A stretch of DNA of 64,000 bases from Pararhizobium sp. IMCC3301. Its GTDB lineage: Bacteria > Pseudomonadota > Alphaproteobacteria > Rhizobiales > GCA-2746425. Of the stretch, positions 1-64,000 are shown one piece after another. The notes beneath the pieces were generated by a model. It was given only the letters and a program-made list of their open reading frames with translations, had not been told where the DNA came from and ran no database searches. Both the position numbers and the translations under genes were made by a program. The DNA is taken from contig NZ_CP132336.1 in NCBI RefSeq assembly GCF_030758315.1, positions 1,798,001 through 1,862,000 on the forward strand, written 5' to 3'. How positions within the stretch are numbered: the first letter of the stretch is position 1; every line of letters starts with the position of its first letter.

Positions 1-25
1 TGATATCTTTTAAAACTGCGCTCAT
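1..25 (-). CDS. Start of an unidentified gene, truncated by the window edge
   Basis: Only eight codons are visible, reading MSAVLKDI, on the minus strand. The ATG overlaps the TGA stop of the upstream histidine kinase gene (an ATGA overlap at 22-25), so the two genes are translationally coupled. A gene in this position after a sensor kinase is often its response regulator, but that is inference from position alone. Confidence 0.5.
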
Positions 26-2976
26 GCGACATTCCTGATCTGACTGGTTTCGACACGCTTGAAAATCAAAGAAAACACCGTCCCCACGCCCTCTTTGCTT
101 CTGAACTCAATTTCACCACCACAGGCTTCTACAATCGCCTTGGTAATGCTGAGCCCAAGACCGGAGCCACCGGCGGTCCGGGTGGAAGAGCCATCCGCCT
201 GGGAAAATTTCTCGTATATTTTAGCGCGGAAAGCTTTCGGAATGCCGACGCCGCGATCTTGAACTGAAATCCGGACGCTGTCATCGCCTTGCTGTGCCAC
301 GGATATTGTAACGCGCCCGCCTTCCGGGGAAAATTTGGCGGCGTTGGACAACAGATTGGTCAAAGCCTGATTGAAGCGGTTCGGATCAAGCGTGCAATAG
401 ATGGGAATGTCGGACACTTCGGTCTCAAATAAAACGTTGTGACGGTCAGCGTAGCTCATATTCTGTTCGACAATCGCCAGAACAATCGCGTTCATTTCAG
501 TCCGTTCCAGATGAAACGAGGTTTTCCCGGCGGCAATTTTTTCCATATCGAGAAAATCATTCACCAAGTGAGTGAGCCTTTCGCAATTCTCATAGGACAG
601 TGACAGCAGACGTTTGGCCTTTTCGTCCAAATCATTCCCGATCTTGGCGCGCAACAGACCAAGGGCTCCCTGGATCGAGGTCAGGGGGGTGCGCAATTCA
701 TGGTTTACCGTGGCAATGAATTCGTCTTTCATTTTGTCTATACGTTTTCGCTCGGTAATGTTCTCGGTGAACATGATTAACCCACCTCTCACTCCATTGC
801 CTTTGCTCCATGGATGCAACTCATAACGCAGCCATTCCTCGCTGCCATCCTCACGGAGGATTTTCTCTTCATTCGATTTGATGATTTCGCCATCAATGGC
901 CCGTTTGTGAAGCGTTTTCCAGTGTGGCTGTTGTTCAACAATCTCGGGGAAGACCTCGTAATGGCTTTGGCCGGTAACATTGCGGCCCTGCAGCCCGTAA
1001 TCCGCATACCATCTGTCGCTGGCCGCAATATAACGAACCCTATCATCAAACATGGCGACGGCAGCCGGTGTATGTCGCACAAAAGTCGACAACAGGTTTT
1101 CTTTCTCCTGCACCAGAATGGTTTTCTGTTTGGAGCGCTGCGTCGCAAAAATAAGTTGCGCTATCAAAAATGCCAAAAAGATGCTTGTCGCCAGGGTGAT
1201 TTGTGGAAAATAGGAGGCTGACGCAGCTATAAGTCCCTCTGACGGAAAAATCGTCAGCTTCCATTGCTTGTCATAAAGGGGAATGGTTTCCTGATAGATC
1301 GCAGCTTCTTCGCCCGGCAGTTTGTAATTCGCCGAACGGTAGAATTCCTCGCCCTGTGATGACAGGCTGACAACGAATTCGCGGCTTTCGGCATATTGCA
1401 ATGCAATTGCCATAAGCTCATCGATGTCGAAAATACCAACGATAAATCCGTCAAATGCATCACCACTCCTCAAGGGGGAATAGGTGATGAACCCCTTATA
1501 CCCTTGAACCAGGTCCAATGGTTGCGTTATCGTGATGCTGTCGCTTTCCGCCGCACCGATCAGAGCACGGTCACGTTCATCATCAAACCTGACATTGAGA
1601 CCCAAGGCGCGCTCATTACCTGCCAGCGGCTCCACCCTGCGAACATGATAGGATGCATCCACCCATTCCACGGCTTTCAGACCCGGCTGCTCTCGCAGAT
1701 AACGTTTGGCATCCGCGCGCCATTCATCATCCGGCATCCCGCCCTGTTCTTTCCATTGGCTGGTCATCCGCTCCAGCGAGCGGACGCGGTTCTCCACATT
1801 GCGCACAATTTCATTTCGAAAGTTCCTGGCGCCCTTGACGGTCGCATCAATCAGGACATTCCTGTCTTTTTTGTCAAATTCCTCAGAGAGAAACGCACCG
1901 ACAGAAATGGTCAGGATAAAGGCCGCCGCTGGCAATATGAGGCCGCGACGGGTCGTCAGTTCCCGGCTGCCGCGAATCGTCATGATGATCAGAAAGACCG
2001 CAGTTGCACCTGTAAACAACGCGCCAATTGCCAGGATCAGAAACGGCTCATTGCTCAATTCCTGCACTTCAAATTTCGAGGTGCTGGACCACACCAGAAG
2101 CCAGGTCTGCTCCATGATCTGAATTTTCTTGCTTATCTGATGCTCTGCCGTGCCCCCGGGTTCTTCATCGGCATTGCTGTCAAATATCAGCGCATCCTGA
2201 CTTTCCACCTCGCCATCATAGACCTGCAGATGCAGCGTTTCACCCTGGCTGTCTGTCAGATTATTGAGAAAGTTCTTGGCAATAAAAGGTGCATAGACCC
2301 AACCGCGAAATGCCTCACGCCTCTGTTCCAGGGTGACCAGAGACATGTCACGATTATAGCTCGGCAACAATAACAGGAATCCCGGTGTCTTTTCTGCATC
2401 CTGTACCAGCAGGATCCGTTTTGTAATGACAGCGCGCCCGGAATCGCGGGCCGCCACCGCAGCCTTCCGGCGATTTTCTTCAAACGCAATATTGAGAGCT
2501 ACGGCCTCTTCGTTGAGACCGTGCGGCTCGATTAACCGGATTATGAAATACTCATCTGCTTCAACTTTAGGATGTACCTGAAAAGGCAACCCCCGATCAT
2601 CTTCCGCTGAAACGACATAGTCATCCAACTTTTCCTGACTGACCTGATCAATCAGACCAATTCCATTAATCCCCGGATAACTTTGCGTGATGTTGATCGC
2701 GTCGACATAAGCACTCCAGTTCTTGTTCGTAACCTCTCTGGACCCATTCAGAAAACCTTTCGCGCCGAGCAGCGCTTGCTGATAGGAATCGATGCGGTGC
2801 AGCAGCGCACTCTCACTGGCCAGAGTGAGGCTGGAAAATTTTGCATGGGCTGATGTCTGAATGTTATCGTCTGTAATCTGCCAGGCATAGTAGGTTAAGG
2901 CCGCAGGGATCACCAAAAGCACAAGCAGCCACCAGATGCCGGCTTTTTCGATAGTATTCAGAAAATTCTTAAACAT
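22..2976 (-). CDS. Membrane-bound CHASE/PAS sensor histidine kinase
   Basis: About 984 residues from the ATG at 2976, which has a GGAG ribosome site just upstream; an in-frame start 45 bases earlier lacks one. The N terminus has a membrane segment, then an extracytoplasmic CHASE domain (about residues 85-250), two hydrophobic segments near 320-370, a second CHASE-like sensor region, another membrane segment and a PAS domain. The HisKA box (NHELRTPLT, His759) and a HATPase domain with N-box (NLLSNAAKFSPEGG) and G-box (DRGVGIP) follow. It should sense an external ligand and pass phosphate to a response regulator, perhaps the gene truncated at the window edge. The ligand is unknown. Confidence 0.93.
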   Translation of the reverse strand: MFKNFLNTIEKAGIWWLLVLLVIPAALTYYAWQITDDNIQTSAHAKFSSLTLASESALLHRIDSYQQALLGAKGFLNGSREVTNKNWSAYVDAINITQSYPGINGIGLIDQVSQEKLDDYVVSAEDDRGLPFQVHPKVEADEYFIIRLIEPHGLNEEAVALNIAFEENRRKAAVAARDSGRAVITKRILLVQDAEKTPGFLLLLPSYNRDMSLVTLEQRREAFRGWVYAPFIAKNFLNNLTDSQGETLHLQVYDGEVESQDALIFDSNADEEPGGTAEHQISKKIQIMEQTWLLVWSSTSKFEVQELSNEPFLILAIGALFTGATAVFLIIMTIRGSRELTTRRGLILPAAAFILTISVGAFLSEEFDKKDRNVLIDATVKGARNFRNEIVRNVENRVRSLERMTSQWKEQGGMPDDEWRADAKRYLREQPGLKAVEWVDASYHVRRVEPLAGNERALGLNVRFDDERDRALIGAAESDSITITQPLDLVQGYKGFITYSPLRSGDAFDGFIVGIFDIDELMAIALQYAESREFVVSLSSQGEEFYRSANYKLPGEEAAIYQETIPLYDKQWKLTIFPSEGLIAASASYFPQITLATSIFLAFLIAQLIFATQRSKQKTILVQEKENLLSTFVRHTPAAVAMFDDRVRYIAASDRWYADYGLQGRNVTGQSHYEVFPEIVEQQPHWKTLHKRAIDGEIIKSNEEKILREDGSEEWLRYELHPWSKGNGVRGGLIMFTENITERKRIDKMKDEFIATVNHELRTPLTSIQGALGLLRAKIGNDLDEKAKRLLSLSYENCERLTHLVNDFLDMEKIAAGKTSFHLERTEMNAIVLAIVEQNMSYADRHNVLFETEVSDIPIYCTLDPNRFNQALTNLLSNAAKFSPEGGRVTISVAQQGDDSVRISVQDRGVGIPKAFRAKIYEKFSQADGSSTRTAGGSGLGLSITKAIVEACGGEIEFRSKEGVGTVFSLIFKRVETSQIRNVA

Positions 2977-3250
2977 AGGACTCCAAAATCCAACGCTGCC
3001 GATACGGCAAACCGCTTGCAATATTCACTGCAATACACTCTAGCCGAGAAGTCTGGAGCAATCGTTACCAGAGGAAACTCAGCAGAATACCTCCTGTATC
3101 GCGGGATTCTTTAGCGCGGAAACCGGGCCCACACAGCCTCGGACCACCAAGCCGGCGGCGCGAACAGCTGCACCAAAAATGCATCCTGCACGTGCAGTAC
3201 GGTCTGGTTAAAGGAAGTTCAGGCGGTTCATATGTTGTTTGGATACCGGG

Positions 3251-3643
3251 TCATTTTACCAAGCTCGCGCGTTCGGCGGCGGACAGAGCAAGAAGGCCTC
3301 CAGCAATGGCCCAGTTTTTCACGAATATCGACATCTGCCATCCGTCGGATGGTATGAGGTGGAAAAAACTTGTGACGATACAATAGATCGCCAGTGATCG
3401 GGCAACCGGAATGACATAAGTTCCCGATGCCAGCAGAATCGCGGCCGCCAGATTATAGATCGCGGCGGGCCAGACCAGAAAGCCTGGTAAAGCAAACCCC
3501 TCGAGCAGTGCAGTGACCGTCGAAGGATCAAAGACTTTCTGCACGGCACCTGCGAAAAACAGTCCGGCCAGCAACCAGCGGCCAACCAGCACCTCAATCC
3601 GACCCGGGCCGCTGGTGCTGCAGCCGGGATCGGGACGGCTCAT
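3251..3643 (-). CDS. DoxX-like small membrane protein
   Basis: A 130-residue protein with about four hydrophobic segments and the DoxX-type opening RWLLAGLFFAGAVQKVFDP. DoxX-family proteins are small integral membrane proteins often linked to redox or thiol stress; their biochemical role is mostly undefined. The start lies one base after the msrB stop, so it is translated in tandem with the exported methionine sulfoxide reductase. This pairing supports a role in envelope redox repair, possibly electron delivery, which is inference. Confidence 0.75.
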   Translation of the reverse strand: MSRPDPGCSTSGPGRIEVLVGRWLLAGLFFAGAVQKVFDPSTVTALLEGFALPGFLVWPAAIYNLAAAILLASGTYVIPVARSLAIYCIVTSFFHLIPSDGWQMSIFVKNWAIAGGLLALSAAERASLVK

Positions 3644-3644
3644 C

Positions 3645-4121
3645 TCAGGCCTCGGTTTTCGGTTTGAAGGTCAGGCTGACCCCATTCAGACAATGACGTT
3701 TTCCGGTCGGCTTTGGCCCATCGTTGAAAATGTGGCCCAGATGACTTCCGCATCTGCGGCAGTGCACTTCGGTGCGGGTGGTGAATAATGTATTGTCCGG
3801 TCTGGTACCGACAGCATTTGGCAGCGATTCATAGTAGCTCGGCCAGCCGGTTCCGCTGTCATATTTGGTTTTCGCATCATAGAGTGACAGATCGCACCCT
3901 TTGCATTGATAGATGCCTGCACGTTTTTCCAGATTCAACGGGCTTGAATTCGGCTTTTCGGTGCCGTCTTCCCGCATCACCAGATATTCGGTTTGCGTCA
4001 GCATGGCCTGCCATTCAGCTTTGGTCCGGGTAATTTCAAACGAACCTTCTGCTGCAAAGCCCGTTGCCGGGATTAACGACAAAGCGGCGCTCATTTTCAG
4101 GAAATCTCTGCGTTTCATCAT
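3645..4121 (-). CDS. msrB: Peptide-methionine (R)-S-oxide reductase MsrB, Tat-exported
   Basis: 158 residues. The N terminus reads MMKRRDFLKM followed by a hydrophobic stretch and an Ala-Xaa-Ala-like end (GFAAEG). This is a twin-arginine signal, so the enzyme should act in the periplasm, whereas most MsrB proteins are cytoplasmic. The SelR domain spans about residues 35-155, with zinc cysteines C73/C76 and C121/C124 and catalytic C144 in RHCLNG. It reduces methionine-R-sulfoxide in oxidised proteins. It lies downstream of the fasciclin gene after a strong hairpin and directly upstream of the doxX-like gene. Two adjacent ATGs (4121 and 4118) follow an AGGA site; either could be used. Confidence 0.93.
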   Translation of the reverse strand: MMKRRDFLKMSAALSLIPATGFAAEGSFEITRTKAEWQAMLTQTEYLVMREDGTEKPNSSPLNLEKRAGIYQCKGCDLSLYDAKTKYDSGTGWPSYYESLPNAVGTRPDNTLFTTRTEVHCRRCGSHLGHIFNDGPKPTGKRHCLNGVSLTFKPKTEA

Positions 4122-4152
4122 AGTATCCTTCGGCGCGGTTGGTTTCGGGTTG

Positions 4153-4185
4153 GAACCATCCCGGCTACTCTAACCGGGATGGTTC
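4153..4185. terminator. 12-bp perfect hairpin between the fasciclin gene and msrB
   Basis: Arms 4153-4164 (GAACCATCCCGG) and 4174-4185 are exact inverted repeats with a 9-base loop. It starts about 27 bases past the fasciclin stop. No T-tract follows on the minus strand, so it may be a partial terminator or mRNA-stabilising hairpin that sets the ratio of fasciclin to msrB/doxX, rather than a full stop. Confidence 0.5.
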
Positions 4186-4211
4186 ACTGCTTCACAACTA
4201 AAAGGGCGAAT

Positions 4212-4763
4212 TTATTTGGGAAGCAGAACTTTATCGATCACGTGAATCACGCCATTTGACTGGTTAACATCAGCAATCGTGATCTCGGCGGCATTGCCGC
4301 TTTCGTCAAAAATATAGACCTTGCCTCCGCGCACTTTAGCCGACAGCGCATCTCCGGAAACAGCTTCGAAATTGAAAGAGCCGTCCTTGGACGCTTTTGC
4401 CTTCTTCATGATCTCGGCAGCTGACCAGTTACCGGAAACGACATGTGCCGTCAGGATTTTGGTCAGGGTTGCCTTGTTTTCAGGTTTCAGAAGTGTGTCA
4501 ACCGTGCCTGCGGGAAGCGCCTCAAAGGCAGCGTTCACAGGAGCAAAAACAGTGAAGGGGCCATCACTTTGCAGCGTATCAACCAGCCCGGCAGCTTTCA
4601 CGGCAGCAACCAATGTGGTGTGGTCAGCTGAATTGACTGCATTTTCAACAATGTTTTTGGTTTCGAACATTGCTGCGCCACCAACTTCCGGGTTGGCTGC
4701 AAAAACCGCTGTTGTCATAAGGGCAGCAGCAGCTGCAATTGAAAGCTTGGACAGAATTTTCAT
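4212..4763 (-). CDS. Secreted fasciclin (FAS1) domain protein
   Basis: 183 residues from the ATG at 4763, preceded by AGGAGACG; an upstream in-frame ATG lacks a site. Residues 1-22 form a Sec signal peptide (MKILSKLSIAAAAALM... ending VFAAN). The rest is one FAS1 domain with the H1-like region (DGPFTVFAPVNAAFEALP) and the H2-like region near the C terminus (NGVIHVIDKVLLPK). Bacterial single-FAS1 proteins are periplasmic or extracellular and are often controlled by ECF sigma factors; molecular function is generally unknown. The promoter-like motif at 4813-4838 matches that of the DUF7282 gene, suggesting control by the adjacent ECF sigma factor. Confidence 0.9.
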   Translation of the reverse strand: MKILSKLSIAAAAALMTTAVFAANPEVGGAAMFETKNIVENAVNSADHTTLVAAVKAAGLVDTLQSDGPFTVFAPVNAAFEALPAGTVDTLLKPENKATLTKILTAHVVSGNWSAAEIMKKAKASKDGSFNFEAVSGDALSAKVRGGKVYIFDESGNAAEITIADVNQSNGVIHVIDKVLLPK

Positions 4764-4812
4764 GGGACGTCTCCTGGGTTGGACCAAAATCAGCTTTGGT
4801 ACTGCAAGAACC

Positions 4813-4838
4813 CACGAAACGGCGGAGAAGAAGTTTCA
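4813..4838 (-). promoter_or_regulatory. Putative ECF promoter, TGAAACT-N15-CGTG
   Basis: On the minus strand TGAAACT (4838-4832) is followed after 15 bases by CGTG (4816-4813), 49 bases before the fasciclin ATG. The same two boxes with the same spacing occur at 6331-6356 before the DUF7282 gene. A GAAC-like -35 with a CGT-type -10 is the general ECF promoter form. That the sigma factor at 5620-6165 uses it is inference. Confidence 0.55.
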
Positions 4839-4936
4839 ACTTTCTCAAAAAAAATCAGATCAAACCGGTATGTGACAAATTCGGGCAGCCAGCGAACCAG
4901 AGTAGCAGCCCGGTTCCAGCGGCCTGAGAAAACAAT

Positions 4937-5623
4937 CTAGATCCGCGAAATTTCGCCAACCGCAAGAACGTCGCCGGTCGGCAGTCCTGTCGGCGATCCG
5001 CCGGGAGGCTCGTCGCTGACAGCAAGTGTCAAACCATCAAGAGCGGTCACAAGACCTGCCGGCAACACCAGCCGTGCGGTCGCAGTTTCTGGCAGAACAC
5101 CGATCGAAACCGGGTTTTCGCCTGCCGCAATGCCCCACAATTCAAGCGTCCTGCCACTGGCCGCGCCACCATCCGTGCGCGTCACCTGAATTTCATTGGT
5201 GACGTCATTATAGACGGCAAGGATACGCAGACTGTCGTTTTCGCCAGCCAGTTCGGTCACGTATAGGGTTCCGGTTTGCGGCTCCGGCAGGCTTACCAGC
5301 AGGAATGCCAGGAACCCGGCGACCGCCACGGAGGCGAAACTGACTCCCTGCCATAATCCGGCACGTTGCCATAACGATTGTTTGCGTTCCTTGCCGAACA
5401 GACGCGCTTCCAGAGCCGGCTTGATGGCGCGCGATGGTGCCACCGGCTCCACTGTTTCAGCGAGGCCGGCCATATCTTCCTGCCAGTCCGCCACCTGCTG
5501 CGCAAAAACCGGATCGCTCAGCACCCGCGCACGCGCGGCGCGCAGCTCTTCGCCTTCCAGAAGACGGAGCGCGTATTCGGCGGCCTGCATGGCATTTTCA
5601 TCTTTTTCGGTCGGATCACTCAT
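4937..5623 (-). CDS. Anti-sigma factor, RskA-like, membrane anchored
   Basis: About 228 residues from the ATG at 5623, which overlaps the sigma factor stop (ATGA). An upstream ATG at 5635 sits too close to its GGAG and is the alternative. The N-terminal cytoplasmic part is acidic (residues 1-75, MSDPTEKDEN...), a single membrane helix follows (SFASVAVAGFLAFLLVSL), and the C-terminal part outside the membrane has the RskA-type pattern (TLELWGIAAGENPVSIGVLP). It should bind and silence the sigma factor encoded upstream until a periplasmic signal triggers its release. No zinc-binding HxxxCxxC motif is visible. Confidence 0.88.
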   Translation of the reverse strand: MSDPTEKDENAMQAAEYALRLLEGEELRAARARVLSDPVFAQQVADWQEDMAGLAETVEPVAPSRAIKPALEARLFGKERKQSLWQRAGLWQGVSFASVAVAGFLAFLLVSLPEPQTGTLYVTELAGENDSLRILAVYNDVTNEIQVTRTDGGAASGRTLELWGIAAGENPVSIGVLPETATARLVLPAGLVTALDGLTLAVSDEPPGGSPTGLPTGDVLAVGEISRI

Positions 5624-6165
5624 CTGTCCATGCACTCCCTCAGGGAAAGCAGGCCGCGGCGCAACCAGGTGCGCATCGTATTCAGCGGCACTTCAAAGCG
5701 GGCGGACAGTTCAGCATAGCTGTCGCCATCAAGATAGGCACCCTTTATAGCTGCGCTGCGCTCTTCGTCCAGTTCCTTCAGGCAATTGGTAACGCGCTGC
5801 ATCTCGGAAGTATGCACTGCAGAGGTTTCAGGCGATGGCAGCGAAGACGCAAGGCTGTCGGTATAATCATTCAGATCTGAAGTCGGCTTTTGTGCCCGCA
5901 GCCGGTCAATCGCAGTATTGCGCGCAATCGTGATCAGCCATGTCATCGGACTGAGCCCATTGCTGGCATACCGATCGGCATTCTTCCAAACCTTGATATA
6001 TGTGTCCTGCATGGCTTCCTCTGCGACAGCCCTTTCATGCAACACACGAAGGCAGACCCCAAGAAGTTTCGCCGAAGTGAAATCATATAGCTCAGAAAAC
6101 GCCGCGCGGTCCCCCAGCGATATCTGAGCAATCAGATTTTCAATGTCGTTGATTGTCCGGGACAC
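5620..6165 (-). CDS. ECF RNA polymerase sigma factor
   Basis: About 181 residues from a GTG at 6165, chosen because GGAGGG lies six bases upstream; the ATG at 6189 would place that ribosome site inside the gene. Region 2 spans residues 15-85 (DFTSAKLLGVCLRVLHERA, DTYIKVWKNADRY, MTWLITIARNTAIDRLR) and region 4 the C terminus, with the helix-turn-helix DGDSYAELSARFEVPLNTMR. The stop overlaps the anti-sigma start, the classic layout for an ECF pair. Likely targets are the flanking fasciclin and DUF7282 genes, based on a shared promoter motif. No copy of that motif is seen upstream of this gene itself. Confidence 0.93.
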   Translation of the reverse strand: MSRTINDIENLIAQISLGDRAAFSELYDFTSAKLLGVCLRVLHERAVAEEAMQDTYIKVWKNADRYASNGLSPMTWLITIARNTAIDRLRAQKPTSDLNDYTDSLASSLPSPETSAVHTSEMQRVTNCLKELDEERSAAIKGAYLDGDSYAELSARFEVPLNTMRTWLRRGLLSLRECMDR

Positions 6166-6330
6166 GCATTTCCCTCCAGAAAGCAGCACTTATTTCGCAT
6201 CTATGACGGAGGATATAAAGCGCAGAGTGTAAATGTCGCGAAATTGATGCAGATTTTCTATTTTCATGATCCAGCGACGCCGGCAGAAATGAATTGGATC
6301 AGCATCCGGCATTAAAAAAATCACATTTTC

Positions 6331-6356
6331 TGAAACTCTTTGTCTGCCCTCACGTG
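6331..6356 (+). promoter_or_regulatory. Putative ECF promoter, TGAAACT-N15-CGTG
   Basis: TGAAACT at 6331-6337 and CGTG at 6353-6356 are separated by 15 bases and end 51 bases before the ATG at 6408. Boxes, spacing and distance to the start match the motif upstream of the fasciclin gene (4813-4838). Confidence 0.55.
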
Positions 6357-6407
6357 ACTGGGGTATCGGCAGGTAGACGCCTGTCTGTATCCAACACGGA
6401 GAGAGTC

Positions 6408-6821
6408 ATGAAAAAAGTCCTTACTGCAGCAGTTCTGAGCATGATGGCAACCACCGCATTTGCTGCCAGCCATTCAATGGCGCCTATGGTTGAAGCGCAA
6501 GCGCAGGCTGTCGAGAACGGCGTTGTCAGCGCGGCCAAAGTTATCGCCGGTGAGAATGGCTGGCTGGTTGTGCACCGCACTACTGCCGACATGAAGCCAG
6601 GTGCCGTAGTCGGCCACGCGCCATTGCGCATGGGTGAAAACATTGATGTCGCGGCCATTCTGACAGAAGATGTCAAATCCGGCGATATGCTGATGCTGAT
6701 GGTGCATTCTGAAGCTGGCGGCATGGAAATGGGCGGCTTTGAATATACCCTCGGTGCCAAGGAAGACGGTCCGGTCAAAATCGACGGCAAGCTGGTGATG
6801 TCGGTGATCACAGTCGAGTAA
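6408..6821 (+). CDS. Secreted DUF7282-type protein
   Basis: 137 residues from the ATG at 6408, which has GGAGAGAG directly upstream; the open frame extends further 5' without a ribosome site. A Sec signal peptide (MKKVLTAAVLSMMATTAFA/AS) is followed by a small beta-rich domain with the DUF7282 pattern (VVSAAKVIAGENGWLVVHR, then GENIDVAAILTEDV). Residues 100-115 are methionine rich (MLMLMV, GGMEMGGF), which could scavenge oxidant or bind metal; this is speculation. It is divergent from the sigma/anti-sigma pair, shares their putative ECF promoter and ends in a clear terminator. Function is unknown. Confidence 0.82.
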   Translation: MKKVLTAAVLSMMATTAFAASHSMAPMVEAQAQAVENGVVSAAKVIAGENGWLVVHRTTADMKPGAVVGHAPLRMGENIDVAAILTEDVKSGDMLMLMVHSEAGGMEMGGFEYTLGAKEDGPVKIDGKLVMSVITVE

Positions 6822-6860
6822 TCAAACACGACAACAATAAGAAAATGATTTGTCAGACTG

Positions 6861-6890
6861 GCCGCTCCGAATTTGGGGCGGCTTTTTTTT
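6861..6890 (+). terminator. Rho-independent terminator after the DUF7282 gene
   Basis: An 8-bp stem (GCCGCTCC pairs with GGGGCGGC, one G-T pair) with a 6-base loop is followed by eight T residues, 40 bases past the stop. It isolates the small gene as a single-gene transcript. Confidence 0.9.
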
Positions 6891-6972
6891 GATGATGGCC
6901 GGATCATTGTCAGTCCAGGGCGCAAGGCTTTATAAGGAGACAGCACACCCCTCTTAAACCGGAACATTTTCC

Positions 6973-8106
6973 ATGAGCCTCATCACTTATCTGACACGCA
7001 TCCATTTTGGAGCTGGTCTGCTGGACGAGGCCCTGCGCATGGAATGCGGCCGTCTTGCAATAACCCGCGCCCTGATCGTCACCGACAAGGGCCTGATGGC
7101 GACAGGACTGCCTGAACGAGTTGCAAATCTGCTGGCGCCTGACGTGGCCTCTGTCATATTTGACGAAACGCCACAGAACCCGACAGAAGCCGCCACACAG
7201 GCCGGACTTCAACTCTACAGGGACGAAAAATGTGATGCGCTGCTGGCTCTGGGCGGCGGCTCCGCCATTGATCTGGCGAAAGCCATTGCCCTGACATCCA
7301 GCCATGACGGGCCGCTTTCACAATATGCGGTCATTCACGGCGGCATTGCAAAAATCATGAACCGGCTCCCGCCCCTGATCGCCATACCCACCACCGCTGG
7401 CACCGGCTCGGAGGTTGGGCGCGGCGCGATCATCGTGCTGAACGATCATCGCAAGCTGGGTTTCATCAGCCCGCACCTGATTCCGGATGCTGCCATCTGC
7501 GACCCGGAACTGACCCTGACACTGCCGCCGCATCTGACCGCTGCCACCGGCATGGATGCGCTGACCCATTGTGTCGAGACCTATATTGCGGCTGTCTTCA
7601 ACCCGCCGGCGGACGGCATCGCAATTGATGGCCTTAAACGGGCGGCCGCCAATATCAGGCAAGCGGCAACTGACGGCTCGCAGATAGAGCCGCGAACCCA
7701 GATGATGGCTGCTGCCATGAACGGTGCGCTGGCATTTCAAAAAGGTCTTGGCGCGGTCCATGCCATGAGCCATGCACTGGGCGGACTGCCGGGCCGCACG
7801 CTGCATCATGGCATGCTCAATGCAGTGCTTCTGCCGCATGTCCTGAGGTTCAATGAGCCGGAAGTCGGACACCGCTATGCCGAGTTGAAACAGGCCATGA
7901 GTTTGCCAGCTTCAGCTGATCTTGCAGACGCCATTTCACAACTCACTGCCGATCTCGGTCTGCCGACAACGCTGTCGCAAATGAATGTTACCCGAACCGA
8001 TCTGGATACCGCAGCGCCGCTCGCCGAGCAGGATCACACCAACGCCACCAATCCGCGCAAAGCCAGCACCGCCGACTATGCAATGCTGCTTTCCGAGGCG
8101 TTTTAG
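6973..8106 (+). CDS. Iron-containing alcohol dehydrogenase
   Basis: 377 residues, normal for group III Fe-ADHs. It shows the NAD-binding GGGSAID (residues 94-100) and IPTTAGTGSEV (138-148) motifs. The metal-ligand pattern is present: D195 and H199 in DALTHC, H263/H267 in HAMSHALGG, and a further His in LHHGMLNA. It should oxidise or reduce an alcohol in the cytoplasm. It lies tail to tail with a glycerol-type ABC importer and dihydroxyacetone kinase operon, so a glycerol to dihydroxyacetone (or related polyol) conversion is plausible. No glycerol kinase or glpD is visible in the window. The ribosome site is weak. Confidence 0.88.
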   Translation: MSLITYLTRIHFGAGLLDEALRMECGRLAITRALIVTDKGLMATGLPERVANLLAPDVASVIFDETPQNPTEAATQAGLQLYRDEKCDALLALGGGSAIDLAKAIALTSSHDGPLSQYAVIHGGIAKIMNRLPPLIAIPTTAGTGSEVGRGAIIVLNDHRKLGFISPHLIPDAAICDPELTLTLPPHLTAATGMDALTHCVETYIAAVFNPPADGIAIDGLKRAAANIRQAATDGSQIEPRTQMMAAAMNGALAFQKGLGAVHAMSHALGGLPGRTLHHGMLNAVLLPHVLRFNEPEVGHRYAELKQAMSLPASADLADAISQLTADLGLPTTLSQMNVTRTDLDTAAPLAEQDHTNATNPRKASTADYAMLLSEAF

Positions 8107-8133
8107 AGCACGTTTGCCAATTGCAGAAACCAT

Positions 8134-9123
8134 CTACATGCCCCAACGCAGGCCTGGCGTGTGCACCGGTGCATCCCAATAGGACAGGGTCTTGTCGTCC
8201 AGACCGACCAGCGTGATCGAGCACCCTGCCATATCCAGCGATGTGACATAGGAGCCCACCAGAGAGCGCGCGATTGTAATGCCGTGCTGTTCGAAAATCC
8301 GCCGTGCCGAATTGTACATCAGATAGAGTTCCATCGACGGTGTCCCGCCAAAGCCGTTGACAAACAGCAGCGACGGCTTGCCGGATGCCGCACCCATATC
8401 TTCAATGATGGCACCGCAGATTTCCTCTGCAATATCGTCAGCCGGACGCATTTTGTCACGGCGGCGGCCCGGCTCGCCGTGAATGCCGACGCCAAATTCC
8501 ATGTCCTGCTCGCCGATATCAAATGTCGGCTTTCCCGCAGCCGGCACTGTGCAACTCGTCAACGCCACACCGAAAGATCTGGCATTGCCGTTCACCTCAT
8601 CGCCCAGGGCCTTCAATGCGGCAAGGTCAAGCCCCTGCTCGGCGGCAGCGCCCAGCACTTTTTCCACCACCAGCGTCCCGGCAACGCCGCGCCGGCCGGT
8701 GGTGTAAGTGCTGTCTTTAACGGCAATATCATCATTGGTAATGACTTGCAGCACGTCGCCCTCTGCCATCTCCGCGCCCATGTCGAAATTCATCACATCG
8801 CCTTCGTAATTCTTGACGATGAACAGCGCGCCAGCACCGCTATCAACGGCCGCTACCGCCTCCATCATCTGGTCGGGCGTCGGCGAGGTGAAGACCTGTC
8901 CCGGGCAGGCAGCATCGAGCATGCCAAAACCGACAAAACCGCCATGCAGCGGTTCATGACCGGACCCGCCTCCTGAAATCAGGGCAACCTTGCCCGGTTT
9001 CAGCTCATTTCTGCGGATGAATTTCCCCGATGGATCAAGCGTCACAAGGTCGCTATGAGCCGAAGCAAACCCGGCCAGGCTTTCGCTCAAAATCGTATCA
9101 ACACTGTTCAGAAATTTCTTCAT
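8134..9123 (-). CDS. dhaK: Dihydroxyacetone kinase subunit DhaK
   Basis: About 329 residues from the ATG at 9123, preceded by GGGAGGACATC; the frame also opens at an upstream TTG. DhaK binds dihydroxyacetone covalently through a histidine. Here H215 lies in GVGIHGEPG, and SGGGSGHEP (50-58) forms the substrate site. In PTS-dependent kinases, phosphate flows PEP > EI > HPr > DhaM > ADP on DhaL > dihydroxyacetone on DhaK. It is the last gene of the unit and is separated from dhaL and dhaM by the PTS genes and a small regulator, which is unusual because dhaK and dhaL are normally adjacent. Confidence 0.95.
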   Translation of the reverse strand: MKKFLNSVDTILSESLAGFASAHSDLVTLDPSGKFIRRNELKPGKVALISGGGSGHEPLHGGFVGFGMLDAACPGQVFTSPTPDQMMEAVAAVDSGAGALFIVKNYEGDVMNFDMGAEMAEGDVLQVITNDDIAVKDSTYTTGRRGVAGTLVVEKVLGAAAEQGLDLAALKALGDEVNGNARSFGVALTSCTVPAAGKPTFDIGEQDMEFGVGIHGEPGRRRDKMRPADDIAEEICGAIIEDMGAASGKPSLLFVNGFGGTPSMELYLMYNSARRIFEQHGITIARSLVGSYVTSLDMAGCSITLVGLDDKTLSYWDAPVHTPGLRWGM

Positions 9124-9156
9124 GATGTCCTCCCGCAAGCCATTCCGGCCATGGTT

Positions 9157-9570
9157 TCATTTCTTGTGATCGCTGTGCAGAACGCCCAGCTTGTGGGCAA
9201 ATTCCGCCAGCGCCTCATCAAACAAACGGTTTTTCCGGTCGCTGCCCAGATCGTGCACCATCAGTGCCAGATGCCGCATCCGCACCCCGCCGCCAAGTTT
9301 GGTGCTGCGCTCGGGATGCGCCACCTGATAGGCTTCCAAAAAGCCATTGCGCTCGTCAGAGCTGAAATGACACACCGCGAAAATCGTCGGCAAATGCCGC
9401 GCCGGGACGGGCGTGCCGTAGGCGGTGCTGGTGATCTGCGTGACAAAACTGCGATTCTTGCCAAGCGCATCTGCCAGCCTTTGCCGTGTGCCGGACGGGC
9501 GCTTGTCGATGAGCTGTGACAGCTTTTCCTTGTAAACCCGGATGGCATCATCATTCTGCTCGCGGCTCAT
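9157..9570 (-). CDS. Small HTH protein in the dha operon, possible regulator
   Basis: 137 residues. Residues 28-60 resemble a Cro/C1-type helix-turn-helix (TRQRLADALGKNRSFVTQIT). The C-terminal half is helical and Glu/Ala rich, with no known enzyme motif. It starts about ten bases after the Enzyme I stop and lies just upstream of dhaK, so it is co-transcribed with the kinase. A role in sensing dihydroxyacetone flux or controlling the operon is inference; it does not resemble the DhaR, DhaS or DhaQ regulators described for other bacteria. Confidence 0.65.
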   Translation of the reverse strand: MSREQNDDAIRVYKEKLSQLIDKRPSGTRQRLADALGKNRSFVTQITSTAYGTPVPARHLPTIFAVCHFSSDERNGFLEAYQVAHPERSTKLGGGVRMRHLALMVHDLGSDRKNRLFDEALAEFAHKLGVLHSDHKK

Positions 9571-9579
9571 GGCGTTTTC

Positions 9580-11184
9580 CTAGGGCATTTTGCGCAAGTC
9601 AATTTGCGCAATCTCGGATTTCACTAGGCCGATGCGCGAGGCCGCTACGGAGAGGCTGGTGAGACCCGTTGCCAGAAGCTTTTCAATCACCGATGTGTCA
9701 CTGCCCGCATCGCCGCACAGGCTCACATCCACACCCTGCCTGGCACCGTATTCTGCCACTTTGCCGATCAGCGCCAGCACCGCGGGATCATCCGCCTTCG
9801 CCAGATAAGCCAACTGACCGTTATCGCGTGCGGCAGCCAGAACATATTGCGTCAGATCGTTGGAGCCGATGGAAAAGAACGCCGCCCGGCAGAACCGGTC
9901 CGGCAGGATCGCCACCGAAGGCACTTCAACCATGATGCCGATTTCGGGCATCCGGTGAACAATACCGACACCGGCCAGAGATGCAGCTTCAGCTTCAAAC
10001 AGTAGGATAGCCTCGTCCAACTCCTGTGGCACCGACACCATCGGCAACATCACCTTCAACTGTCCATGGACTGCAGCCCGCAGCAGGGCACGAATCTGAA
10101 CACGGAAAATTTCAGGATTCTTCAGCGCAAGGCGAATACCGCGCACGCCCAGAAAAGGATTGGTTTCGGTCTCTGTAAAACCGTCAACCGGCTTGTCGCC
10201 TCCTGCATCAACGGTGCGGATAGTCACGGGTTTCCCCGCTGACCAGTCGAGCACTTTCTTATAGGCGAGATATTGCACTTCTTCGCCCGGCAAGCCGGTC
10301 GCAAGGGCGAACAGAAATTCGGTGCGCATCAGCCCGACCCCGTCGACATGGGTGACAGGGATGGTTTCGACTTCCGCCGGATCGGCGATATTGACCAGGA
10401 TCCGGATTGCGGTTCCATCTGCGGTTCTGGCCGGTTTATCGGCAAATTTCTCGGCGTTTTTCCGCGTCTCGGAAAATTGCTGCCGGGCCAGTTTGAATTG
10501 GGAAATGAGGTCTTCGCTCGGCGCCAGAATCAACGACTGCCGGTCACCGTCGAGCAGCGCCGATGCCGCCTCCGGACTTTCAAATGCACCAAGACCGACA
10601 ATTGCGGGAATGCCGCGCTGCCGCGCCAGCATGGCCACATGGCCGGTCACGCTGCCATCCCTCAAGGCAATGCCGCCACCGGTCCAGTCATGAGACAGAA
10701 ACAGGCTCGGCGCGATATCGTCAGCCAGATAGATCGCACCTTGCGGAATGGTTTGCATATCTGTGCCGGTCAGTGCAGCCAGAACCCGGTCGCGCAGATC
10801 CTGTAAATCCACGGCTCGGGCACGAAAATAATCATCATCTGAGGATTCATATCCGGCGATTTCCGCATCCAGCACTTCACGCCAGGCGACATCGGCATTC
10901 AGCCCCGCCTCAATCAGGTCACAGGCCGAGCTGGAAAACGTGTCATCTTCCAGCATGGCAAGCTGAAACTCGAGAATATCGACGGCATCGCCCTCTGCAG
11001 CCGCTATCAACTCCGTTGTCCGGGCGCTGGCTTGCGTAATCGCGTCAATCAGCGCCTGCTGGTCAGCCTCACAAGTGTCTTTCGGCTGATAGCTCAGCTT
11101 TGCTTCATTGCGCGCCATCCACAACGGACCAGCGGCAAAACCCTCACTGGCAGTCTGGCCCTTGAATTCAAGCGGAGTCGGCAT
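9580..11184 (-). CDS. PTS Enzyme I (PEP-protein phosphotransferase), stand-alone, dha-linked
   Basis: About 534 residues from the ATG at 11184, which overlaps the HPr 3' end and has AAGG upstream; ATG 11193 is an alternative. The phosphohistidine domain has the active-site region VTGHVAMLARQRGIPAIVG. The TIM-barrel part has MRTEFLFA, GGDKPVDGF, NPFLGVRGIRLAL and the C-terminal SIGSNDLTQYVLAAARD and LCGDAGSD motifs. It should take phosphate from PEP and give it to the HPr encoded next to it. In many bacteria EI and HPr are fused to DhaM; here all three are separate proteins. It is somewhat shorter than typical PtsI (about 570 residues). Confidence 0.92.
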   Translation of the reverse strand: MPTPLEFKGQTASEGFAAGPLWMARNEAKLSYQPKDTCEADQQALIDAITQASARTTELIAAAEGDAVDILEFQLAMLEDDTFSSSACDLIEAGLNADVAWREVLDAEIAGYESSDDDYFRARAVDLQDLRDRVLAALTGTDMQTIPQGAIYLADDIAPSLFLSHDWTGGGIALRDGSVTGHVAMLARQRGIPAIVGLGAFESPEAASALLDGDRQSLILAPSEDLISQFKLARQQFSETRKNAEKFADKPARTADGTAIRILVNIADPAEVETIPVTHVDGVGLMRTEFLFALATGLPGEEVQYLAYKKVLDWSAGKPVTIRTVDAGGDKPVDGFTETETNPFLGVRGIRLALKNPEIFRVQIRALLRAAVHGQLKVMLPMVSVPQELDEAILLFEAEAASLAGVGIVHRMPEIGIMVEVPSVAILPDRFCRAAFFSIGSNDLTQYVLAAARDNGQLAYLAKADDPAVLALIGKVAEYGARQGVDVSLCGDAGSDTSVIEKLLATGLTSLSVAASRIGLVKSEIAQIDLRKMP

Positions 11185-11503
11185 CAGCAACATCCTTGTC
11201 TGCCCTGGTTTTACCGACGGATTCACCCTCGGATTCGCCGAAATTCTGCTCGACCAGATCGTGCAATGCCGCCACAGCCTGCTGCGCATCATCACCTTCG
11301 GCGCGAATATGCAGCCTGGTCCCCTCCGGCGCTTTCATGCCCATCACTTTCACAATGCTCTTGGCATCGATCCATGAGGCCGTATCATCCGCCGACACTT
11401 CAACCATGCTTTTGAAAGTCTTTGCCAGCTTGGTGAATTTTACTGACGGGCGTGCATGCAGCCCAACTGCATGGGTGATGACGATATCTGTCTGCGCAAC
11501 CAT
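11168..11503 (-). CDS. HPr family phosphocarrier, dha-linked
   Basis: 111 residues; the first 90 form an HPr domain with the active-site His16 in HAVGLHARPS. There is no typical regulatory Ser46 context. The C-terminal 20 residues are an acidic, Ala/Asp-rich tail beyond the normal HPr end, and its coding sequence overlaps the Enzyme I start by 17 bases. The tail may be a relic of a linker from a fused DhaM-HPr-EI ancestor, which is inference. Confidence 0.92.
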   Translation of the reverse strand: MVAQTDIVITHAVGLHARPSVKFTKLAKTFKSMVEVSADDTASWIDAKSIVKVMGMKAPEGTRLHIRAEGDDAQQAVAALHDLVEQNFGESEGESVGKTRADKDVADADSA

Positions 11504-11520
11504 TTATCCATCTCCCTCGC

Positions 11521-11922
11521 TTAAAGCGGTGAGAGCTCCTGTGCCGTTGCAACAACTTCTGCCAGGGACGCGCCGCCAGAGGCTTCCGTCGCCGCCATGA
11601 TGGCGCCTTCGACAATTGGCGCATCGCAGATGATGACGCTGTTGTTTTTCGGTGCGCCGAGAAACTCGATGGCCATTTCCGAATTTGTTTCCGCCCCGCC
11701 AAGATCCACCAGAACTGCGACACCGGCGGGCGACCAGACTTTGTTGATCGCCTCGGAAATCGCTTCGACGCTGGTGCCAAGTCCGCCATCAGGATCGCCC
11801 CCGCACCATGCCAGCGGAACTTCGCTGCCGACCATCTGGCGCACCATCTGGGCAGTACCTTCGGCCACTAATGGAGAATGCGATACAATCACGATCCCGA
11901 CATTCCGGGCCGCCTCACTCAT
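11521..11922 (-). CDS. dhaM: Dihydroxyacetone kinase phosphoryl donor DhaM (EIIA domain only)
   Basis: About 133 residues from the ATG at 11922, which overlaps the dhaL stop (ATGA) and has GGAG upstream. The EIIA-mannose-like fold shows VGIVIVSHSPLVAEG with the phosphorylated H15, then GGDPDGGLGTS and DLGGAETNSEMA. It carries phosphate from HPr to ADP bound on DhaL. Escherichia coli DhaM carries extra HPr and partial EI domains; here only the EIIA domain is present and the other two are separate downstream genes. Confidence 0.94.
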   Translation of the reverse strand: MSEAARNVGIVIVSHSPLVAEGTAQMVRQMVGSEVPLAWCGGDPDGGLGTSVEAISEAINKVWSPAGVAVLVDLGGAETNSEMAIEFLGAPKNNSVIICDAPIVEGAIMAATEASGGASLAEVVATAQELSPL

Positions 11923-12524
11923 GTCCGCTGCTCCAGCCATTGGGCAACAGCGCCGACCAGCAACGCCGTCGATTTTGATCCCGGATCGACATGACCGACG
12001 GAGCGCTCACCCAGGAAAGAAGCTCGCCCGCGTTGCGCCGCCAGCGGTTTGGTCGCCTCAACGGCTGCATCTGCCACTTCGGTAATTTCCGCGCCGCTTT
12101 TTTCCTCAGCCAGAGCCTTTGAAACCGGGTAAAGCACATCCAGCATGGTTTTCTGCCCGGCCTTGGATTTGCCTCTGGCGGCCACTGATTCGGTCGCCTT
12201 GGTGAAGGCTTCAGCAAAACCGGCCTGATCCATATCCTGGTCGATCTGCTTGCCGAGCGTCATCAGGAAAGTCCCAAACAGCGGCCCTGAAGCGCCGCCA
12301 ACCGTCATCACAAGTTTCATCCCCGCTGCGGTGACCGCCTCAGGAAATGGCTTTTGCGAAATCGCCTGCGCATCGGCACGCATCGCCGCAAAGCCGCGTT
12401 TCATATTATATCCGTGATCGCCGTCACCAATGGCGCTGTCCAGTTCGCTCAGCTCGTCAGCATGGGATTCAATGACGTCTGCGCAGACGCCGATCAGGGC
12501 AGCTATGTCGTCTTTTTCAAGCAT
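11919..12524 (-). CDS. dhaL: Dihydroxyacetone kinase subunit DhaL (ADP-binding)
   Basis: About 201 residues. The start ATG at 12524 overlaps the stop of the upstream ABC ATPase gene (TGATG). The nucleotide site shows D29, D34 and D36 in DSAIGDGDHG, matching the Mg/ADP-coordinating aspartates of DhaL, plus GASGPLFGTFL. ADP stays bound as a cofactor and is rephosphorylated by DhaM. Overlap with the ABC transporter gene on one side and dhaM on the other ties import and phosphorylation into one transcript. Confidence 0.95.
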   Translation of the reverse strand: MLEKDDIAALIGVCADVIESHADELSELDSAIGDGDHGYNMKRGFAAMRADAQAISQKPFPEAVTAAGMKLVMTVGGASGPLFGTFLMTLGKQIDQDMDQAGFAEAFTKATESVAARGKSKAGQKTMLDVLYPVSKALAEEKSGAEITEVADAAVEATKPLAAQRGRASFLGERSVGHVDPGSKSTALLVGAVAQWLEQRT

Positions 12525-13540
12525 CAAGTAAAAATCCTTTCGCCATGTGCATCAAAGAACAGCGGGTTCTTCAAACTCAGTTCAACGTCCGCACCCGGAT
12601 TGAACGGGGCCGCAGGGTCGGCCAGCGACACCAGCTTGCGGTCACCGCATAACAAATGCAGATGGTTCTGATCGCCCAGATGCTCCACCCAGTCAATTTT
12701 TGCATTGGCCTTGCCGTTGGCCGCCAGTTGGATATCCAGATGTTCCGTCCGCGCGCCGACAATGGTGGTACCGCCCGGTGCCGGTGTGCCCGGCAGCAGA
12801 TCCGGCGGCAGAAGATTGATATGGGGCTGGCCGAGGCGCGCCGCCACATGCAGATTGGACGGATTTTCATAAATCTCGCGCGGTGTGCCGATCTGCACCA
12901 GAGCACCATCAGCGAGAATGCCGATGCGGTCCGCCATGGTCATCGCTTCAATCTGATCATGGGTGACATACAGCATCGTCGCGCCGATATCGGTCTGAAT
13001 ACGTTTCAACTCCAGCCGCAATTCAGCGCGCAGCTTGGCATCCAGTGATGACAGCGGTTCATCCATCAGAAAAATCGATGGATCGCGCACCAGTGCCCGT
13101 CCGATGGCGACACGCTGCATCTCGCCGCCTGATAAATTTGTCGAGCGGTTTTCCAGCTTGTGATCGATCCGCACCATTTTTGCAATCTCACGCACCCGCA
13201 TTTCAACATCCGCATTGGCCAGCCGCCGTGCCGGCGAGCGCAGCGGAAATGCCAGATTTTCAAACACCGACAGATGCGGATACAGCGAATATTGCTGGAA
13301 CACAAAAGCTGTATCACGCACCGCAGGCGCTTCGTCGCGCACGCTGATACCGTTGATCAGAACATCGCCCGCTTCGGCTTTTTCCAACCCGGCAATCACC
13401 CGCAATGTGGTGGTCTTGCCGGCACCGGTGGGTCCCAGCAGCACGACAAATTCACCGTTGGCTACGGTCAGGCTGAGATCCTTTATCGCCGTCGCATGGC
13501 CGAAGGATTTGCTGACATTTTGAAGTGTAACCTCAGCCAT
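12524..13540 (-). CDS. ABC transporter ATPase (glycerol-type importer), second copy
   Basis: About 338 residues from the ATG at 13540, preceded by GGGGGGAG; it overlaps the upstream ATPase gene by eight bases. Walker A is GPTGAGKTTT, the signature is NLSGGEMQRVAIGRALV and Walker B is IFLMDEPLSSLD, followed by a C-terminal OB-type regulatory domain (TOBE) as in UgpC/MalK. Two different ATPases in one polyol importer match the rhizobial glycerol transporter GlpSTPQV, where GlpS and GlpT are the pair. Which of the two this one corresponds to cannot be told here. Confidence 0.92.
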   Translation of the reverse strand: MAEVTLQNVSKSFGHATAIKDLSLTVANGEFVVLLGPTGAGKTTTLRVIAGLEKAEAGDVLINGISVRDEAPAVRDTAFVFQQYSLYPHLSVFENLAFPLRSPARRLANADVEMRVREIAKMVRIDHKLENRSTNLSGGEMQRVAIGRALVRDPSIFLMDEPLSSLDAKLRAELRLELKRIQTDIGATMLYVTHDQIEAMTMADRIGILADGALVQIGTPREIYENPSNLHVAARLGQPHINLLPPDLLPGTPAPGGTTIVGARTEHLDIQLAANGKANAKIDWVEHLGDQNHLHLLCGDRKLVSLADPAAPFNPGADVELSLKNPLFFDAHGERIFT

Positions 13541-14630
13541 GATTGCTCCCCCCATGCAAGGCAGTGCGGATCGCGCGTCCCGAATCCTGTTCAAACAGCG
13601 ACAGTTTCGGGCCTTCGAATGTCAGTCCTACAGTTTCCCCGATCCTCACTAGGTGATCCGAGGAAACCCGCGCCTTGATGATATCATCACCCAGTTCGAC
13701 AGCTACAATCTGGGTTGTCCCGAGATATTCAGCGCCATAAACCGAGCCGCGCAACGGTGCTGCATCATCAAACCGGATGTGTTCGGGGCGAATTCCCAGC
13801 GACAATGAAGTGGGTGCCATGTCTTCGTGCAATTGCGGCACATCAATTGCAGAACCGTTCACCAGCACCGTGCCGGAGCCCTTTTCCAGTCCACCCTCAA
13901 ACGGAATGAAATTCATCGGCGGCGAACCGAGAAAATTGGCGACAAACATCGTCGCTGGCCGGTTATATACCTCTGATGGCGTGCCGAACTGCTCGATCTT
14001 TCCCTGATTCATCACCGCAATCTTGTCGGCCATCGCCATCGCTTCCAGCTGATCATGGGTGACATAGACCGTGGTGGCGTGAATTCGGTTATGCAGTTCT
14101 CGCAATTCGCGCACCATCACATCGCGGAATTCCGCGTCCAGCGTGCCCAGCGGTTCATCCATCAGGAAACACTTTGGTCGACGCACAATGGCCCGGCCCA
14201 GCGCAACCCGCTGGCGGTCGCCACCAGCCAGGCCGGAGACCGATTTGTTGAGTATATGATCGATCTGCAGCAGCCGGGCGGTTTCCTCGACGCGCTGTTT
14301 GATTTCCGCTTTGGCAACCCCCTGGGCGAGCAACGGAAAACCGATATTCTTGCGTACATTGAAATGCGGATATAGCGCGAACAGCTGAAACACAAAGGCG
14401 ATATCACGATCCCGCGCCCGGTTGAAGGTAACATCTTCACCATCCAGAAGAATGCGCCCTTGTGTCGGCAGTTCAAGCCCGGCGATCATCCGCAAAGTTG
14501 TCGTTTTACCGCAGCCGGAAGGGCCGAGCAGCGCCAGAAATTCGCCATCCTCAACCACAAAGCCGGAATCTTCCACAGCGACAAAATCACCAAAGGTCTT
14601 GCGCAGATTTTCAACCCGGATTTCAGCCAT
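13533..14630 (-). CDS. ABC transporter ATPase (glycerol-type importer), first copy
   Basis: About 365 residues from the ATG at 14630, with GGAGG at good spacing. Walker A is GPSGCGKTTTLRMIAG and Walker B is CFLMDEPLGTLDA, with a TOBE domain at the C terminus. The ABC signature is altered to SGLAGGDRQRVALGRA instead of LSGGQ, while the partner ATPase has a canonical LSGGE. This suggests an asymmetric heterodimer with one weakened ATP site, which is inference. The start overlaps the DUF2160 gene by eight bases. Confidence 0.92.
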   Translation of the reverse strand: MAEIRVENLRKTFGDFVAVEDSGFVVEDGEFLALLGPSGCGKTTTLRMIAGLELPTQGRILLDGEDVTFNRARDRDIAFVFQLFALYPHFNVRKNIGFPLLAQGVAKAEIKQRVEETARLLQIDHILNKSVSGLAGGDRQRVALGRAIVRRPKCFLMDEPLGTLDAEFRDVMVRELRELHNRIHATTVYVTHDQLEAMAMADKIAVMNQGKIEQFGTPSEVYNRPATMFVANFLGSPPMNFIPFEGGLEKGSGTVLVNGSAIDVPQLHEDMAPTSLSLGIRPEHIRFDDAAPLRGSVYGAEYLGTTQIVAVELGDDIIKARVSSDHLVRIGETVGLTFEGPKLSLFEQDSGRAIRTALHGGSNHG

Positions 14631-14832
14631 CATTTGCCTCCGGAAATTTGGAGACAATGATGAACATCACAGTTCCCGCCAGAAGCGTTATGAAGGAATA
14701 GGTGTACAGCACCTTCAGATAGGGCTGAAACATCATGATGAAGCCCAGCGCGATCAGCACAGTGGCAAGAGTTTCCATCGGCCCGCGCGTCAGCCAGCGC
14801 GGCCAGGCGGTTTTGTTGTCCTGCGCACTCAT
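14623..14832 (-). CDS. DUF2160 small membrane protein of glycerol ABC transporters
   Basis: 69 residues with two membrane helices (TLATVLIALGFIMMFQPYL and YSFITLLAGTVMFIIVS). Small DUF2160 proteins occur almost only inside glycerol-type ABC operons, next to the permease genes, as here. The role is unknown; it could be an accessory transporter subunit. Start and stop overlap the flanking permease and ATPase genes. Its presence is the best evidence for glycerol, rather than a sugar, as the substrate. Confidence 0.85.
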   Translation of the reverse strand: MSAQDNKTAWPRWLTRGPMETLATVLIALGFIMMFQPYLKVLYTYSFITLLAGTVMFIIVSKFPEANDG

Positions 14833-15779
14833 TTGCGAACCGCTCCGAATGTAATGCCGCGCAGCAATTGCTTGCGCAGCAGAATTGTGAACACCAGGAT
14901 CGGCACCAGAAAGATGGTGGTGCCGGCAGCAACAGCCGGCCAGTCCTGGCCACCCTCGCCAATGATGGTGGGAATGAAGGGCGGCGCCGTCTGGGCAGTG
15001 CCGGAGGTCAGCAATACGGCAAAGGCATACTCGTTCCAGGCAAAGATCAGGCAGAAAATCGCTGTGGCCGCGATGCCGGTGGTGGCCTGTGGCAGAACCA
15101 CTTTGAAGAAGGCCTGCATTCTGGAATAGCCGTCGATCATCGCGGCTTCTTCATATTCGCGCGGTATTTCGTCCATGAACCCCTTCAGCAGCCATACCGC
15201 CAGTGACACATTTACCGCCGTATATAGCAGGATCATGCCGAGCGCCGTGTCCGACAAGCCCAGTTCGCGATACATCAGATAAATCGGAATCGCCACGGCA
15301 ATCGGCGGCATCATTCGCGTCGAGAGTATGAAAAACAGCAGATCATCCGCCAATGGCACCTTGAAGCGCGAAAAGCCATAGGCGGCCAGAGTGCCGAGCG
15401 ACACGGCGAGAAATGTCGATCCGAAGGCGATGACCAGCGAGTTCTGGAACCGTGGCCAGTAATTGCTGTCACCGACGATCACCATCTGGCGTTTGCGGAC
15501 AACTTCGTCGCAAATGCCGCTGGGTGGCCCCTGTTCGGCGATATATTCCCTTGTCTGGCGCGACCGGGTGGTGAAGAGATTGCAATAGCCTTCCAGAGAC
15601 GGCTCGAACAGGATTTTCGGCGGATAGGAAATTGAATCCGGCGGAGACTTGATGCTGGTCAGGAAAATCCAGACCAGAGGGATCATCGTCACTACCGCGT
15701 AAATCACGACCAGCGTTCCGGCCACGGTTTTTGACGTCCGGCTCGGCTCGACAACGGAATATGCAGAACTGGAGCTCAT
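14829..15779 (-). CDS. ABC transporter permease, glycerol type (GlpQ-like)
   Basis: 316 residues, with a MalG-type permease domain, about six membrane helices and the EAA loop EYEEAAMIDGYSRMQAFFKV. A periplasmic insert of about 60 residues after the first helix (SYPPKILFEPSL... to SNYWPRFQNS) is longer than in sugar permeases and is shared with glycerol-type transporters. It pairs with the permease encoded just upstream, which it overlaps by four bases. Confidence 0.9.
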   Translation of the reverse strand: MSSSSAYSVVEPSRTSKTVAGTLVVIYAVVTMIPLVWIFLTSIKSPPDSISYPPKILFEPSLEGYCNLFTTRSRQTREYIAEQGPPSGICDEVVRKRQMVIVGDSNYWPRFQNSLVIAFGSTFLAVSLGTLAAYGFSRFKVPLADDLLFFILSTRMMPPIAVAIPIYLMYRELGLSDTALGMILLYTAVNVSLAVWLLKGFMDEIPREYEEAAMIDGYSRMQAFFKVVLPQATTGIAATAIFCLIFAWNEYAFAVLLTSGTAQTAPPFIPTIIGEGGQDWPAVAAGTTIFLVPILVFTILLRKQLLRGITFGAVRK

Positions 15780-16744
15780 CGTTGTTTCACCTTGTTCAGG
15801 GCCTTGACGTAGATATTGGCCAGGCCGAAGACAGCGACAAACAGCACGATCGCGAAGGCCGATGATCGGCCGGTACGCCAGCTTTCAAAGGCTTCGCGTT
15901 TCAGCGTGATCGATGCCACTTCCGTTGTCGAACCCGGTCCACCTCCGGTCAGCAGCACCACCATGTCGAACATCTTGAAGTTCTCGATGCCGCGGAACAG
16001 AACTGCCAGCATGATAAATGGTAGCGCCATAGGCACGGTAATGGACCAGAACTGGCGCCATGCCGACGCCCGGTCAACCTCTGCCGCCTCATATATGTAA
16101 TCGGGAATTGAACGCAGACCGGCAAGACAGATCAGCATCACATAAGGCGTCCACATCCAGGTATCGACGATGACAATCGCCCAGGGGGCCAGCGTCACCG
16201 AGCCGAGCATTTCAAACGAGGACGGTTCAATTCCGGTAAAGAACGACACGATATAATTGAACAGGCCGATTTGCGGCTGGTACAGGAACCGCCAGAAATT
16301 GCCGACAACCGCTGGCGACAGCATCATCGGGATCAAAATGACGGTGGTCCAGAAAGCATGGCCACGAAATTTGCGGTCGATCAGATAGGCCAGCGCGAAA
16401 CCGATGACGGTTTGCAGCACAATCGTCCAGAGTACGAAATTGGCAGTCGCCTGCATTGCCAGCCAGGTATCGCCATCGCTCAGCACGCGTTCATAATTGC
16501 GCAGTCCGACACTTTCAACTTCGGCATTCGGCCGGTTCGCGCGGAAATTCGTAAATGACAGATAGACCGCCCACATCAGCGGAAAGATATTGATTGCCAG
16601 CAACAGGATGATGGTTGGCGAAATAAACAGCCAGGCAATCGTCCGGTCGGAGAAGCCGCGCATTTTGGTGGCCATTCCTGGCGGTGTGGCATAGGCAGCC
16701 TTGCTCGCGGCCCTGTCCAGTATGGTCGAGGACTTGTCGGTCAC
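15776..16744 (-). CDS. ABC transporter permease, glycerol type (GlpP-like)
   Basis: 322 residues, a MalF-type permease with a cytoplasmic N-terminal tail of about 30 residues, six membrane helices and the EAA loop YEAAEVDRASAWRQFWSI. It forms the channel with the following permease and receives substrate from the binding protein encoded upstream. A 14-bp hairpin separates it from that gene. Confidence 0.9.
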   Translation of the reverse strand: MTDKSSTILDRAASKAAYATPPGMATKMRGFSDRTIAWLFISPTIILLLAINIFPLMWAVYLSFTNFRANRPNAEVESVGLRNYERVLSDGDTWLAMQATANFVLWTIVLQTVIGFALAYLIDRKFRGHAFWTTVILIPMMLSPAVVGNFWRFLYQPQIGLFNYIVSFFTGIEPSSFEMLGSVTLAPWAIVIVDTWMWTPYVMLICLAGLRSIPDYIYEAAEVDRASAWRQFWSITVPMALPFIMLAVLFRGIENFKMFDMVVLLTGGGPGSTTEVASITLKREAFESWRTGRSSAFAIVLFVAVFGLANIYVKALNKVKQR

Positions 16745-16775
16745 TGGTTTCTCACCCGATTTCAGAAAGAGTGGA

Positions 16776-16808
16776 CTGCCAGCCCCGGCATGTTGCCGGG
16801 GCTGGCAG
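16776..16808 (-). terminator. 14-bp hairpin between the binding protein and permease genes
   Basis: The arms CTGCCAGCCCCGGC (16776-16789) and 16795-16808 are perfect inverted repeats with a 5-base loop, starting 14 bases past the binding protein stop. There is no T-tract. Such hairpins between a binding protein gene and its permease genes usually protect the upstream message or cause partial termination, giving more binding protein than membrane components. Confidence 0.7.
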
Positions 16809-16822
16809 ATGAAGCGGCGGTG

Positions 16823-18178
16823 CTAAAGCTTGCCGTCGTCTTCAAAGACTTCGGTCCAGTCGACGATCAACTGATCGAGCGCTTCCTGAGCGGTACCCTT
16901 GTCGGCCACAACATAATCATGGAGGCGCTTCTGCATATCCTGCAACAGGATTGCATAAGAGGGTTCCTGCCAGAAATCCTGCACCTGATTCATCGCCACC
17001 AGGAAGTCGGCGGCGAATGGCTGGCTGTCCTTGAAGGACGGATCGTTGAGCACGTCATTGTGCACCGCGTAGCCGCCGAGAGCCCACCATTTTTTCTGGA
17101 TTTCCGGATTTGCAAACCACTTGATGTAAGCCAGGGCGCCTTCCATATTATCGGTATTGGCGACAACCGAAATACCCTGTCCGCCCAGTGTCGAGGCGGC
17201 CACATTCTGCGCCGGATTGACAAAGAAACCGATTTTGTCACCGCCGACATTTTCATCCTTGGCAAGACCGGGGAAGAAGGCGAACCAGTTCATTGCCATC
17301 GCGACCTGACCAGATTTGAACGCATCCAGTCCTTCGCCCATATAGCTGTCGGTGTAGCCGGGAGGCGTACAGCACTGATACAGTTTCTTGTAGGCTTCCA
17401 GACCGGCTACGGCTTCCGGAGAATTGACCGCGCCTTCCATGTCGTATTTGCCCGGCGTGTTTTCATATTTGAAGCCATAGGGATACATCGCCGATGTTGC
17501 ACCCATGGTAATGCCTTCCGATGCACGCTCGGTAAAGATTGCAGCCCCGTAAACGGTTTTGCCATCAATCTCACGCTCCTGGAAGAATTCCGCAACCTCG
17601 CGCAATTCGTCCCATGTCGCGGGCGGTCCGATATCGCGGCCGTATTTTTCCTTGAATTCAGCCATGATTTCCGGGCGGCTGAACCAGTCCTTGCGGTAGA
17701 ACCAGCCATTGGCATCGCCCATCGCCGGCAACGCCCAGTAGTTCGGCGTGCCTTTCGGCCAGGTTGAATAGGCATTCACGGCAGCCGCCGCGAAGTCATC
17801 CATGGAAATGCCTTCCTGGTCGAAGAAGTCATTGAGTTTGACGTAATAGCCGTTTTCGGCGGAACCGCCGAGCCATTGCGAATCTCCGATCAGCAGATCG
17901 CACAGCTTGCCGCCGGCATTCAACTCGTTGAGAATGCGGTCGGCAAAGTTTGGCCATGGCACAAATTCAAAGCCCATATCGATGCCCGACTCGGCTTCAA
18001 ATTCCTTGGATAATTCAACCAGCGCATTGGCCGGGTCCCATGCGGCCCAGCACAGCGTCAGTTCCTGAGACTGCGCTGCTGTGGAAAAGCCTGTCGACAA
18101 TAGTGCCGCTGACGCGAGCCCCAGAACGGCCTTGCCCAATCCGATTTTTTTCAGTGTTTTGGTAAATATTGGCTGCAT
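16823..18178 (-). CDS. ABC transporter substrate-binding protein, glycerol type (GlpV-like)
   Basis: About 451 residues from the ATG at 18178, six bases after GGGAG; the ATG at 18184 sits too close to that site. A Sec signal peptide (residues 1-38, ending TAAQSQE) leads into a family 1 extracellular binding domain with the start LTLCWAAWDPANALVELSKEF. The Cys in TLCWAAWDP and a further CCTPPG motif near residue 300 are not typical of sugar-binding proteins. It captures the polyol in the periplasm. It is the first gene of the transport/dihydroxyacetone kinase unit, and the operator array at 18271-18355 lies upstream. Confidence 0.92.
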   Translation of the reverse strand: MQPIFTKTLKKIGLGKAVLGLASAALLSTGFSTAAQSQELTLCWAAWDPANALVELSKEFEAESGIDMGFEFVPWPNFADRILNELNAGGKLCDLLIGDSQWLGGSAENGYYVKLNDFFDQEGISMDDFAAAAVNAYSTWPKGTPNYWALPAMGDANGWFYRKDWFSRPEIMAEFKEKYGRDIGPPATWDELREVAEFFQEREIDGKTVYGAAIFTERASEGITMGATSAMYPYGFKYENTPGKYDMEGAVNSPEAVAGLEAYKKLYQCCTPPGYTDSYMGEGLDAFKSGQVAMAMNWFAFFPGLAKDENVGGDKIGFFVNPAQNVAASTLGGQGISVVANTDNMEGALAYIKWFANPEIQKKWWALGGYAVHNDVLNDPSFKDSQPFAADFLVAMNQVQDFWQEPSYAILLQDMQKRLHDYVVADKGTAQEALDQLIVDWTEVFEDDGKL

Positions 18179-18270
18179 ATTCATCTCCCAATTTGAACCC
18201 GGCCAAAACCGGTTTCAGATCCCAGAATTCTGCCTCGCAAGCGCGAGGAAAGCTCCGCCAATTTCCTTGA

Positions 18271-18355
18271 CGTGTTTAGTATTTTGTTTAGTAATGCAGC
18301 AATTACTAAACAAATCAATGGAAAATTACGCTGCATTGCAGCATTGCGGTGTTTA
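18271..18355. promoter_or_regulatory. TGTTTAGT operator array upstream of the glycerol/dha operon
   Basis: The box TGTTTAGT occurs at 18271-18278, 18283-18290 and 18348-18355, and inverted at 18303-18310. The middle pair forms a 13-bp perfect inverted repeat, arms 18281-18293 and 18300-18312, with a 6-base spacer. The first two direct copies are 12 bases apart, about one helical turn. A 6-bp palindrome with one central base lies at 18328-18340. The array sits 93-177 bases upstream of the binding protein start and points to a dimeric repressor or activator with cooperative binding. The protein that binds it is not identifiable. Confidence 0.7.
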
Positions 18356-18376
18356 GTGAAACTCGTGCCGCAATGG

Positions 18377-19210
18377 TCAGCTTGTTTCGGGTTCGCTGGA
18401 ATTTTGCTCGGAAATCTCTTCAATGGCAGATCGGTAAATGTGCCATGTGGTGTGGCCCAACACCGGCAAAACGACAATAAGTCCAAGCAATGCCGGCACC
18501 ATCGCCATGAAGATCAATACGCCAATCACAGCTCCCCAGCCCAGCATGACAGAGGGGTTGTCACGCACTGTTCTGATGCTGAGCAACATGGCGGAAATGA
18601 AATCGATCTGCCGGTCAAGCAGAAGCGGCATTGAAATAACGCTGATGCAGAACAGCACACATGCCAGCGCCGTCCCGACAATCGTGCCAATCCCGAGGAA
18701 CAGCATTCCCTCACTGGTGCTGGTGACAATCTGAAAAAAACTCTCGAGAGATGAAAACGGCCGCAGACCCAGAAACAACGCGATCAGCAGCCTCACCTGA
18801 TAGATCCAGAGCCAGAAAACGAACAGCACAACAAACGCCATCCATCCCAGCTCCTTTCCCGATTGTCTGACGACGATCAGATAAATGTCGCGCCAGTTGA
18901 ACGGTATATCCAGAGCCAGACGCCGGCTCATCTCATAAAGACCGGCTGCCGCGAAAGGTGCGATCAGGGGAAATCCAAGCGCGACGGGAATGACCATCCA
19001 AACCTGGCCAAAATAAAACAGGCTCGCGAATACAAAAAACCCGCCCGCGGCGAAGACAAGTCCGAATGAACTGCTCAACAGCGGCCGTGCCAGATAGTCG
19101 GATAATCCGGCCCGCAAGGCGGATTTGATATCTTCTGCGGTCAAATTGCGCACGCGCAGCGCGTCAATCGGCTGCGGCCCGACGCGATGAGATGGTTCTG
19201 GATCAGTCAC
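18377..19210 (-). CDS. DUF2189 integral membrane protein
   Basis: About 277 residues from a GTG at 19210 preceded by GGGGGA; the open frame continues upstream to 19414 and an ATG at 19249 is possible, but neither is well supported. The start VTDPEPSHRVGPQPIDALRVRNLTAEDIKSALRAG fits DUF2189 proteins. About six long hydrophobic segments follow. These proteins are common in alphaproteobacteria, sometimes near respiratory genes; the function is unknown. It ends upstream of the glycerol operon promoter region. Confidence 0.82.
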   Translation of the reverse strand: MTDPEPSHRVGPQPIDALRVRNLTAEDIKSALRAGLSDYLARPLLSSSFGLVFAAGGFFVFASLFYFGQVWMVIPVALGFPLIAPFAAAGLYEMSRRLALDIPFNWRDIYLIVVRQSGKELGWMAFVVLFVFWLWIYQVRLLIALFLGLRPFSSLESFFQIVTSTSEGMLFLGIGTIVGTALACVLFCISVISMPLLLDRQIDFISAMLLSIRTVRDNPSVMLGWGAVIGVLIFMAMVPALLGLIVVLPVLGHTTWHIYRSAIEEISEQNSSEPETS

Positions 19211-19313
19211 GGCAATTCCCCCGGCAGCAATCAAACGATAAATTTGCATGCCAGAGAGACACAAGCCTTGATCCGGATCAATAGACAGATCCGGACCCAG
19301 GATGAGTTCTTGT

Positions 19314-19358
19314 GCCCAACTTAATTGCGGCCAGCTTAATTGCGCCCAACTATCTGGG
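19314..19358. repeat. 15-bp imperfect tandem repeat, about three copies
   Basis: Units at 19314-19328, 19329-19343 and 19344-19358 share a core like GCCCAACTTAATTGC, the last unit being more diverged. The repeat overlaps the last codons of the Gfo/Idh/MocA gene and lies upstream of the DUF2189 gene. It may be slippage-generated and has no known role. Confidence 0.6.
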
Positions 19359-20507
19359 CAGATCGACCCAGGCACCTTGCTGTTTGGCGGAGGCAACCGC
19401 TGCAAAAACGGCATTCATCGATTGCAGGCCATCTTCGGCGGTCGGATAATGCGTTGCCGCCGGGTCAGCTTCGCGGCCTTCCTTGCCGGCAAAAATCACT
19501 TCAGCCAGATCGGAATAGATGTTGGCAAACGCCAGAGGCATGCCTTCCGCGTGGCCGATGGTCACCCGCGATGCCCGGTCCGCTTCTGGTGACAAGCCGG
19601 GGCCGCCACGTTCCAGAACCCGCGTTACCGGCTCGGTAATCGGCGTGTAGTAGACCTGATTTGGCTGCTCCTGTGCCCAGCGCAGACCGCCGGTCTCGCC
19701 AAACACCTGCAGGGTCAGCCCGTGCATCCGGCCAACGGCGATAGAGCTGGTCCACAGCCGGCCCGCGGCTCCGCCATTCATGCGGAAATTGATCATCGCA
19801 TCATCTTCCAGCTGCCGGCTGGCAATGGTGCTGACAAAATCCGCAGACAGTTTTTCAACCTCCTGGCCGGTGACAAAACAGGCCATATGCAGAGCATGAA
19901 TACCGCAATCGGCAAATTGCGCGGAAACGCCGATTTGCGCCGGATCGTAGCGCCAGCGCACCCGTGGATTGTCCGCATCAGCTGCATCGGCGTGAAAGCC
20001 ATGGGCAAATTCTGCCTTTACCATGCGCACCTTGCCAATATCACCGCGGGCCACCATCGCCCGCATATGACGCACCATCGGATAGCCGGAATAACCGTAA
20101 TTCACGGCACAGATTTTGCCGCTGGCTTTGGCCGATGCAACCACCTGCTCGGCCTCTTCGACGGTCATCGTCATCGGCTTTTCGCAGAGCACATGAAACC
20201 CGGCCTCGAGGAACGCTTTGGTGATCGCAAAATGCGTCGAATTGGGTGTCGCCACCGTGACCAGATCGAGCCGCCCATCCTCCGCCGACCTTGCGCTTTC
20301 CGCCGCCAGCATTTCCTGCCAGTTGCCATAGGCACGGCTGGCATCAACCCCAAGCGTTGCGCCAAATTCCCGGCTCTTGCCGGGATCAATGTCAAAGGCA
20401 CCGGCACTCAGGCTGAAGAGCCCGTCGAGACCCGCACCAAGCCGGTGAGCCGGACCGATCTGACTGCCCGCACCACCACCGATCAGACCCCAATTCAACC
20501 TGTTCAT
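19350..20507 (-). CDS. Gfo/Idh/MocA family NAD(P)-dependent oxidoreductase
   Basis: About 385 residues from the ATG at 20507, which follows GGAGAGAACT. The N-terminal Rossmann domain begins NWGLIGGGAGSQIG, and the catalytic/cofactor motif CEKPMTM lies near residue 115. The C-terminal domain carries the conserved DCGIHALHMACFVTG region. Members oxidise sugars, inositols or related cyclic polyols. It lies between nadD and the glycerol operon. In related genomes nadD is usually followed by rsfS and rlmH, so this gene looks inserted there or those genes were moved. Substrate unknown. Confidence 0.9.
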   Translation of the reverse strand: MNRLNWGLIGGGAGSQIGPAHRLGAGLDGLFSLSAGAFDIDPGKSREFGATLGVDASRAYGNWQEMLAAESARSAEDGRLDLVTVATPNSTHFAITKAFLEAGFHVLCEKPMTMTVEEAEQVVASAKASGKICAVNYGYSGYPMVRHMRAMVARGDIGKVRMVKAEFAHGFHADAADADNPRVRWRYDPAQIGVSAQFADCGIHALHMACFVTGQEVEKLSADFVSTIASRQLEDDAMINFRMNGGAAGRLWTSSIAVGRMHGLTLQVFGETGGLRWAQEQPNQVYYTPITEPVTRVLERGGPGLSPEADRASRVTIGHAEGMPLAFANIYSDLAEVIFAGKEGREADPAATHYPTAEDGLQSMNAVFAAVASAKQQGAWVDLPR

Positions 20508-20593
20508 AGTTCTCTCCAAATAGTCGCTGTCTTATTGCGTTTCTGTTGTCATAAAATCGCCAGCCCGGCTCAGCGATAATTGATGGAACACCA

Positions 20594-21259
20594 TCAAATC
20601 TCAAGCTGTCGGCGAACGGATGCAGCGCGCAGAGCGCTCGACGACGCATCGGACCGAGGCCCGTGCAAAAAGGTCCAGGCCGGCGGTTTCATCAGTGCCA
20701 GAACTGCAGCGCTGCGTTCCGGCACCCGGAAGCGCGCCAGCGCCTGCGCGGCCACCGATGAGCGTGCTGCGCCAGAAGATCCGGGCCGGTCAATAATAGC
20801 CATCGGCATCAGTTGCGCAATCTCCTGCCAGCCCTGCCAGCGATGAAATTGCACCAGATTGTCGGCACCCATCAGCCAGACAAATCGCGTCGCGGCAAAA
20901 CGCTGTCGCAAAATCGCCAGCGTGTCATAGGTGAACCGTGTGCTGATGCCGGCTTCCAGACCGCTCACCGTGATCAATGGATGGTCAGCGAGTTGTTCGG
21001 CAGTGCGCGCACGCTCTGCAAGAGGCGGCAGGGAATTATTGTCTTTCAATGGATTGCCAGGCGTCACCATCCACCACACATTTTGCAATTGCAGGCGCTG
21101 CAGCGCCAACAGCGAGATATGACGATGACCATCATGAGCAGGATTAAACGTCCCGCCCAGAATACCGATACGGTGTCCTGGCAGGGCTGGCGGGATTTTG
21201 CTCCAGTCGCGCAACGTGCAGCCGCGCCTACGGGCGGGTCTGGCCGGTGCCGCGCACAC
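20594..21259 (-). CDS. nadD: Nicotinate-nucleotide adenylyltransferase
   Basis: 221 residues. It transfers AMP from ATP to nicotinate mononucleotide in NAD synthesis. The nucleotidyltransferase motif [18 protein letters not shown] is near residue 32, [14 protein letters not shown] is central, and the C-terminal SSSALR replaces the common ISSTxIR. The ATG at 21259 lies inside the 3' end of proA (32-base overlap); the first 28 residues are not typical, and a downstream start such as the TTG at 21214 is possible. It belongs to the obgE-proB-proA-nadD block. Confidence 0.92.
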
Positions 21260-22532
21260 GGTAGTTGAAACTCGTCAGTTGTTCCAGGCCGACAGGGCCG
21301 CGCGCATGCATTTTTCCGGTGGCAATGCCGATTTCCCCGCCCATGCCGAATTCGCCGCCATCGGCAAACTGGGTTGAGGCATTATGCAGCAAAATGGCGC
21401 TGTCGACCTCGTTGAAAAACCGTGCGACAGCCGCTGCGTCCTCGGCAATAATGGCTTCGGTATGGCTGGAGGAATAGGTATGGATATGGTCCAGCGCCGC
21501 ATCCAGATCATCCACCACGCGCACCGCCAGAATGGCGTCGAGATATTCCGTGCGCCAGTCTTCTTCGCTGGCAGGCTCCGCCCAGTCCGCCATAGCGCAC
21601 ACCGTGTCATCGCCGCGAATCGTGCAGTCCGCCGCGCGCAGATCGTCAAGCACCGGCAGCAGATGGCTGGCCACAATGGCCCGGTCCACCAACAACGTCT
21701 CCAGCGCGCCGCAAATCCCGGTGCGACGCATCTTGGCATTCACCACCAGTTTGCGGGCCATCCCAAGATCTGCGGATTTATCGATGATCATGTGACATAT
21801 GCCTTCCAGATGCGCGAAGACCGGCACCCTGGCTTCGGCTTCCACCCGCGCCACCAGACTTTTGCCGCCGCGCGGCACAATCACGTTGATCGCGCCATTG
21901 AGGCCGCCGAGCATCGCCCCCACCGCCTCCCGGTCTGTGGTCGGCACCAGCTGGATGGCGGTTTCAGGAAGCCCCGCCGCCTGCAGCCCCTCAACCAGAC
22001 AGGCATGAATCGCCCGTGAGGAAAGATAACTGTCCGAGCCACCACGCAGAATGGCAGCATTGCCTGACTTGAAGCACAGAGCGCCGGCATCGGCCGTGAC
22101 ATTCGGGCGGCTTTCAAAGATCACACCGATAACGCCCAGTGGTGTGCGCACCCGGGATATTTTCAAACCGTTCGGCCGCTCCCATTCGGCAATCACCGTT
22201 CCAACCGGGTCGGGCAGAGCGGCAATCGCTTCAAGGCCCGATGCAATCGCCTCGACACGCTCTGTATCGAGCGTCAGCCGGTCGATGAAAGAGGCCGCAG
22301 CGCCTTTGTCTACCATCGCCGCAACATCCCTGGCGTTGGCCGTCAGAATGGCTGGTGTAGCGGCTCGCAGGGCTTTTGCCGCTTCCAGCAACGCAAGGTC
22401 CTTTTGCGCGCGCGGCGCGATGGCCAGAACCGCTGCGGCCGCCTTCGCGGCAGCGCCCAATGCGTCCATCACGGCAAGTGTATCCTCACGCTCGGCCCCG
22501 GCCAGATCAGCCCTGTTGATTTGCGTATTCAT
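21228..22532 (-). CDS. proA: Glutamate-5-semialdehyde dehydrogenase (gamma-glutamyl phosphate reductase)
   Basis: 434 residues, full length. It performs the second step of proline synthesis, NADPH reduction of glutamyl-5-phosphate. The catalytic cysteine is in [45 protein letters not shown] near the N-terminal third and the C-terminal [24 protein letters not shown] are family hallmarks (described here by ends rather than as a single quoted motif). The start overlaps the proB stop by four bases, so the two enzymes are translationally coupled, as expected for a labile intermediate. Confidence 0.97.
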
Positions 22533-23737
22533 CCCTGACGTCCCTCATCCTGCCCCTCATCCTGCCCCTCATTTTGCAACGATGGAGCGGTCTGTATCGC
22601 GTCACCGGCTCCGGCCGTCACCATCGCCATATTGTCACGGTGGATCATGGTATCGCGGCCAGCATAGCCCAACCGCGCCTCGATGTCTTTGCTATGACAA
22701 CCGATCAGCCTGCCGGCATCCTCGCTATCATAGGCGATCAGCCCGCGCGCCAGACGCTGCTGGTCCGGCCCTGTGATCCAGACGCAATCACCGCGCTGAA
22801 AAAATCCCGACACTGCCGTCACACCAGCCGGCAACAGGCTCTTGCCGCGCTGCAGCGCTGCGACCGCTCCGGCGTCAACACAGATCGACCCTTTCGGTTC
22901 CAGACTGCCGGCAATCCAGCTCTTGCGCGCCGCCGTCGGGCTGGTTGACGCTGAAAACCATGTCTTGCGGCTGTCCAGCCGGTCGATGGCGGCCAGAGGA
23001 TGCATGGTCTTGCCCGAGGCAATCACCATATCGGCACCGGCGCGGGTGGCGATCTTGCCGGCTTCAATCTTGGTTTTCATCCCGCCGCGCGATAACTCCG
23101 AGCCGGCGCTGCCGGCCATGGCTTCAATTGCAGGAGTGATCGCCGTGACGTGCGGAATATGCTGCGCGCCCGGATCGTCCAAAGGGGGCGCAGTGTAGAG
23201 CCCGTCAATATCCGACAGCAGAACCAGGCAATCGGCGCTTGCCATCGAAGCCACCCGCGCCGCCAGCCGGTCATTGTCGCCATAGCGGATTTCCGATGTG
23301 GCCACCGTATCATTCTCGTTGATAATGGGAATGGCGCCAAACCGCAGCAAGGTTTCCAGCGTTGAGCGCGCATTGAGATAGCGCCGCCGCTCTTCCGTAT
23401 CGCTAAGGGTCAACAAAATCTGGCCGGTCTGAAAGCCATGTCCGGCCAGCACCCCGTTCCAGGCCCGGCCAAGTTCAATCTGTCCAACGGCAGCTGCCGC
23501 CTGGCTTTCTTCAAGTTTCAGCGGTCCGTTGGGCAGCTTCAGCAATTGCCGGCCTAGAGCGATCGCGCCTGACGACACCACCAGCACATCAATTTTTGCC
23601 GCTTTCAGCTGTGCCAGATCATCGGCCAGCGAGGCCAGCCAGCCGGCCCGGACCTGGCCGATTGCAGCATCGACCAACAAAGCCGAACCGACTTTGACCA
23701 CGATGCGCTTGTAGGATGAGAGCTGCTTTGCGTTCAT
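22529..23737 (-). CDS. proB: Glutamate 5-kinase with PUA domain
   Basis: 402 residues. The amino acid kinase domain starts [14 protein letters not shown] and contains [25 protein letters not shown] and [13 protein letters not shown]-terminal PUA domain covers about residues 275-375. It phosphorylates glutamate in proline synthesis and is normally feedback-inhibited by proline. The final 15 residues form a low-complexity tail ([11 protein letters not shown]) made by a 12-bp tandem repeat, probably strain variable. Confidence 0.97.
22543..22578. repeat. 12-bp tandem repeat in the proB 3' end
   Basis: Units CCTCATCCTGCC at 22543-22554 and 22555-22566 and a degenerate third at 22567-22578 encode the repeated GQDE tail of ProB. 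Copy number could change by slippage without loss of frame. Confidence 0.75.
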
Positions 23738-23759
23738 GCCAGAGCAATCCGGTTCGCGC

Positions 23760-24803
23760 TTACGCGACCGGACTCCAGTCAGTTTCCTCAGCCTCGGGGG
23801 CCTCTTCGCGGGCTCGGTCCTGCTCGATCATCGAGAACACGGCACGCAGAACCTCATCAACACCTTTCCCGGTGGCACCTGACATCTGCATGATGTCACT
23901 GCCGCTGGCCTCCCGCAACGCCGCAGAGCGTTCCCGGATTTCTTCATCGCTCATGGCGTCAATTTTGTTGAGCACCACATAAGTTGTCTTTTCCGCCAGC
24001 CCGCCGCCATAGGCGATCAGTTCGTCACACACTGTCTTATAGTCCTGCACCACATTCTCGCTGGTGCCATCGACCAGATGCAGCAGCACCCGGCAGCGTT
24101 CCACATGGCCAAGAAAGCGCACACCGATACCGGCGCCCTCATGGGCTCCTTCAATGAGGCCGGGAATATCCGCCAGCACGCATTCCCGCCCGTCCATCCG
24201 GACAACGCCCAGATTGGGATGAATCGTGGTGAAGGGATAATCGGCGATTTTCGGTTTTGCTGCCGTGACGCTGGCCAGAAAACTCGACTTGCCGGCATTG
24301 GGCAGCCCCAACAGGCCGGCATCCGCAATCAGCTTCAGGCGCAGCCAGACGGCCTTTTCAATGCCATCTTCGCCGGGGTTGGCGCGCCGCGGTGACTGAT
24401 TGGTCGATGATTTGAACCTTGCATTGCCAAAACCACCATTGCCACCCTTGGCGATGAGCACGCGCTGACCAATTTCGGTCAGATCCGCGATCAGGGTTTC
24501 ATTGTCTTCTTCCAGCACCTGGGTCCCGAGCGGCACTTTCAGCACCACTTCGGCACCGCGCGCGCCGCTGCGGTTCTTGCCCATGCCATGAACACCGGTC
24601 TTGCCTTTGAAATGCTGCTGATAGCGGTAGTCGATCAGCGTATTGAGGCCGTTGACGCATTCCACCCAGACATCACCGCCCTTGCCGCCATCACCGCCAT
24701 CGGGGCCGCCGAACTGGATGAATTTCTCGCGCCGGAACGAGACCGCGCCCGCGCCGCCATTGCCGGAGCGAATAAAAACACGGGCCTGGTCAAGAAACTT
24801 CAT
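23760..24803 (-). CDS. obgE: Obg family GTPase (CgtA)
   Basis: 347 residues. The glycine-rich Obg fold occupies residues 1-158 ([34 protein letters not shown]) and the GTPase domain follows with G1 [10 protein letters not shown]3 [15 protein letters not shown]4 NKID and G5 SGATGKG. It is an essential ribosome-assembly and stress-associated GTPase. It sits upstream of proB in the order typical of Hyphomicrobiales. Confidence 0.97.
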
Positions 24804-24833
24804 GATATGCCAAACAGACTGAGCATAGGTGCT

Positions 24834-25481
24834 CTAGTAATTCATCGTATAGGAATCGGCGCGGTTCTGCGCCCGGTGCCACGCGCCGTCGGATTTCGAC
24901 CCTGTGCCGAAATAGGCTTCGCGCGTCAGTTCCATGTCTCTATGGTCCACATCCTCACCTCTGGCAAGACTGTAGACCCTGCTGCTGCCGATTTCGCGGA
25001 AGCCGAGAAAGCCAAGCACCTTCTCCGAACGCTGATTGTCGACAAAATACCCGGCCCGGATGACCGTCTGCTCGCTCAGCGCAAAAATATGGTCAAGCAG
25101 CGCGGCGGCAGCTTCTCTCATGATGCCCTTGTCCCAGTAAAGTCTGGCCAGCCAATAGCCGATCTCGGGATGCTGTTCCCCGCTGCGCAGTCCAATGACG
25201 CCAAGAAATGCCCCGGTTTTCCAGTCACTTATCGCCAGACGCAACTCGCCTTCGCGGCCGGTTTCAGAAAATTCCGCTGCAGAGCGGTCAAAATCCTCGC
25301 CCGTATAGGGATACGGCACCCGCGTCAGATTGCGCGCCACGACCCCGTCCGACAGCGCCGCTACAACAGTACTACGGTGCTCCGGACCCAGCGGTGACAG
25401 GCGCAAACGGTCGGTGACAATGTCGACATGGCCTGTTTCCAGACCAAGCGGCACTGCATCTTTCACAAGTCCCTTGAACAT
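24834..25481 (-). CDS. GNAT family N-acetyltransferase (RimJ/RimL type)
   Basis: 215 residues. The pattern TDRLRLSPLGPEHRS at the start and the acetyl-CoA core (GYWLARLYWDKGIMREAAAALLDHIF, then NQRSEKVLGFLGFREIG) mark a RimJ/RimL-like acetyltransferase that modifies protein N termini or small amines. One or two such genes commonly lie between rpmA and obgE in related genomes. Here the second copy upstream is only a remnant. The target is unknown. Confidence 0.88.
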   Translation of the reverse strand: MFKGLVKDAVPLGLETGHVDIVTDRLRLSPLGPEHRSTVVAALSDGVVARNLTRVPYPYTGEDFDRSAAEFSETGREGELRLAISDWKTGAFLGVIGLRSGEQHPEIGYWLARLYWDKGIMREAAAALLDHIFALSEQTVIRAGYFVDNQRSEKVLGFLGFREIGSSRVYSLARGEDVDHRDMELTREAYFGTGSKSDGAWHRAQNRADSYTMNY

Positions 25482-25750
25482 TGTCTCCTCCCCAGGCTTT
25501 CACGGACCTCTGTCCCACCGCTCCTATCAGCAGCGGGTTTCAGAACGATGACACAGGCGCTGCGGTCCTCCCGCTTGTCCTTTGCAGCATTGATCCACTC
25601 CATGGCATCGGCAGTGCCATAAGGATGCGGCATCTTTGCGGTCTGATTTGCCACATTCGGATTAATTGCAAGCTGCGCGATCTGCTGCGTATCCAGCCAG
25701 CCTGCCCTGTCGCTGCCGTTCGGATCTTCACTGTCATTTACATTCGTCAT
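25463..25750 (-). pseudogene. Remnant of a second GNAT acetyltransferase gene
   Basis: An open frame of 95 codons whose middle part resembles the N-terminal third of RimJ/RimL acetyltransferases (QQIAQLAINPNVANQTAKM, then PHPYGTADAMEWINAA, then SACVIVLK). It lacks both the leading TxRLxLRP strand and the whole acetyl-CoA-binding core; the last 25 codons run into the 5' region of the intact acetyltransferase gene and look random. It is most likely a deletion remnant of a tandem duplicate. Less likely, it is a short functional protein. Confidence 0.6.
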
Positions 25751-25771
25751 GGCTAAATCCCGAAATAAAAC

Positions 25772-25803
25772 AAAAGGGGAGATGGTATCCCATCTCCCCT
25801 TTT
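25772..25803 (-). terminator. Bidirectional terminator after rpmA
   Basis: A perfect 14-bp stem (AAAAGGGGAGATGG, 25772-25785, pairing with 25790-25803) with a 4-base loop and T-rich sequence on both exits. A further CCGAAAT/ATTTCGG pair (25760-25766 and 25807-25813) extends it. It ends the rplU-rpmA transcript and separates it from the acetyltransferase genes. Confidence 0.92.
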
Positions 25804-25867
25804 TAAATTTCGGAATGTCTAATTCCGCCGGGTCAATGAGACACCGGCGGGTTTAAAGAGTTGCCGG

Positions 25868-26137
25868 TTACTCTGCTGCTTCCATCATCGGAAGTACGGA
25901 CACGTAGGTTCGGCCGTTTGCTTTGGCCTGGAACTTCACGTTGCCCATATCCTTGGCAAAAATGGTGTGATCTTTGCCCATGCCGACGCCAGAGCCGGGA
26001 TGCCACTTGGTGCCGCGCTGACGCAGGATAATGTTGCCTGGAATCACGGCTTCGCCGCCGAATTTCTTCACGCCAAGACGACGGCCTGCTGAATCGCGCC
26101 CGTTGCGTGATGATCCGCCTGCTTTTTTATGTGCCAT
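25868..26137 (-). CDS. rpmA: 50S ribosomal protein L27
   Basis: 89 residues, standard length. The N terminus [16 protein letters not shown] reaches the peptidyl transferase centre, and [20 protein letters not shown] is the conserved core. It starts directly with Met-Ala-His-Lys, so there is no cleaved N-terminal extension of the Firmicutes type. Co-transcribed with rplU. Confidence 0.98.
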
Positions 26138-26182
26138 GGTATTCGTCCTAATTTATAACTTGTGTGTCTTCTAACAGGCGTC

Positions 26183-26905
26183 TCAGCCTTCGGCAAGCGC
26201 CTTGGCCTGACCGATCCAGTCTTCCCGGTCGATGCGGCCCTTGAATGACAGCGCATCGTCAACCCGGCTTACATCGTCTTCCGTGAAGGCTGCAACCTGA
26301 GCGTATTTGGTGATGCCCAGTGCATTCAGCTTCTTCTCCAGAACCGGACCGACACCGGATATTTTCTTCAAATCATCCGCTTCGCCATCAGGCGCTGTGA
26401 ACAGAGCCGCTGGAGCCGCATCATCAGCCTTTGCCGCCTTGGCAGCTTTCGGCTTTTCAGCTTTCGGCTTTTCAGCTTTGGCAGCTTCAGCTTTTGGCGC
26501 GTCTTTTTTGGCAGCGTCTTCTTTGGCGGCATCTTCTTTGGCATCATCCGCTTTTGGGGCGGCTTTTTTGGCTTTCTTCGGAGCCGATTTTCCGTCTGTC
26601 AGAATATCGGTAACGCGCACAATCGTCAGATCCTGACGGTGCCCGTTGCGGCGGCGCGAATTCTGCCGGCGGCGCTTTTTGAAGATGATGATCTTGTCGC
26701 CGCGTGCCTGGCGCACGATCTCGGCCACAACACTTGCACCATCCACGGTGGGCGCGCCAATCAGCGGTGCATCCGCACCACCAACCATCAGCACTTCTTT
26801 GAATTCAATCGTATCACCGGCTTCACCGGCAAGACGCTCGATTGTAATTTCATCATCGGCGGCAACGCGGTATTGCTTGCCCCCTGTTTTGATGACTGCG
26901 AACAT
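26183..26905 (-). CDS. rplU: 50S ribosomal protein L21 with long C-terminal extension
   Basis: About 240 residues from the ATG at 26905, which follows GGAGAAAGAT. Residues 1-103 form ordinary L21 ([14 protein letters not shown], then [20 protein letters not shown]). A low-complexity linker rich in Ala, Lys, Glu and Asp follows ([19 protein letters not shown]), and the last 60 residues form a helix-hairpin-helix-like domain ([19 protein letters not shown]). Extended L21 proteins with such a domain are common in Hyphomicrobiales. What the extra domain binds is not established. Confidence 0.96.
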
Positions 26906-27280
26906 ATCTTTCTCCATGTTCCTGCTCGGCCGTATCCGCTATGTCCGCAACGCGGTTGCTGGCGGATCGGCCAACTTTTTTCAGTCAGCATCCTTCGCGG
27001 GAAAGATGCAGGGTTCGGTTTTGTTTTCGGGTGGTGAGCGCGGCTTCTTGTGAGCCGGCATCTCATCGCACAACAACAAAGGGCGGCCAAAAGCCACCCG
27101 TCGCGCTGCTATAGATGGGAAAGCGCCGCTTTTGTCAAGAAGCGATGCACGGCAAAGCGTCTGAAAACGCACTTTTCACCCGATTTGACCCCTTGTCTGC
27201 ATGCCATGCCCTGTGTATGGTCCGCCCGCTTTGACGACCACCCGCATCAGTATGTCTGGTGCAGTTGTTTGAAAGCCTGC

Positions 27281-27370
27281 GGAGAGGTGCCAGAGTGGTC
27301 GAATGGGGCGGTCTCGAAAACCGTTGAGCCTGCAAGGGTTCCCAGGGTTCGAATCCCTGTCTCTCCGCCA
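27281..27370 (+). tRNA. tRNA-Ser (anticodon CGA)
   Basis: A 90-base type II tRNA with encoded CCA. The acceptor stem GGAGAGG pairs with TCTCTCC with a G-T at the base. The D loop region is AGAGTGGTCGAATGG, the anticodon loop CTCGAAA (27314-27320) gives anticodon CGA at 27315-27317, a long variable arm of the serine type follows, and the T loop is GGTTCGAATCC. It reads UCG codons. Accessory DNA begins right after its 3' end. Confidence 0.95.
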
Positions 27371-27470
27371 TTTACCTCAGTAAATATTTGTTTTTATTAT
27401 GCTTATTGGAACTACTCCACGCCAACCCCAACTCTGTCCCTAACTCAGGGTATCGCAGATATCCTCCATG

Positions 27471-27509
27471 TCCTCCCGCTTGGTCCTCCCGCTTGGTCCT
27501 CCCGCTCGG
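27471..27509. repeat. 13-bp tandem repeat, three copies
   Basis: Three adjacent units of TCCTCCCGCTTGG (27471-27483, 27484-27496, 27497-27509, the last with one change). It lies about 100 bases past tRNA-Ser in non-coding DNA; likely a slippage repeat. Confidence 0.85.
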
Positions 27510-27985
27510 GACCAGTCATAGCTGTCAGGGCTCATTCCCGCGCCGCCGGGTCACAGATAGCGCCTCCGCCTGTGCCATAACGCCCCGAACAGCTGCGTCC
27601 TCCGAATCTGGTGAGCAACCGTACTTCCGCGGGATGCATTCACGAAAACCCTTAAACGAGCACAGGCGCTGACGCGGTGTGCAAATTCTATCGAGGCTTT
27701 TGGTGGAGAGAAACTTTGCAGCCTTGATCGGCTGTTCCACCATACGGCGTTCCCGGTCGATGAGTTCCAGTTGCGAGGCGGAAGCGAAAGTGGCGGCGGC
27801 AAATCGTTTAACAGGCGCGCTATTTTGCGGGCAGCGCCGCCTGGTTGCCTCTTACAGTTGCATTCGCGCAACAATTCCGGGAAACCCGATGTTCAGGACC
27901 CCGGCTCGCTATGAAAAATGGCAGGTTTCTGCTTAGCTTGCGTTAAGCACTTGATAAGTTTTTAGTAAAGTAGCGCATTTTAATA

Positions 27986-28011
27986 GTGATCGCTAATTAC
28001 GCGTGATCGCT
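27986..28011. promoter_or_regulatory. Direct repeat GTGATCGCT upstream of the autotransporter gene
   Basis: Two exact copies of GTGATCGCT at 27986-27994 and 28003-28011, 17 bases apart start to start, end 26 bases before the ATG at 28038. The position suggests a regulator site or part of the 5' leader. No matching known operator is recognised. Confidence 0.4.
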
Positions 28012-28037
28012 GATTTTTGAAAGCCTTGGGCGGTTCA

Positions 28038-31000
28038 ATGGCGAAATTCGATAAACGGAATTCAGATGCGGTGCGCAATTTATGCGGCGGCAGGATGACC
28101 AAACATGCCGGTCAAGCGGCAAGTTATGCGCCCGAAGTTGGCTCCTGGGCAGCATTGGTCCCTCTTAAATCTTCGGTTTCCGCCATTGCCCTGAGCGCTG
28201 CGCTTTTGATGGGGCCGGTATTATTATTGCCTGGTGGTTTGACAGGTGGAAGCAGGGCATATGCCGGAACCTGTGCTGAGACTCCCGCGGGGTCCGGTAT
28301 CTGGAGTTGTTCTGGCCCGGCAACCGGTGGAGATGTGACGCAAGCACCGACGCCTGTTGCGTTAGGTGCTTTAGCCGTAAGCACCGATCCTTTATTTGGG
28401 ATCACGACAGCTGCAGGGAATGCATTTACCCTCGTCAACACTGCAGCCGAGACCAGTATTACTTTTACAGACATCAACAATTCTACAATTACGGGTCAAG
28501 AAATAGGCATTCGTGCCATAAATTATGGCAGTGAGTTGCTCTCCATCACCACCAACGGCGTCACCACCGGCAACACTGATGAAGGTATTATTGCCGGCAA
28601 TTCTAATGGCACTTCGTTAACCATCGATGCGGCTGAAACAACCGGGGGCGATTATGGCATTCGTGCCCTCAATGGTGGCAATGATTTACTCTCCATCACC
28701 ACCAGCGGCGTTACCACCGGCACAAGTAGGGATGGCATTAATGCCCGCAATACTGGCACGTCCCTGACCATCGATGCGGCTGAAACAACCGGGGGGCGGG
28801 ATGGCATTTATGCCTTCAATACTGGCAGTGGTTTGCTCTCCATCACCACCAGCGGCGTGACCACCGGCACAAGTAGGGATGGCATTAATGCCCGCAATTA
28901 TTACTCTTCCCTGACCATCGATGCGGCTGAAACAACCGGGCGAAGATTTGGCATCTATGCCAGCAATACTGGCCCTGGTTTGCTCTCCATCACCACCAGT
29001 GGCGTGACTACCAGCACAGGTTTGGATGGCATTAATGCCCACAATATTAATGGCACGTCCCTGACCATCGATGCGGCTGAAACAACCGGGCAAAGAGTGG
29101 GCATTAATGCCAGCAATCTTGGCAGTGAGTTCCTGTCGATCACCACCAGCGGCGTCACAACCGGCAAAACTGATTACGGTATTTATGCCCGCAATTTGAA
29201 TGGCACTTGGTTAACCATCGATGCGGCTGAAACAACCGGGCGAAGATTTGGCATTCTTGCCCGCAATTATGGCCGTGATTTGCTCTCCATCACCACCAGC
29301 GGCGCGACCACCGGCAATATTAATGACGGTATTTATGCCCGCAATGATGGCACCTCCCTGACCATCGATGCGGCTGAAACAACCGGGGGGCGGGATGGCA
29401 TCAGAATTGGCCATCAGGGCTCCGGCAATCTCCTCGTCAGGATGGATGGCGCTGTCTACGGCGGCACATATGGCGTTCATAACGAGAGCTCCTCTCAAGG
29501 CGGGGCCTTCACCATCACGTCTGGTGGCTCGCTGAGCGGCGGCAGCGGTGTTGCATTGCAGGATAATGCCGATGGCACCAATGGCAATGCGGCCAGTTCC
29601 CTCAGCGTTTACGGTGGGCTGAAGGACGATGCTGTTATGGGTGCGGGCTCGGATATGATCACCATCCATACCGATGCAAGCGTTGCCGCTGGCGTCGACC
29701 TTGACGGCGGGGATGCTACCACCACCGGAAACGATGACGATTTGGTCTTTAATGGCTGGACGGGTGCGCTCGATGGTCAAATCATCAATTTCGAATTGGT
29801 CGATTTGACCAATAATTCCAATGTCACATTTTCCGGAGCGAGTATCGGTCAGGATGCCAATAGCGCGGTGCTGCTTTTTGAAGTAGAGGATGGATCAACA
29901 GCATTTTTCCAGAACTCATTTCTGATCAATGGCAATTTCAACAATTTCGGAGCTCTGGATTTGTCGACTGCCAATCTGGTTGCCGATACCGTTTTGACTA
30001 TCACCGGAAACTACGCTGCTGCCTCCGATCTGTTGCTGGATGTTGTCTTGAACGATGGCGGCTTGACCAACGTGCAACCAAACGATCAGGCCTTTGCCGA
30101 CCAGATGATTGTCCAGGGCAGTGTGTCGAACGTCACCAGTGTTTTCATCAACAATACGGGCGGAGCCGGGGCTGCGACGGACCGCAATGGCAACGGTTTG
30201 GTCGATCCGGATGAGGGCATTTTGATCGTTCAGGTCGAGGGCAACAATCAGGGCAATATCAATGACGCGGCACCGCTTGAAGACAGCACAGCGGCAACCG
30301 GAACGCTGTCCCGGCATTTTGTCCTGGGCGCGGCGGGCAATACTTTCAGCAACCCCGATACCGGTAGACAGAATGTTGTTCCCGGTGGCGTTTATGCCTA
30401 TGATATCTATGCGATCAATCCCGACGCTTCTCAAAATGACGTGTGGGATTTTGTGCTGGCGGCAGCCTTTCAGCCGGCCGCCCCGGTTTACGAAGCGCTT
30501 CAGGCAGCACTGCTCTCGATGGAAACGATGCCAACGCTGCAGCAGCGCGTTGGCAACCGCTACTGGTCGAGTTATGGCGGGTCGCGGCTTGGCACCGATG
30601 GCGCAATTGTCTCCGGCTTTGGCGCTGATGGCGATGCCTCGCTCACCCAACCCAGCGCCGTCTGGGCCCGCATAGAGGCGGGACATCAGCGGATCGATCC
30701 AGACAGTTCGACCACTTCCTCGTACTATACAATCGATCAATGGCAGATGAAGGGCGGGGTTGAAGGATTGGTCTTGGGCGATGCCGGCGGTAATGCACTG
30801 ATCGCCGGGTTGACCGCTCACTTTGGCGCATCCCAAACAAGCGTGAACTCGCCTTTTGGCAATGGTTCCATTGATTTGACCGGCTATGGCGTTGGCGCAA
30901 CCATGACATGGTATCGGGAAAACGGTCTTTATCTGGACGGGCAGGGCCAGTATTCCTGGTATGAGGGCGATCTTTCCTCCGGCATTCTTGGCGAACTCTC

Positions 31001-31490
31001 CGACGATCTGCAAGGCACAGGCTATTCCCTGTCCATCGAAGCAGGCCAGCGCATGGAAATTGGCAATGGCAGGGTTATCACACCCCAGGCCCAGCTTGTC
31101 TGGGCCTCTGTCGAATTCGACGATTTTAGCGGACCGTTTGGCGAAACGGTTGAACTTGAGGACGGCGACAATTTAAAAGGACGTGTCGGTATTTCAACCG
31201 AGTACGAAAGAATGTGGCAGGCCGCAAATGGCGATAACCGTCGTTCCAACCTTTATACCCTCGCCAATCTGCACTATCAATTTATTGAAGAAACGAGGGT
31301 AGAGGTTTCCAGCACGCAGCTTTCAAGCGCTGCGGACCGGCTTTCCGGCGAGCTTGGTGTTGGCGGCTCATATGTGTGGGGTAACGGGCAATACTCGCTT
31401 TATAGTGAAGCATCTGCAGCCACCAGCCTTGAGAACCCCGGCAATTCCAACCGCTTCAAGGGGAATGTCGGCATCAGGATGAAATGGTGA
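28038..31490 (+). CDS. Autotransporter with repeat passenger and C-terminal beta-barrel
   Basis: 1150 residues from the ATG at 28038 (the frame opens seven codons earlier at a TTG). A long signal region has a hydrophobic stretch at about residues 50-80 ending SRAYAGTC. The passenger has six tandem repeats of about 49 residues (residues 166-454) built on LSITTSGVTTG and LTIDAAETTG, which should form a beta-helix. A type V autotransporter barrel covers about residues 874-1150, and the chain ends in an aromatic residue (IRMKW) as needed for outer-membrane insertion. It is a surface-exposed adhesin-like protein. The next gene starts four bases after its stop and is probably coupled. Confidence 0.9.
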   Translation: MAKFDKRNSDAVRNLCGGRMTKHAGQAASYAPEVGSWAALVPLKSSVSAIALSAALLMGPVLLLPGGLTGGSRAYAGTCAETPAGSGIWSCSGPATGGDVTQAPTPVALGALAVSTDPLFGITTAAGNAFTLVNTAAETSITFTDINNSTITGQEIGIRAINYGSELLSITTNGVTTGNTDEGIIAGNSNGTSLTIDAAETTGGDYGIRALNGGNDLLSITTSGVTTGTSRDGINARNTGTSLTIDAAETTGGRDGIYAFNTGSGLLSITTSGVTTGTSRDGINARNYYSSLTIDAAETTGRRFGIYASNTGPGLLSITTSGVTTSTGLDGINAHNINGTSLTIDAAETTGQRVGINASNLGSEFLSITTSGVTTGKTDYGIYARNLNGTWLTIDAAETTGRRFGILARNYGRDLLSITTSGATTGNINDGIYARNDGTSLTIDAAETTGGRDGIRIGHQGSGNLLVRMDGAVYGGTYGVHNESSSQGGAFTITSGGSLSGGSGVALQDNADGTNGNAASSLSVYGGLKDDAVMGAGSDMITIHTDASVAAGVDLDGGDATTTGNDDDLVFNGWTGALDGQIINFELVDLTNNSNVTFSGASIGQDANSAVLLFEVEDGSTAFFQNSFLINGNFNNFGALDLSTANLVADTVLTITGNYAAASDLLLDVVLNDGGLTNVQPNDQAFADQMIVQGSVSNVTSVFINNTGGAGAATDRNGNGLVDPDEGILIVQVEGNNQGNINDAAPLEDSTAATGTLSRHFVLGAAGNTFSNPDTGRQNVVPGGVYAYDIYAINPDASQNDVWDFVLAAAFQPAAPVYEALQAALLSMETMPTLQQRVGNRYWSSYGGSRLGTDGAIVSGFGADGDASLTQPSAVWARIEAGHQRIDPDSSTTSSYYTIDQWQMKGGVEGLVLGDAGGNALIAGLTAHFGASQTSVNSPFGNGSIDLTGYGVGATMTWYRENGLYLDGQGQYSWYEGDLSSGILGELSDDLQGTGYSLSIEAGQRMEIGNGRVITPQAQLVWASVEFDDFSGPFGETVELEDGDNLKGRVGISTEYERMWQAANGDNRRSNLYTLANLHYQFIEETRVEVSSTQLSSAADRLSGELGVGGSYVWGNGQYSLYSEASAATSLENPGNSNRFKGNVGIRMKW
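28535..29400 (+). repeat. Six tandem repeats of about 144-150 bp in the autotransporter gene
   Basis: Copies begin near 28535, 28686, 28836, 28980, 29129 and 29280, each opening with a CTCTCCATCACCACC-like sequence and containing ACCATCGATGCGGCTGAAAC. The second half of each unit is the most conserved at DNA level, so unequal recombination could alter repeat number and adhesin length. Confidence 0.88.
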
Positions 31491-31494
31491 GAGA

Positions 31495-32604
31495 ATGACC
31501 CAGCTGGCAACCGGGTCAGATTCCAAACCGCCATCCAAAGAAGAGCAGAAAGTCGACTATTCCCTGTCTCCCGGTCTGATGCAGCGTTTGGCCAGCCTGA
31601 ATGTCTCTATTGCTTTTTCCTCCTATCAGTCCGGGCTCCTGTATTTCCTGGGCCGTGATCCAAAGGGTGGAGCGCATCTGCATCAATCCGCCATGCCAAA
31701 GCCGATGGGCCTGTGCCTTGATGGACAGGGCAGACTGACGCTGACCGGCGGTTTCCAGATCATGCGATTTGAGAATGTTCTCGATGCCAATCAGCGCGTC
31801 AATGAAACATTCGATGCCTGTTATGTTCCCCGAACCATTCATGTAACTGGCAGTCTGGATGCCCATGATGTGGGGATCGATGAGAACGGACGCATCCTGT
31901 TCGTCAACACGCGGTATAACTGCCTGGCGACAGTTTCTTCCCGGCACAGTTTTGAACCTGTATGGAGGCCACCGTTCATTGATGCTTTGGTGGATGAGGA
32001 TCGATGCCATCTCAACGGACTGGCCATGGATGGCAACAAACCGCGTTATGTTACCGCCGTTAGCCGATCCAATACCATCGATGGCTGGCGGGATCGCAGA
32101 GCCGATGGTGGAGTTGTTATCGATATCGATCGTAATGAGATTGTCTGCCAAGGCTTGTCGATGCCCCATTCTCCCAGGATCTATCAGGATGAGTTATGGA
32201 TACTGAACTCTGGCACCGGTGAACTTGGCGTTATCGAGTTGCCAGAAGAACAGGGCAGAATGGGCAAATTCAAGCCCCGGACTTTCTGCCCCGGCTTCCT
32301 GAGGGGCCTTGCTCTTCATGGCAATCACGCCTTTGTCGGTCTTTCCAAACCACGCTACAAACGCTTTGAAGGGCTGGCGCTTGATCAAAGGCTGAAAGAC
32401 GCCGATAGTGAAGCCTGGTGCGGTATCCAGATTATCGATCTGACGACCGGCACCTGTGTCGACTGGTTTCGTATCGATGGGGCAGTTTCTGAGCTCTATG
32501 ACGTTGAGATCATACCCGGCTTTACCTGCCCGATGGCCGTCTCTCCCGCCTCGCCCGAAGCCGAAAACCTCATCACAATAGAAAGGGGTGAAGTGGCTGA
32601 GTGA
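31495..32604 (+). CDS. TIGR03032 family protein, autotransporter-linked
   Basis: 369 residues, no signal peptide. The middle part shows the TIGR03032 pattern (HDVGIDENGRILFVNTRYNCLATV, DRCHLNGLAMDGNKPRYVTA and HSPRIYQDELWILNSGTGEL, given as separate landmarks). The repeated strands look like a beta-propeller. The function is unknown. Proteins of this family are found near very large or repetitive proteins, which fits the autotransporter ending four bases upstream. A role in handling, modifying or attaching that surface protein is a guess. Confidence 0.8.
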   Translation: MTQLATGSDSKPPSKEEQKVDYSLSPGLMQRLASLNVSIAFSSYQSGLLYFLGRDPKGGAHLHQSAMPKPMGLCLDGQGRLTLTGGFQIMRFENVLDANQRVNETFDACYVPRTIHVTGSLDAHDVGIDENGRILFVNTRYNCLATVSSRHSFEPVWRPPFIDALVDEDRCHLNGLAMDGNKPRYVTAVSRSNTIDGWRDRRADGGVVIDIDRNEIVCQGLSMPHSPRIYQDELWILNSGTGELGVIELPEEQGRMGKFKPRTFCPGFLRGLALHGNHAFVGLSKPRYKRFEGLALDQRLKDADSEAWCGIQIIDLTTGTCVDWFRIDGAVSELYDVEIIPGFTCPMAVSPASPEAENLITIERGEVAE

Positions 32605-33056
32605 TCTCGTGAATCCCGATAAAGCCGACGCGCCGTCAAGGCATACGGGCGATCCATCCGCAGCAATCGGCGAGCAACTTTAAGGCCATTTGAGCAACCT
32701 TCACCCTTGCAAACTATAACCCCGGCGTGTGGATGCGGGGATATAGTGCAAAAACAATGGCTTGAAAGGTCTCGTCTATAGCAATACTCGAAACTAATTT
32801 GAATTTCTTGACATGCCACTGTTTCCCCGCAAGCCTCTCCAGAATCCTTCGCAGGCCGGATCAACAGTCTTTTTTGGCGCATTGGGATGGGTGTGCTTCA
32901 CGAGATTGCCCACATTCATCACGGCGACTCTGTATGGATCGCGGCTCCACCTGGGCATTCTTCGTTGTTGTGTTCAGTGTCAATGGTGAGCACCTGCAAA
33001 TTTTCGGTTTGAGTGACTAAACGTAGCGTTAAATGGAAAAGCACCTTCGCAGCATC
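32605..33056. other. Gene-free stretch downstream of the TIGR03032 gene
   Basis: About 450 bases with no supported gene. The only structure seen is an inverted repeat at 32713-32747 (12-bp arms, one mismatch, 11-base loop) without a T-tract, possibly a weak terminator. Short frames such as 32799-33020 plus have no known family. Confidence 0.55.
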
Positions 33057-33323
33057 CTAGATCGTTTCACGGTTACATCGAACCATTTGATGCTCCAGAT
33101 CAGTTCATCGGCAAGGCAGTCAACGCAGAGCGATGCGGCGCATCGGGCAAGTTGGCTAACGCTGTCCGGTGGGCTGATCTGGAGCACCGAAGGCCGGATT
33201 TGCACGCCCGCCGGAAGTCGTTACACTCCGCTTGTGGTCATGAAGACCACGGCGCGAAGTGTGCCTAGCCGGCAAACGAGCAAAACCAGTCAAATGATTC
33301 AATGTAACCATGAAGCGATCTAG
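33057..33323. mobile_element. MITE-like element or internally deleted IS, flanked by CTAG
   Basis: The ends 33056-33090 and 33290-33324 are 35-base imperfect inverted repeats (31 of 35 positions pair). CTAG lies exactly at both outer edges (33057-33060 and 33320-33323), which is the target and duplication type of several IS5-family groups. A second, perfect 12-bp inverted repeat (GCTCCAGATCAG at 33092-33103, inverted at 33174-33185) lies inside. The 267-bp element has no coding capacity for a transposase, so it is non-autonomous. The IS5 link is inferred from CTAG. Confidence 0.65.
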
Positions 33324-33653
33324 GAACGTGAAAGCGGACTTGAAGTTCTTTCCGTGAGGGGGCTGTTGATTGGTATTGCAGCGTGGCCATGGCTGCTACG
33401 AAAAAACGGTGCAGATAGTTGGAAGCGTTCGATCCAATTTCGGTCCTTATTGTGGTGTTGGCAGTATTTTGTGCTTCCCTACTTCAGGCTGCGACAGGCA
33501 TTGGTTACGGCGTAATTGCCGGGCCGGTCTTTCTCGTATTGCTCTCGGGTACTGACGCACTTCAAATTAGCATCATGCATAATTTGTTGATCGCATTCCT
33601 GCTGGTGTTCAGGATTTGGCGTTCCGCAGATTTTCGCATCCTACGGACCTTAT

Positions 33654-34810
33654 ACCAAAGTCAGAAATCACTGACCCACATGAGCCCAGTTTCTCATTCC
33701 GATTGATGTGATGACTTCTGGATGATGGATGAGATTGTTCCATGCATCGCATGCTGCATCGACGATAGCGGTGTAGTCTTTGAAGACGCAGTTTGAGAGC
33801 CAGTTTGCCCGAAGGTATTGCCAGATGTTTTCGACCGGGTTCAGCTCTGGCGACTTTGACGGCAGCAAGATGATGGTGATGTTTTTGGGTACGTTGAGTT
33901 TGCTTGTCGTGTGCCAGCCTGCGCGATCCATCAGCACCACTGCATGGGCCTTGCGGGCGACATATTTGCTGATCTCATCGAGGTGCAATTGCATCGCTTC
34001 GGTATTGGCGGAGGGCAGGACCAAAGCCGCACCTGTTCCGCGCTTGGGACAAATGGCACCGAACAGGTAGGTGTTCTGGTAACGCTGGTCGGCAGGCAGG
34101 CGTGGTCGAGTTCCTTTCTTCGCCCAGATACGGACGCGTCCGTTCTTTTGTCCAATACGAGCTTCGTCCTGGAACCACACCTCAACTGGAGTGCCCTCCG
34201 GCAGGTCGGCTATGTGGGCTGCGAGCGTATTGGCGAAGTTTTTTTGAAAGCCTCGATCACCTGCGGATTTTGAGCAGGATGCTGCGGACGGCCTGAGATA
34301 TGGGAAAAGCCGAGCTCAGCCAGATAATCGGAGACGACGCTTTGAGAGCACATTACCCCGAACCGTTCGCTGATCATCCGAACCAGATCAATGCGCCGCC
34401 ACCGCACAACACCATTTATCTTTCGCTCTGGTCCCGTTTCGACAATCTGCGCCAGTTCCAGCATTTGCTCATCGCTCAGCAAACGAGGGCGTCCGGCTCC
34501 TGAGCGGTTGGTCAATCCATCAGGGCCATCTTCGTTGAAGCGATGCACCCAATCGCGCAGCGTTTGACGATCCATCCCGCCAATCCGCGCCGCATCTGTC
34601 CGGTTCATACCTTCGTACACAGCGGCCAACGCAAGCAACCGGCGTATCTGACGGTTGTCACGACATCGACGCGCAAGCCGGCGCAGAGTAGGAGCATCAA
34701 AATCACAGCGAAGCGGTATGGCAGTAGGCATGGCAAATCTCCTTTGCCATGATGAATCACAAAATCAGAGCCTTGGGAATCCCACCTGAGTCAGAATTTG
34801 CTGATGTTGG
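33654..34810 (-). mobile_element. IS630-family insertion sequence, 1157 bp, apparently complete
   Basis: The outer ends match as imperfect inverted repeats starting CCAAAGTCAG on the left and CCAACATCAG on the right; about 23 of 31 positions match including the flanking ATA. TA dinucleotides flank both ends (33652-33653 and 34811-34812), the hallmark of IS630/Tc1-mariner elements. One transposase gene with a slippery site fills the interior. It interrupts a tauE/safE-like gene. Confidence 0.88.
33668..34731 (-). CDS. IS630-family transposase made by -1 frameshift
   Basis: Two frames: 34731-34210 encodes the helix-turn-helix part (MPTAIPLRCDFDAPTLRRLA, RTDAARIGGMDRQTLRDWVH), and the frame ending at 33668 encodes the DDE domain (VWFQDEARIGQ, VVLMDRAGWHTT, PELNPVENIWQYLR). 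They join at a run of seven A residues followed by C (34245-34239 on the minus strand): FKK then shifts -1 to NFANT. Programmed shifting at such a run is common in IS630 elements. All three catalytic acidic residues are present, so the element could be active. Confidence 0.88.
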
Positions 34811-34923
34811 TATTAATCATTGGTGCCTTTTTCGGATTGCCGGTTGGGCACCTTATTCTCGCTTTGGCTGATAGTTCTCAAATTAAAATACTTGCCGCTG
34901 TCACGGTTTCGCTTGCAGCGACT

Positions 34924-35155
34924 GTTTCCTCCAGATCGATATATCCCAGATTATATTTCACGAAGCTGATCAGCCATATTCCCTCGTCAAAAGTGTTGCC
35001 CATGTGTCCGGTACGTTCCGTTACCCATGTCTCGGATCGCTCATTTTTAACCAGTTGTATTGCATGCCGTTTTCACGGACATCGGAATCTGACCCTCCCA
35101 TGCCTTACGCAGCAAAGCCATGAAAGCATATTGCCGACCACAAAACGGCAGCATC
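34924..35155. other. Scrambled DNA after the tauE/safE remnant
   Basis: No gene seen. An 18-base motif occurs as an imperfect direct repeat, GTTGCCCATGTGTCCGGT at 34995-35012 and a 14/18 match at 35020-35037. It looks like the end of a decayed insertion sequence, but no family can be named with confidence. Confidence 0.4.
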
Positions 35156-37180
35156 TCATTCCGGCGTTTCAGTATCGTGATTCTGCACGGGTTTGGGCTC
35201 CTGAAAGCGTATCATTCGCGGGATGGCGAACACCATCATCAGTGCGCTGAAAGCGGCAATCAAAGCAAATATCGCTCCCTCTTCGTATCCGCCGACGGTC
35301 GCGTAGAACGCACAACCGGCGATGGCAGCGTATGCCAGCCTAAACCCCGGACCCAGAGGCCGGTTCCAGTATCCGGTCAGCGCAACCTGCATTGCCCAGA
35401 AGCTGATAAACAGGCACAATACATCAAAAATGATCTCGTAAATGTTCGAATCCAGCAGGCTTCCAAACGCAAATACGAGCGGGATCAGGTAGAGAGCCTT
35501 ACCCAGTTTCACGCACTCCCAACCGGTTTGCATTGGGTCGGACCCGGCAATTCTGGCCCCTACAAATGCTGTCATACATATGGGTGGCGTTATGGTGGAA
35601 TCCTGCGCAAACCAGAAAATGATAAGGTGCGCTGCCAGTACGGACAGCCCAAGATCCTGAAGAAAGGGCGCGCCGAGTGCAGCAATGATCACGTAGGATG
35701 CAGTCACCGGCATTCCCATTCCCACGACGTAGCTGATGAGCCCGATCAGGACGACTGCAATCAGGACCGAACCGTCGGAAAACTTCAACAGGATTGAAGT
35801 GATCTTGATCAGCAGCCCGGTCTGCACAACAACGCCGTAGATAATAGCGGCACTCGCCAACAGCGCCGAAATGCTCAGGGCAACACGCGCTCCAGCCTCC
35901 AGGGTGGTGATCATCTTGCGCAAACTGATACGTGTGGACTTGCGGGTAAGCGCCATAACAAACGTCGCCACCACACAGGCGCCCGCCGAGAAGAAAGGTG
36001 TGTAATCCATCAACAGCAATGCGATCAAAGTGCTGATCGCGGCAATGATGTGCCAGCCCTGAAGCAGCGTAACGGACAGGCTTGGAAGCAATGACTTGTC
36101 CAGACCTTTCAGGTTTCGTTGAGCGGCCTTGATGTCGGTAAATACATAGATGGAAAAGTAATACAGAATGGCCGGCGCGATGGAGTACAACAGAATTTTT
36201 GCAAGCGGTTCGCTTGTCAAACTTGCCATGACGAAGGCACCGGCCCCCATCAGTGGTGGAGTGAGCCCTCCCCCAACTGAAGCGACAACTTCGATCGCTG
36301 CAGCTTCGTGGGGCTTGTAGCCTGTCCGCTTCATCAAGGGGATTGTCATGGTCCCGGTGGTTGCCACATTCGAGATCGACGATCCGGACAGCATCCCCAT
36401 CAACGCGGATGAAATAACGGCCACCTTCGCGGGGCCACCACGTTTGTGACCCGCAATGGAAAGCGCCAGGTTTGTGAAAACCGCGTCCCCGCCTGTGGCG
36501 CGCAACAATGTCCCGAAGAGCAGGAACACGAACAAAAACGTCGCCATGATGCCGGTGACGAAATTAAAGATACCGGTCGTATCCATATACAGCGTTTCAA
36601 TCAATTCCGGCAGCGGCACGCCGCGGTGCTCGAACAAGCCAGGCCAGTAGGGCCCGGTCACCGCGTAGAGAATGAAGATCAGGTTGAGAGAAACAATGAC
36701 CCCGCCGACCGTTCGCCGGGTTGCCTCGAAAATGACGAAGAGCGCCAAAAGACCAAGAACAATGTCTGTCAGTGGCACCTCGTCAAATCCGACATAGCGG
36801 TTGAGATAGCGATCCTGCGAAAAGAATGCCCATGCAAAGACCACGGCCCCGATCAACGCAAATGTGCAATCGAGCAGTGACAGTCGGTTCCCTCGAGCCG
36901 ATTTGAAAGCCGGATACAGCAGGAATGTCAGAGGTATGGTAAAAAACAGATGCAGGCTGCGTGTTGCGATTTCACCAATCGTGGCCGTGAAGGCGAAGTA
37001 GAGCGTGATCAGCGACAGCGACGCAGCAGCGATTGTGACAGACCACCCAAGTGGCCCTGAAAACTTGCGTTGCTCTGCAGGAAACAGCCGCTCTGCGAAG
37101 TCGGCATCAGATATTTCCGCAACGTCAACAGTCGAACCAAGCACGGAATCAGGATTTGGATTTGTCATCTGGGAAATCAT
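35156..37180 (-). CDS. TRAP transporter fused permease (DctQM type, TAXI partner)
   Basis: 674 residues with many membrane helices. The N-terminal four-helix DctQ-like part (to about residue 160) is fused to a DctM-like channel with FLLFGTLLRATGGDAVFTNLA, GMLSGSSISNVATTGTMTIP and the repeat-type motif VGMGMPVTASYVIIAALG. Fused TRAP permeases normally work with TAXI-type binding proteins, and one is encoded directly upstream. Such transporters use a sodium or proton gradient to import carboxylates, amino acids or related anions. A second start at 37168 is possible. Confidence 0.93.
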   Translation of the reverse strand: MISQMTNPNPDSVLGSTVDVAEISDADFAERLFPAEQRKFSGPLGWSVTIAAASLSLITLYFAFTATIGEIATRSLHLFFTIPLTFLLYPAFKSARGNRLSLLDCTFALIGAVVFAWAFFSQDRYLNRYVGFDEVPLTDIVLGLLALFVIFEATRRTVGGVIVSLNLIFILYAVTGPYWPGLFEHRGVPLPELIETLYMDTTGIFNFVTGIMATFLFVFLLFGTLLRATGGDAVFTNLALSIAGHKRGGPAKVAVISSALMGMLSGSSISNVATTGTMTIPLMKRTGYKPHEAAAIEVVASVGGGLTPPLMGAGAFVMASLTSEPLAKILLYSIAPAILYYFSIYVFTDIKAAQRNLKGLDKSLLPSLSVTLLQGWHIIAAISTLIALLLMDYTPFFSAGACVVATFVMALTRKSTRISLRKMITTLEAGARVALSISALLASAAIIYGVVVQTGLLIKITSILLKFSDGSVLIAVVLIGLISYVVGMGMPVTASYVIIAALGAPFLQDLGLSVLAAHLIIFWFAQDSTITPPICMTAFVGARIAGSDPMQTGWECVKLGKALYLIPLVFAFGSLLDSNIYEIIFDVLCLFISFWAMQVALTGYWNRPLGPGFRLAYAAIAGCAFYATVGGYEEGAIFALIAAFSALMMVFAIPRMIRFQEPKPVQNHDTETPE

Positions 37181-37251
37181 TATCCGCTTTGGTGTCGAAA
37201 CCTGTTGTCAGGCGACTCAAAGCCGCCTGACAATACGTTTATTGTGACGGG

Positions 37252-38238
37252 CTATTCTATCCAGCCGGCTTCCTTGAAGTAACGCAACGCACCAGGATGG
37301 GTTGGGATCGGGTGCCCCATGGGCATCAGCTCCGGTTGCCAGTTTTCAAAGCCACCATAGGCCGAAATCAGGCGGTCGCGATTTTCGGCCATTTCCTTGA
37401 CCATGGTGTACACGATCTCTTCGTCCATTTCTTCGGTGGTAAACACCACAGTTGAAAGGTTGAGTGATTTGATCGGCGTATCCTGGCCGGAATAGGTGCC
37501 GGCGGGAATGTCAAATTTGACATAGCCCCAATTATTGACCATCTCGTCGCGAATGGTCTCGGGCATATCAAACAGACGCGCGTCACGGGCAGCGAGTGCC
37601 TGCTGCAGGTCGCTTGATTTGATACCAACCGTGTTCGTGTAAATGTCGATCTGACGGTTCAAAAATGCGTCGAGCAGGCCTTGTTGCTGGCCTTCCATGA
37701 CCCTGCCGCCAGCGGTCTCAATTCCTTCAAAATTGGTCCCGTACTCTTCCATTATACGCTCAATGCCAAACAGGTTCGACGATCCTTTGGCACCGACGCC
37801 GATACGGACTTCACCCCCGTCCTTGACCTTGGAGAATGCATCGTCGTCAACGTCGCCAGCCAGGACGATTTGAACCGTATTTGGGACCACATTGGCAATC
37901 ACCCGAAGGTTTTTCAAACCCTCACTTTCAAGAATGGGATTGTTGCCATTGTAGATTGCCAACAGAAATGGACCATATGAAAGCCCGAAATCAGCTTTGC
38001 CACTGCCAACAGACAATGGGTTACCGATCGCCCCTTTACCTGGAATTGTGCTGACCGGCTGCCCGGAGTAATTTTCATTGACCATTTCGGAGATGGCGGT
38101 TGCCGTTGGAAACCATGTTCCGGTGGGGCCGCCTGAAATGAAGGTTGCGGATTTGTGCTCTGCATCTTGCGCAAGACCCTGCCCGCCCACCAGCAACAGC
38201 CCTGCTGCCGCGGTAAATAGGAATTTCGAAAGTTTCAT
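37252..38238 (-). CDS. TAXI family TRAP transporter substrate-binding protein
   Basis: About 328 residues from the ATG at 38238, which follows AGAGGAGCAAATT; the open frame upstream is not used. A Sec signal peptide (residues 1-24, ending QGLAQD) precedes the TAXI domain (FISGGPTGTWFPTATAISEM, PGKGAIGNPLSVGSGKADFGLSYG as landmarks; YTNTVGIKSSDLQ further on). It binds substrate in the periplasm for the fused permease encoded downstream. A GGAAC-N3-GTTTG box lies about 100 bases upstream. Confidence 0.94.
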   Translation of the reverse strand: MKLSKFLFTAAAGLLLVGGQGLAQDAEHKSATFISGGPTGTWFPTATAISEMVNENYSGQPVSTIPGKGAIGNPLSVGSGKADFGLSYGPFLLAIYNGNNPILESEGLKNLRVIANVVPNTVQIVLAGDVDDDAFSKVKDGGEVRIGVGAKGSSNLFGIERIMEEYGTNFEGIETAGGRVMEGQQQGLLDAFLNRQIDIYTNTVGIKSSDLQQALAARDARLFDMPETIRDEMVNNWGYVKFDIPAGTYSGQDTPIKSLNLSTVVFTTEEMDEEIVYTMVKEMAENRDRLISAYGGFENWQPELMPMGHPIPTHPGALRYFKEAGWIE

Positions 38239-38333
38239 AATTTGCTCCTCTGGCACTGATAAAAAACTTTGGGCGGCCGCAATCAAATCCACCGTGGTGC
38301 ATTGAATCCGATACCCACTAAAGTTTTTTATAC

Positions 38334-38346
38334 GGAACAACGTTTG
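38334..38346. promoter_or_regulatory. GGAAC-N3-GTTTK box upstream of the TRAP genes
   Basis: GGAACAACGTTTG is a partial palindrome between the TRAP and tct operons. Similar boxes lie at 38558-38570 and 54262-54274. An ATGTAAAAC sequence at 38349-38357 recurs inverted at 38547-38555 close to the second box. Likely an operator for the IclR protein encoded at 56519-57310, by inference. Confidence 0.5.
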
Positions 38347-38557
38347 ATATGTAAAACATTTTCATGGTGTTTCGCGGCCAAAGCCTCTCATCTCTGGTGT
38401 CTACGGGTTAATTGGCGCGCGAAAATAAGAGGGCGCAAATTTGCAAACTTACGGCAAACGCGGAGGATCTGGAATTGCCAGAGCCGTACACGGTGAATTC
38501 AATCTTGGATCACTTATGGAGGTTGTCTGTTTTTCTAGAATACAGTGTTTTACATTT

Positions 38558-38570
38558 GGAACGGTGTTTG
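38558..38570. promoter_or_regulatory. GGAAC-N3-GTTTK box upstream of tctCBA
   Basis: GGAACGGTGTTTG lies 81-93 bases before the tctC start, with an inverted copy of the ATGTAAAAC sequence (GTTTTACAT) just before it. It has the same form as the boxes at 38334 and 54262. The 412-base gap between the two divergent operons otherwise shows no gene. Confidence 0.5.
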
Positions 38571-38650
38571 GTAGACAAAACATCGTGACGGGGCTGAAAT
38601 ACAATCCTGATGTCCCGAAAACCAATTATTTTTTTAAAAGGACAAGACAT

Positions 38651-39610
38651 ATGCCTTCCAAAAATTTGGTGACACTGGGTTTTGCGCTCGCCGCCACTCT
38701 GTTTTCCGGTTTGGCTTGGGCCGAATATCCTGAAAAAGCAATCAACTTGATCGTACCTTACGGCGCAGGTGGCGGTACTGACTTGTCAGCCCGCATTTTG
38801 GCGCCTGCGCTGGAAAAGGAACTTGGGCAGCCGGTGATTGTAGTCAACAAGCCAGGCGGCGGTGGCGCAGTCGCTTTGGGGACTTTGTTTGCCGGGAAGC
38901 CTGATGGCTACACAATCGCATTGGGAACCGGATCGAACATGACGATCATTCCCCACACGACACCGGTCGGATATGAGATTGAGAATTTTACCTACATCGC
39001 AAATTATGTCGGATGGCCATTCATGATGGTCGTGAATTCCGAGATTCCTGCGGAGTCGATTTCGGACGTCATTTCCTGGGCAAAGGAAAATCCCGGAGAA
39101 CTGGTTTCTGCCAGCACTGGCGGGTTCAACTATCACGTCGTGGCCATGGAGTTGATGTCTCAAGCTAGTGGTGGATTGGATATTCGAAACCTGCCCACCA
39201 ACAGTACATCTGAATCACTGGCGCGGTTGCTTTCAGGAGATGCAAATATTGTCGTAGGGTCTCCTGCCACATATCTGGAGCATGTTAAATCCGGTGAATT
39301 GCGTGCAATTGGCATCGTTTCCGATGTGCGTGGGCCATTGCTGGAAGGCCTCGAATTAGAGTCATCCAAAGATGTTCTTGGGTTTGAGTTGAAAAACACC
39401 ACCGTCGTGATTGCACCTCCTGGCGTGCCGGAAGATATCCGCGCGAGGCTTGAAGAGGCCATGGAATCCGCTTTGGCGGATCCGGAAGTCATTGCACAGG
39501 TCAACGCACTGGGCTTCCCTGTACAATATGATGCCGGCCCTGTTGCCAGGGACAAGACGCTGGAAACATCCAACATGTTTGGCGGCGTGATCAAGAAGCT
39601 GACAGAATAA
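38651..39610 (+). CDS. TctC-type (Bug family) binding protein of a tripartite tricarboxylate transporter, copy 1
   Basis: About 319 residues from the ATG at 38651, with AAAAGGAC upstream; the frame opens 210 bases earlier without support. A Sec signal peptide (ending GLAWAEYP) is followed by the Bug-family core: INLIVPYGAGGGTDLSAR, VVNKPGGGGAVALGTLFAGKPDGYT and STGGFNYH regions. It captures a carboxylate and delivers it to the TctBA membrane complex encoded directly downstream. The substrate is unknown. Confidence 0.93.
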   Translation: MPSKNLVTLGFALAATLFSGLAWAEYPEKAINLIVPYGAGGGTDLSARILAPALEKELGQPVIVVNKPGGGGAVALGTLFAGKPDGYTIALGTGSNMTIIPHTTPVGYEIENFTYIANYVGWPFMMVVNSEIPAESISDVISWAKENPGELVSASTGGFNYHVVAMELMSQASGGLDIRNLPTNSTSESLARLLSGDANIVVGSPATYLEHVKSGELRAIGIVSDVRGPLLEGLELESSKDVLGFELKNTTVVIAPPGVPEDIRARLEEAMESALADPEVIAQVNALGFPVQYDAGPVARDKTLETSNMFGGVIKKLTE

Positions 39611-39633
39611 CAGCAGAATAAGGGAGTCCGCCC

Positions 39634-40182
39634 ATGATCAGGACAATACATGGTGAAATCGCCTCGGCGTTTATGTTCCTCTGTGTTGGCCTCTATTGCA
39701 TCGGCGCGGGCTCTCAGTTCGAATATTACGGGTTGCTCGGACCAGGACCCGGATTCTTTCCAATTCTGGTCGGGAGCCTTATCGTCGCACTCTCAGTGGG
39801 CTTGTTTATCAGCATATACCGGTCTGCCCACGCCCCGTCCCCCAACGATATTCCGACGACGCAAGACGCCATTAAACAACAGTTTGCCAACCAGCAGAAT
39901 GGCAACAAGCCATTTTTTGAAGAGACGGGTTCGGTCCGACGCGTCGGTGGTATGCTCATCGCCATTGTGGCAACGACAGCTCTGCTTGAGGTGATTGGAT
40001 TTCGACTGGCCATCTTATTGTTTGCCCTTTCGGCCCCCTCAATGATGGACCGGCCAAGTCTTTTCTGGCGCATCGTTTTGGCACTGCTTTGCAGTTTCGG
40101 AGTGGCATACGCCTTCGAAAACTGGCTGGGTGTTCAACTCCCCAAACCATCAATCCAATTCATTGAAGATCTGGGTCTATGA
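39634..40182 (+). CDS. TctB-type small membrane subunit, copy 1
   Basis: 182 residues with four hydrophobic segments and the TctB pattern (GLLGPGPGFFPILVGSLIVALS, then ALLEVIGFRLAILLFALS). A polar loop of about 50 residues between helices 2 and 3 is longer than in copy 2 (156 residues). The stop overlaps the TctA start by four bases. Confidence 0.88.
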   Translation: MIRTIHGEIASAFMFLCVGLYCIGAGSQFEYYGLLGPGPGFFPILVGSLIVALSVGLFISIYRSAHAPSPNDIPTTQDAIKQQFANQQNGNKPFFEETGSVRRVGGMLIAIVATTALLEVIGFRLAILLFALSAPSMMDRPSLFWRIVLALLCSFGVAYAFENWLGVQLPKPSIQFIEDLGL

Positions 40183-41693
40183 TCGAAATTTTAGAGCCAC
40201 TTCTCTTTGGGCTGCAAAATGCAGTCACACTGGAGAACCTGACATTTGCGCTTATCGGTTGCATTATTGGCACAGCTGTTGGCGTCCTGCCGGGTGTCGG
40301 CCCAGTCGCCGGAATTGCGATACTCCTGCCGGTCACGTTTAGCCTGAGCCCTGTGGGTGCCCTCATCATGTTGTCGGCCATCTATTATGGCACGATGTAT
40401 GGTGGCACAATCACCAGCGTCCTCATGAATGTGCCGGGTGAAACAGCCTCGGTTGTCACGGCAATCGAAGGCCACCAACTGGCCCGACAGGGCCGTGCCG
40501 GTGCAGCCCTGTCTATCGCGGCCATAGGATCGTTTATTGGCGGTGGCCTGGCAACGCTGGGGATTGTCTTTATCTCTGGTCCCCTGAGTGAGTTTGGTCT
40601 GAAGTTCGGCCCTCCAGAATTTTTTGGTCTTGTGGTGCTGTCTTTCACACTTCTTGTTGCGCTGACTGCAGATTCCGCCCTGAAGGGCTTTGCTGTAGCA
40701 GCCTTTGGTCTGGCACTGACACTTCCAGGTTTCGACCCGATGACGGGCATTCCCAGAATGACTTTCGGCTCGATCAATATGCTGGACGGCTTCGCATTTG
40801 TGCCGGTCCTGATGGGATTGTTCGGAATTTCCGAGATTCTGCTGAACATCGAAAGCCGCAGCACAAAGTTGCTGTCTGCTCCCATGTCAACGCTGTGGCC
40901 ATCGCGCGACGATTGGAAGAAATGTTTTGGCCCGATCATTCGCGGCAGCGGGCTTGGTTTCATTATCGGTGTGATCCCGGGTCTTGGATCCGCAACATCA
41001 TCGTTTATTTCCTACGCGCTTGAAAAACGCTTGAGTTCAACTCCCGAAAAATTCGGCAGAGGCGCCATCGAAGGCGTCGCCGGTCCGGAAACCGCCAACA
41101 ATGCAAGCGCGAATGCAGCACTTCTGCCGCTTTTGACATTGGGAATTCCCGGCTCCGCCACGACGGCATTGCTATTAGGGGCTTTCCTCATCAACGGCAT
41201 CGCTCCAGGACCGTTTTTGTTTCAAGACCATCCGGACCTCGTCTGGACACTTATCGCAAGCATGTTCATCGGAAATGTGATCCTTCTAATCCTGAATCTC
41301 CCATTGGTCGGCCTTTGGGTCAAAATCCTTCTCATTCCCTACCCGCTTCTGATGACGATGATCATCGTCTTCACAATCGTCGGCAGCTATAGCCTGAACG
41401 GCAGCGCATTCGATGTCGCAGTCATGATCGGGTTTGGATTTGTTGGATATCTGCTGCGAAAAGCGTCGTTTCCAATGGCCCCTATCGCTCTGACACTGGT
41501 GCTTGGTCCATATTTCGAGCAATCGTTGCGCCAGTCACTCGTCTTGTCCAAGGGCGATTACAGTATCTTCTTCAGAAGCGGAATCTCATCGACATTGATC
41601 GGTCTGGCAATGCTAGCCATCGCGCTTATTGTGTTGAAGAGCATTTTCTCGAACATCCGTTTGCCCTGGCGTGCCGAGGACAGTGAAGTCTAG
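40179..41693 (+). CDS. TctA-type large membrane subunit, copy 1
   Basis: 504 residues, about twelve membrane helices. Family motifs: GVLPGVGPVAGIAILLPVTF, YYGTMYGGTITSVLMNVPGE, and in the repeat half GVIPGLGSATSSFISYALEK and LGIPGSATTALLLGAF. It is the transport channel of the tripartite carboxylate system. Its last 33 codons have a 75% identical remnant at 47548-47646, evidence for an additional tctA gene once present nearby. Confidence 0.95.
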   Translation: MIEILEPLLFGLQNAVTLENLTFALIGCIIGTAVGVLPGVGPVAGIAILLPVTFSLSPVGALIMLSAIYYGTMYGGTITSVLMNVPGETASVVTAIEGHQLARQGRAGAALSIAAIGSFIGGGLATLGIVFISGPLSEFGLKFGPPEFFGLVVLSFTLLVALTADSALKGFAVAAFGLALTLPGFDPMTGIPRMTFGSINMLDGFAFVPVLMGLFGISEILLNIESRSTKLLSAPMSTLWPSRDDWKKCFGPIIRGSGLGFIIGVIPGLGSATSSFISYALEKRLSSTPEKFGRGAIEGVAGPETANNASANAALLPLLTLGIPGSATTALLLGAFLINGIAPGPFLFQDHPDLVWTLIASMFIGNVILLILNLPLVGLWVKILLIPYPLLMTMIIVFTIVGSYSLNGSAFDVAVMIGFGFVGYLLRKASFPMAPIALTLVLGPYFEQSLRQSLVLSKGDYSIFFRSGISSTLIGLAMLAIALIVLKSIFSNIRLPWRAEDSEV

Positions 41694-41746
41694 GGTTGGG
41701 ACCTATTAATCCCGTAATCTGCAATGATGCCCTCTTGAAGGACCTC

Positions 41747-42076
41747 ATGACATACAGCTTTCGACCTGCTGCGTTGAGCGACCTGGAAACGCTAGCCGAA
41801 TGACAGCGGCGATCCCATGTCGCTTGTTGGTGGGATTCAGCACCGAGCTTCACTGAAGACGATCTCACCAACCCGCGCGTGGCAAGATGGATGGTAGAAA
41901 CCAAGGGGAATGCATTTGCTTTCATGCACGACTATGATGTGCACGGTTCGAGGCAGCACTATTTTGATTGTTTGCCTCAAGGCTCTCGCGGGATTTATCA
42001 GTTTATCGGTATGCCAAAAATGATCGGATGTGATGAGGGTCCTCAGTTTATCGCGGAGCGACCAAATTCTTTGTGA
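41747..42076 (+). pseudogene. Acetyltransferase gene (AAC(6')-like GNAT), broken
   Basis: A single reading frame from ATG 41747 gives MTYSFRPAALSDLETLAE, an internal TGA (41801-41803), then QRRSHVACWWDSAPSFTEDD and further on GSRGIYQFIGMPKMIG. This matches the N-terminal two thirds of GNAT enzymes of the aminoglycoside 6'-acetyltransferase type, in which the TGA position is normally Trp (LAEWQRR), so TGG to TGA is the likely mutation. The frame ends at 42076, before the C-terminal acetyl-CoA part, so it is also truncated. It is not expected to give resistance. Confidence 0.78.
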
Positions 42077-42139
42077 TGATCGCGTGCTGGTGCTGCGGAG
42101 ATTGAGCAGAGCGCGGATGGTTAGCCCTTTTGCCGGAGA

Positions 42140-42802
42140 TCAGACTGGCCAGATCAATTGCAATTTTTCTCCAGATAGAATGCGATCACGGGCAGCGGTC
42201 TCGTTGGCGCCAAGCGCATCCGCCGCATCGGCAACATCGCGTGCCCGGCATTTTGGAATGGCGACGACGCCGTCAATATCGCCGAAAATAATATCACCGG
42301 GCGACACTGTAACCCGGCCCAGTGTAAGCGGCACTTGGCTCTCCTTGGGCTCCTTTTTGCCCGTCACGCCAACCGGGCTTGCCGCGGATCCGAACAGTGG
42401 ATAACCGAGCATGCGCACTTGGGCGAGATCGCGTACTGTGCCCTGGACAATAGTTGCCCCTGCTCCAGCTGTCTTGGCTCCCGACGACATCAATTCCCCC
42501 GAGCAACTTCCTTCTGCGCATGATGCATCGCATACAATAATTCCGCCTGTTGGACAATTGTCGATGGCGTTGTGATAGACATCCTGCGGCTCGCCCATGC
42601 GGTCTGAGGGTTTGAAGAGAACTGTTACCGCCGGTCCACAGACCACAGCACCCGGCTCCAGCGCTCCCAACAGCGAAATACCCTCAAGGTACCCCCATAG
42701 ACCAAGCGATTCCATACTGTCGTGAATGTCACCGGAATACCACTTTTTCAGCCGCTCTATGGCCACCCAATCCGTGTCTGTATAGTCAAATTGTGAATTC
42801 AT
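42140..42802 (-). CDS. RraA-like aldolase/decarboxylase family protein
   Basis: 220 residues. It carries the class II pyruvate aldolase (HMG/CHA aldolase) signature of the RraA family: SGELMSSGAKTAG (101-113) and GTVRDLAQVRMLGYPLFG with R124 and D125, then GDIIFGDIDGVVAIP. Related enzymes cleave 4-hydroxy-4-methyl-2-oxoglutarate-type acids or decarboxylate oxaloacetate. True RraA (RNase E inhibitor) is about 160 residues and lacks this context. It overlaps the FCD regulator gene by four bases and is the last gene of the tctCBA-2 operon, suggesting the imported acid is cleaved to pyruvate. Confidence 0.85.
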   Translation of the reverse strand: MNSQFDYTDTDWVAIERLKKWYSGDIHDSMESLGLWGYLEGISLLGALEPGAVVCGPAVTVLFKPSDRMGEPQDVYHNAIDNCPTGGIIVCDASCAEGSCSGELMSSGAKTAGAGATIVQGTVRDLAQVRMLGYPLFGSAASPVGVTGKKEPKESQVPLTLGRVTVSPGDIIFGDIDGVVAIPKCRARDVADAADALGANETAARDRILSGEKLQLIWPV

Positions 42803-43551
42803 TTCAGATTGTCCTGTTCCTTGACCTTGGCAATGGCCAGGCGGAGATACGATGTCGAATTGGCGATCTGCGCGCGCAGCAGCGCCTTGGCGCCGAGTTC
42901 GTTTCGGTCGCGGACCATTGCGAAGATTTTGGCATGTTCATCATAGGCCGCATCAAGCGACTTGGACGGAACTCGGCTGGTGACACGGATCAACTCGGTG
43001 ATCAAGCCAAACAGGTTGTTGTAAAAAACCGTAAGGATCTCATTGCCGGCCGATCGAACAAGCGCCAAGTGGAAGGCTGCATCCATTTCTGTGAACCCGA
43101 AAAAATCACCCTGATCACGCGCAACTTCCATGCCCTTCAGCGCTGCTTCGACTTCTGGCTCGATTGGGTTCTCTCTGGCAGTCAGGGTTCCAAGAACCTC
43201 GATTTCGATCATCCTGCGCACATCCATCAACTGGACAAGATAATCGGGGTCCGTGGAGAACCGTTGCCGGATATTTGTTGCCAGAGTACCCAAGAATTCA
43301 CCGACATCATCACGCACGACAATGGTGCGTTCTCCATGCTTGCGGCGCACCAGCCCCTTGGTTTCCAATATCTGCAGGGCTTCCCGGACAGAGCGCGTGG
43401 ATACGCCGAATTCCCGCGCCATCTCGCTTTCGGATGGCAGGCGTTCCCCGATTTCCAGCGTACCTGCAAGTATTTTTTCTTCGAAAGCATCCGCAACCGA
43501 GGAATGCAGGCGGCTGCGCGCGCCCACCCTTGGAGTTAGATCGGTTACCAC
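42799..43551 (-). CDS. GntR family (FadR/FCD) transcriptional regulator
   Basis: 250 residues. The N-terminal winged helix-turn-helix (ILAGTLEIGERLPSESEMAREFGVSTRSVREALQ) is followed by a helical FCD ligand-binding domain with metal-site histidines (DAAFHLALVRSAGN and DEHAKIFAMV). FCD regulators sense small carboxylates. It is encoded inside the tctCBA-SDR-aldolase operon, so local autoregulation is likely; the palindrome at 47379-47398 is a candidate site. Confidence 0.93.
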   Translation of the reverse strand: MVTDLTPRVGARSRLHSSVADAFEEKILAGTLEIGERLPSESEMAREFGVSTRSVREALQILETKGLVRRKHGERTIVVRDDVGEFLGTLATNIRQRFSTDPDYLVQLMDVRRMIEIEVLGTLTARENPIEPEVEAALKGMEVARDQGDFFGFTEMDAAFHLALVRSAGNEILTVFYNNLFGLITELIRVTSRVPSKSLDAAYDEHAKIFAMVRDRNELGAKALLRAQIANSTSYLRLAIAKVKEQDNLK

Positions 43552-44375
43552 GCTGTGAAGCCTCCATCGACCACGACATTAGAACCCGTCATGTAGGACG
43601 AGGCGTCCGATGCCAGAAAACGTATGACACCATTATATTCATCGATTTCCGCCTGTCTGCGCATCGGCACGCGTTCCAGGAAATTATCGACAAATTCCTT
43701 GTCGAAACTTCCAGTCTTTACACCGCCAAAGGAAATAAGGTTGGTTCGCACCTTTTTCTCCGCCCAGTAGGTGGCCAGATATCGGGTGAGGTTGATCAGG
43801 CCGGACTTTGAAGCTGCATAGCTGACAGCCTTGATGAAAGGCACGCCATCGCGTTCTTCACGATAGGCGTAGAGTGACTGGTTTGGCGACACCAGGCCGT
43901 AGATTGATCCGATATTGATAATCGAACCGCGTCGCGCCTCGGCCATGGCGGAACCCACAACCTGACTTGTCAGCATTACGCCGGTCAGGTTTGTGTCGAT
44001 GATTTCGTCCCAGTAATGTTGCGGATAGTCCTCGAAGGGGGCATTTTGCTCCGCTGTACCGTCGGGTTTGGAATCAATCCCGGCATTGTTGACCAGAATA
44101 TGCGGGGTGCCCCAGTCGTTCTTCAACATTTCCGTTGCGGCCTGCAATTCTTCCTTTTTTGCGACACTTGCCTCATAGATCCGGATACGGTCAGTGAGGC
44201 CCGGAAATTTTTCTGCCAGTTGTGCATCAGAAAACGGACGCCGACTGAAAATGGCGACATTTGCGCCAGCCTGCGCCAACGAGGTCGAAAACTGCGTGCC
44301 AAGTTGCCCAAGCCCCCCGGTGACCACTGCAATTCGATCTTTGACACTGAACATTTCATCCATTTTGGTTCTCAC
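43545..44375 (-). CDS. Short-chain dehydrogenase/reductase, tct-2 operon
   Basis: 276 residues from a GTG that overlaps the tctA stop (GTGA); ATGs at 44363 and 44354 are alternatives. It has the NAD(P) motif VTGGLGQLG, NNAGID, and active-site SIYGLVSPNQ...SYAASKSG (Ser, Tyr and Lys present). Residues 165-175 hold a short insert (YREERDGVPF) before the catalytic Tyr. It should oxidise a hydroxy acid or sugar acid upstream of the RraA-like aldolase step, which is inference. Confidence 0.9.
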   Translation of the reverse strand: MRTKMDEMFSVKDRIAVVTGGLGQLGTQFSTSLAQAGANVAIFSRRPFSDAQLAEKFPGLTDRIRIYEASVAKKEELQAATEMLKNDWGTPHILVNNAGIDSKPDGTAEQNAPFEDYPQHYWDEIIDTNLTGVMLTSQVVGSAMAEARRGSIINIGSIYGLVSPNQSLYAYREERDGVPFIKAVSYAASKSGLINLTRYLATYWAEKKVRTNLISFGGVKTGSFDKEFVDNFLERVPMRRQAEIDEYNGVIRFLASDASSYMTGSNVVVDGGFTAW

Positions 44376-45874
44376 TTCTTGTAAACAATTGGGAGGTGGC
44401 GGATCACGCGGCTGAGCAGCGGCGCAAGCGCCACACCGCAGACCACGATTCCAAGACCGGCGGCGATGGGGCGCTCGAAAAATTCCAGCAAGTTGCCATC
44501 GGCAATCTGCATGGACATGATAAAATTCCGTTCCAGTATCGGGCCGAGAACAAGGCCCAGAATGACCGGTGCGATCGGGAATCCGTTGCTTTCAAGTATA
44601 TAACCGACGATTCCGGCGATCAACATGATGCCCACGCCAAACATCGTGTTGTTGATGGCAAAGGAACCCAAAATGCAAAAGATGAGAATAACAGGAACGA
44701 TCAAGCTGCGTGGTACGGCCAGGATATGCCGGGATCCCTTGATGGCCAGCCAGCCAAGTGGAAAGAGCAACAGATTGGCCATGAAGAATGTCAGGATGAT
44801 CGACATTGGCATCGTCGGATTTTCCAGAAACAGGCGCGGGCCGGGATTCAGGCCCTTCATAAAAAGAACACCCACCGCAATCGCGGTTACCGCATCGCCG
44901 GGGATACCGAAAACCAGGGCCGGGATCCAAGCGGCTGACAGGCCCGCATTATTCGATGATGTTGCTTCAATCAGCCCCTCTTCGTGACCGGTCCCGAATT
45001 TTTCCGGTGTACGTGAAAATCGGCGGCTGACACCATAGGCGATCCAGGCGGAGACGTCGCCGCCAACGCCAGGCAGCGCTCCGATCGCCGTGCCAAGCGA
45101 AGCGCCGCGAAGCAGGCTCAAGGGATAACGCATCAGCAACCTGCCCATGCCGCGAAAGGGTCGGACGCGTGAGGTGGCAAAGGCGGGTGGAAAACTGACT
45201 GAAGATGAAAATCCGCGCAACACCTCAGCCAGTGCGAACATGCCGATCATGGTCGGGATGAAACTTATCCCGCCCATCAATTCGATCGAGCCAAAGGTAA
45301 ATCGCGGCTGACCAGACGTGACATCCAGCCCGACGGTCGAGATCAGAAGCCCGAGCAATAGCGATATGAAACCACGCGCCGGATCCTTTGCGCTGACAAG
45401 GGCAGATGTCATCAGACCAAGCAATGCCAGCCAGAAGAACTCGAAACTGGAGAATTTCAGTGCAAAGCGTGCCAGTATCGGACCACTGATCATCAGCACC
45501 ATAGCCCCCACGATGCCGCCGATTGCGGAAAAGAAAATGCCGATGGACAGTGCTGTCTCAGCACGCCCTTTCAATGTCATGGAATAGCTTTCTTCGACAT
45601 AGGCCGCAGAAGCCGGGGTGCCCGGTATGCGCATCAAGGCGCCGGGGATATCGCCCGCTGTGATGGCCACGGCCGTGGTCGAAACGATGATCGCGATGGC
45701 GGGGATAGGGTCCATGTAAAAGGTTAATGGCACCAGCAACGCTGTTGCCATGGTCGCCGTCAATCCCGGAATGGCACCGATGAACAGCCCATATATGGCT
45801 CCGCCAAGGATCGCCACAAGAACGGCCGGCTGGAACACGATTCCCAACGCACCAATGAACGCGTCAATTGTCAT
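44372..45874 (-). CDS. TctA-type large membrane subunit, copy 2
   Basis: 500 residues from the ATG at 45874, four bases after the TctB stop; the open frame extends upstream without similarity. Motifs GAIPGLTATMATALLVPLTF, GALMRIPGTPASAAYVEE and GALPGVGGDVSAWIAYGVSR mark the family. It differs clearly from copy 1 in the second motif (IPGTPASAA against VPGETASVV), so the substrates may differ. Confidence 0.94.
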   Translation of the reverse strand: MTIDAFIGALGIVFQPAVLVAILGGAIYGLFIGAIPGLTATMATALLVPLTFYMDPIPAIAIIVSTTAVAITAGDIPGALMRIPGTPASAAYVEESYSMTLKGRAETALSIGIFFSAIGGIVGAMVLMISGPILARFALKFSSFEFFWLALLGLMTSALVSAKDPARGFISLLLGLLISTVGLDVTSGQPRFTFGSIELMGGISFIPTMIGMFALAEVLRGFSSSVSFPPAFATSRVRPFRGMGRLLMRYPLSLLRGASLGTAIGALPGVGGDVSAWIAYGVSRRFSRTPEKFGTGHEEGLIEATSSNNAGLSAAWIPALVFGIPGDAVTAIAVGVLFMKGLNPGPRLFLENPTMPMSIILTFFMANLLLFPLGWLAIKGSRHILAVPRSLIVPVILIFCILGSFAINNTMFGVGIMLIAGIVGYILESNGFPIAPVILGLVLGPILERNFIMSMQIADGNLLEFFERPIAAGLGIVVCGVALAPLLSRVIRHLPIVYKK

Positions 45875-45878
45875 CGCA

Positions 45879-46349
45879 TCACCAAGGCAACGGCAGCGGC
45901 CCGGCGGGCAGCGGCACGAAAAGCAGGCGGGCGAAAACGAATTGAGCGACAAGCACCAGACACACACTGGTCAAAACGGCGGAGACAGCCCGCGCGCCCA
46001 TCAGCAGCATTAAGGGCAGTGCAAAACCCAGTCCGTAAAGAGGAAAGCCGATTATCGGCAGCAGCGCGATGCCGAGCGCGATGCCAGCAATTGTCCAAAT
46101 TGCGCAATAAACTGGACGCTTAGCACCCTTCCACTCGCTTATATCAACCCAGCCAGTAGCGCCATTTTGCAGCAGTCCGGTTACAAAGATGCGGATCGAC
46201 AGTACTCCCATCGCGGTTCCAATCAGTGTTGGCATCAGCTCAGGGCCGAAAGTCGTTCCCGGCACGGAGGGAAGCCCCCGCGCGCCGAGAATGATTGCCA
46301 TTGAGAGCAACGCGAGCGCGCCGCCGATGAGTCGATCATCGATCCTCAT
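45879..46349 (-). CDS. TctB-type small membrane subunit, copy 2
   Basis: 156 residues, four hydrophobic segments, with the TctB-like GTTFGPELMPTLIGTAMGVL pattern. It is placed between tctC and tctA with gaps of a few bases, in the standard order. Confidence 0.85.
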   Translation of the reverse strand: MRIDDRLIGGALALLSMAIILGARGLPSVPGTTFGPELMPTLIGTAMGVLSIRIFVTGLLQNGATGWVDISEWKGAKRPVYCAIWTIAGIALGIALLPIIGFPLYGLGFALPLMLLMGARAVSAVLTSVCLVLVAQFVFARLLFVPLPAGPLPLPW

Positions 46350-46355
46350 GTTCGA

Positions 46356-47324
46356 TCACTTTGCCAGGCCCAGGACCTTCATTGATTCGACCAGACCAGT
46401 GCGGCTGTCCGAAACGGTCTTGGTAAAGTCCTCAGAATTCTGGTAGGCGACGGAGAACCCGCGACTATCCATGAATTTTTTGAATTCAGGATCTTCAGTA
46501 ATTTCTTTCAACTGCGCAGCAAGTGTTGCCGTGGCTTCCGCTGGAAGATCGGCAGGTCCGGCCAGGCCACGGAAAGGCAAAGGTGACCACTTGATGGAGA
46601 ATGTCTCGTCCGTGGTCGGAAGATTGGGGTATACCGTGCTACGTTCGCCAGAAAGAAGCGCAAGTGTCTTGGCCTCTCCGGCTTCCACCAATGCCCGTGC
46701 TTCTGCAGGGGACGTGGCCACGACCTGAATGGCATCGGCAGCAAGTTGCTGCATCGCAGGGGCTGAACCGTCGGAGGCAATCCAGGGACTGGCAGTCGGG
46801 TCGACACCCAGTTTGTTCAGCAACCCAGCCCAGGCGAGATGGGACAAGCCGCCTGTATTTGCACCTGAAGCCTTGATGGTTCCCGGAGCAGCTTTCACGG
46901 CATCAATCAGTTCGGCCACTGTTGAATAGGGCGCATCAGCGCGCACGTTTACTGCAATGGGGTCAGCATTGAAGCGGCCAATCAGCGTGAAATTCTCCGG
47001 TTCTGCTCCGGGGATTCCCTGTGCATTATACATCGTTGTCTCGATTGTAATCACACCCAACGTGTAGCCATCATTCGGGGCATTTGCTATGGTGATATGG
47101 CCGACAAGACCGCCGCCACCGGTTCTGTTGACGACATTGAAGGGCTGGCCGAGCCGTTTCTGGAGTTCAGCTGCTACCGCGCGGGCGGTTGCATCGGTTC
47201 CGCCGCCAGCGGACCACGGCACGATGACGGTAACGGCCCGTTCCGGCCATTCTGCATGAGCTGCTCCGGCAAATCCCACCCAAGCGAAAGCTGCCGCGGC
47301 AGCGGCGATAGTCAAACTTCTCAT
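46356..47324 (-). CDS. TctC-type (Bug family) binding protein, copy 2
   Basis: 322 residues from the ATG at 47324, which follows AGGAGGATTACA. Sec signal peptide (to GAAHAEWP), then VTVIVPWSAGGGTDATAR and VVNRTGGGGLVGHITIANAPNDGYT as Bug-family hallmarks. It is the first gene of the operon tctCBA-SDR-FCD regulator-RraA-like aldolase, whose putative operator lies 55-74 bases upstream. Confidence 0.93.
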   Translation of the reverse strand: MRSLTIAAAAAAFAWVGFAGAAHAEWPERAVTVIVPWSAGGGTDATARAVAAELQKRLGQPFNVVNRTGGGGLVGHITIANAPNDGYTLGVITIETTMYNAQGIPGAEPENFTLIGRFNADPIAVNVRADAPYSTVAELIDAVKAAPGTIKASGANTGGLSHLAWAGLLNKLGVDPTASPWIASDGSAPAMQQLAADAIQVVATSPAEARALVEAGEAKTLALLSGERSTVYPNLPTTDETFSIKWSPLPFRGLAGPADLPAEATATLAAQLKEITEDPEFKKFMDSRGFSVAYQNSEDFTKTVSDSRTGLVESMKVLGLAK

Positions 47325-47378
47325 TGTAATCCTCCTAAGCCGGCGACAAAGGGCATCCCGGCACAAGAAACGTACACA

Positions 47379-47398
47379 TGACATAAGTCATATGTCAA
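47379..47398. promoter_or_regulatory. Palindromic operator overlapping a -35 box, tctCBA-2 operon
   Basis: TGACAT (47379-47384) and ATGTCA (47392-47397) form an inverted repeat around AAGTCAT. On the minus strand the right arm is part of TTGACA, a good -35 box, with TACGTT 18 bases further as a weak -10. A repressor bound here would block the promoter; the FCD regulator of the same operon is the natural candidate. Confidence 0.55.
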
Positions 47399-47547
47399 GT
47401 GTCACCGTTCAGGAATAGCTACGTCCGTGGATTGCGGCTCATTTTTTGGGATTCACATAACAGCGCTGATGTCACTGCGGTTGGCTTTCGCCGGTTGGTC
47501 CTGTCATGCACCACCTCCGCCAGCGTCGATTGGCGCAGGCCAGTTGA

Positions 47548-47646
47548 TTGATCACTCTGGCATTGGTCGCCATCGCTTTTATTGCCGCGAAGAGCATATT
47601 TTCAAACATCAGATTTCCCTGGAGGGCGAAGGACTGCGGTGTCTAG
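47548..47646 (+). pseudogene. 3' fragment of a third tctA gene
   Basis: Read on the plus strand, 32 codons give LITLALVAIAFIAAKSIF followed by SNIRFPWRAKDCGV and a TAG stop. The 3' end of tctA copy 1 reads LIGLAMLAIALIVLKSIF and SNIRLPWRAEDSEV. At DNA level 75 of 100 aligned bases match with no gaps. An in-frame TGA just upstream and loss of similarity show the rest is gone. Its stop shares the bases CTAG with the stop of the convergent SDR gene. The remaining 320 bases upstream (47325-47547) hold only the tctC-2 promoter region. Confidence 0.82.
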
Positions 47647-48428
47647 AACCGACCGCAATCAACTCTCATTTTATCGCCGGTGATCGCCGAGGACAGGTCT
47701 GAGGCGTAGAAAAGTGCGGCACGGCCCACTTCTTCGGGTGCGACCCAGCGTTTCAACGCTGCAACATCGGTGTAGTTTTCCCGTTCGATCTCATCGACTG
47801 GGCGGCCTTCTGCTTCAGACCGGCGTTGCAGGATGCGATCCATGTTCTCGCCAGACACCGCTCCGGGCATAAGCGCATTCACCCGAACGTTCAAAGGCCC
47901 CAGTTCACGGGCCATGGTTTCGGTAATGCCAATCAGCGCGAATTTCGAGGCAACATAGGCAGACCGCATTGGGTAACCCTGAATGCCCATCAGCGACGAC
48001 ATGTTGATGATTGATCCGAATTTTTGCGCGCTCATGATTTTGGCGGCTTCCTGAAGACAATACATCGCGCCAACGAGATTGATGTTCATACAGCCGATCC
48101 AGGCGTCCATATCAACCTCAGCCACCGATGCGATGGGCCCGGGTCCACCGGCATTGTTCAGCAGAACATCGACTTTGCCGGTAATCTTCACAGCTTTGGC
48201 GAACATGGCTTTCACCTCAGTCTGGTCTGAAACGTCACAGGCGATCGCATGGCCACCAATCTCGCTGGCAACCTTTTCCAGCGGCTCCAGACGTCGCCCG
48301 GTGACAACCACCGTCGCACCTGCATCTGCAAAGACTTTGGCTGTTGCCTCACCAATTCCACTGCCACCACCGGTGATGATGGCAAGTTTCCCGTCCAGGC
48401 GGCACGTATCTGTTGAAATCGAGCTCAT
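47643..48428 (-). CDS. Short-chain dehydrogenase/reductase, last gene of the amine oxidase operon
   Basis: 261 residues. Classical SDR: LAIITGGGSGIGEATA, NNAGGPGP, MSSLMGIQG with catalytic Ser, and YVASK with Tyr and Lys. Overlaps the oxidase beta-subunit gene by four bases. It should oxidise or reduce a hydroxyl/keto group on a product of the pathway, substrate unknown. The stop codon meets the tctA remnant on the other strand. Confidence 0.92.
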   Translation of the reverse strand: MSSISTDTCRLDGKLAIITGGGSGIGEATAKVFADAGATVVVTGRRLEPLEKVASEIGGHAIACDVSDQTEVKAMFAKAVKITGKVDVLLNNAGGPGPIASVAEVDMDAWIGCMNINLVGAMYCLQEAAKIMSAQKFGSIINMSSLMGIQGYPMRSAYVASKFALIGITETMARELGPLNVRVNALMPGAVSGENMDRILQRRSEAEGRPVDEIERENYTDVAALKRWVAPEEVGRAALFYASDLSSAITGDKMRVDCGRF

Positions 48429-49525
48429 ATGGTATCCTTTGTGAAGTCACGCCCCGGATCGAACAGAGGCAGTTCAGGCTCGCGCCCAAGAATAAAATCG
48501 CCCATCAGTTTTCCGATGTAAGGACCAATGGTGTAACCGCCGCGCACGCAGCCCAGCACAAACGCATTCTCAACGCCTGGCAGCGCACCGGCGAGAGGAT
48601 AGAAATCGGGCACATTGGCTTCAAACCCGGTCCAACTGCGCAAAACGCGCGCCTTGGCCAATTCGGGGAGCGCGTATTGTGCAAGGGCCAGATTGGGCGC
48701 GACTGAGCTTGCCTGCACCTCACCTCGGCCACTTTGCGGCGTGCCTCTGCCCTGCCAGCCGCCGCCGACCAGAACCGTGCCATTGGCCTTTTGCTTCATG
48801 GTCAGCAAGCCGGTCGCATGCCCAATCACGGTTGAAATCAGGGAGGGCAGACGTTCAGTGACAGACACAGTGTTGATGCGCGCCTGAACCGGTAAATCGA
48901 CATCAAGCAGCGAGGCAAGTGGTTTGAGCCACGCTCCTGCAGCCAGCAGCACGCGTGTGGCGCAGATGACGCCCTGCGAGGTGCCCAGTTCAAAGCCCAG
49001 GGCCGTTCTGGCAATCGTAGCAACAGCGGCGTGCTCTTTGTAGTCAATCCCATTGGCACGCAATTGCGCGCGATAATACTGACCCGTCAAAGAGGAATTC
49101 GCATATCCATCGTCGGGGCAATAACTCGCCGCCATCACCTTATGGCTCAAGTGAGGCTCAGCGGCTCGCAATACGTTGTTTGATACAAATGAGATTGCCG
49201 CGCCTGCTTCGGCTTTCAAAGATTGACGCTCATGCAGCAACTCTGCTTCCTGCTCGGTAAAGGCCACTGTATATCCGCCGGTTTTCCGGAAACCAACCGC
49301 ATCACCCATGGCTTGCCATTCAGCATGCCCTTTGAGCGCGTAAGGCATCAATTTCACCCGCTTGATCTGCAATGACAGGGTGCCGGCGTTCACGCCAGAG
49401 GCGCCCTGCCCCAGATCGCTCTGGTCGAGCACTATTGGGCGCATTCCACCCTGGGCGACACGCAAAGCCGTAGCGCACCCCATAATGCCGCCGCCAATAA
49501 TCGCAATGTCATAGGTCCGGGTCAC
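48425..49525 (-). CDS. FAD-dependent amine oxidase subunit (HcnC/OoxB/D-hydroxyproline dehydrogenase beta-like)
   Basis: 366 residues of the DAO superfamily: FAD-binding YDIAIIGGGIMGCATALRVA at the N terminus, GASGVNAGTLSLQ, and the C-terminal FVLGCVRGGYTIGPYIGKLM. With the two following subunits (NAD/FAD protein with Cys cluster and a small 2Fe-2S protein) it matches the heterotrimeric oxidases that act on secondary or alpha-amines: HCN synthase HcnABC, opine oxidases and D-hydroxyproline dehydrogenase. The catalytic site is in this subunit. The substrate cannot be set from sequence alone. Confidence 0.9.
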   Translation of the reverse strand: MTRTYDIAIIGGGIMGCATALRVAQGGMRPIVLDQSDLGQGASGVNAGTLSLQIKRVKLMPYALKGHAEWQAMGDAVGFRKTGGYTVAFTEQEAELLHERQSLKAEAGAAISFVSNNVLRAAEPHLSHKVMAASYCPDDGYANSSLTGQYYRAQLRANGIDYKEHAAVATIARTALGFELGTSQGVICATRVLLAAGAWLKPLASLLDVDLPVQARINTVSVTERLPSLISTVIGHATGLLTMKQKANGTVLVGGGWQGRGTPQSGRGEVQASSVAPNLALAQYALPELAKARVLRSWTGFEANVPDFYPLAGALPGVENAFVLGCVRGGYTIGPYIGKLMGDFILGREPELPLFDPGRDFTKDTI

Positions 49526-50943
49526 AGCGGCGCAGGCTTAGGAATCGGCAGATCTGAATAGGCAAAGTCGCCAGCCAATGCGGAAACTGGGACGGGGCGC
49601 AACGGAGGGCGGGCCGTGTGAGGTGGCACATCGCCGTCCTCCAAACCTTGCGTTGAAGCCACAAGCCGCGCAATTGCTGTTTGACAGAACTTGCCCCCGC
49701 AAGGGCCCATGCCTGCGCGCAAACCGGATTTGACAGCGTTGGTGCTGGAGGCCCCCGCCTGTATTTCAAGCAGAAGCTGATCCCGGCTCAGGCTTTCGCA
49801 ACGACACATGATGGTTTGTGGCGTTGTCAGCTTCTCAAGACCGGGCCGCGGCACACTCAGGGCCGTCATCGCAAGTCCAAACCTGGATGCACCGGCGTAG
49901 CTGCGATGCAGCCGCTTTTTCTGCAATCCGACTTTCTTGCCGGTAAATTCTGCGGCGCTGAGGCCCGCGAGCTTGCCATGTATTTCTGCAGCAGAGGCCC
50001 CGCGAATTCCCGCGCCATCCCCGCAAATAAAGACACCACGGACTTTCGTGCTGCCATCTTCCGCTGCCCTTGGAATCCAGCCGCCCAATTTTGGCTCATG
50101 GGTGATCTCGATTCCTGCCAATTGGGCGGCCTCCAGGGCTGGGATCAGTCCGTTGCCAAGACACACACTATCTGCAGTGATCGTTTTGACGGTCCGCACT
50201 GGCGTCCAATCCGGTCCGAGCTGTGAAATGTGTACGGACGAAACGGCCGCCTCGCCACGCACTTCGCTGACCGCATGGCGCCAGAAAATCGGAACACGCG
50301 CCAGCATCAGATCAGCAATCCAGACCATCCCGCGCCACATCAAATCAGGCCGTCGGCACATGGACGGCAACGAGCGCATCCAGTCCGATCGGCTGTTCGG
50401 CGTAACGACAGCCGCAACCTTGCCGCCAAGCCGCCGGATTTCGCTGGCCACAAAAAACACCAACGGTCCGGACCCTGCGACCACCGTGCAGTGCCCAGGA
50501 GGCATCAGTGCTTGTTTCATCAAAGCTGTTGCACCGGCCAGCCCAATTACGCCCGGCAGCGTCCATCCCGGAATGGGTTGCACAAATTCGCGCGCACCAG
50601 TGGCCAGCGCGAGCGCTTTGGCGGTGATTGTTTCAGATCGTCCATCCACGAGTAAATGCAGGCTCCAGCCTTCAGGCACCTGTTCGATCTGCCAGACCCT
50701 TGCATCGCCCAGATGCGCTATGTCGCTCTCACGCACGGCTCCCCTCAGCTGATTGCCGGCGCTGGTTTCTGGCGTCTTTGGTGCGGAAATGATTGCCGCG
50801 CTTTTGGCTCGCCAAACCTGTCCACCCGCTTGCGGTTGTTCATCAATCATCACCACGCGGCTGCCCAGTTTCGTGGCCTCCAACGCTGCATTGGCACCCG
50901 CTGGCCCTGCGCCCAGAACTGCAATATCGTATTGCTCAGCCAT
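49522..50943 (-). CDS. FAD/NAD(P)-binding oxidase subunit with BFD-like 2Fe-2S domain (HcnB/OoxA-like)
   Basis: About 473 residues from the ATG at 50943; the frame also opens at a GTG three codons earlier. Rossmann motif YDIAVLGAGPAGANAALEA and a second dinucleotide motif (CTVVAGSGPLVFFVASEIRRLG). Near the C terminus MCRCESLSRDQLL and MGPCGGKFCQTAI supply the four Cys of a BFD-like iron-sulfur domain. It would accept electrons from the catalytic subunit and pass them to a membrane acceptor. The start overlaps the small ferredoxin-like subunit gene. Confidence 0.9.
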   Translation of the reverse strand: MAEQYDIAVLGAGPAGANAALEATKLGSRVVMIDEQPQAGGQVWRAKSAAIISAPKTPETSAGNQLRGAVRESDIAHLGDARVWQIEQVPEGWSLHLLVDGRSETITAKALALATGAREFVQPIPGWTLPGVIGLAGATALMKQALMPPGHCTVVAGSGPLVFFVASEIRRLGGKVAAVVTPNSRSDWMRSLPSMCRRPDLMWRGMVWIADLMLARVPIFWRHAVSEVRGEAAVSSVHISQLGPDWTPVRTVKTITADSVCLGNGLIPALEAAQLAGIEITHEPKLGGWIPRAAEDGSTKVRGVFICGDGAGIRGASAAEIHGKLAGLSAAEFTGKKVGLQKKRLHRSYAGASRFGLAMTALSVPRPGLEKLTTPQTIMCRCESLSRDQLLLEIQAGASSTNAVKSGLRAGMGPCGGKFCQTAIARLVASTQGLEDGDVPPHTARPPLRPVPVSALAGDFAYSDLPIPKPAPL

Positions 50944-51238
50944 CTTTGTCACGCGTTACAGACAGCACCACCAGCCCGTCCGATACAAGCTGGCGGCAAC
51001 TCTCAACACTGACACCAGCAACATCGACCACACATTCCTGGCACAGTCCCATACAGCAAAATGCACCGCGCGGCGCGCCATCTTGCGGTGCATTCCGCAA
51101 ATACAGGACGCCGGCACGGGTCAAAGCGGTAAAGACGGTTTCACCCATATGCCCGGATATGGCCCGTCCATTGAATGTAAACTCGACGAACGGCGCGCGT
51201 TGAATTGAGCCGGAATGGTCGGGCACAAGTCGGATCAT
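50936..51238 (-). CDS. Small 2Fe-2S subunit of the amine oxidase (HcnA-like)
   Basis: 100 residues. The ferredoxin-type cluster ligands are C61 (or C62), C66, C69 in AFCCMGLCQECVVD and C81 in SCRQLV. The leading half VEFTFNGRAISGHMGETVFTAL is the usual beta-grasp fold. It is the gamma subunit of the three-part oxidase and overlaps the DapA-like gene by four bases. Confidence 0.9.
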   Translation of the reverse strand: MIRLVPDHSGSIQRAPFVEFTFNGRAISGHMGETVFTALTRAGVLYLRNAPQDGAPRGAFCCMGLCQECVVDVAGVSVESCRQLVSDGLVVLSVTRDKDG

Positions 51239-52134
51239 CCGTATTTGATCCCCAAATCATCAAAGCAGCGTTTGATCGTGTTGATATCTGCCTGAGTAGC
51301 CGGAAGAACCGGGTCACGGGGAACGCCGGCAGGCTGGCCAATCAGGTTCAAAGCAGCTTTGAATGATGCAGGCCATGTTCCAACACTCATCAACAACTCG
51401 TACAGCACGGTGAGCTGGTAGTGGGTTTTACGATAGGTTGCATCGGGCGCTCGCGTCCCGACGGCTGCCATGTCTGATGGCAGCAATTCGGTAAATTCCG
51501 GCCCGGTGGCAATGAACCCCTTCGCGCCAAGAGCGAAGGCTGGCAGGATATAGTGGCAAGGGCCCGTCATCACAGACATCTTGTCGCCAAGACGCGCCAG
51601 CAAATGCGTATGATAGAAGAAATCGCGCTGGCTTTCCTTGATGCCAATGACATTGTGATTGTTCAGCAAGGTCTCGGTCTGGTCGATGGTCAGAGAAAAC
51701 CCCATTCGGCGAGGCGAGTTGTAAAGAACCAGCGGCTTGTCCGTTGCAGCCGAAACTTTTTCAAAACGGGCCATCAGTTCAGCATCTGAGGCTTTCAAAA
51801 CGTAGGTCTGCGGCATGGACAGCAAAACGTCAGCACCATTTTCTTCAGCCGCGCGCACATAGGCAAGAGAGGCGTCAATCGTGGGTGCCGAGATGCCCAT
51901 CATGATTGGCACCCTCCCCTTGGATGCATCTTTCGCCACACGGACAAGTCGCCCGCGTTCTGCTGCTGACAAAGCCCAGCTTTCGCCATTGTCTCCGGCG
52001 ATGCAAACACAGCTCGCGCCCCTGCTGATCAGGAACTCAAAGAGGTCGACAAACGCATCCTCCATGATCTCGCCAGCAGCGTTGAAAGGTGTGGCAATGG
52101 CAGGGACGTAACCGTGCAGGTCGTCTTTATTCAT
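51235..52134 (-). CDS. DapA/NAL family lyase (dihydrodipicolinate synthase-like)
   Basis: About 299 residues from the ATG at 52134, eight bases after AGGA; an ATG at 52146 overlapping the upstream stop is the alternative. Schiff-base lysine K166 in IGIKESQ and Tyr138 in LVLYNSPRR are present, as in class I aldolases. The GxTGE carboxylate-binding motif is replaced by AGDNGES (46-52), so it is not lysine-pathway DapA. Next to a hydroxyproline-dehydrogenase-like oxidase it could be the pyrroline-4-hydroxy-2-carboxylate deaminase; a 2-keto-3-deoxy acid aldolase is the alternative, supported by the lactonase gene upstream. Confidence 0.88.
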   Translation of the reverse strand: MNKDDLHGYVPAIATPFNAAGEIMEDAFVDLFEFLISRGASCVCIAGDNGESWALSAAERGRLVRVAKDASKGRVPIMMGISAPTIDASLAYVRAAEENGADVLLSMPQTYVLKASDAELMARFEKVSAATDKPLVLYNSPRRMGFSLTIDQTETLLNNHNVIGIKESQRDFFYHTHLLARLGDKMSVMTGPCHYILPAFALGAKGFIATGPEFTELLPSDMAAVGTRAPDATYRKTHYQLTVLYELLMSVGTWPASFKAALNLIGQPAGVPRDPVLPATQADINTIKRCFDDLGIKYG

Positions 52135-52142
52135 GATGGTCC

Positions 52143-53033
52143 TCATGGGGTGGGAATGGTGCAGGTGAACACCGCGCCAAATTGCGCATCGATGATGTAT
52201 AATTCTGTGGGATTGTCTGGATGGAAGGTGACAGATGTTGTCCAGAGACCATCTGGCAGCCGAATCTCTGCTATGGGATCACCAAGCCCATCAAAAACGT
52301 AAGCGCGTCCAGCCTGTGCTTGTGCGACGGCAAGCCAGCCTGCGCTGTTTGTTCCAAGGCCATCCGGGCCCAGCCCGCCATTGAGCTGCAAGAAGGTACC
52401 CACCATTGGTGGCCCGCTCTCAGGGAGCCTCGATGAAAAGCGCCAGATCTGGTTGGATCGCGTCGCGGCGACATAGACCCATGCCCCATCTGGCGACAGA
52501 CAGATACCATTGGAATATGGCACGCAATCCAGCACCAGTCGCAATTCGCCAGCCGCAGGCAAACTGTAGACCCGCCCGCTTGGGTCACTCAAGGACGAGC
52601 GCCCACTATCGGTAAACCAAAGCGTGTCGTCCGGTCCGTAACACATGTCAGACAGCCCCATGAATGGCTGATCGGTGATGCCGGTGCTGAGAGTGGAGAA
52701 GCTGTCATGGCCTGTGAGTTCTATCAGACCATGCTCATAGTCCACGGCAATGTGCCGCCCATCCGGAGAAATGCGCATGCAGTGCGGCTCCCCGGCGAAT
52801 TGATGCATGACGTCCCAATCGCCACCGGGTGACACACGAAACACACGCCCATAGGGTACATCTGACAGCCAAAGATTGCGTGCAGCGTCAAAAAATGCCC
52901 CTTCAAGAAAGGAATGCATGTCCTGTCCAGGACGGGTCATCCTGGCCCAGGCCGATGGCACGCCCTTGTGGTGCAGCGCATCCGGCAGTTTCGTGAACAA
53001 GCATGCCGTCAGCTTGAAAGGTTCACGCCTCAT
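52143..53033 (-). CDS. SMP-30/gluconolactonase family protein
   Basis: 296 residues forming a six-bladed propeller. Metal-site residues are in SFLEGAFFD (Glu), VPYSNGICLSPDG (Asn) and GLGPDGLGTNSAGWLAVA (Asp). Members hydrolyse sugar-acid and other lactones. No signal peptide, so cytoplasmic. It overlaps the CoA-transferase gene by four bases, and its place in the operon suggests that a lactone forms in the pathway. Confidence 0.9.
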   Translation of the reverse strand: MRREPFKLTACLFTKLPDALHHKGVPSAWARMTRPGQDMHSFLEGAFFDAARNLWLSDVPYGRVFRVSPGGDWDVMHQFAGEPHCMRISPDGRHIAVDYEHGLIELTGHDSFSTLSTGITDQPFMGLSDMCYGPDDTLWFTDSGRSSLSDPSGRVYSLPAAGELRLVLDCVPYSNGICLSPDGAWVYVAATRSNQIWRFSSRLPESGPPMVGTFLQLNGGLGPDGLGTNSAGWLAVAQAQAGRAYVFDGLGDPIAEIRLPDGLWTTSVTFHPDNPTELYIIDAQFGAVFTCTIPTP

Positions 53034-54193
53034 CGAACGGTGCCCTTTTCCAGCAGGGCTTCGATCTGATCGTCGCTTAATCCGATCTCACGCAGAACCT
53101 CGGCACTGTGTTGTCCATGTCGCGGAGGTGCCGTTGACAATGCCGGGCCACCTTCACTCATCCGAAAAGCCGTCAACGGGAGGGTCGCTTTTGAATTATC
53201 AGGATTTGGCTGAAAATATGCGCGGGCGAATAATTGGGGTGACGCGACAGCTTCTGCCAGCGTCTTGACAGGTTCCGCCGGCAAATCTGCAGCACGCAGG
53301 CGTTCAATCCAGAATGCGTTTGATTGGGCTTTGAAAATATCTTCCAACTGAACCTTGGTCTCGCTCGGGATTGACCAGACATCCTGCCATGTTCGGATCT
53401 GGCCCAACAGCGGGATAGCCGTTCCGAGTCCCGCCAAAACGGTCGCAAATTTTCGGTATTGCGGCGGGCGAAACACGCCAAGGGTCAATCGCCCATCCAG
53501 TGTTTGATAGGTCAAAATGCCTGCCTCTTTGTCGCGCCTGGTGTCACAGGGATGCTGCGCTGCTGCAACCTCCGGCGACATCATTTGCATGGCAACTTCC
53601 AGCATAGACACGCTGATATGGCAGCCTCGACCCGTTTGCACCCGTTGCAACAGCGCTGATGTGATCGCAAAGGCAGCAGAATATCCGGTACTGTAGTCTA
53701 TAAATGAAACATCCGGCTTCCTGCCCGCGCATTGGGCTATGGTGCCGCTGGCTGCCTGAATGACATTGTCGTAAGCGCCGGTCTCGGCATCGGGCCCTGT
53801 GTCCCCATATCCGGTTACCGAGCAATGAACTAATGCAGGGTTTATGTCGGACAGAATTTCATAACCAAGTCCAAGTCTTGCCAACGCCCCGGTCGTATAG
53901 TTCTCGACCAGCACATCCGCATCCCGCACCAGAGTCAGAAAGATATCGCGTCCCTCCTGATCTGCCAGATCAAGAGCAAGCGCGCGCTTGTTGCCACCCT
54001 GAACCTGATAATTCAGCCCCAGACCCGCAGCATTGGCCGCATCATCCGGTCCCCGTCCCCTAACGCAATCCGGCTCGCTCGGGGACTCGATTTTCAGCAC
54101 ATCAGCGCCAAGCAGCGCCAGCTGGTAGGTACAAAAAGGCCCTGCCAAAACATGCGTCACATCAATGACTTTTGTATTTTTCAGGGCGCTCAA
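53030..54193 (-). CDS. CaiB/BaiF family (family III) CoA transferase
   Basis: 387 residues when started at the TTG at 54193, which has AGGAG at perfect spacing and begins exactly where similarity begins (LSALKNTKVIDVTHVLAGPF). The open frame continues 300 bases upstream across the divergent promoter region and should be ignored. Catalytic Asp is expected in the DVLVENYTTGALARLGLGYE region. It moves CoA between carboxylic acids. It is the first gene of the seven-gene operon ending with the SDR at 47643. Confidence 0.92.
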   Translation of the reverse strand: MSALKNTKVIDVTHVLAGPFCTYQLALLGADVLKIESPSEPDCVRGRGPDDAANAAGLGLNYQVQGGNKRALALDLADQEGRDIFLTLVRDADVLVENYTTGALARLGLGYEILSDINPALVHCSVTGYGDTGPDAETGAYDNVIQAASGTIAQCAGRKPDVSFIDYSTGYSAAFAITSALLQRVQTGRGCHISVSMLEVAMQMMSPEVAAAQHPCDTRRDKEAGILTYQTLDGRLTLGVFRPPQYRKFATVLAGLGTAIPLLGQIRTWQDVWSIPSETKVQLEDIFKAQSNAFWIERLRAADLPAEPVKTLAEAVASPQLFARAYFQPNPDNSKATLPLTAFRMSEGGPALSTAPPRHGQHSAEVLREIGLSDDQIEALLEKGTVR

Positions 54194-54261
54194 TGATTTC
54201 TCCTGTGAGCCAAGTGATGACGCTGAATCGCTATTGCATTCCACGAATGTGTCTAATATAC

Positions 54262-54274
54262 AAAACAGTGTTCC
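54262..54274. promoter_or_regulatory. GGAAC-N3-GTTTK box between the divergent catabolic operons
   Basis: AAAACAGTGTTCC on the plus strand, that is GGAACACTGTTTT on the minus strand, flanked by T and G to match the boxes at 38334 and 38558. It lies 21 bases before the aminotransferase ATG and 69 bases before the CoA transferase TTG, so one protein here could control both directions. Confidence 0.55.
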
Positions 54275-54294
54275 AGATGCAATACGGAAACCGC

Positions 54295-55635
54295 ATGACA
54301 TATGTCCTTCATCGCACGCTGAATACCGATCTTCCAACGGTTGTTGGCGGGGATGGCAACTATTTGATCGACGCCGAAGGGCGCAGATATCTCGATGCCT
54401 GTGGTGGCGCCGCAGTATCCTGCCTGGGCCATAGCAACGCAGCGGTTCGCGAAGCTGTAAAACAGCAAATAGATAAGATCGCGTTTGCACATACAAGCTT
54501 CTTTACGAACGAACCTGCTGAAGAACTGGCCGAGTTTCTCATCAAACGCGCCCCGCGAGGCATTGGCAATGGCCGGGTGATGTTCGTGGGGAGCGGATCG
54601 GAAGCAATGGAAGCAGCGCTGAAGCTGGCCCGTCAATATCACCTGGAGCGTGGCGAGGCGTCGCGCACCAAAATTATTGCGCGCAGGCCCAGCTATCATG
54701 GGAACACGCTGGGCGCTCTGGCAACGGGCGCGCACGCAAGTCGCAGCGCACCTTACCGGCCAATCCTGATCGACGTCGATCATATAGAAGCCGCTTATGA
54801 CTACCGCATGCGCAAGCATGACGAGAGCGAAGAACACTTCGGCCTCAGGATGGCGAACCAGCTTGAAGACCGGATTCAGGCGCTTGGCCCTCAAAATGTA
54901 ATGGCCTTTGTTGCAGAACCGGTTGTCGGTGCCTCTCTGGGCACCCAATCTGCTCCCGCAGGTTACTTCAGACGCATTCGAGAGATTTGCGATACATATG
55001 GTGTCCTTTACATTGCAGATGAAGTGATGTGCGGCATGGGCCGAACCGGGTCATTGTTCGCACTGGAGCAGGAAGGCATTCACGCTGACATCACCACCAT
55101 GGCGAAGGGACTGGGTGCCGGATATCAGCCAATCGCTGCCGTAATGGCGAGCGAGCCCATAATTTCAGCAATCGAATCCGGCAGCGGCCAACTGTGGAAC
55201 GGGCACACTTACATGTCTCATGCCGTTGCCACTGCCGGGGCACTTGCAGTCCAAAAATTTATCGAAAACGAAAACCTTCTGGATAATGTGCGCGCGCGCG
55301 GAGCTCAATTGGAGAATGCCTTAAACCAGACCTTTGGACAGGTTCCCAATGTTGGAAACATACGCGGCCGTGGCCTGTTCTGGTCGGTTGAACTGGTCAG
55401 TAACAAGACCACCAAAGAGCCCTTCCCGGCAGCACAAAAGCTGGCGCCTAAAATACAGAAAGCCGCGCTAGAGCTTGGCTTGATGAGCTATCCATCACAA
55501 GGATGCGCCGATGGGATCAATGGGGATCATGTTCTGTTGGCCCCTTCTTACACATCATCCGAAGCAGAGATCGAATTGATCGTTGCAACAATTGCCCGGG
55601 CGATTGAAAACGCATTGGATCAGGTTGGTTCATGA
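54295..55635 (+). CDS. Class III pyridoxal-phosphate aminotransferase
   Basis: 446 residues from the ATG at 54295 (weak GGAA site). Upstream in-frame codons back to 54172 cross the promoter. PLP-binding Lys271 is in MAKGLGAGYQP; FVGSGSEAMEAALKLAR and YIADEVMCGMGRTG are fold-type I, omega-aminotransferase motifs. It removes amino groups away from the alpha carbon, such as those of beta-amino acids or diamines. It overlaps the BKACE gene by four bases. Coupling to a beta-keto acid cleavage enzyme suggests a beta-amino acid to beta-keto acid step. Confidence 0.93.
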   Translation: MTYVLHRTLNTDLPTVVGGDGNYLIDAEGRRYLDACGGAAVSCLGHSNAAVREAVKQQIDKIAFAHTSFFTNEPAEELAEFLIKRAPRGIGNGRVMFVGSGSEAMEAALKLARQYHLERGEASRTKIIARRPSYHGNTLGALATGAHASRSAPYRPILIDVDHIEAAYDYRMRKHDESEEHFGLRMANQLEDRIQALGPQNVMAFVAEPVVGASLGTQSAPAGYFRRIREICDTYGVLYIADEVMCGMGRTGSLFALEQEGIHADITTMAKGLGAGYQPIAAVMASEPIISAIESGSGQLWNGHTYMSHAVATAGALAVQKFIENENLLDNVRARGAQLENALNQTFGQVPNVGNIRGRGLFWSVELVSNKTTKEPFPAAQKLAPKIQKAALELGLMSYPSQGCADGINGDHVLLAPSYTSSEAEIELIVATIARAIENALDQVGS

Positions 55636-56522
55636 CCAGCAAGACCATTCTGACATGCGCGGTCACCGGAAATTTGATGACGCCCGAACTCAACCCGCAT
55701 TTGCCTGTCACGCCCACTCAGATCGCCGAACAGGCACTCGATGCGGCAAAGGCAGGTGCGTCGATTGTGCATTTGCATGTCCGTGATCCAAAGACAGCGA
55801 AAGGATCCATGGATTTGGAATTCTATCGCGAAATGGTGGGCCGGATTCGCGATAAGAATGAAGATATCATCCTCAACCTGACAACCGGGGAAGGCGGTCG
55901 TTTTGTGCCATCGCTGGATGACCCGAAGGTGGCAGCGCCGGGATCAACGCTCTGCGCCCCGGAAAAGCGCGTGGCTCATATTGAGGAATTGCGTCCAGAG
56001 ATTTGTACATTGGATTTCAACACAATGTGGTCGGGTCAGGCGAGTGTCATCAATGCGCCTTGGAACCTGGAAAAAATGGCCGGACTTATTTATGGCGCGA
56101 ACGTAAAACCAGAAATAGAAATCTTTGACAGCGGCGATCTGCATATGGCCAAGGATTTCCTTGCGCGTGGCATTATCAAAAAGCCCTTGATGGTTCAAAT
56201 TGTCCTGGGAGTGCGTTTTGGAGCCGTCGCAAACTCACAGACCATGGTCTATCTCGTAAGCCAGTTGCCAACTGGAACACAGTGGGCAGCTTTTGGTATC
56301 GGCAAAACGGCATTTCCGATGCTTGCCCAGGCCTTCTTGCTCGGTGGCCATGTTCGGATCGGCATGGAAGATACAGCCTATATCCGCAAAGGCGAGCACT
56401 GCACGTCAAATGCGCAACTGGTCGAAAAGGGCATCTCCATCATAGACAGCCTCGGGGGAGCAATCGCCACTCCGAATGAAGCCCGTTCTATTCTTGGTAT
56501 ACCTGCAAGCCGAGTGGCCTAG
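55632..56522 (+). CDS. Beta-keto acid cleavage enzyme (BKACE, former DUF849)
   Basis: 296 residues. The zinc ligands are H47 and H49 in SIVHLHVRDP and H240 with E246 in GGHVRIGMED. BKACE enzymes react a beta-keto acid with acetyl-CoA to give acetoacetate and a new acyl-CoA; known members act on 3-keto-5-aminohexanoate and dehydrocarnitine. Charged residues that set specificity (around LNLTTGEGG and WSGQAS) cannot be assigned to a known subgroup here. It ends four bases into the convergent IclR gene. Confidence 0.93.
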   Translation: MTSKTILTCAVTGNLMTPELNPHLPVTPTQIAEQALDAAKAGASIVHLHVRDPKTAKGSMDLEFYREMVGRIRDKNEDIILNLTTGEGGRFVPSLDDPKVAAPGSTLCAPEKRVAHIEELRPEICTLDFNTMWSGQASVINAPWNLEKMAGLIYGANVKPEIEIFDSGDLHMAKDFLARGIIKKPLMVQIVLGVRFGAVANSQTMVYLVSQLPTGTQWAAFGIGKTAFPMLAQAFLLGGHVRIGMEDTAYIRKGEHCTSNAQLVEKGISIIDSLGGAIATPNEARSILGIPASRVA

Positions 56523-57310
56523 GCTGGCCCCCCATATCCCAATTCGCGAGAGATTTGCAGCGCGACCGCCCTTGTCTCCGGAATATAGAAACTGTCAATT
56601 TTATCAAAATCAAAGCCGCTGTCAGGCCCCGAAATATTGACGCAGGCCACAACCTGCCCCGAGCTATCACGAACCTGAACAGCAACGCTCGATCCGCCAG
56701 GCTCTTGAAAACCCTGTGAAAATACGTATCCCTGATCACGCGCGGATTGTACGCGCTGGCGCAATTCCTCGTAGCTGGTTGGCGTTTGCTCCGTAAATCT
56801 GACCATATCAGTGGTGTCACAAAGCGCCTGCAATTCTTCATCAGTAGAGGAGCCCAGAAGGCACCACCCCACGGCTGTAGCATAGGCGTGTGTGCGCGTG
56901 CCGGTCACCATGTTGGATACATATCCTGTTCTCGCCTGATGACTGCCCAGGTAGAGAACGTCGTAGCCCTCCAGAACGCTCAAATGCGCGCTAACGCCTG
57001 TCTTGTCCCGCAACTCGGACAGATAAGAGCGGGCGATGCTCGTGATTGGCTGTTGATTGAGATAGGCAAAGCCAAGGTTGAGAACCCGCGCACCAAGTGT
57101 GTAGGTATTATTTTGATCACCGCCTTTGAGAAAGCCCATCTGGTTTAACGTATAGATGAGGCGGAACGTCGATGACCGGCTGAGGCTCATGGCCCGCCCG
57201 ATATCACTGATCGACATGGGCTTGTCGGCAGCCCCCAATATCTCAAGCACTCGCAGCCCGCGATGAAGGCCTGGCACGAAGTACACTTTGTGATTGGAAG
57301 ACTCAGCCAT
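56519..57310 (-). CDS. IclR family transcriptional regulator
   Basis: 263 residues. N-terminal winged helix-turn-helix (GLRVLEILGAADKPMSISDI and AMSLSRSSTFRLIYTL) and C-terminal IclR effector domain (ATAVGWCLLGSS and VACVNISGPDSGF). IclR proteins respond to small organic acids. It closes the catabolic island and is the most likely reader of the GGAAC-N3-GTTTK boxes. A CGTTTT-N6-AAAACG palindrome at 57348-57365 upstream may serve autoregulation. Confidence 0.93.
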   Translation of the reverse strand: MAESSNHKVYFVPGLHRGLRVLEILGAADKPMSISDIGRAMSLSRSSTFRLIYTLNQMGFLKGGDQNNTYTLGARVLNLGFAYLNQQPITSIARSYLSELRDKTGVSAHLSVLEGYDVLYLGSHQARTGYVSNMVTGTRTHAYATAVGWCLLGSSTDEELQALCDTTDMVRFTEQTPTSYEELRQRVQSARDQGYVFSQGFQEPGGSSVAVQVRDSSGQVVACVNISGPDSGFDFDKIDSFYIPETRAVALQISRELGYGGPA

Positions 57311-57347
57311 ATGTCGCTTGATTGCCTGTCATGCCTGCAACTCCGAG

Positions 57348-57365
57348 CGTTTTATCTGCAAAACG
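57348..57365. promoter_or_regulatory. Palindrome CGTTTT-N6-AAAACG upstream of the iclR-type gene
   Basis: Six-base arms 57348-57353 and 57360-57365, 38-55 bases before the IclR start. It could be an autoregulatory site, but it does not closely match the GGAAC boxes. Confidence 0.35.
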
Positions 57366-57562
57366 GACGAATTACAATGGAGGTCCTCAGATCACGTAAG
57401 ATCTTGGGCGCAATGAAGTTTTGCCCACCAAAGAAGTTACCTGCTTCCGAAAATTTCAAACTAACTTCGAACGTAAAGCGCCAAAGACCTTGCCCGAGTG
57501 GATACCGGTATCGTGTCTTGCGAAACTGGGTCCGGCGCGCAGCAAAGAGGACAAGGCGATGC

Positions 57563-57594
57563 ATGTTCTGAGTGTCGTAAGTCACTCAGAACAT
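57563..57594. repeat. 12-bp perfect inverted repeat upstream of the HWE kinase gene
   Basis: ATGTTCTGAGTG (57563-57574) and its exact inverse (57583-57594) with an 8-base spacer, about 137 bases before the kinase ATG. No T-tract, so it is more likely an operator or leader hairpin than a terminator. The rest of the 420-base gap (57311-57730) shows no supported gene. Confidence 0.7.
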
Positions 57595-57730
57595 CTCCCG
57601 GAGTTTTCCGGTGCTTTGCTCGGTCTAAAACTCCTCGGAAAAAGCAAATTATGTTCGGGCAAACCTCTCGACATGCCCCACGATAACTGGGTAAATCGCT
57701 GGCAGAATGTTGACGATGAAGGATTAGATT

Positions 57731-60286
57731 ATGGACCGGAACGAGAACGCCAGCGACTATCTTGCGGCTCCTGTCATGCTCAATGCAAAGGAGGGCATCA
57801 AGTCACTCCATCATAAGTTGCTCGAGCTGACGCTTCAGGAAAAGCCTCTCGATATGATCCTCGATGAACTCGTTCGTGCGCTTCAGGAATTTACAGGCGA
57901 AGATCTCGCCTGTTCGATCCTCATTCTAGATGATCAGGGAAAGCATCTCTTTCACGGAGCGGCAGTCGGGCTGCCGAAGAATTACACCCAGGCCGTGGAC
58001 GGGGTCGCGATTGGCCCAAGTGCCGGATCATGCGGAACAGCCGCGTTTCGCAAAGAGGCAGTCTATGTTCAGGACATTGCACAAGACCCTGTCTGGGCGG
58101 ATTTCAAGCATTTGGCGCTTCCGCTCGGAATGAAGGCTTGCTGGTCTAACCCCATCATCGATTCGAATGGCGACGTGCTTGGCACCTTCGCGATTTACAG
58201 CCCCAGAACAGGGCTTCCTGGCGCGCAGGAAAAGAGCTTTCTTGAATTGGTATCGCGGACCACGGCCCTGATCCTGGAACGCTATGGCGCGCAGGAGATG
58301 TTGTCGGATCAAAAGCGCCTTTTGGAAACCCTGAACCGGATCGGCACAGGCGTCGCTGCTGAACTTGATCTGAACGTTATTGTTCAGATGGTAACTGACG
58401 CCGGAGTGGAACTGACCGGCGCGCAATTCGGAGCGTTTTTTTACAACGTCACCGATGAAAGTGACGAAAGTTACATGCTCTATGCGCTCTCAGGCGTAGA
58501 GCGTGCAGCCTTCGCGGACTTTCCGATGCCCCGGAATACACAGATCTTCGCGCCTACGTTTGAGGGGAAAGGCATTGTCCGCTCTGATGACATCACCCAG
58601 GACCCACGCTATGGGAAGAACCGACCCAGCAACGGCATGCCTGAAGGACATTTGCCTGTGCACAGCTACCTTGCCGTGCCGGTCATTTCGCGCTCGGGAG
58701 AGGTCATCGGGGGGCTGTTTTTCGGTCACGAGGAGGTCGGGCGGTTTTCCGAGCATCATGAAATGCTGATGCACGGTATCGCCGGTCAGGCCGCAATTTC
58801 CATCGACAATGCCCGACTTTATCAGGCAGCAAATCGCGAGATCGAGGTGCGTCGCCGCACCGAAAGCCAGCTCATCAAGACGCAACGCGATCTGGCGACT
58901 GCGCGGGAACGTATCGAACTGGCCCTCGAGGCGGGTGCGATCATCGGAACCTGGATTTGGCATATCCCTTCGGACACCATCACTGCAGACGAGCGATTCG
59001 CGCGGGCCTTTGGTCTCGACCCTGAACGGTGTCATGCAGGACTGTCCCTTGCCGACGCGACCCCGTCCATTCACCCGAACGACCTGCATCGGGTGAATGA
59101 GACGATCGAGAAGGCACTCCAGACGGCCGGCCATTTTCGTGCCGAGTATCGCGTTCGCCATGCCGACGGCAATTATCGCTGGGTCGAGGCGAACGGCCGC
59201 TGCGAACACGACGCGAACGGGCAGGCGCTGCGCTTTCCGGGCATCCTCATAGACATCGAGCAACGCCGTCGGATCGAGACTGATCTTGAACGTCGTGAGG
59301 CAGATCTAGCGCTTTTGCTAGATGCAACAGCAGATGGCTTTTACGCCGTCGATACCGAGGGCAAGACCACGCGTTGCAATTCCTCATTTTTGCGTATGTT
59401 GGGCTTCGAAACAGAGGATGATGTCGTGGGCAAGCAACTCCACGCGATTATCCACCATTCCCATGCTGACGGCACCCATTACCCGCACGACGAATGTCCA
59501 ATCTACCACGTCGCCAAGACTGGAGAGATGGCCCATGTCGATGACGAGGTGTTTTTCCGGACCGATGGCACGTCCTTCCATGTGGAATACTGGGTACGTC
59601 CCGTCATCTGGCAGGGAGAGCTGCAAGGGGCGGTCTGCAACATCATTGACATCAGCGAGCGCAAGCGGGCCGAGGAGGTCAGGCAGCTGTTGCTGCGTGA
59701 ACTCAATCACCGGGTCAAGAACCTGTTCGCTGTCACCTCCGGCATGATCCAGATGACAGCGCGGCACAGCAAAGACGTTAACGAGATGGCCAAGGCTCTC
59801 GGTGGCCGCCTAATGTCGTTGGCGCGCGCACACGAACTCGTCACTTCTTCTATCGAATCTCAACAGAAATCAACGGCCCCAACTCAGCTTTGCCTGCTCA
59901 TCGAAGCCGTAATGGAACCGCATACTGGTATGCATCAGGATGCGCTGCGTCTTGCTGGCCCTGACGTCGACGTAGGCCCCACCGCAACCACCAGCCTTGC
60001 GCTGATATTGCATGAGCTTGCCACCAATGCGGCCAAGTATGGTGCACTGTCCACGTCGAACGGAACAGTGGCAATCTCCTGGTCGTTGGATGAGACAGGA
60101 CTGTCTGTGACCTGGAAGGAATCCGGTGGCCCTCCCGTTGCCGGCCCTCCGGAACGTGATGGCTTTGGAAGCCAGCTTGCTCGGCTCAGCGCAAGGGGCC
60201 AGTTGGGAGGCGGGATTGACTATGTCTGGCACCCCGAGGGCTTGGAAATTCTGCTGACAGTGGCGCCTGACAGGCTTGGAGACTAA
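57731..60286 (+). CDS. HWE-family sensor histidine kinase (GAF-GAF-PAS-PAS)
   Basis: 851 residues, no membrane segments. GAF domains at about 38-185 and 205-365, PAS domains at about 395-520 and 530-650, each PAS followed by a PAC-like segment (FPGILIDIEQRRR and NIIDISERKRAEE). The HWE kinase core has LLLRELNHRVKN (phospho-acceptor His660), HELATNAAKYGALS and the Trp-x-Glu motif in VTWKESGG. HWE kinases are abundant in Hyphomicrobiales and often sense light, redox or stress. Neither GAF shows a bilin-binding motif that can be recognised by eye. The response regulator gene starts 12 bases downstream. Confidence 0.93.
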   Translation: MDRNENASDYLAAPVMLNAKEGIKSLHHKLLELTLQEKPLDMILDELVRALQEFTGEDLACSILILDDQGKHLFHGAAVGLPKNYTQAVDGVAIGPSAGSCGTAAFRKEAVYVQDIAQDPVWADFKHLALPLGMKACWSNPIIDSNGDVLGTFAIYSPRTGLPGAQEKSFLELVSRTTALILERYGAQEMLSDQKRLLETLNRIGTGVAAELDLNVIVQMVTDAGVELTGAQFGAFFYNVTDESDESYMLYALSGVERAAFADFPMPRNTQIFAPTFEGKGIVRSDDITQDPRYGKNRPSNGMPEGHLPVHSYLAVPVISRSGEVIGGLFFGHEEVGRFSEHHEMLMHGIAGQAAISIDNARLYQAANREIEVRRRTESQLIKTQRDLATARERIELALEAGAIIGTWIWHIPSDTITADERFARAFGLDPERCHAGLSLADATPSIHPNDLHRVNETIEKALQTAGHFRAEYRVRHADGNYRWVEANGRCEHDANGQALRFPGILIDIEQRRRIETDLERREADLALLLDATADGFYAVDTEGKTTRCNSSFLRMLGFETEDDVVGKQLHAIIHHSHADGTHYPHDECPIYHVAKTGEMAHVDDEVFFRTDGTSFHVEYWVRPVIWQGELQGAVCNIIDISERKRAEEVRQLLLRELNHRVKNLFAVTSGMIQMTARHSKDVNEMAKALGGRLMSLARAHELVTSSIESQQKSTAPTQLCLLIEAVMEPHTGMHQDALRLAGPDVDVGPTATTSLALILHELATNAAKYGALSTSNGTVAISWSLDETGLSVTWKESGGPPVAGPPERDGFGSQLARLSARGQLGGGIDYVWHPEGLEILLTVAPDRLGD

Positions 60287-60297
60287 GGGACACGAAG

Positions 60298-60687
60298 ATG
60301 GAGGAATTGGCAGTACCGACAGATATTCTTAAAGGCGCCAAAGTTCTGATCGTCGAGGATGAACCCTTCATTGCGCTCGACATCTCATACAGCGTCGAGC
60401 AGGCTGGAGGCGTACCGCTCGGTCCGGCGACGACTGTTGCCGAAGCTCTTAAAATTCTCAAAACAGAATGGCCCGATGGGGCGATCGTTGATGTGGATCT
60501 TCCAGACGGTACAATCGAACCGGTTTTAAACGCTCTGTGCCCCGCAGTGCCAGTCGTCGTACACACCGGCGTTGGACTTCCCGATATAATGCGCCAGGCT
60601 CATCCAAATCTTGAGGTCTTCAACAAGCCGACATCGCCGGACTTTCTGGTGCTCCGTCTTGGGCTGACTGACCGATCTCGTGGCTAA
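60298..60687 (+). CDS. Single-domain response regulator
   Basis: 129 residues, receiver domain only: acidic pocket VEDEP (residues 19-23), phospho-acceptor Asp65 in AIVDVDLPDG, Thr90 in VVHTGVG and Lys110 in FNKP. No output domain. HWE kinases often pair with such single receivers, which act by protein-protein interaction. It is cotranscribed with the kinase. Confidence 0.93.
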   Translation: MEELAVPTDILKGAKVLIVEDEPFIALDISYSVEQAGGVPLGPATTVAEALKILKTEWPDGAIVDVDLPDGTIEPVLNALCPAVPVVVHTGVGLPDIMRQAHPNLEVFNKPTSPDFLVLRLGLTDRSRG

Positions 60688-60804
60688 AGTTTCTCAGAAC
60701 TTCGACTTACAAAGCCCCACCAGTTTGGGCAGTATTTGGGCGCGAAATATTGTGCAGGGAGCCAATTGGCAGCTTCTCATTGCGATGAGACTTGAATTCA
60801 GATT

Positions 60805-60847
60805 GTCACCGCCCAACGAAACCGATCTGGATTTGTTGGGCGGTGAC
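60805..60847. terminator. 13-bp hairpin between converging genes
   Basis: Arms 60805-60817 (GTCACCGCCCAAC) and 60835-60847 pair perfectly around a 17-base loop. It lies between the ends of the response regulator gene and the sugar ABC operon and could end transcription from both sides, although neither exit has a clear T-run. Confidence 0.55.
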
Positions 60848-60866
60848 TGATTATGGAAGCGTCCGC

Positions 60867-62117
60867 CTACTTGAAACCAAGCTGCATGGACACTGTCTCG
60901 GCTAGTTCGCCCATCGTTTTTGAGACGTCCGCACCTTCCGTAATTTCCACGAGTGCTGCGGCAATGAGGTCAGTAACTGCTACGCCTTCAGCTCCGGGAA
61001 ATGCGTACCAGGGTCCGGCATAATTGGCCACTTGCGAATGGGCAACGCGGGCGTTTTCATTGCCAGCGTAGTAGCTGCCAAGGTAGTCTTTGTCCTCGAT
61101 GACAATCGAGTTGGCCGGCGCGTATCCGGTGTTCTCGACAATTGTTTTCTGGCCCGAAGGTCCGGTAACGAATGAGATATAGCGCCAGGCAGCTTTTTGT
61201 TTCTCCGGGTCTTCGGTCAGCATGACAATACCCGATCCACCTGTCGGAAAGTAGACCTTGCTGTGGTCTTCAGCAGCGATTGGAAGTGGCTTTACTGTGA
61301 CTTCAAATCCGTCGCCAGCTCCCGCTTCAAATCTTGTTTGAAGCGATGAGCTTTCAAACATGATTCCAAGTGTACCGGCCGGGAAGGCCTGACGTGCGGC
61401 TGAATCGGCATATGATTTCATGCCGCCTTCAGCTGCAAATCTCTGATAGAGCGTTGCTGCGGAGATACCTTCGGGGCTGTCGAAGGTGATTTTAGTCTCC
61501 TCAGTATTCATCGGGCGTCCCCCGTAGGAGCCAAGCAGGGACTGAAACCGCCAGTCATGGCGGTCGATCCAGACACCGTCAATGTTGTCACCCAACTCGT
61601 TGATCTTCGCACCGAGCGCGATCACTCCATCAAATGTCGTTGGAAAATCGCCCATTGAGCCACCAGCCTGTTCAACGAGTTTCGGGTTCACATACATGAC
61701 CAACGTTGATGCTGATGTCGCCAGGGCAAATTGTGTGTCCTCATAACGGCCTAACGAAAGGAGGGCGGGCGTAAACCCCAGCGCAGCGGGATCTTCGCCC
61801 AGAAACGCGTCCAGGGGCTGCAGGAGGTCACGGTCTTCCAGAATCCGCCAGCGGTTCAGACCGACGTAAGCGACATCCGGGCTGTTTCCAGCTATTGATT
61901 CACGTAACAAGCGCTGTACGCCTTCAGGATAACCTTCAGCAGCTCCGTCAATTACGATTTTTACATCCGGGTTTTCGGCCATGAATGCTTCAGCCAGAGC
62001 GGCTTGTGTTTCCGCCCAGATGGTTGGGATAGCGTAGTGGACGCGGATCTCTGTTTCTTGCGCCGAAGCTACACTGGCAATTGTCGCCATAAAGGCGGCT
62101 GCGAATATTGTTTTCAT
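60867..62117 (-). CDS. Sugar ABC transporter substrate-binding protein
   Basis: About 416 residues from the ATG at 62117, ten bases after GAGGA. Sec signal peptide MKTIFAAAFMATIASVASAQ. Family 1 extracellular binding domain (IRVHYAIPTIWAETQAALAEAF near the start, GVWIDRHDWRFQSLLGSYGG in the middle). It is the last gene of an ATPase-permease-permease-binding protein operon, an order less common than having the binding protein first. The substrate, a sugar or oligosaccharide, is not predictable. Confidence 0.92.
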   Translation of the reverse strand: MKTIFAAAFMATIASVASAQETEIRVHYAIPTIWAETQAALAEAFMAENPDVKIVIDGAAEGYPEGVQRLLRESIAGNSPDVAYVGLNRWRILEDRDLLQPLDAFLGEDPAALGFTPALLSLGRYEDTQFALATSASTLVMYVNPKLVEQAGGSMGDFPTTFDGVIALGAKINELGDNIDGVWIDRHDWRFQSLLGSYGGRPMNTEETKITFDSPEGISAATLYQRFAAEGGMKSYADSAARQAFPAGTLGIMFESSSLQTRFEAGAGDGFEVTVKPLPIAAEDHSKVYFPTGGSGIVMLTEDPEKQKAAWRYISFVTGPSGQKTIVENTGYAPANSIVIEDKDYLGSYYAGNENARVAHSQVANYAGPWYAFPGAEGVAVTDLIAAALVEITEGADVSKTMGELAETVSMQLGFK

Positions 62118-62190
62118 GATTGTCACTCCTCATTTTCAGGTTACTTGTTTTAGTTATTGTTCGCACTCTGTCCTGTTTCGTCTCATCTCC

Positions 62191-63018
62191 TCACCCTTTG
62201 ACACCACCAGCTGCGAGACCCTGCACGAATTTGCGTTGTGCCATGAGAAATCCGATGACCAGCGGCGCGATGACAATGATTGCTGCGGCCATGAGCGGAC
62301 CAACATCGTCGCCGCTTTCCTGATCACGAAAATAAACGATGCCTTTTGGCGGAGTTGCGATATCTGGATCGACCGTTGCGATCAGCGGCCAGAAGAGGTC
62401 ATTCCAGTGTGTCGTGACCGAGAAAATGGCAAAAGCTGTCGCTGCGGGAAGCGCCATCGGAAAGACAATCCGCCAGACAATTGCGGTTTCGCTCAAGCCA
62501 TCGACACGGGCTGCATCAAACAATTCTGCCGGCATCTGAGAGATGAACTGCCGGAACAGGAATATCCCAAAAGCAGTGGCGATGAATGGCAGGATGAGCG
62601 CTGTATAGCTGTCGAGAATGCCGAATTCAGCAAAAGCAAGGAAAACTGGAATTGCCGTCACAGGAAACGGGATAAGAAGAGCTGCCAGGACCAGTCCGAA
62701 AATCAGGTTGCGAGCCCAGAACGTACGTTGTGCGAGGGCATAAGCACATGGCAGCGCGAACAGGATTTGAAAGAACAGGATGCCAGCCACGACAATCGTG
62801 CCGTTCCACAGATAGAGCAGAATGTCCGTTTCCGTCAGTGCCACCCAGTAGTTCGAGAACTCCAGCCGTGTCGGCAAAAATTGCACCTGTGAGGTGAATA
62901 TCTCGTCGCGAGGCTTGAGCGAAAGAGAAACCATCCAGGCAAAGGGCAACAGGACGAATGCACCACCCACCATCAAAAGCGATGTTGAGACAATACGAGA
63001 GATTGTACGATTTTTCAT
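62191..63018 (-). CDS. Sugar ABC transporter permease (MalG type)
   Basis: 275 residues, six membrane helices, with a MalG-type EAA loop ELFDAARVDGLSETAIVWRIVFP and a short C-terminal tail (KFVQGLAAGGVKG). Overlaps the partner permease gene by four bases. Confidence 0.92.
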   Translation of the reverse strand: MKNRTISRIVSTSLLMVGGAFVLLPFAWMVSLSLKPRDEIFTSQVQFLPTRLEFSNYWVALTETDILLYLWNGTIVVAGILFFQILFALPCAYALAQRTFWARNLIFGLVLAALLIPFPVTAIPVFLAFAEFGILDSYTALILPFIATAFGIFLFRQFISQMPAELFDAARVDGLSETAIVWRIVFPMALPAATAFAIFSVTTHWNDLFWPLIATVDPDIATPPKGIVYFRDQESGDDVGPLMAAAIIVIAPLVIGFLMAQRKFVQGLAAGGVKG

Positions 63019-63914
63019 CGGTAATGCACCTTCCGCTCGACCACCAGTATTTGAGCAAGGGTGAGGATCAGGATGAAAGCGAAAAACACAATGGTGATAG
63101 CGCTCGCATAGCCGGCTTTAAAGTAGATGAAACCTTCGCGGTATAACGCGTAAATCAGGGTGTCAGACGCAAAGGCCGGACCGCCTTTCGTCAACGTCGC
63201 CACCGTTTCGAAGACCCGAAAGGCGTTTGTCGCCGTGACCACAAGAACGAATAATGTCGTGGGTCCAAGCATCGGCCAGGTCACAGTCCAGAAACGCGAC
63301 CAGATGCCGTCAGCCCCATCAACCTCGGCTGCTTCATAAAGCTCTGAGGGTATGGCGGTGAGCCCGGCCAAAAAAAGCACCATATTGTATCCGACACTTT
63401 GCCATATGCCGATCACAGAAAGCGTATACAGAACAAGCCCACGGTCACTCAGCCAGTTCTGCGGCGTTAAACCTATGGCCGACAGCATCTGATTTACCAA
63501 TCCGAGCGACGGGTGCAGAAGCATCTGCCACGCGACTGCCATGGCCACGAGCGTGGCCGCGACCGGAAGGAAGTAAACTGCGCGCAGGAAGCGAGACATA
63601 TTTGGCGCCCAATCCAGCATGCGATGCAACCCGATAGCGACGCACAGTGCCAGGAAGACCGAGAATGGGATGACGATTGCGACGTAGGTCAGGGTGTTTG
63701 TGATCGCCCGCCTGCCGATCGATGATGTGAACAGAACTATGTAATTGTCCAATCCGATCCAGTTGAGCGACTTTGCACCGAACTGATAATCTGAGAATGA
63801 CAGAACCGCGACAATGGCAACCGGAACGAATATGAACAGAACCAGTGCAAGCGTCGCCGGACCTGTGAGCCAGATATTTGTGATGGTCTCTCGATGGTCT
63901 CTTTGGATGCCCAT
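63015..63914 (-). CDS. Sugar ABC transporter permease (MalF type)
   Basis: 299 residues with six membrane helices and EAA loop ELYEAAEVDGADGIWSRFW. The start ATG overlaps the ATPase stop (TGATG at 63912-63916). Confidence 0.92.
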   Translation of the reverse strand: MGIQRDHRETITNIWLTGPATLALVLFIFVPVAIVAVLSFSDYQFGAKSLNWIGLDNYIVLFTSSIGRRAITNTLTYVAIVIPFSVFLALCVAIGLHRMLDWAPNMSRFLRAVYFLPVAATLVAMAVAWQMLLHPSLGLVNQMLSAIGLTPQNWLSDRGLVLYTLSVIGIWQSVGYNMVLFLAGLTAIPSELYEAAEVDGADGIWSRFWTVTWPMLGPTTLFVLVVTATNAFRVFETVATLTKGGPAFASDTLIYALYREGFIYFKAGYASAITIVFFAFILILTLAQILVVERKVHYR

Positions 63915-64000
63915 CAGATCGCTCCCCGGGAACGGAGCCCGGTATCTGGATCAAAAATATGGGCTGCCGTTGTTTCAAACCCGAGCCGGATTTCGGAATT
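63914..64000 (-). CDS. C-terminal end of a UgpC/MalK-type ABC ATPase, truncated by the window edge
   Basis: The last 28 codons are visible, ending GFETTAAHIFDPDTGLRSRG and AI, which fits the TOBE-domain tail of CUT1 ATPases (AHxFDPxTG). The stop overlaps the following permease start. The nucleotide-binding domain lies beyond the window. Confidence 0.8.
   Translation of the reverse strand, partial: NSEIRLGFETTAAHIFDPDTGLRSRGAI

Follow-up and report, generated by a model that had tools for sequence, protein, structure and literature searches.

In the window, the whole 64,000-nucleotide stretch of Pararhizobium sp. IMCC3301 DNA analysed here, the gene for a SigK-like ECF sigma factor carries inside its own coding sequence a copy of the promoter-like motif that precedes two neighbouring genes for exported proteins, a fasciclin-domain protein and a DUF7282 protein. 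The motif, its position in the sigma gene, its conservation among related loci, the synonymous constraint on its codons and its match to the putative target promoters are all direct observations, and the explanation that we consider likely is that the sigma factor drives the fasciclin and DUF7282 genes together with an embedded promoter of rskA, the adjacent anti-sigma gene, as a form of negative feedback.

The sigma protein consists of regions 2 and 4 only (Pfam Sigma70_r2 and Sigma70_r4_2); its closest solved structure is SigK (PDB 4nqw, E 5.9e-30), and its C129 and C179, both present in 48/48 aligned sigmas, align with the SigK cysteines. Its scores fall below both NCBIfam cut-offs, at 151.4 versus 226 bits for SigK (PRK09646) and 258.8 versus 265 bits for PRK12514, which by sequence criteria makes it a relative of SigK and not SigK itself. 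The rskA ATG overlaps the stop of the sigma gene, and the encoded RskA-type protein contains, on a simple hydrophobicity scale, one strong hydrophobic segment near residues 94-112, consistent with a single-pass protein. Downstream, msrB and doxX are probably members of one operon with the fasciclin gene; between fasciclin and msrB, a strong inverted repeat without a T run was noted by eye at 4154-4184 (AACCATCCCGG...CCGGGATGGTT), which may trim or stabilise the fasciclin mRNA. A PADLOC search with the DUF7282 and RskA proteins returned zero matches. The same genome encodes a second DUF7282 protein (L198, G000:C1:2622921-2623232), which scores 90.3 versus 63.4 bits and has no motif upstream of its gene.

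Table 1. Features of the sigma-rskA locus, in window positions, and of the paralogous pair located elsewhere.
Feature	Position	Strand	Basis or remark
Promoter-like motif of fasciclin gene, TGAAACT-N15-CGTG	4813..4838	-	Pattern search and conservation
Promoter-like motif of DUF7282 gene, TGAAACT-N15-CGTG	6331..6356	+	Pattern search and conservation
Embedded promoter-like element, CGAAACT-N16-CGTGTGTT	6041..6071	-	Inside sigma gene; codons A33-K34-L35 and R41-V42-L43 of P0001
ECF sigma factor gene, SigK-like	5620..6165	-	Start inferred: GTG at 6165 after GGAGGG; P0001 starts one codon earlier
RskA-type anti-sigma gene (rskA)	4937..5623	-	RskA_C 57.6 bits (Pfam)
Shine-Dalgarno-like AGGGAG for rskA	5635..5640	-	Within 3' end of sigma gene, R-E codons AGG GAG
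Fasciclin-domain protein gene	4212..4763	-	Pfam Fasciclin 115.8 bits; hydrophobic, signal-like N-terminal segment
DUF7282 protein gene	6408..6821	+	Pfam 63.5 bits; hydrophobic, signal-like N-terminal segment
MsrB (methionine sulfoxide reductase) gene	3645..4121	-	Downstream of fasciclin; without own motif
DoxX-family protein gene	3251..3643	-	Pfam; last gene of probable operon
Paralogous ECF/RskA-like pair and convergent cupredoxin gene	G000:C1:119906-121673 (L082, 5814-7674)		Sigma 46% identical

An earlier sequence-only reading of this DNA had claimed that TGAAACT-N15-CGTG ends, on opposite strands, 49 bases ahead of the fasciclin ATG and 51 ahead of the DUF7282 ATG. Both distances are confirmed, with the ATGs at 4763 and 6408, and the window contains exactly these two matches; the expectation from shuffles is 0.04 matches, and two matches were reached in 0/100 of them. 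The genome-wide scan which that reading had proposed as a check returned 7 matches in 4.58 Mb (one contig) against 2 in a backwards-read control. Four of the five matches outside the window pair lie inside ORFs of 852-984 bases (3-kb stretches viewed), and the fifth (L089) lies outside called ORFs, with a 176-aa ORF, antisense by eye, about 70 nt downstream. The relaxed pattern TGAAACT-N15/16-CGT yields 22, 28 and 24 sites in three genomes of the genus versus 17, 26 and 18 in the reversed control, a chance frequency (22 versus 17 in the own genome) at which a bare scan was rejected as proof of a regulon; unlike such a scan, cross-genome conservation is the only informative evidence. It also qualifies the emphasis placed on the exact spacing: both window sites do have N15, but both counterparts in two relatives of the genus have N16, so that the identical spacer is a local detail and the motif itself the conserved feature.

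To follow the motif across genomes, we gathered relatives of the sigma gene from whole genomes and from 27 loci of named genomes (including Mameliella, Roseovarius, Pseudooceanicola, Devosia, Rhodobacter and Ciceribacter); all sequence counts ignore kinship, as no tree was used, and named and other loci may share species. These loci repeatedly show the gene order sigma-rskA-fasciclin, in many cases with msrB next. Sought from -150 to +100 of each called start, GAAACT-N15/16-CGT is present at 22/25 fasciclin homologues (window included; shuffle mean 0.07, largest 1) and at 3/3 DUF7282 genes (window included; shuffle mean 0.01), as well as at 2/46 rskA starts. The three fasciclin starts without it are L039, where the motif lies deeper in an over-long ORF call, L075 and L077 (TGAAACA). 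None of 18 msrB starts in related loci carries the motif, and a motif of msrB's own was rejected. The main conserved blocks of a three-species alignment include the motif and the ribosome site. Away from the sigma locus, 5/6 fasciclin paralogues in genomes of the genus lack the motif, the exception being a second fasciclin in G003 (L193), and so do 3/4 DUF7282 copies in the own or related genomes, with a GAAACC variant in G019 (L199) as the exception. These comparisons give good support to the earlier proposal that fasciclin and DUF7282 belong to one ECF regulon of exported proteins, in which both genes would respond to the sigma factor.

The same reading held that the sigma gene lacks the motif and may not be autoregulated in the usual way. 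This is accurate for the upstream region, where GAAACT-N15/16-CGT occurs in sense at 0/48 sigma starts, and in the window no AAC-N15-18-CGT is found in the 260 bases upstream, so that a usual promoter before the sigma gene was rejected. Two antisense matches at sigma starts (L065, L066) occur where a DUF7282 promoter faces the sigma gene, and a scan for housekeeping promoters found 1 site against 2.2 expected. The claim overlooks, however, an internal copy, CGAAACT-N16-CGTG at 6046-6071 on the minus strand, whose conservation points to feedback through the anti-sigma factor. Its CGT lies 422 nt from the rskA ATG, and the ten bases GAAACTTCTT that follow the C of the embedded element are those that follow the T of the fasciclin promoter.

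We aligned 48 sigma genes, namely 27 from named genomes, 20 from further genomes (3 of them paralogue-type genes of the genus) and the window sigma, most of which read NCG-AAA-CTn ... CGT-nTn-TTG at this place. Codon constraint was scored against each locus's own codon use in the 95 columns whose main residue is shared by at least 60% of rows, taking the most over-used codon of each. R41 CGT (44/45 versus 6.2 expected, z 16.5) and L43 TTG (34/45 versus 5.5 expected, z 13.3) rank 1 and 2 of the 95 columns, and K34 AAA (45/48, 16.8 expected), A33 GCG (35/36, 12.9 expected) and L35 CTT (28/48, 8.5 expected) are all within the top eight. Where Pro or Ser takes the place of Ala33, the codon remains CCG or TCG in 8/8 cases, and in a divergent subset of 22 sigmas less than 62% identical to each other AAA and CGT are each kept in 21. 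Scorable codons of the spacer (F, G, L) have z values of 1.4-3.6; the all-column median is 2.2. The remaining three of the top eight are codon 60 TTG (z 8.2), codon 179 AGC (z 7.5) and R184 AGG (14/32 Arg, 1.8 expected, z 9.5), the last of which belongs to the Shine-Dalgarno-like sequence before rskA and fits independent translation of the anti-sigma gene. Codon column 60, about 33 nt past the embedded CGT, reads TTG in 20, CTG in 9, ATG in 5 and GTG in 3 of 48 genes; with TTG, ATG or GTG in 28/48, it is at most suggestive of an internal start codon from which a truncated sigma might be made. Five sigmas lack the embedded element (L038, L044, L045, L062 and L079, three of them from Mameliella), and no fasciclin homologue was found in the stretch examined around any of the five.

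The embedded element also resembles the target promoters beyond the bases by which these were chosen. Because the 26 target promoters (23 fasciclin, 3 DUF7282) were selected by GAAACn-N15/16-CGT, information comes only from the other columns. Their shared sequence is GAAACT ... CGTnnCTT; in 26/26 the fourth base past CGT is T, and this T corresponds to the first base of TTG, which would account for the preference of TTG over CTG at L43. With the tested locus left out of the scoring matrix, the median score is 22.9 for targets (range 11.7-26.2) and 21.5 for embedded sites (19.7 in the window), against an average of about 4 for shuffles that preserve both protein and codon use. In 43/48 sigma genes the top match is the embedded site, and synonymous shuffles reached its score in 5/4,300 cases overall and in none of 100 in 40/43 genes. 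Median best scores of control genes are -1.1 for rskA (n=46), 1.2 for msrB (n=18), 6.7 for histidine kinase (n=2) and lower for the others; the highest control, at 21.5, is a single rskA ORF that equals the embedded sites, and some rskA ORF calls are over-long.

Strict matches at the homologous place were found in 26/27 close relatives, in 7/20 mid-distance sigmas of the same order, in 10/20 mid-distance sigmas of the same class and in 4/20 from other classes of the phylum; far ECFs gave 0/20, in itself a weak control since the residues differ there. Other lineages of the window-sigma family (L323, L324, L325, L327, L341 and others) have fasciclin promoters of the form GCATCC-N15/17-CGT, which by their sequence represent a switch of -35 specificity within one sigma family. 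We typed 88 loci by target promoter and set aside L075, where the fasciclin gene lies about 3.9 kb past rskA and the match may be due to chance. Among loci with GAAAC-type targets the full element is present in 33/34, and GAAACT and CGT in 34/34; among those with GCATCC-type targets, 7/13 of which were typed solely by sequence downstream of rskA that could match by chance, the full element is present in 4/13 (L323, L324, L325, L327). The association of the element with the -35 type has a Fisher p of 4.8e-6, a value that ignores phylogeny, and the 40 loci without a recognised target promoter have the full element in 28/40. Strict covariation was rejected, as GCATCC-type loci mostly lose the -35 yet keep CGT in 9/13, and this retention indicates that CGT may be conserved for some further cause.

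In the mechanism that we propose, RskA at the membrane would hold the SigK-like sigma inactive, and the released sigma would direct RNA polymerase to GAAACT-N15/16-CGTnncTT promoters, that is, to those of fasciclin (probably together with msrB and doxX) and DUF7282 and to the embedded element at codons 33-43. RNA initiated at the embedded promoter would begin past these codons and encode rskA but not the full-length sigma, so that activation would raise the inhibitor rather than the activator and provide a built-in shut-off. The signal may be redox or photo-oxidative. That the embedded element is transcribed, that it is used by the window sigma and that it serves feedback we infer from its sequence. 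Several observations count against this reading: the CGT kept by GCATCC-type loci, the high scores of codons 60 and 179 outside the element, its frequent absence from more distant relatives and from the three Mameliella sigmas, the one rskA ORF that scores like the embedded sites, and a paralogous ECF pair of this genome with a promoter of similar type nearby. More broadly, we lean towards the view that in Alphaproteobacteria and a few lineages beyond, SigK-like sigma genes harbour a dual-coded promoter for their own sigma in what we take to be region 2.1, predicted to give a fixed one-way feedback that makes the inhibitor but never additional full-length sigma; a sigma lacking its N-terminus might also be made, from the candidate in-frame start about 33 nt downstream.

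Several other readings of these data have to be weighed. The two upstream motifs might resemble each other by chance or be bound by an unrelated regulator; this notion finds some footing in the relaxed matches of the own genome, which hardly exceed the reversed control, but is very improbable given the position-specific conservation in many related loci and the blocks of the three-species alignment. The upstream motifs could also be real promoters of the sigma while the internal element is no promoter at all, its codons being kept by translation speed, mRNA structure or a protein-binding site. Retention of CGT in 9/13 loci whose targets have another -35 speaks for such a cause; we nevertheless judge it unlikely, as the constraint follows the target promoters both in their bases, the T of TTG among them, and in their spacing, and leaves the scorable spacer codons much freer. 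RNA structure in particular was rejected as the reason for codon conservation, since the predicted RNA fold of window stretch 6020-6100 is ordinary (z 0.43, one species).

A paralogous ECF sigma (G000:C1:119906-120415) might instead control fasciclin, DUF7282 or the embedded element, whether by itself or through cross-talk. Among the genes downstream of TGAAACT-N15/16-CGT in three genomes of the genus, exactly four groups recur in all three, namely fasciclin, DUF7282, a cupredoxin (Pfam PF13473/PF00127) and a repeat protein. The last (L102, L112, L158) is 140-150 aa long, begins with a signal-like segment, contains repeats around SPDAxTPGxTG and matches no Pfam family. Seven more sets of related sites, many of them intragenic, recur in two of the three genomes, for example upstream of a 197-aa protein (L122/L145). 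The cupredoxin gene adjoins the paralogous ECF/RskA-like pair and is preceded by TGAAACT-N16-CGT in L082. The motif is present in all five genomes of the genus examined for it, G002 and G004 among them, and in these two we found no window-sigma orthologue (best matches E 9e-37 and 7e-35), no DUF7282 and no orthologous, linked fasciclin (best 53% identity in G002, none in G004). Since the cupredoxin motif is kept where the window sigma and its linked targets were not found, the paralogous pair probably recognises the same motif, which makes it uncertain which sigma drives which gene and renders cross-talk between the two sigmas likely; a similar overlap is described for RpoE1 and RpoE4 of S. 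meliloti in the portions of PMC3511301 consulted. Against the paralogue as the driver, motif-bearing fasciclin and DUF7282 genes mostly sit beside the adjacent sigma and distant copies mostly lack the motif, and we regard this alternative as doubtful; its cross-talk version is compatible with the explanation preferred here, feedback by the window sigma through the embedded rskA promoter.

MPT70 and MPT83 are fasciclin proteins. The window locus shares with the SigK-RskA-MPT83/MPT70 cassette of M. tuberculosis and Y. enterocolitica, as far as the latter is set out in the available portions of PMC7509140, an ECF sigma, an RskA_C anti-sigma, a fasciclin-type target and two equivalent cysteines, and, going by its sequence, a fasciclin gene under a sigma-specific promoter. 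According to the same portions, the SigK cysteines are numbered C133/C183, are needed for full activity and alter RskA binding with their redox state (PMC7509140), and by analogy the signal for the window sigma, with C129/C179 in all 48 sigmas, may be redox. In contrast to the SigK cassette, the window sigma would have further targets in DUF7282 and probably in MsrB and DoxX; the window -35 is GAAACT. The M. tuberculosis SigK group appears as ECF18 in PMC7509140 and as the AS19-1 partner in PMC7406223, in the parts of each consulted. Those of PMC7509140 further report that in M. smegmatis the promoter directly before sigK is not SigK-regulated, and that M. tuberculosis sigK is autoregulated through Rv0449cp; they describe no promoter within sigK.

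The demonstrated precedent for an embedded anti-sigma promoter is sigH-rshA of C. glutamicum, where, in the consulted portions of PMC3489674, the anti-sigma gene alone is transcribed from a sigma-dependent promoter within the sigma gene, as established by Northern blot and primer extension. The window element is likewise a candidate promoter of sigma consensus in sense inside the sigma CDS. The two cases differ in that SigH is another ECF sigma, and its transcripts start 62 and 66 nt before rshA versus about 420 nt here (PMC3489674, in part); the window element is moreover predicted from sequence, and its synonymous positions are conserved across many related genes. In R. capsulatus, RpoE-ChrR (rcc00699/00698) is described in part of PMC7074977 as nearer SigK/RskA than R. 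sphaeroides RpoE/ChrR and as induced by singlet oxygen (log2 changes 3.7 and 3.4). Three Rhodobacter loci (L056, L057, L059), possible counterparts of rcc00699, have the embedded element; no fasciclin was found in them, and L057 has a glutathione peroxidase nearby. S. meliloti RpoE1 and RpoE4 are, in the sections of PMC3511301 and PMC6180224 consulted, likewise alphaproteobacterial ECF/anti-sigma pairs whose small regulons overlap and contain exported proteins, but they belong to group ECF26, use a GGAATA-type -35 and autoregulate their own operons. Yet another arrangement is the Caulobacter sigV promoter, which lies inside the preceding gene (PMC13171946, in part).

Both the SigK-RskA-fasciclin cassette and the intragenic anti-sigma promoter are thus already known separately. 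New, as judged from sequence, are their combination, the conserved dual-coded promoter of predicted sigma type, its fixed place in the sigma gene and its codon signature in many related genes; a literature search, mostly of open-access papers, returned no described promoter inside a gene of the window-sigma family in the text available from them (including PMC7406223, PMC8103513, PMC3420878, PMC3597554 and PMC5507510). If the proposed feedback holds, one stretch of DNA would code both for a conserved sigma region and for the gene's own regulatory site, and the residues and codons there would have been shaped by the needs of a promoter. It would also explain how feedback operates in a family in which no sigma-type promoter was found upstream of the sigma gene, and gains in RNA-seq reads assigned to the sigma may then reflect an anti-sigma transcript begun inside the sigma gene.
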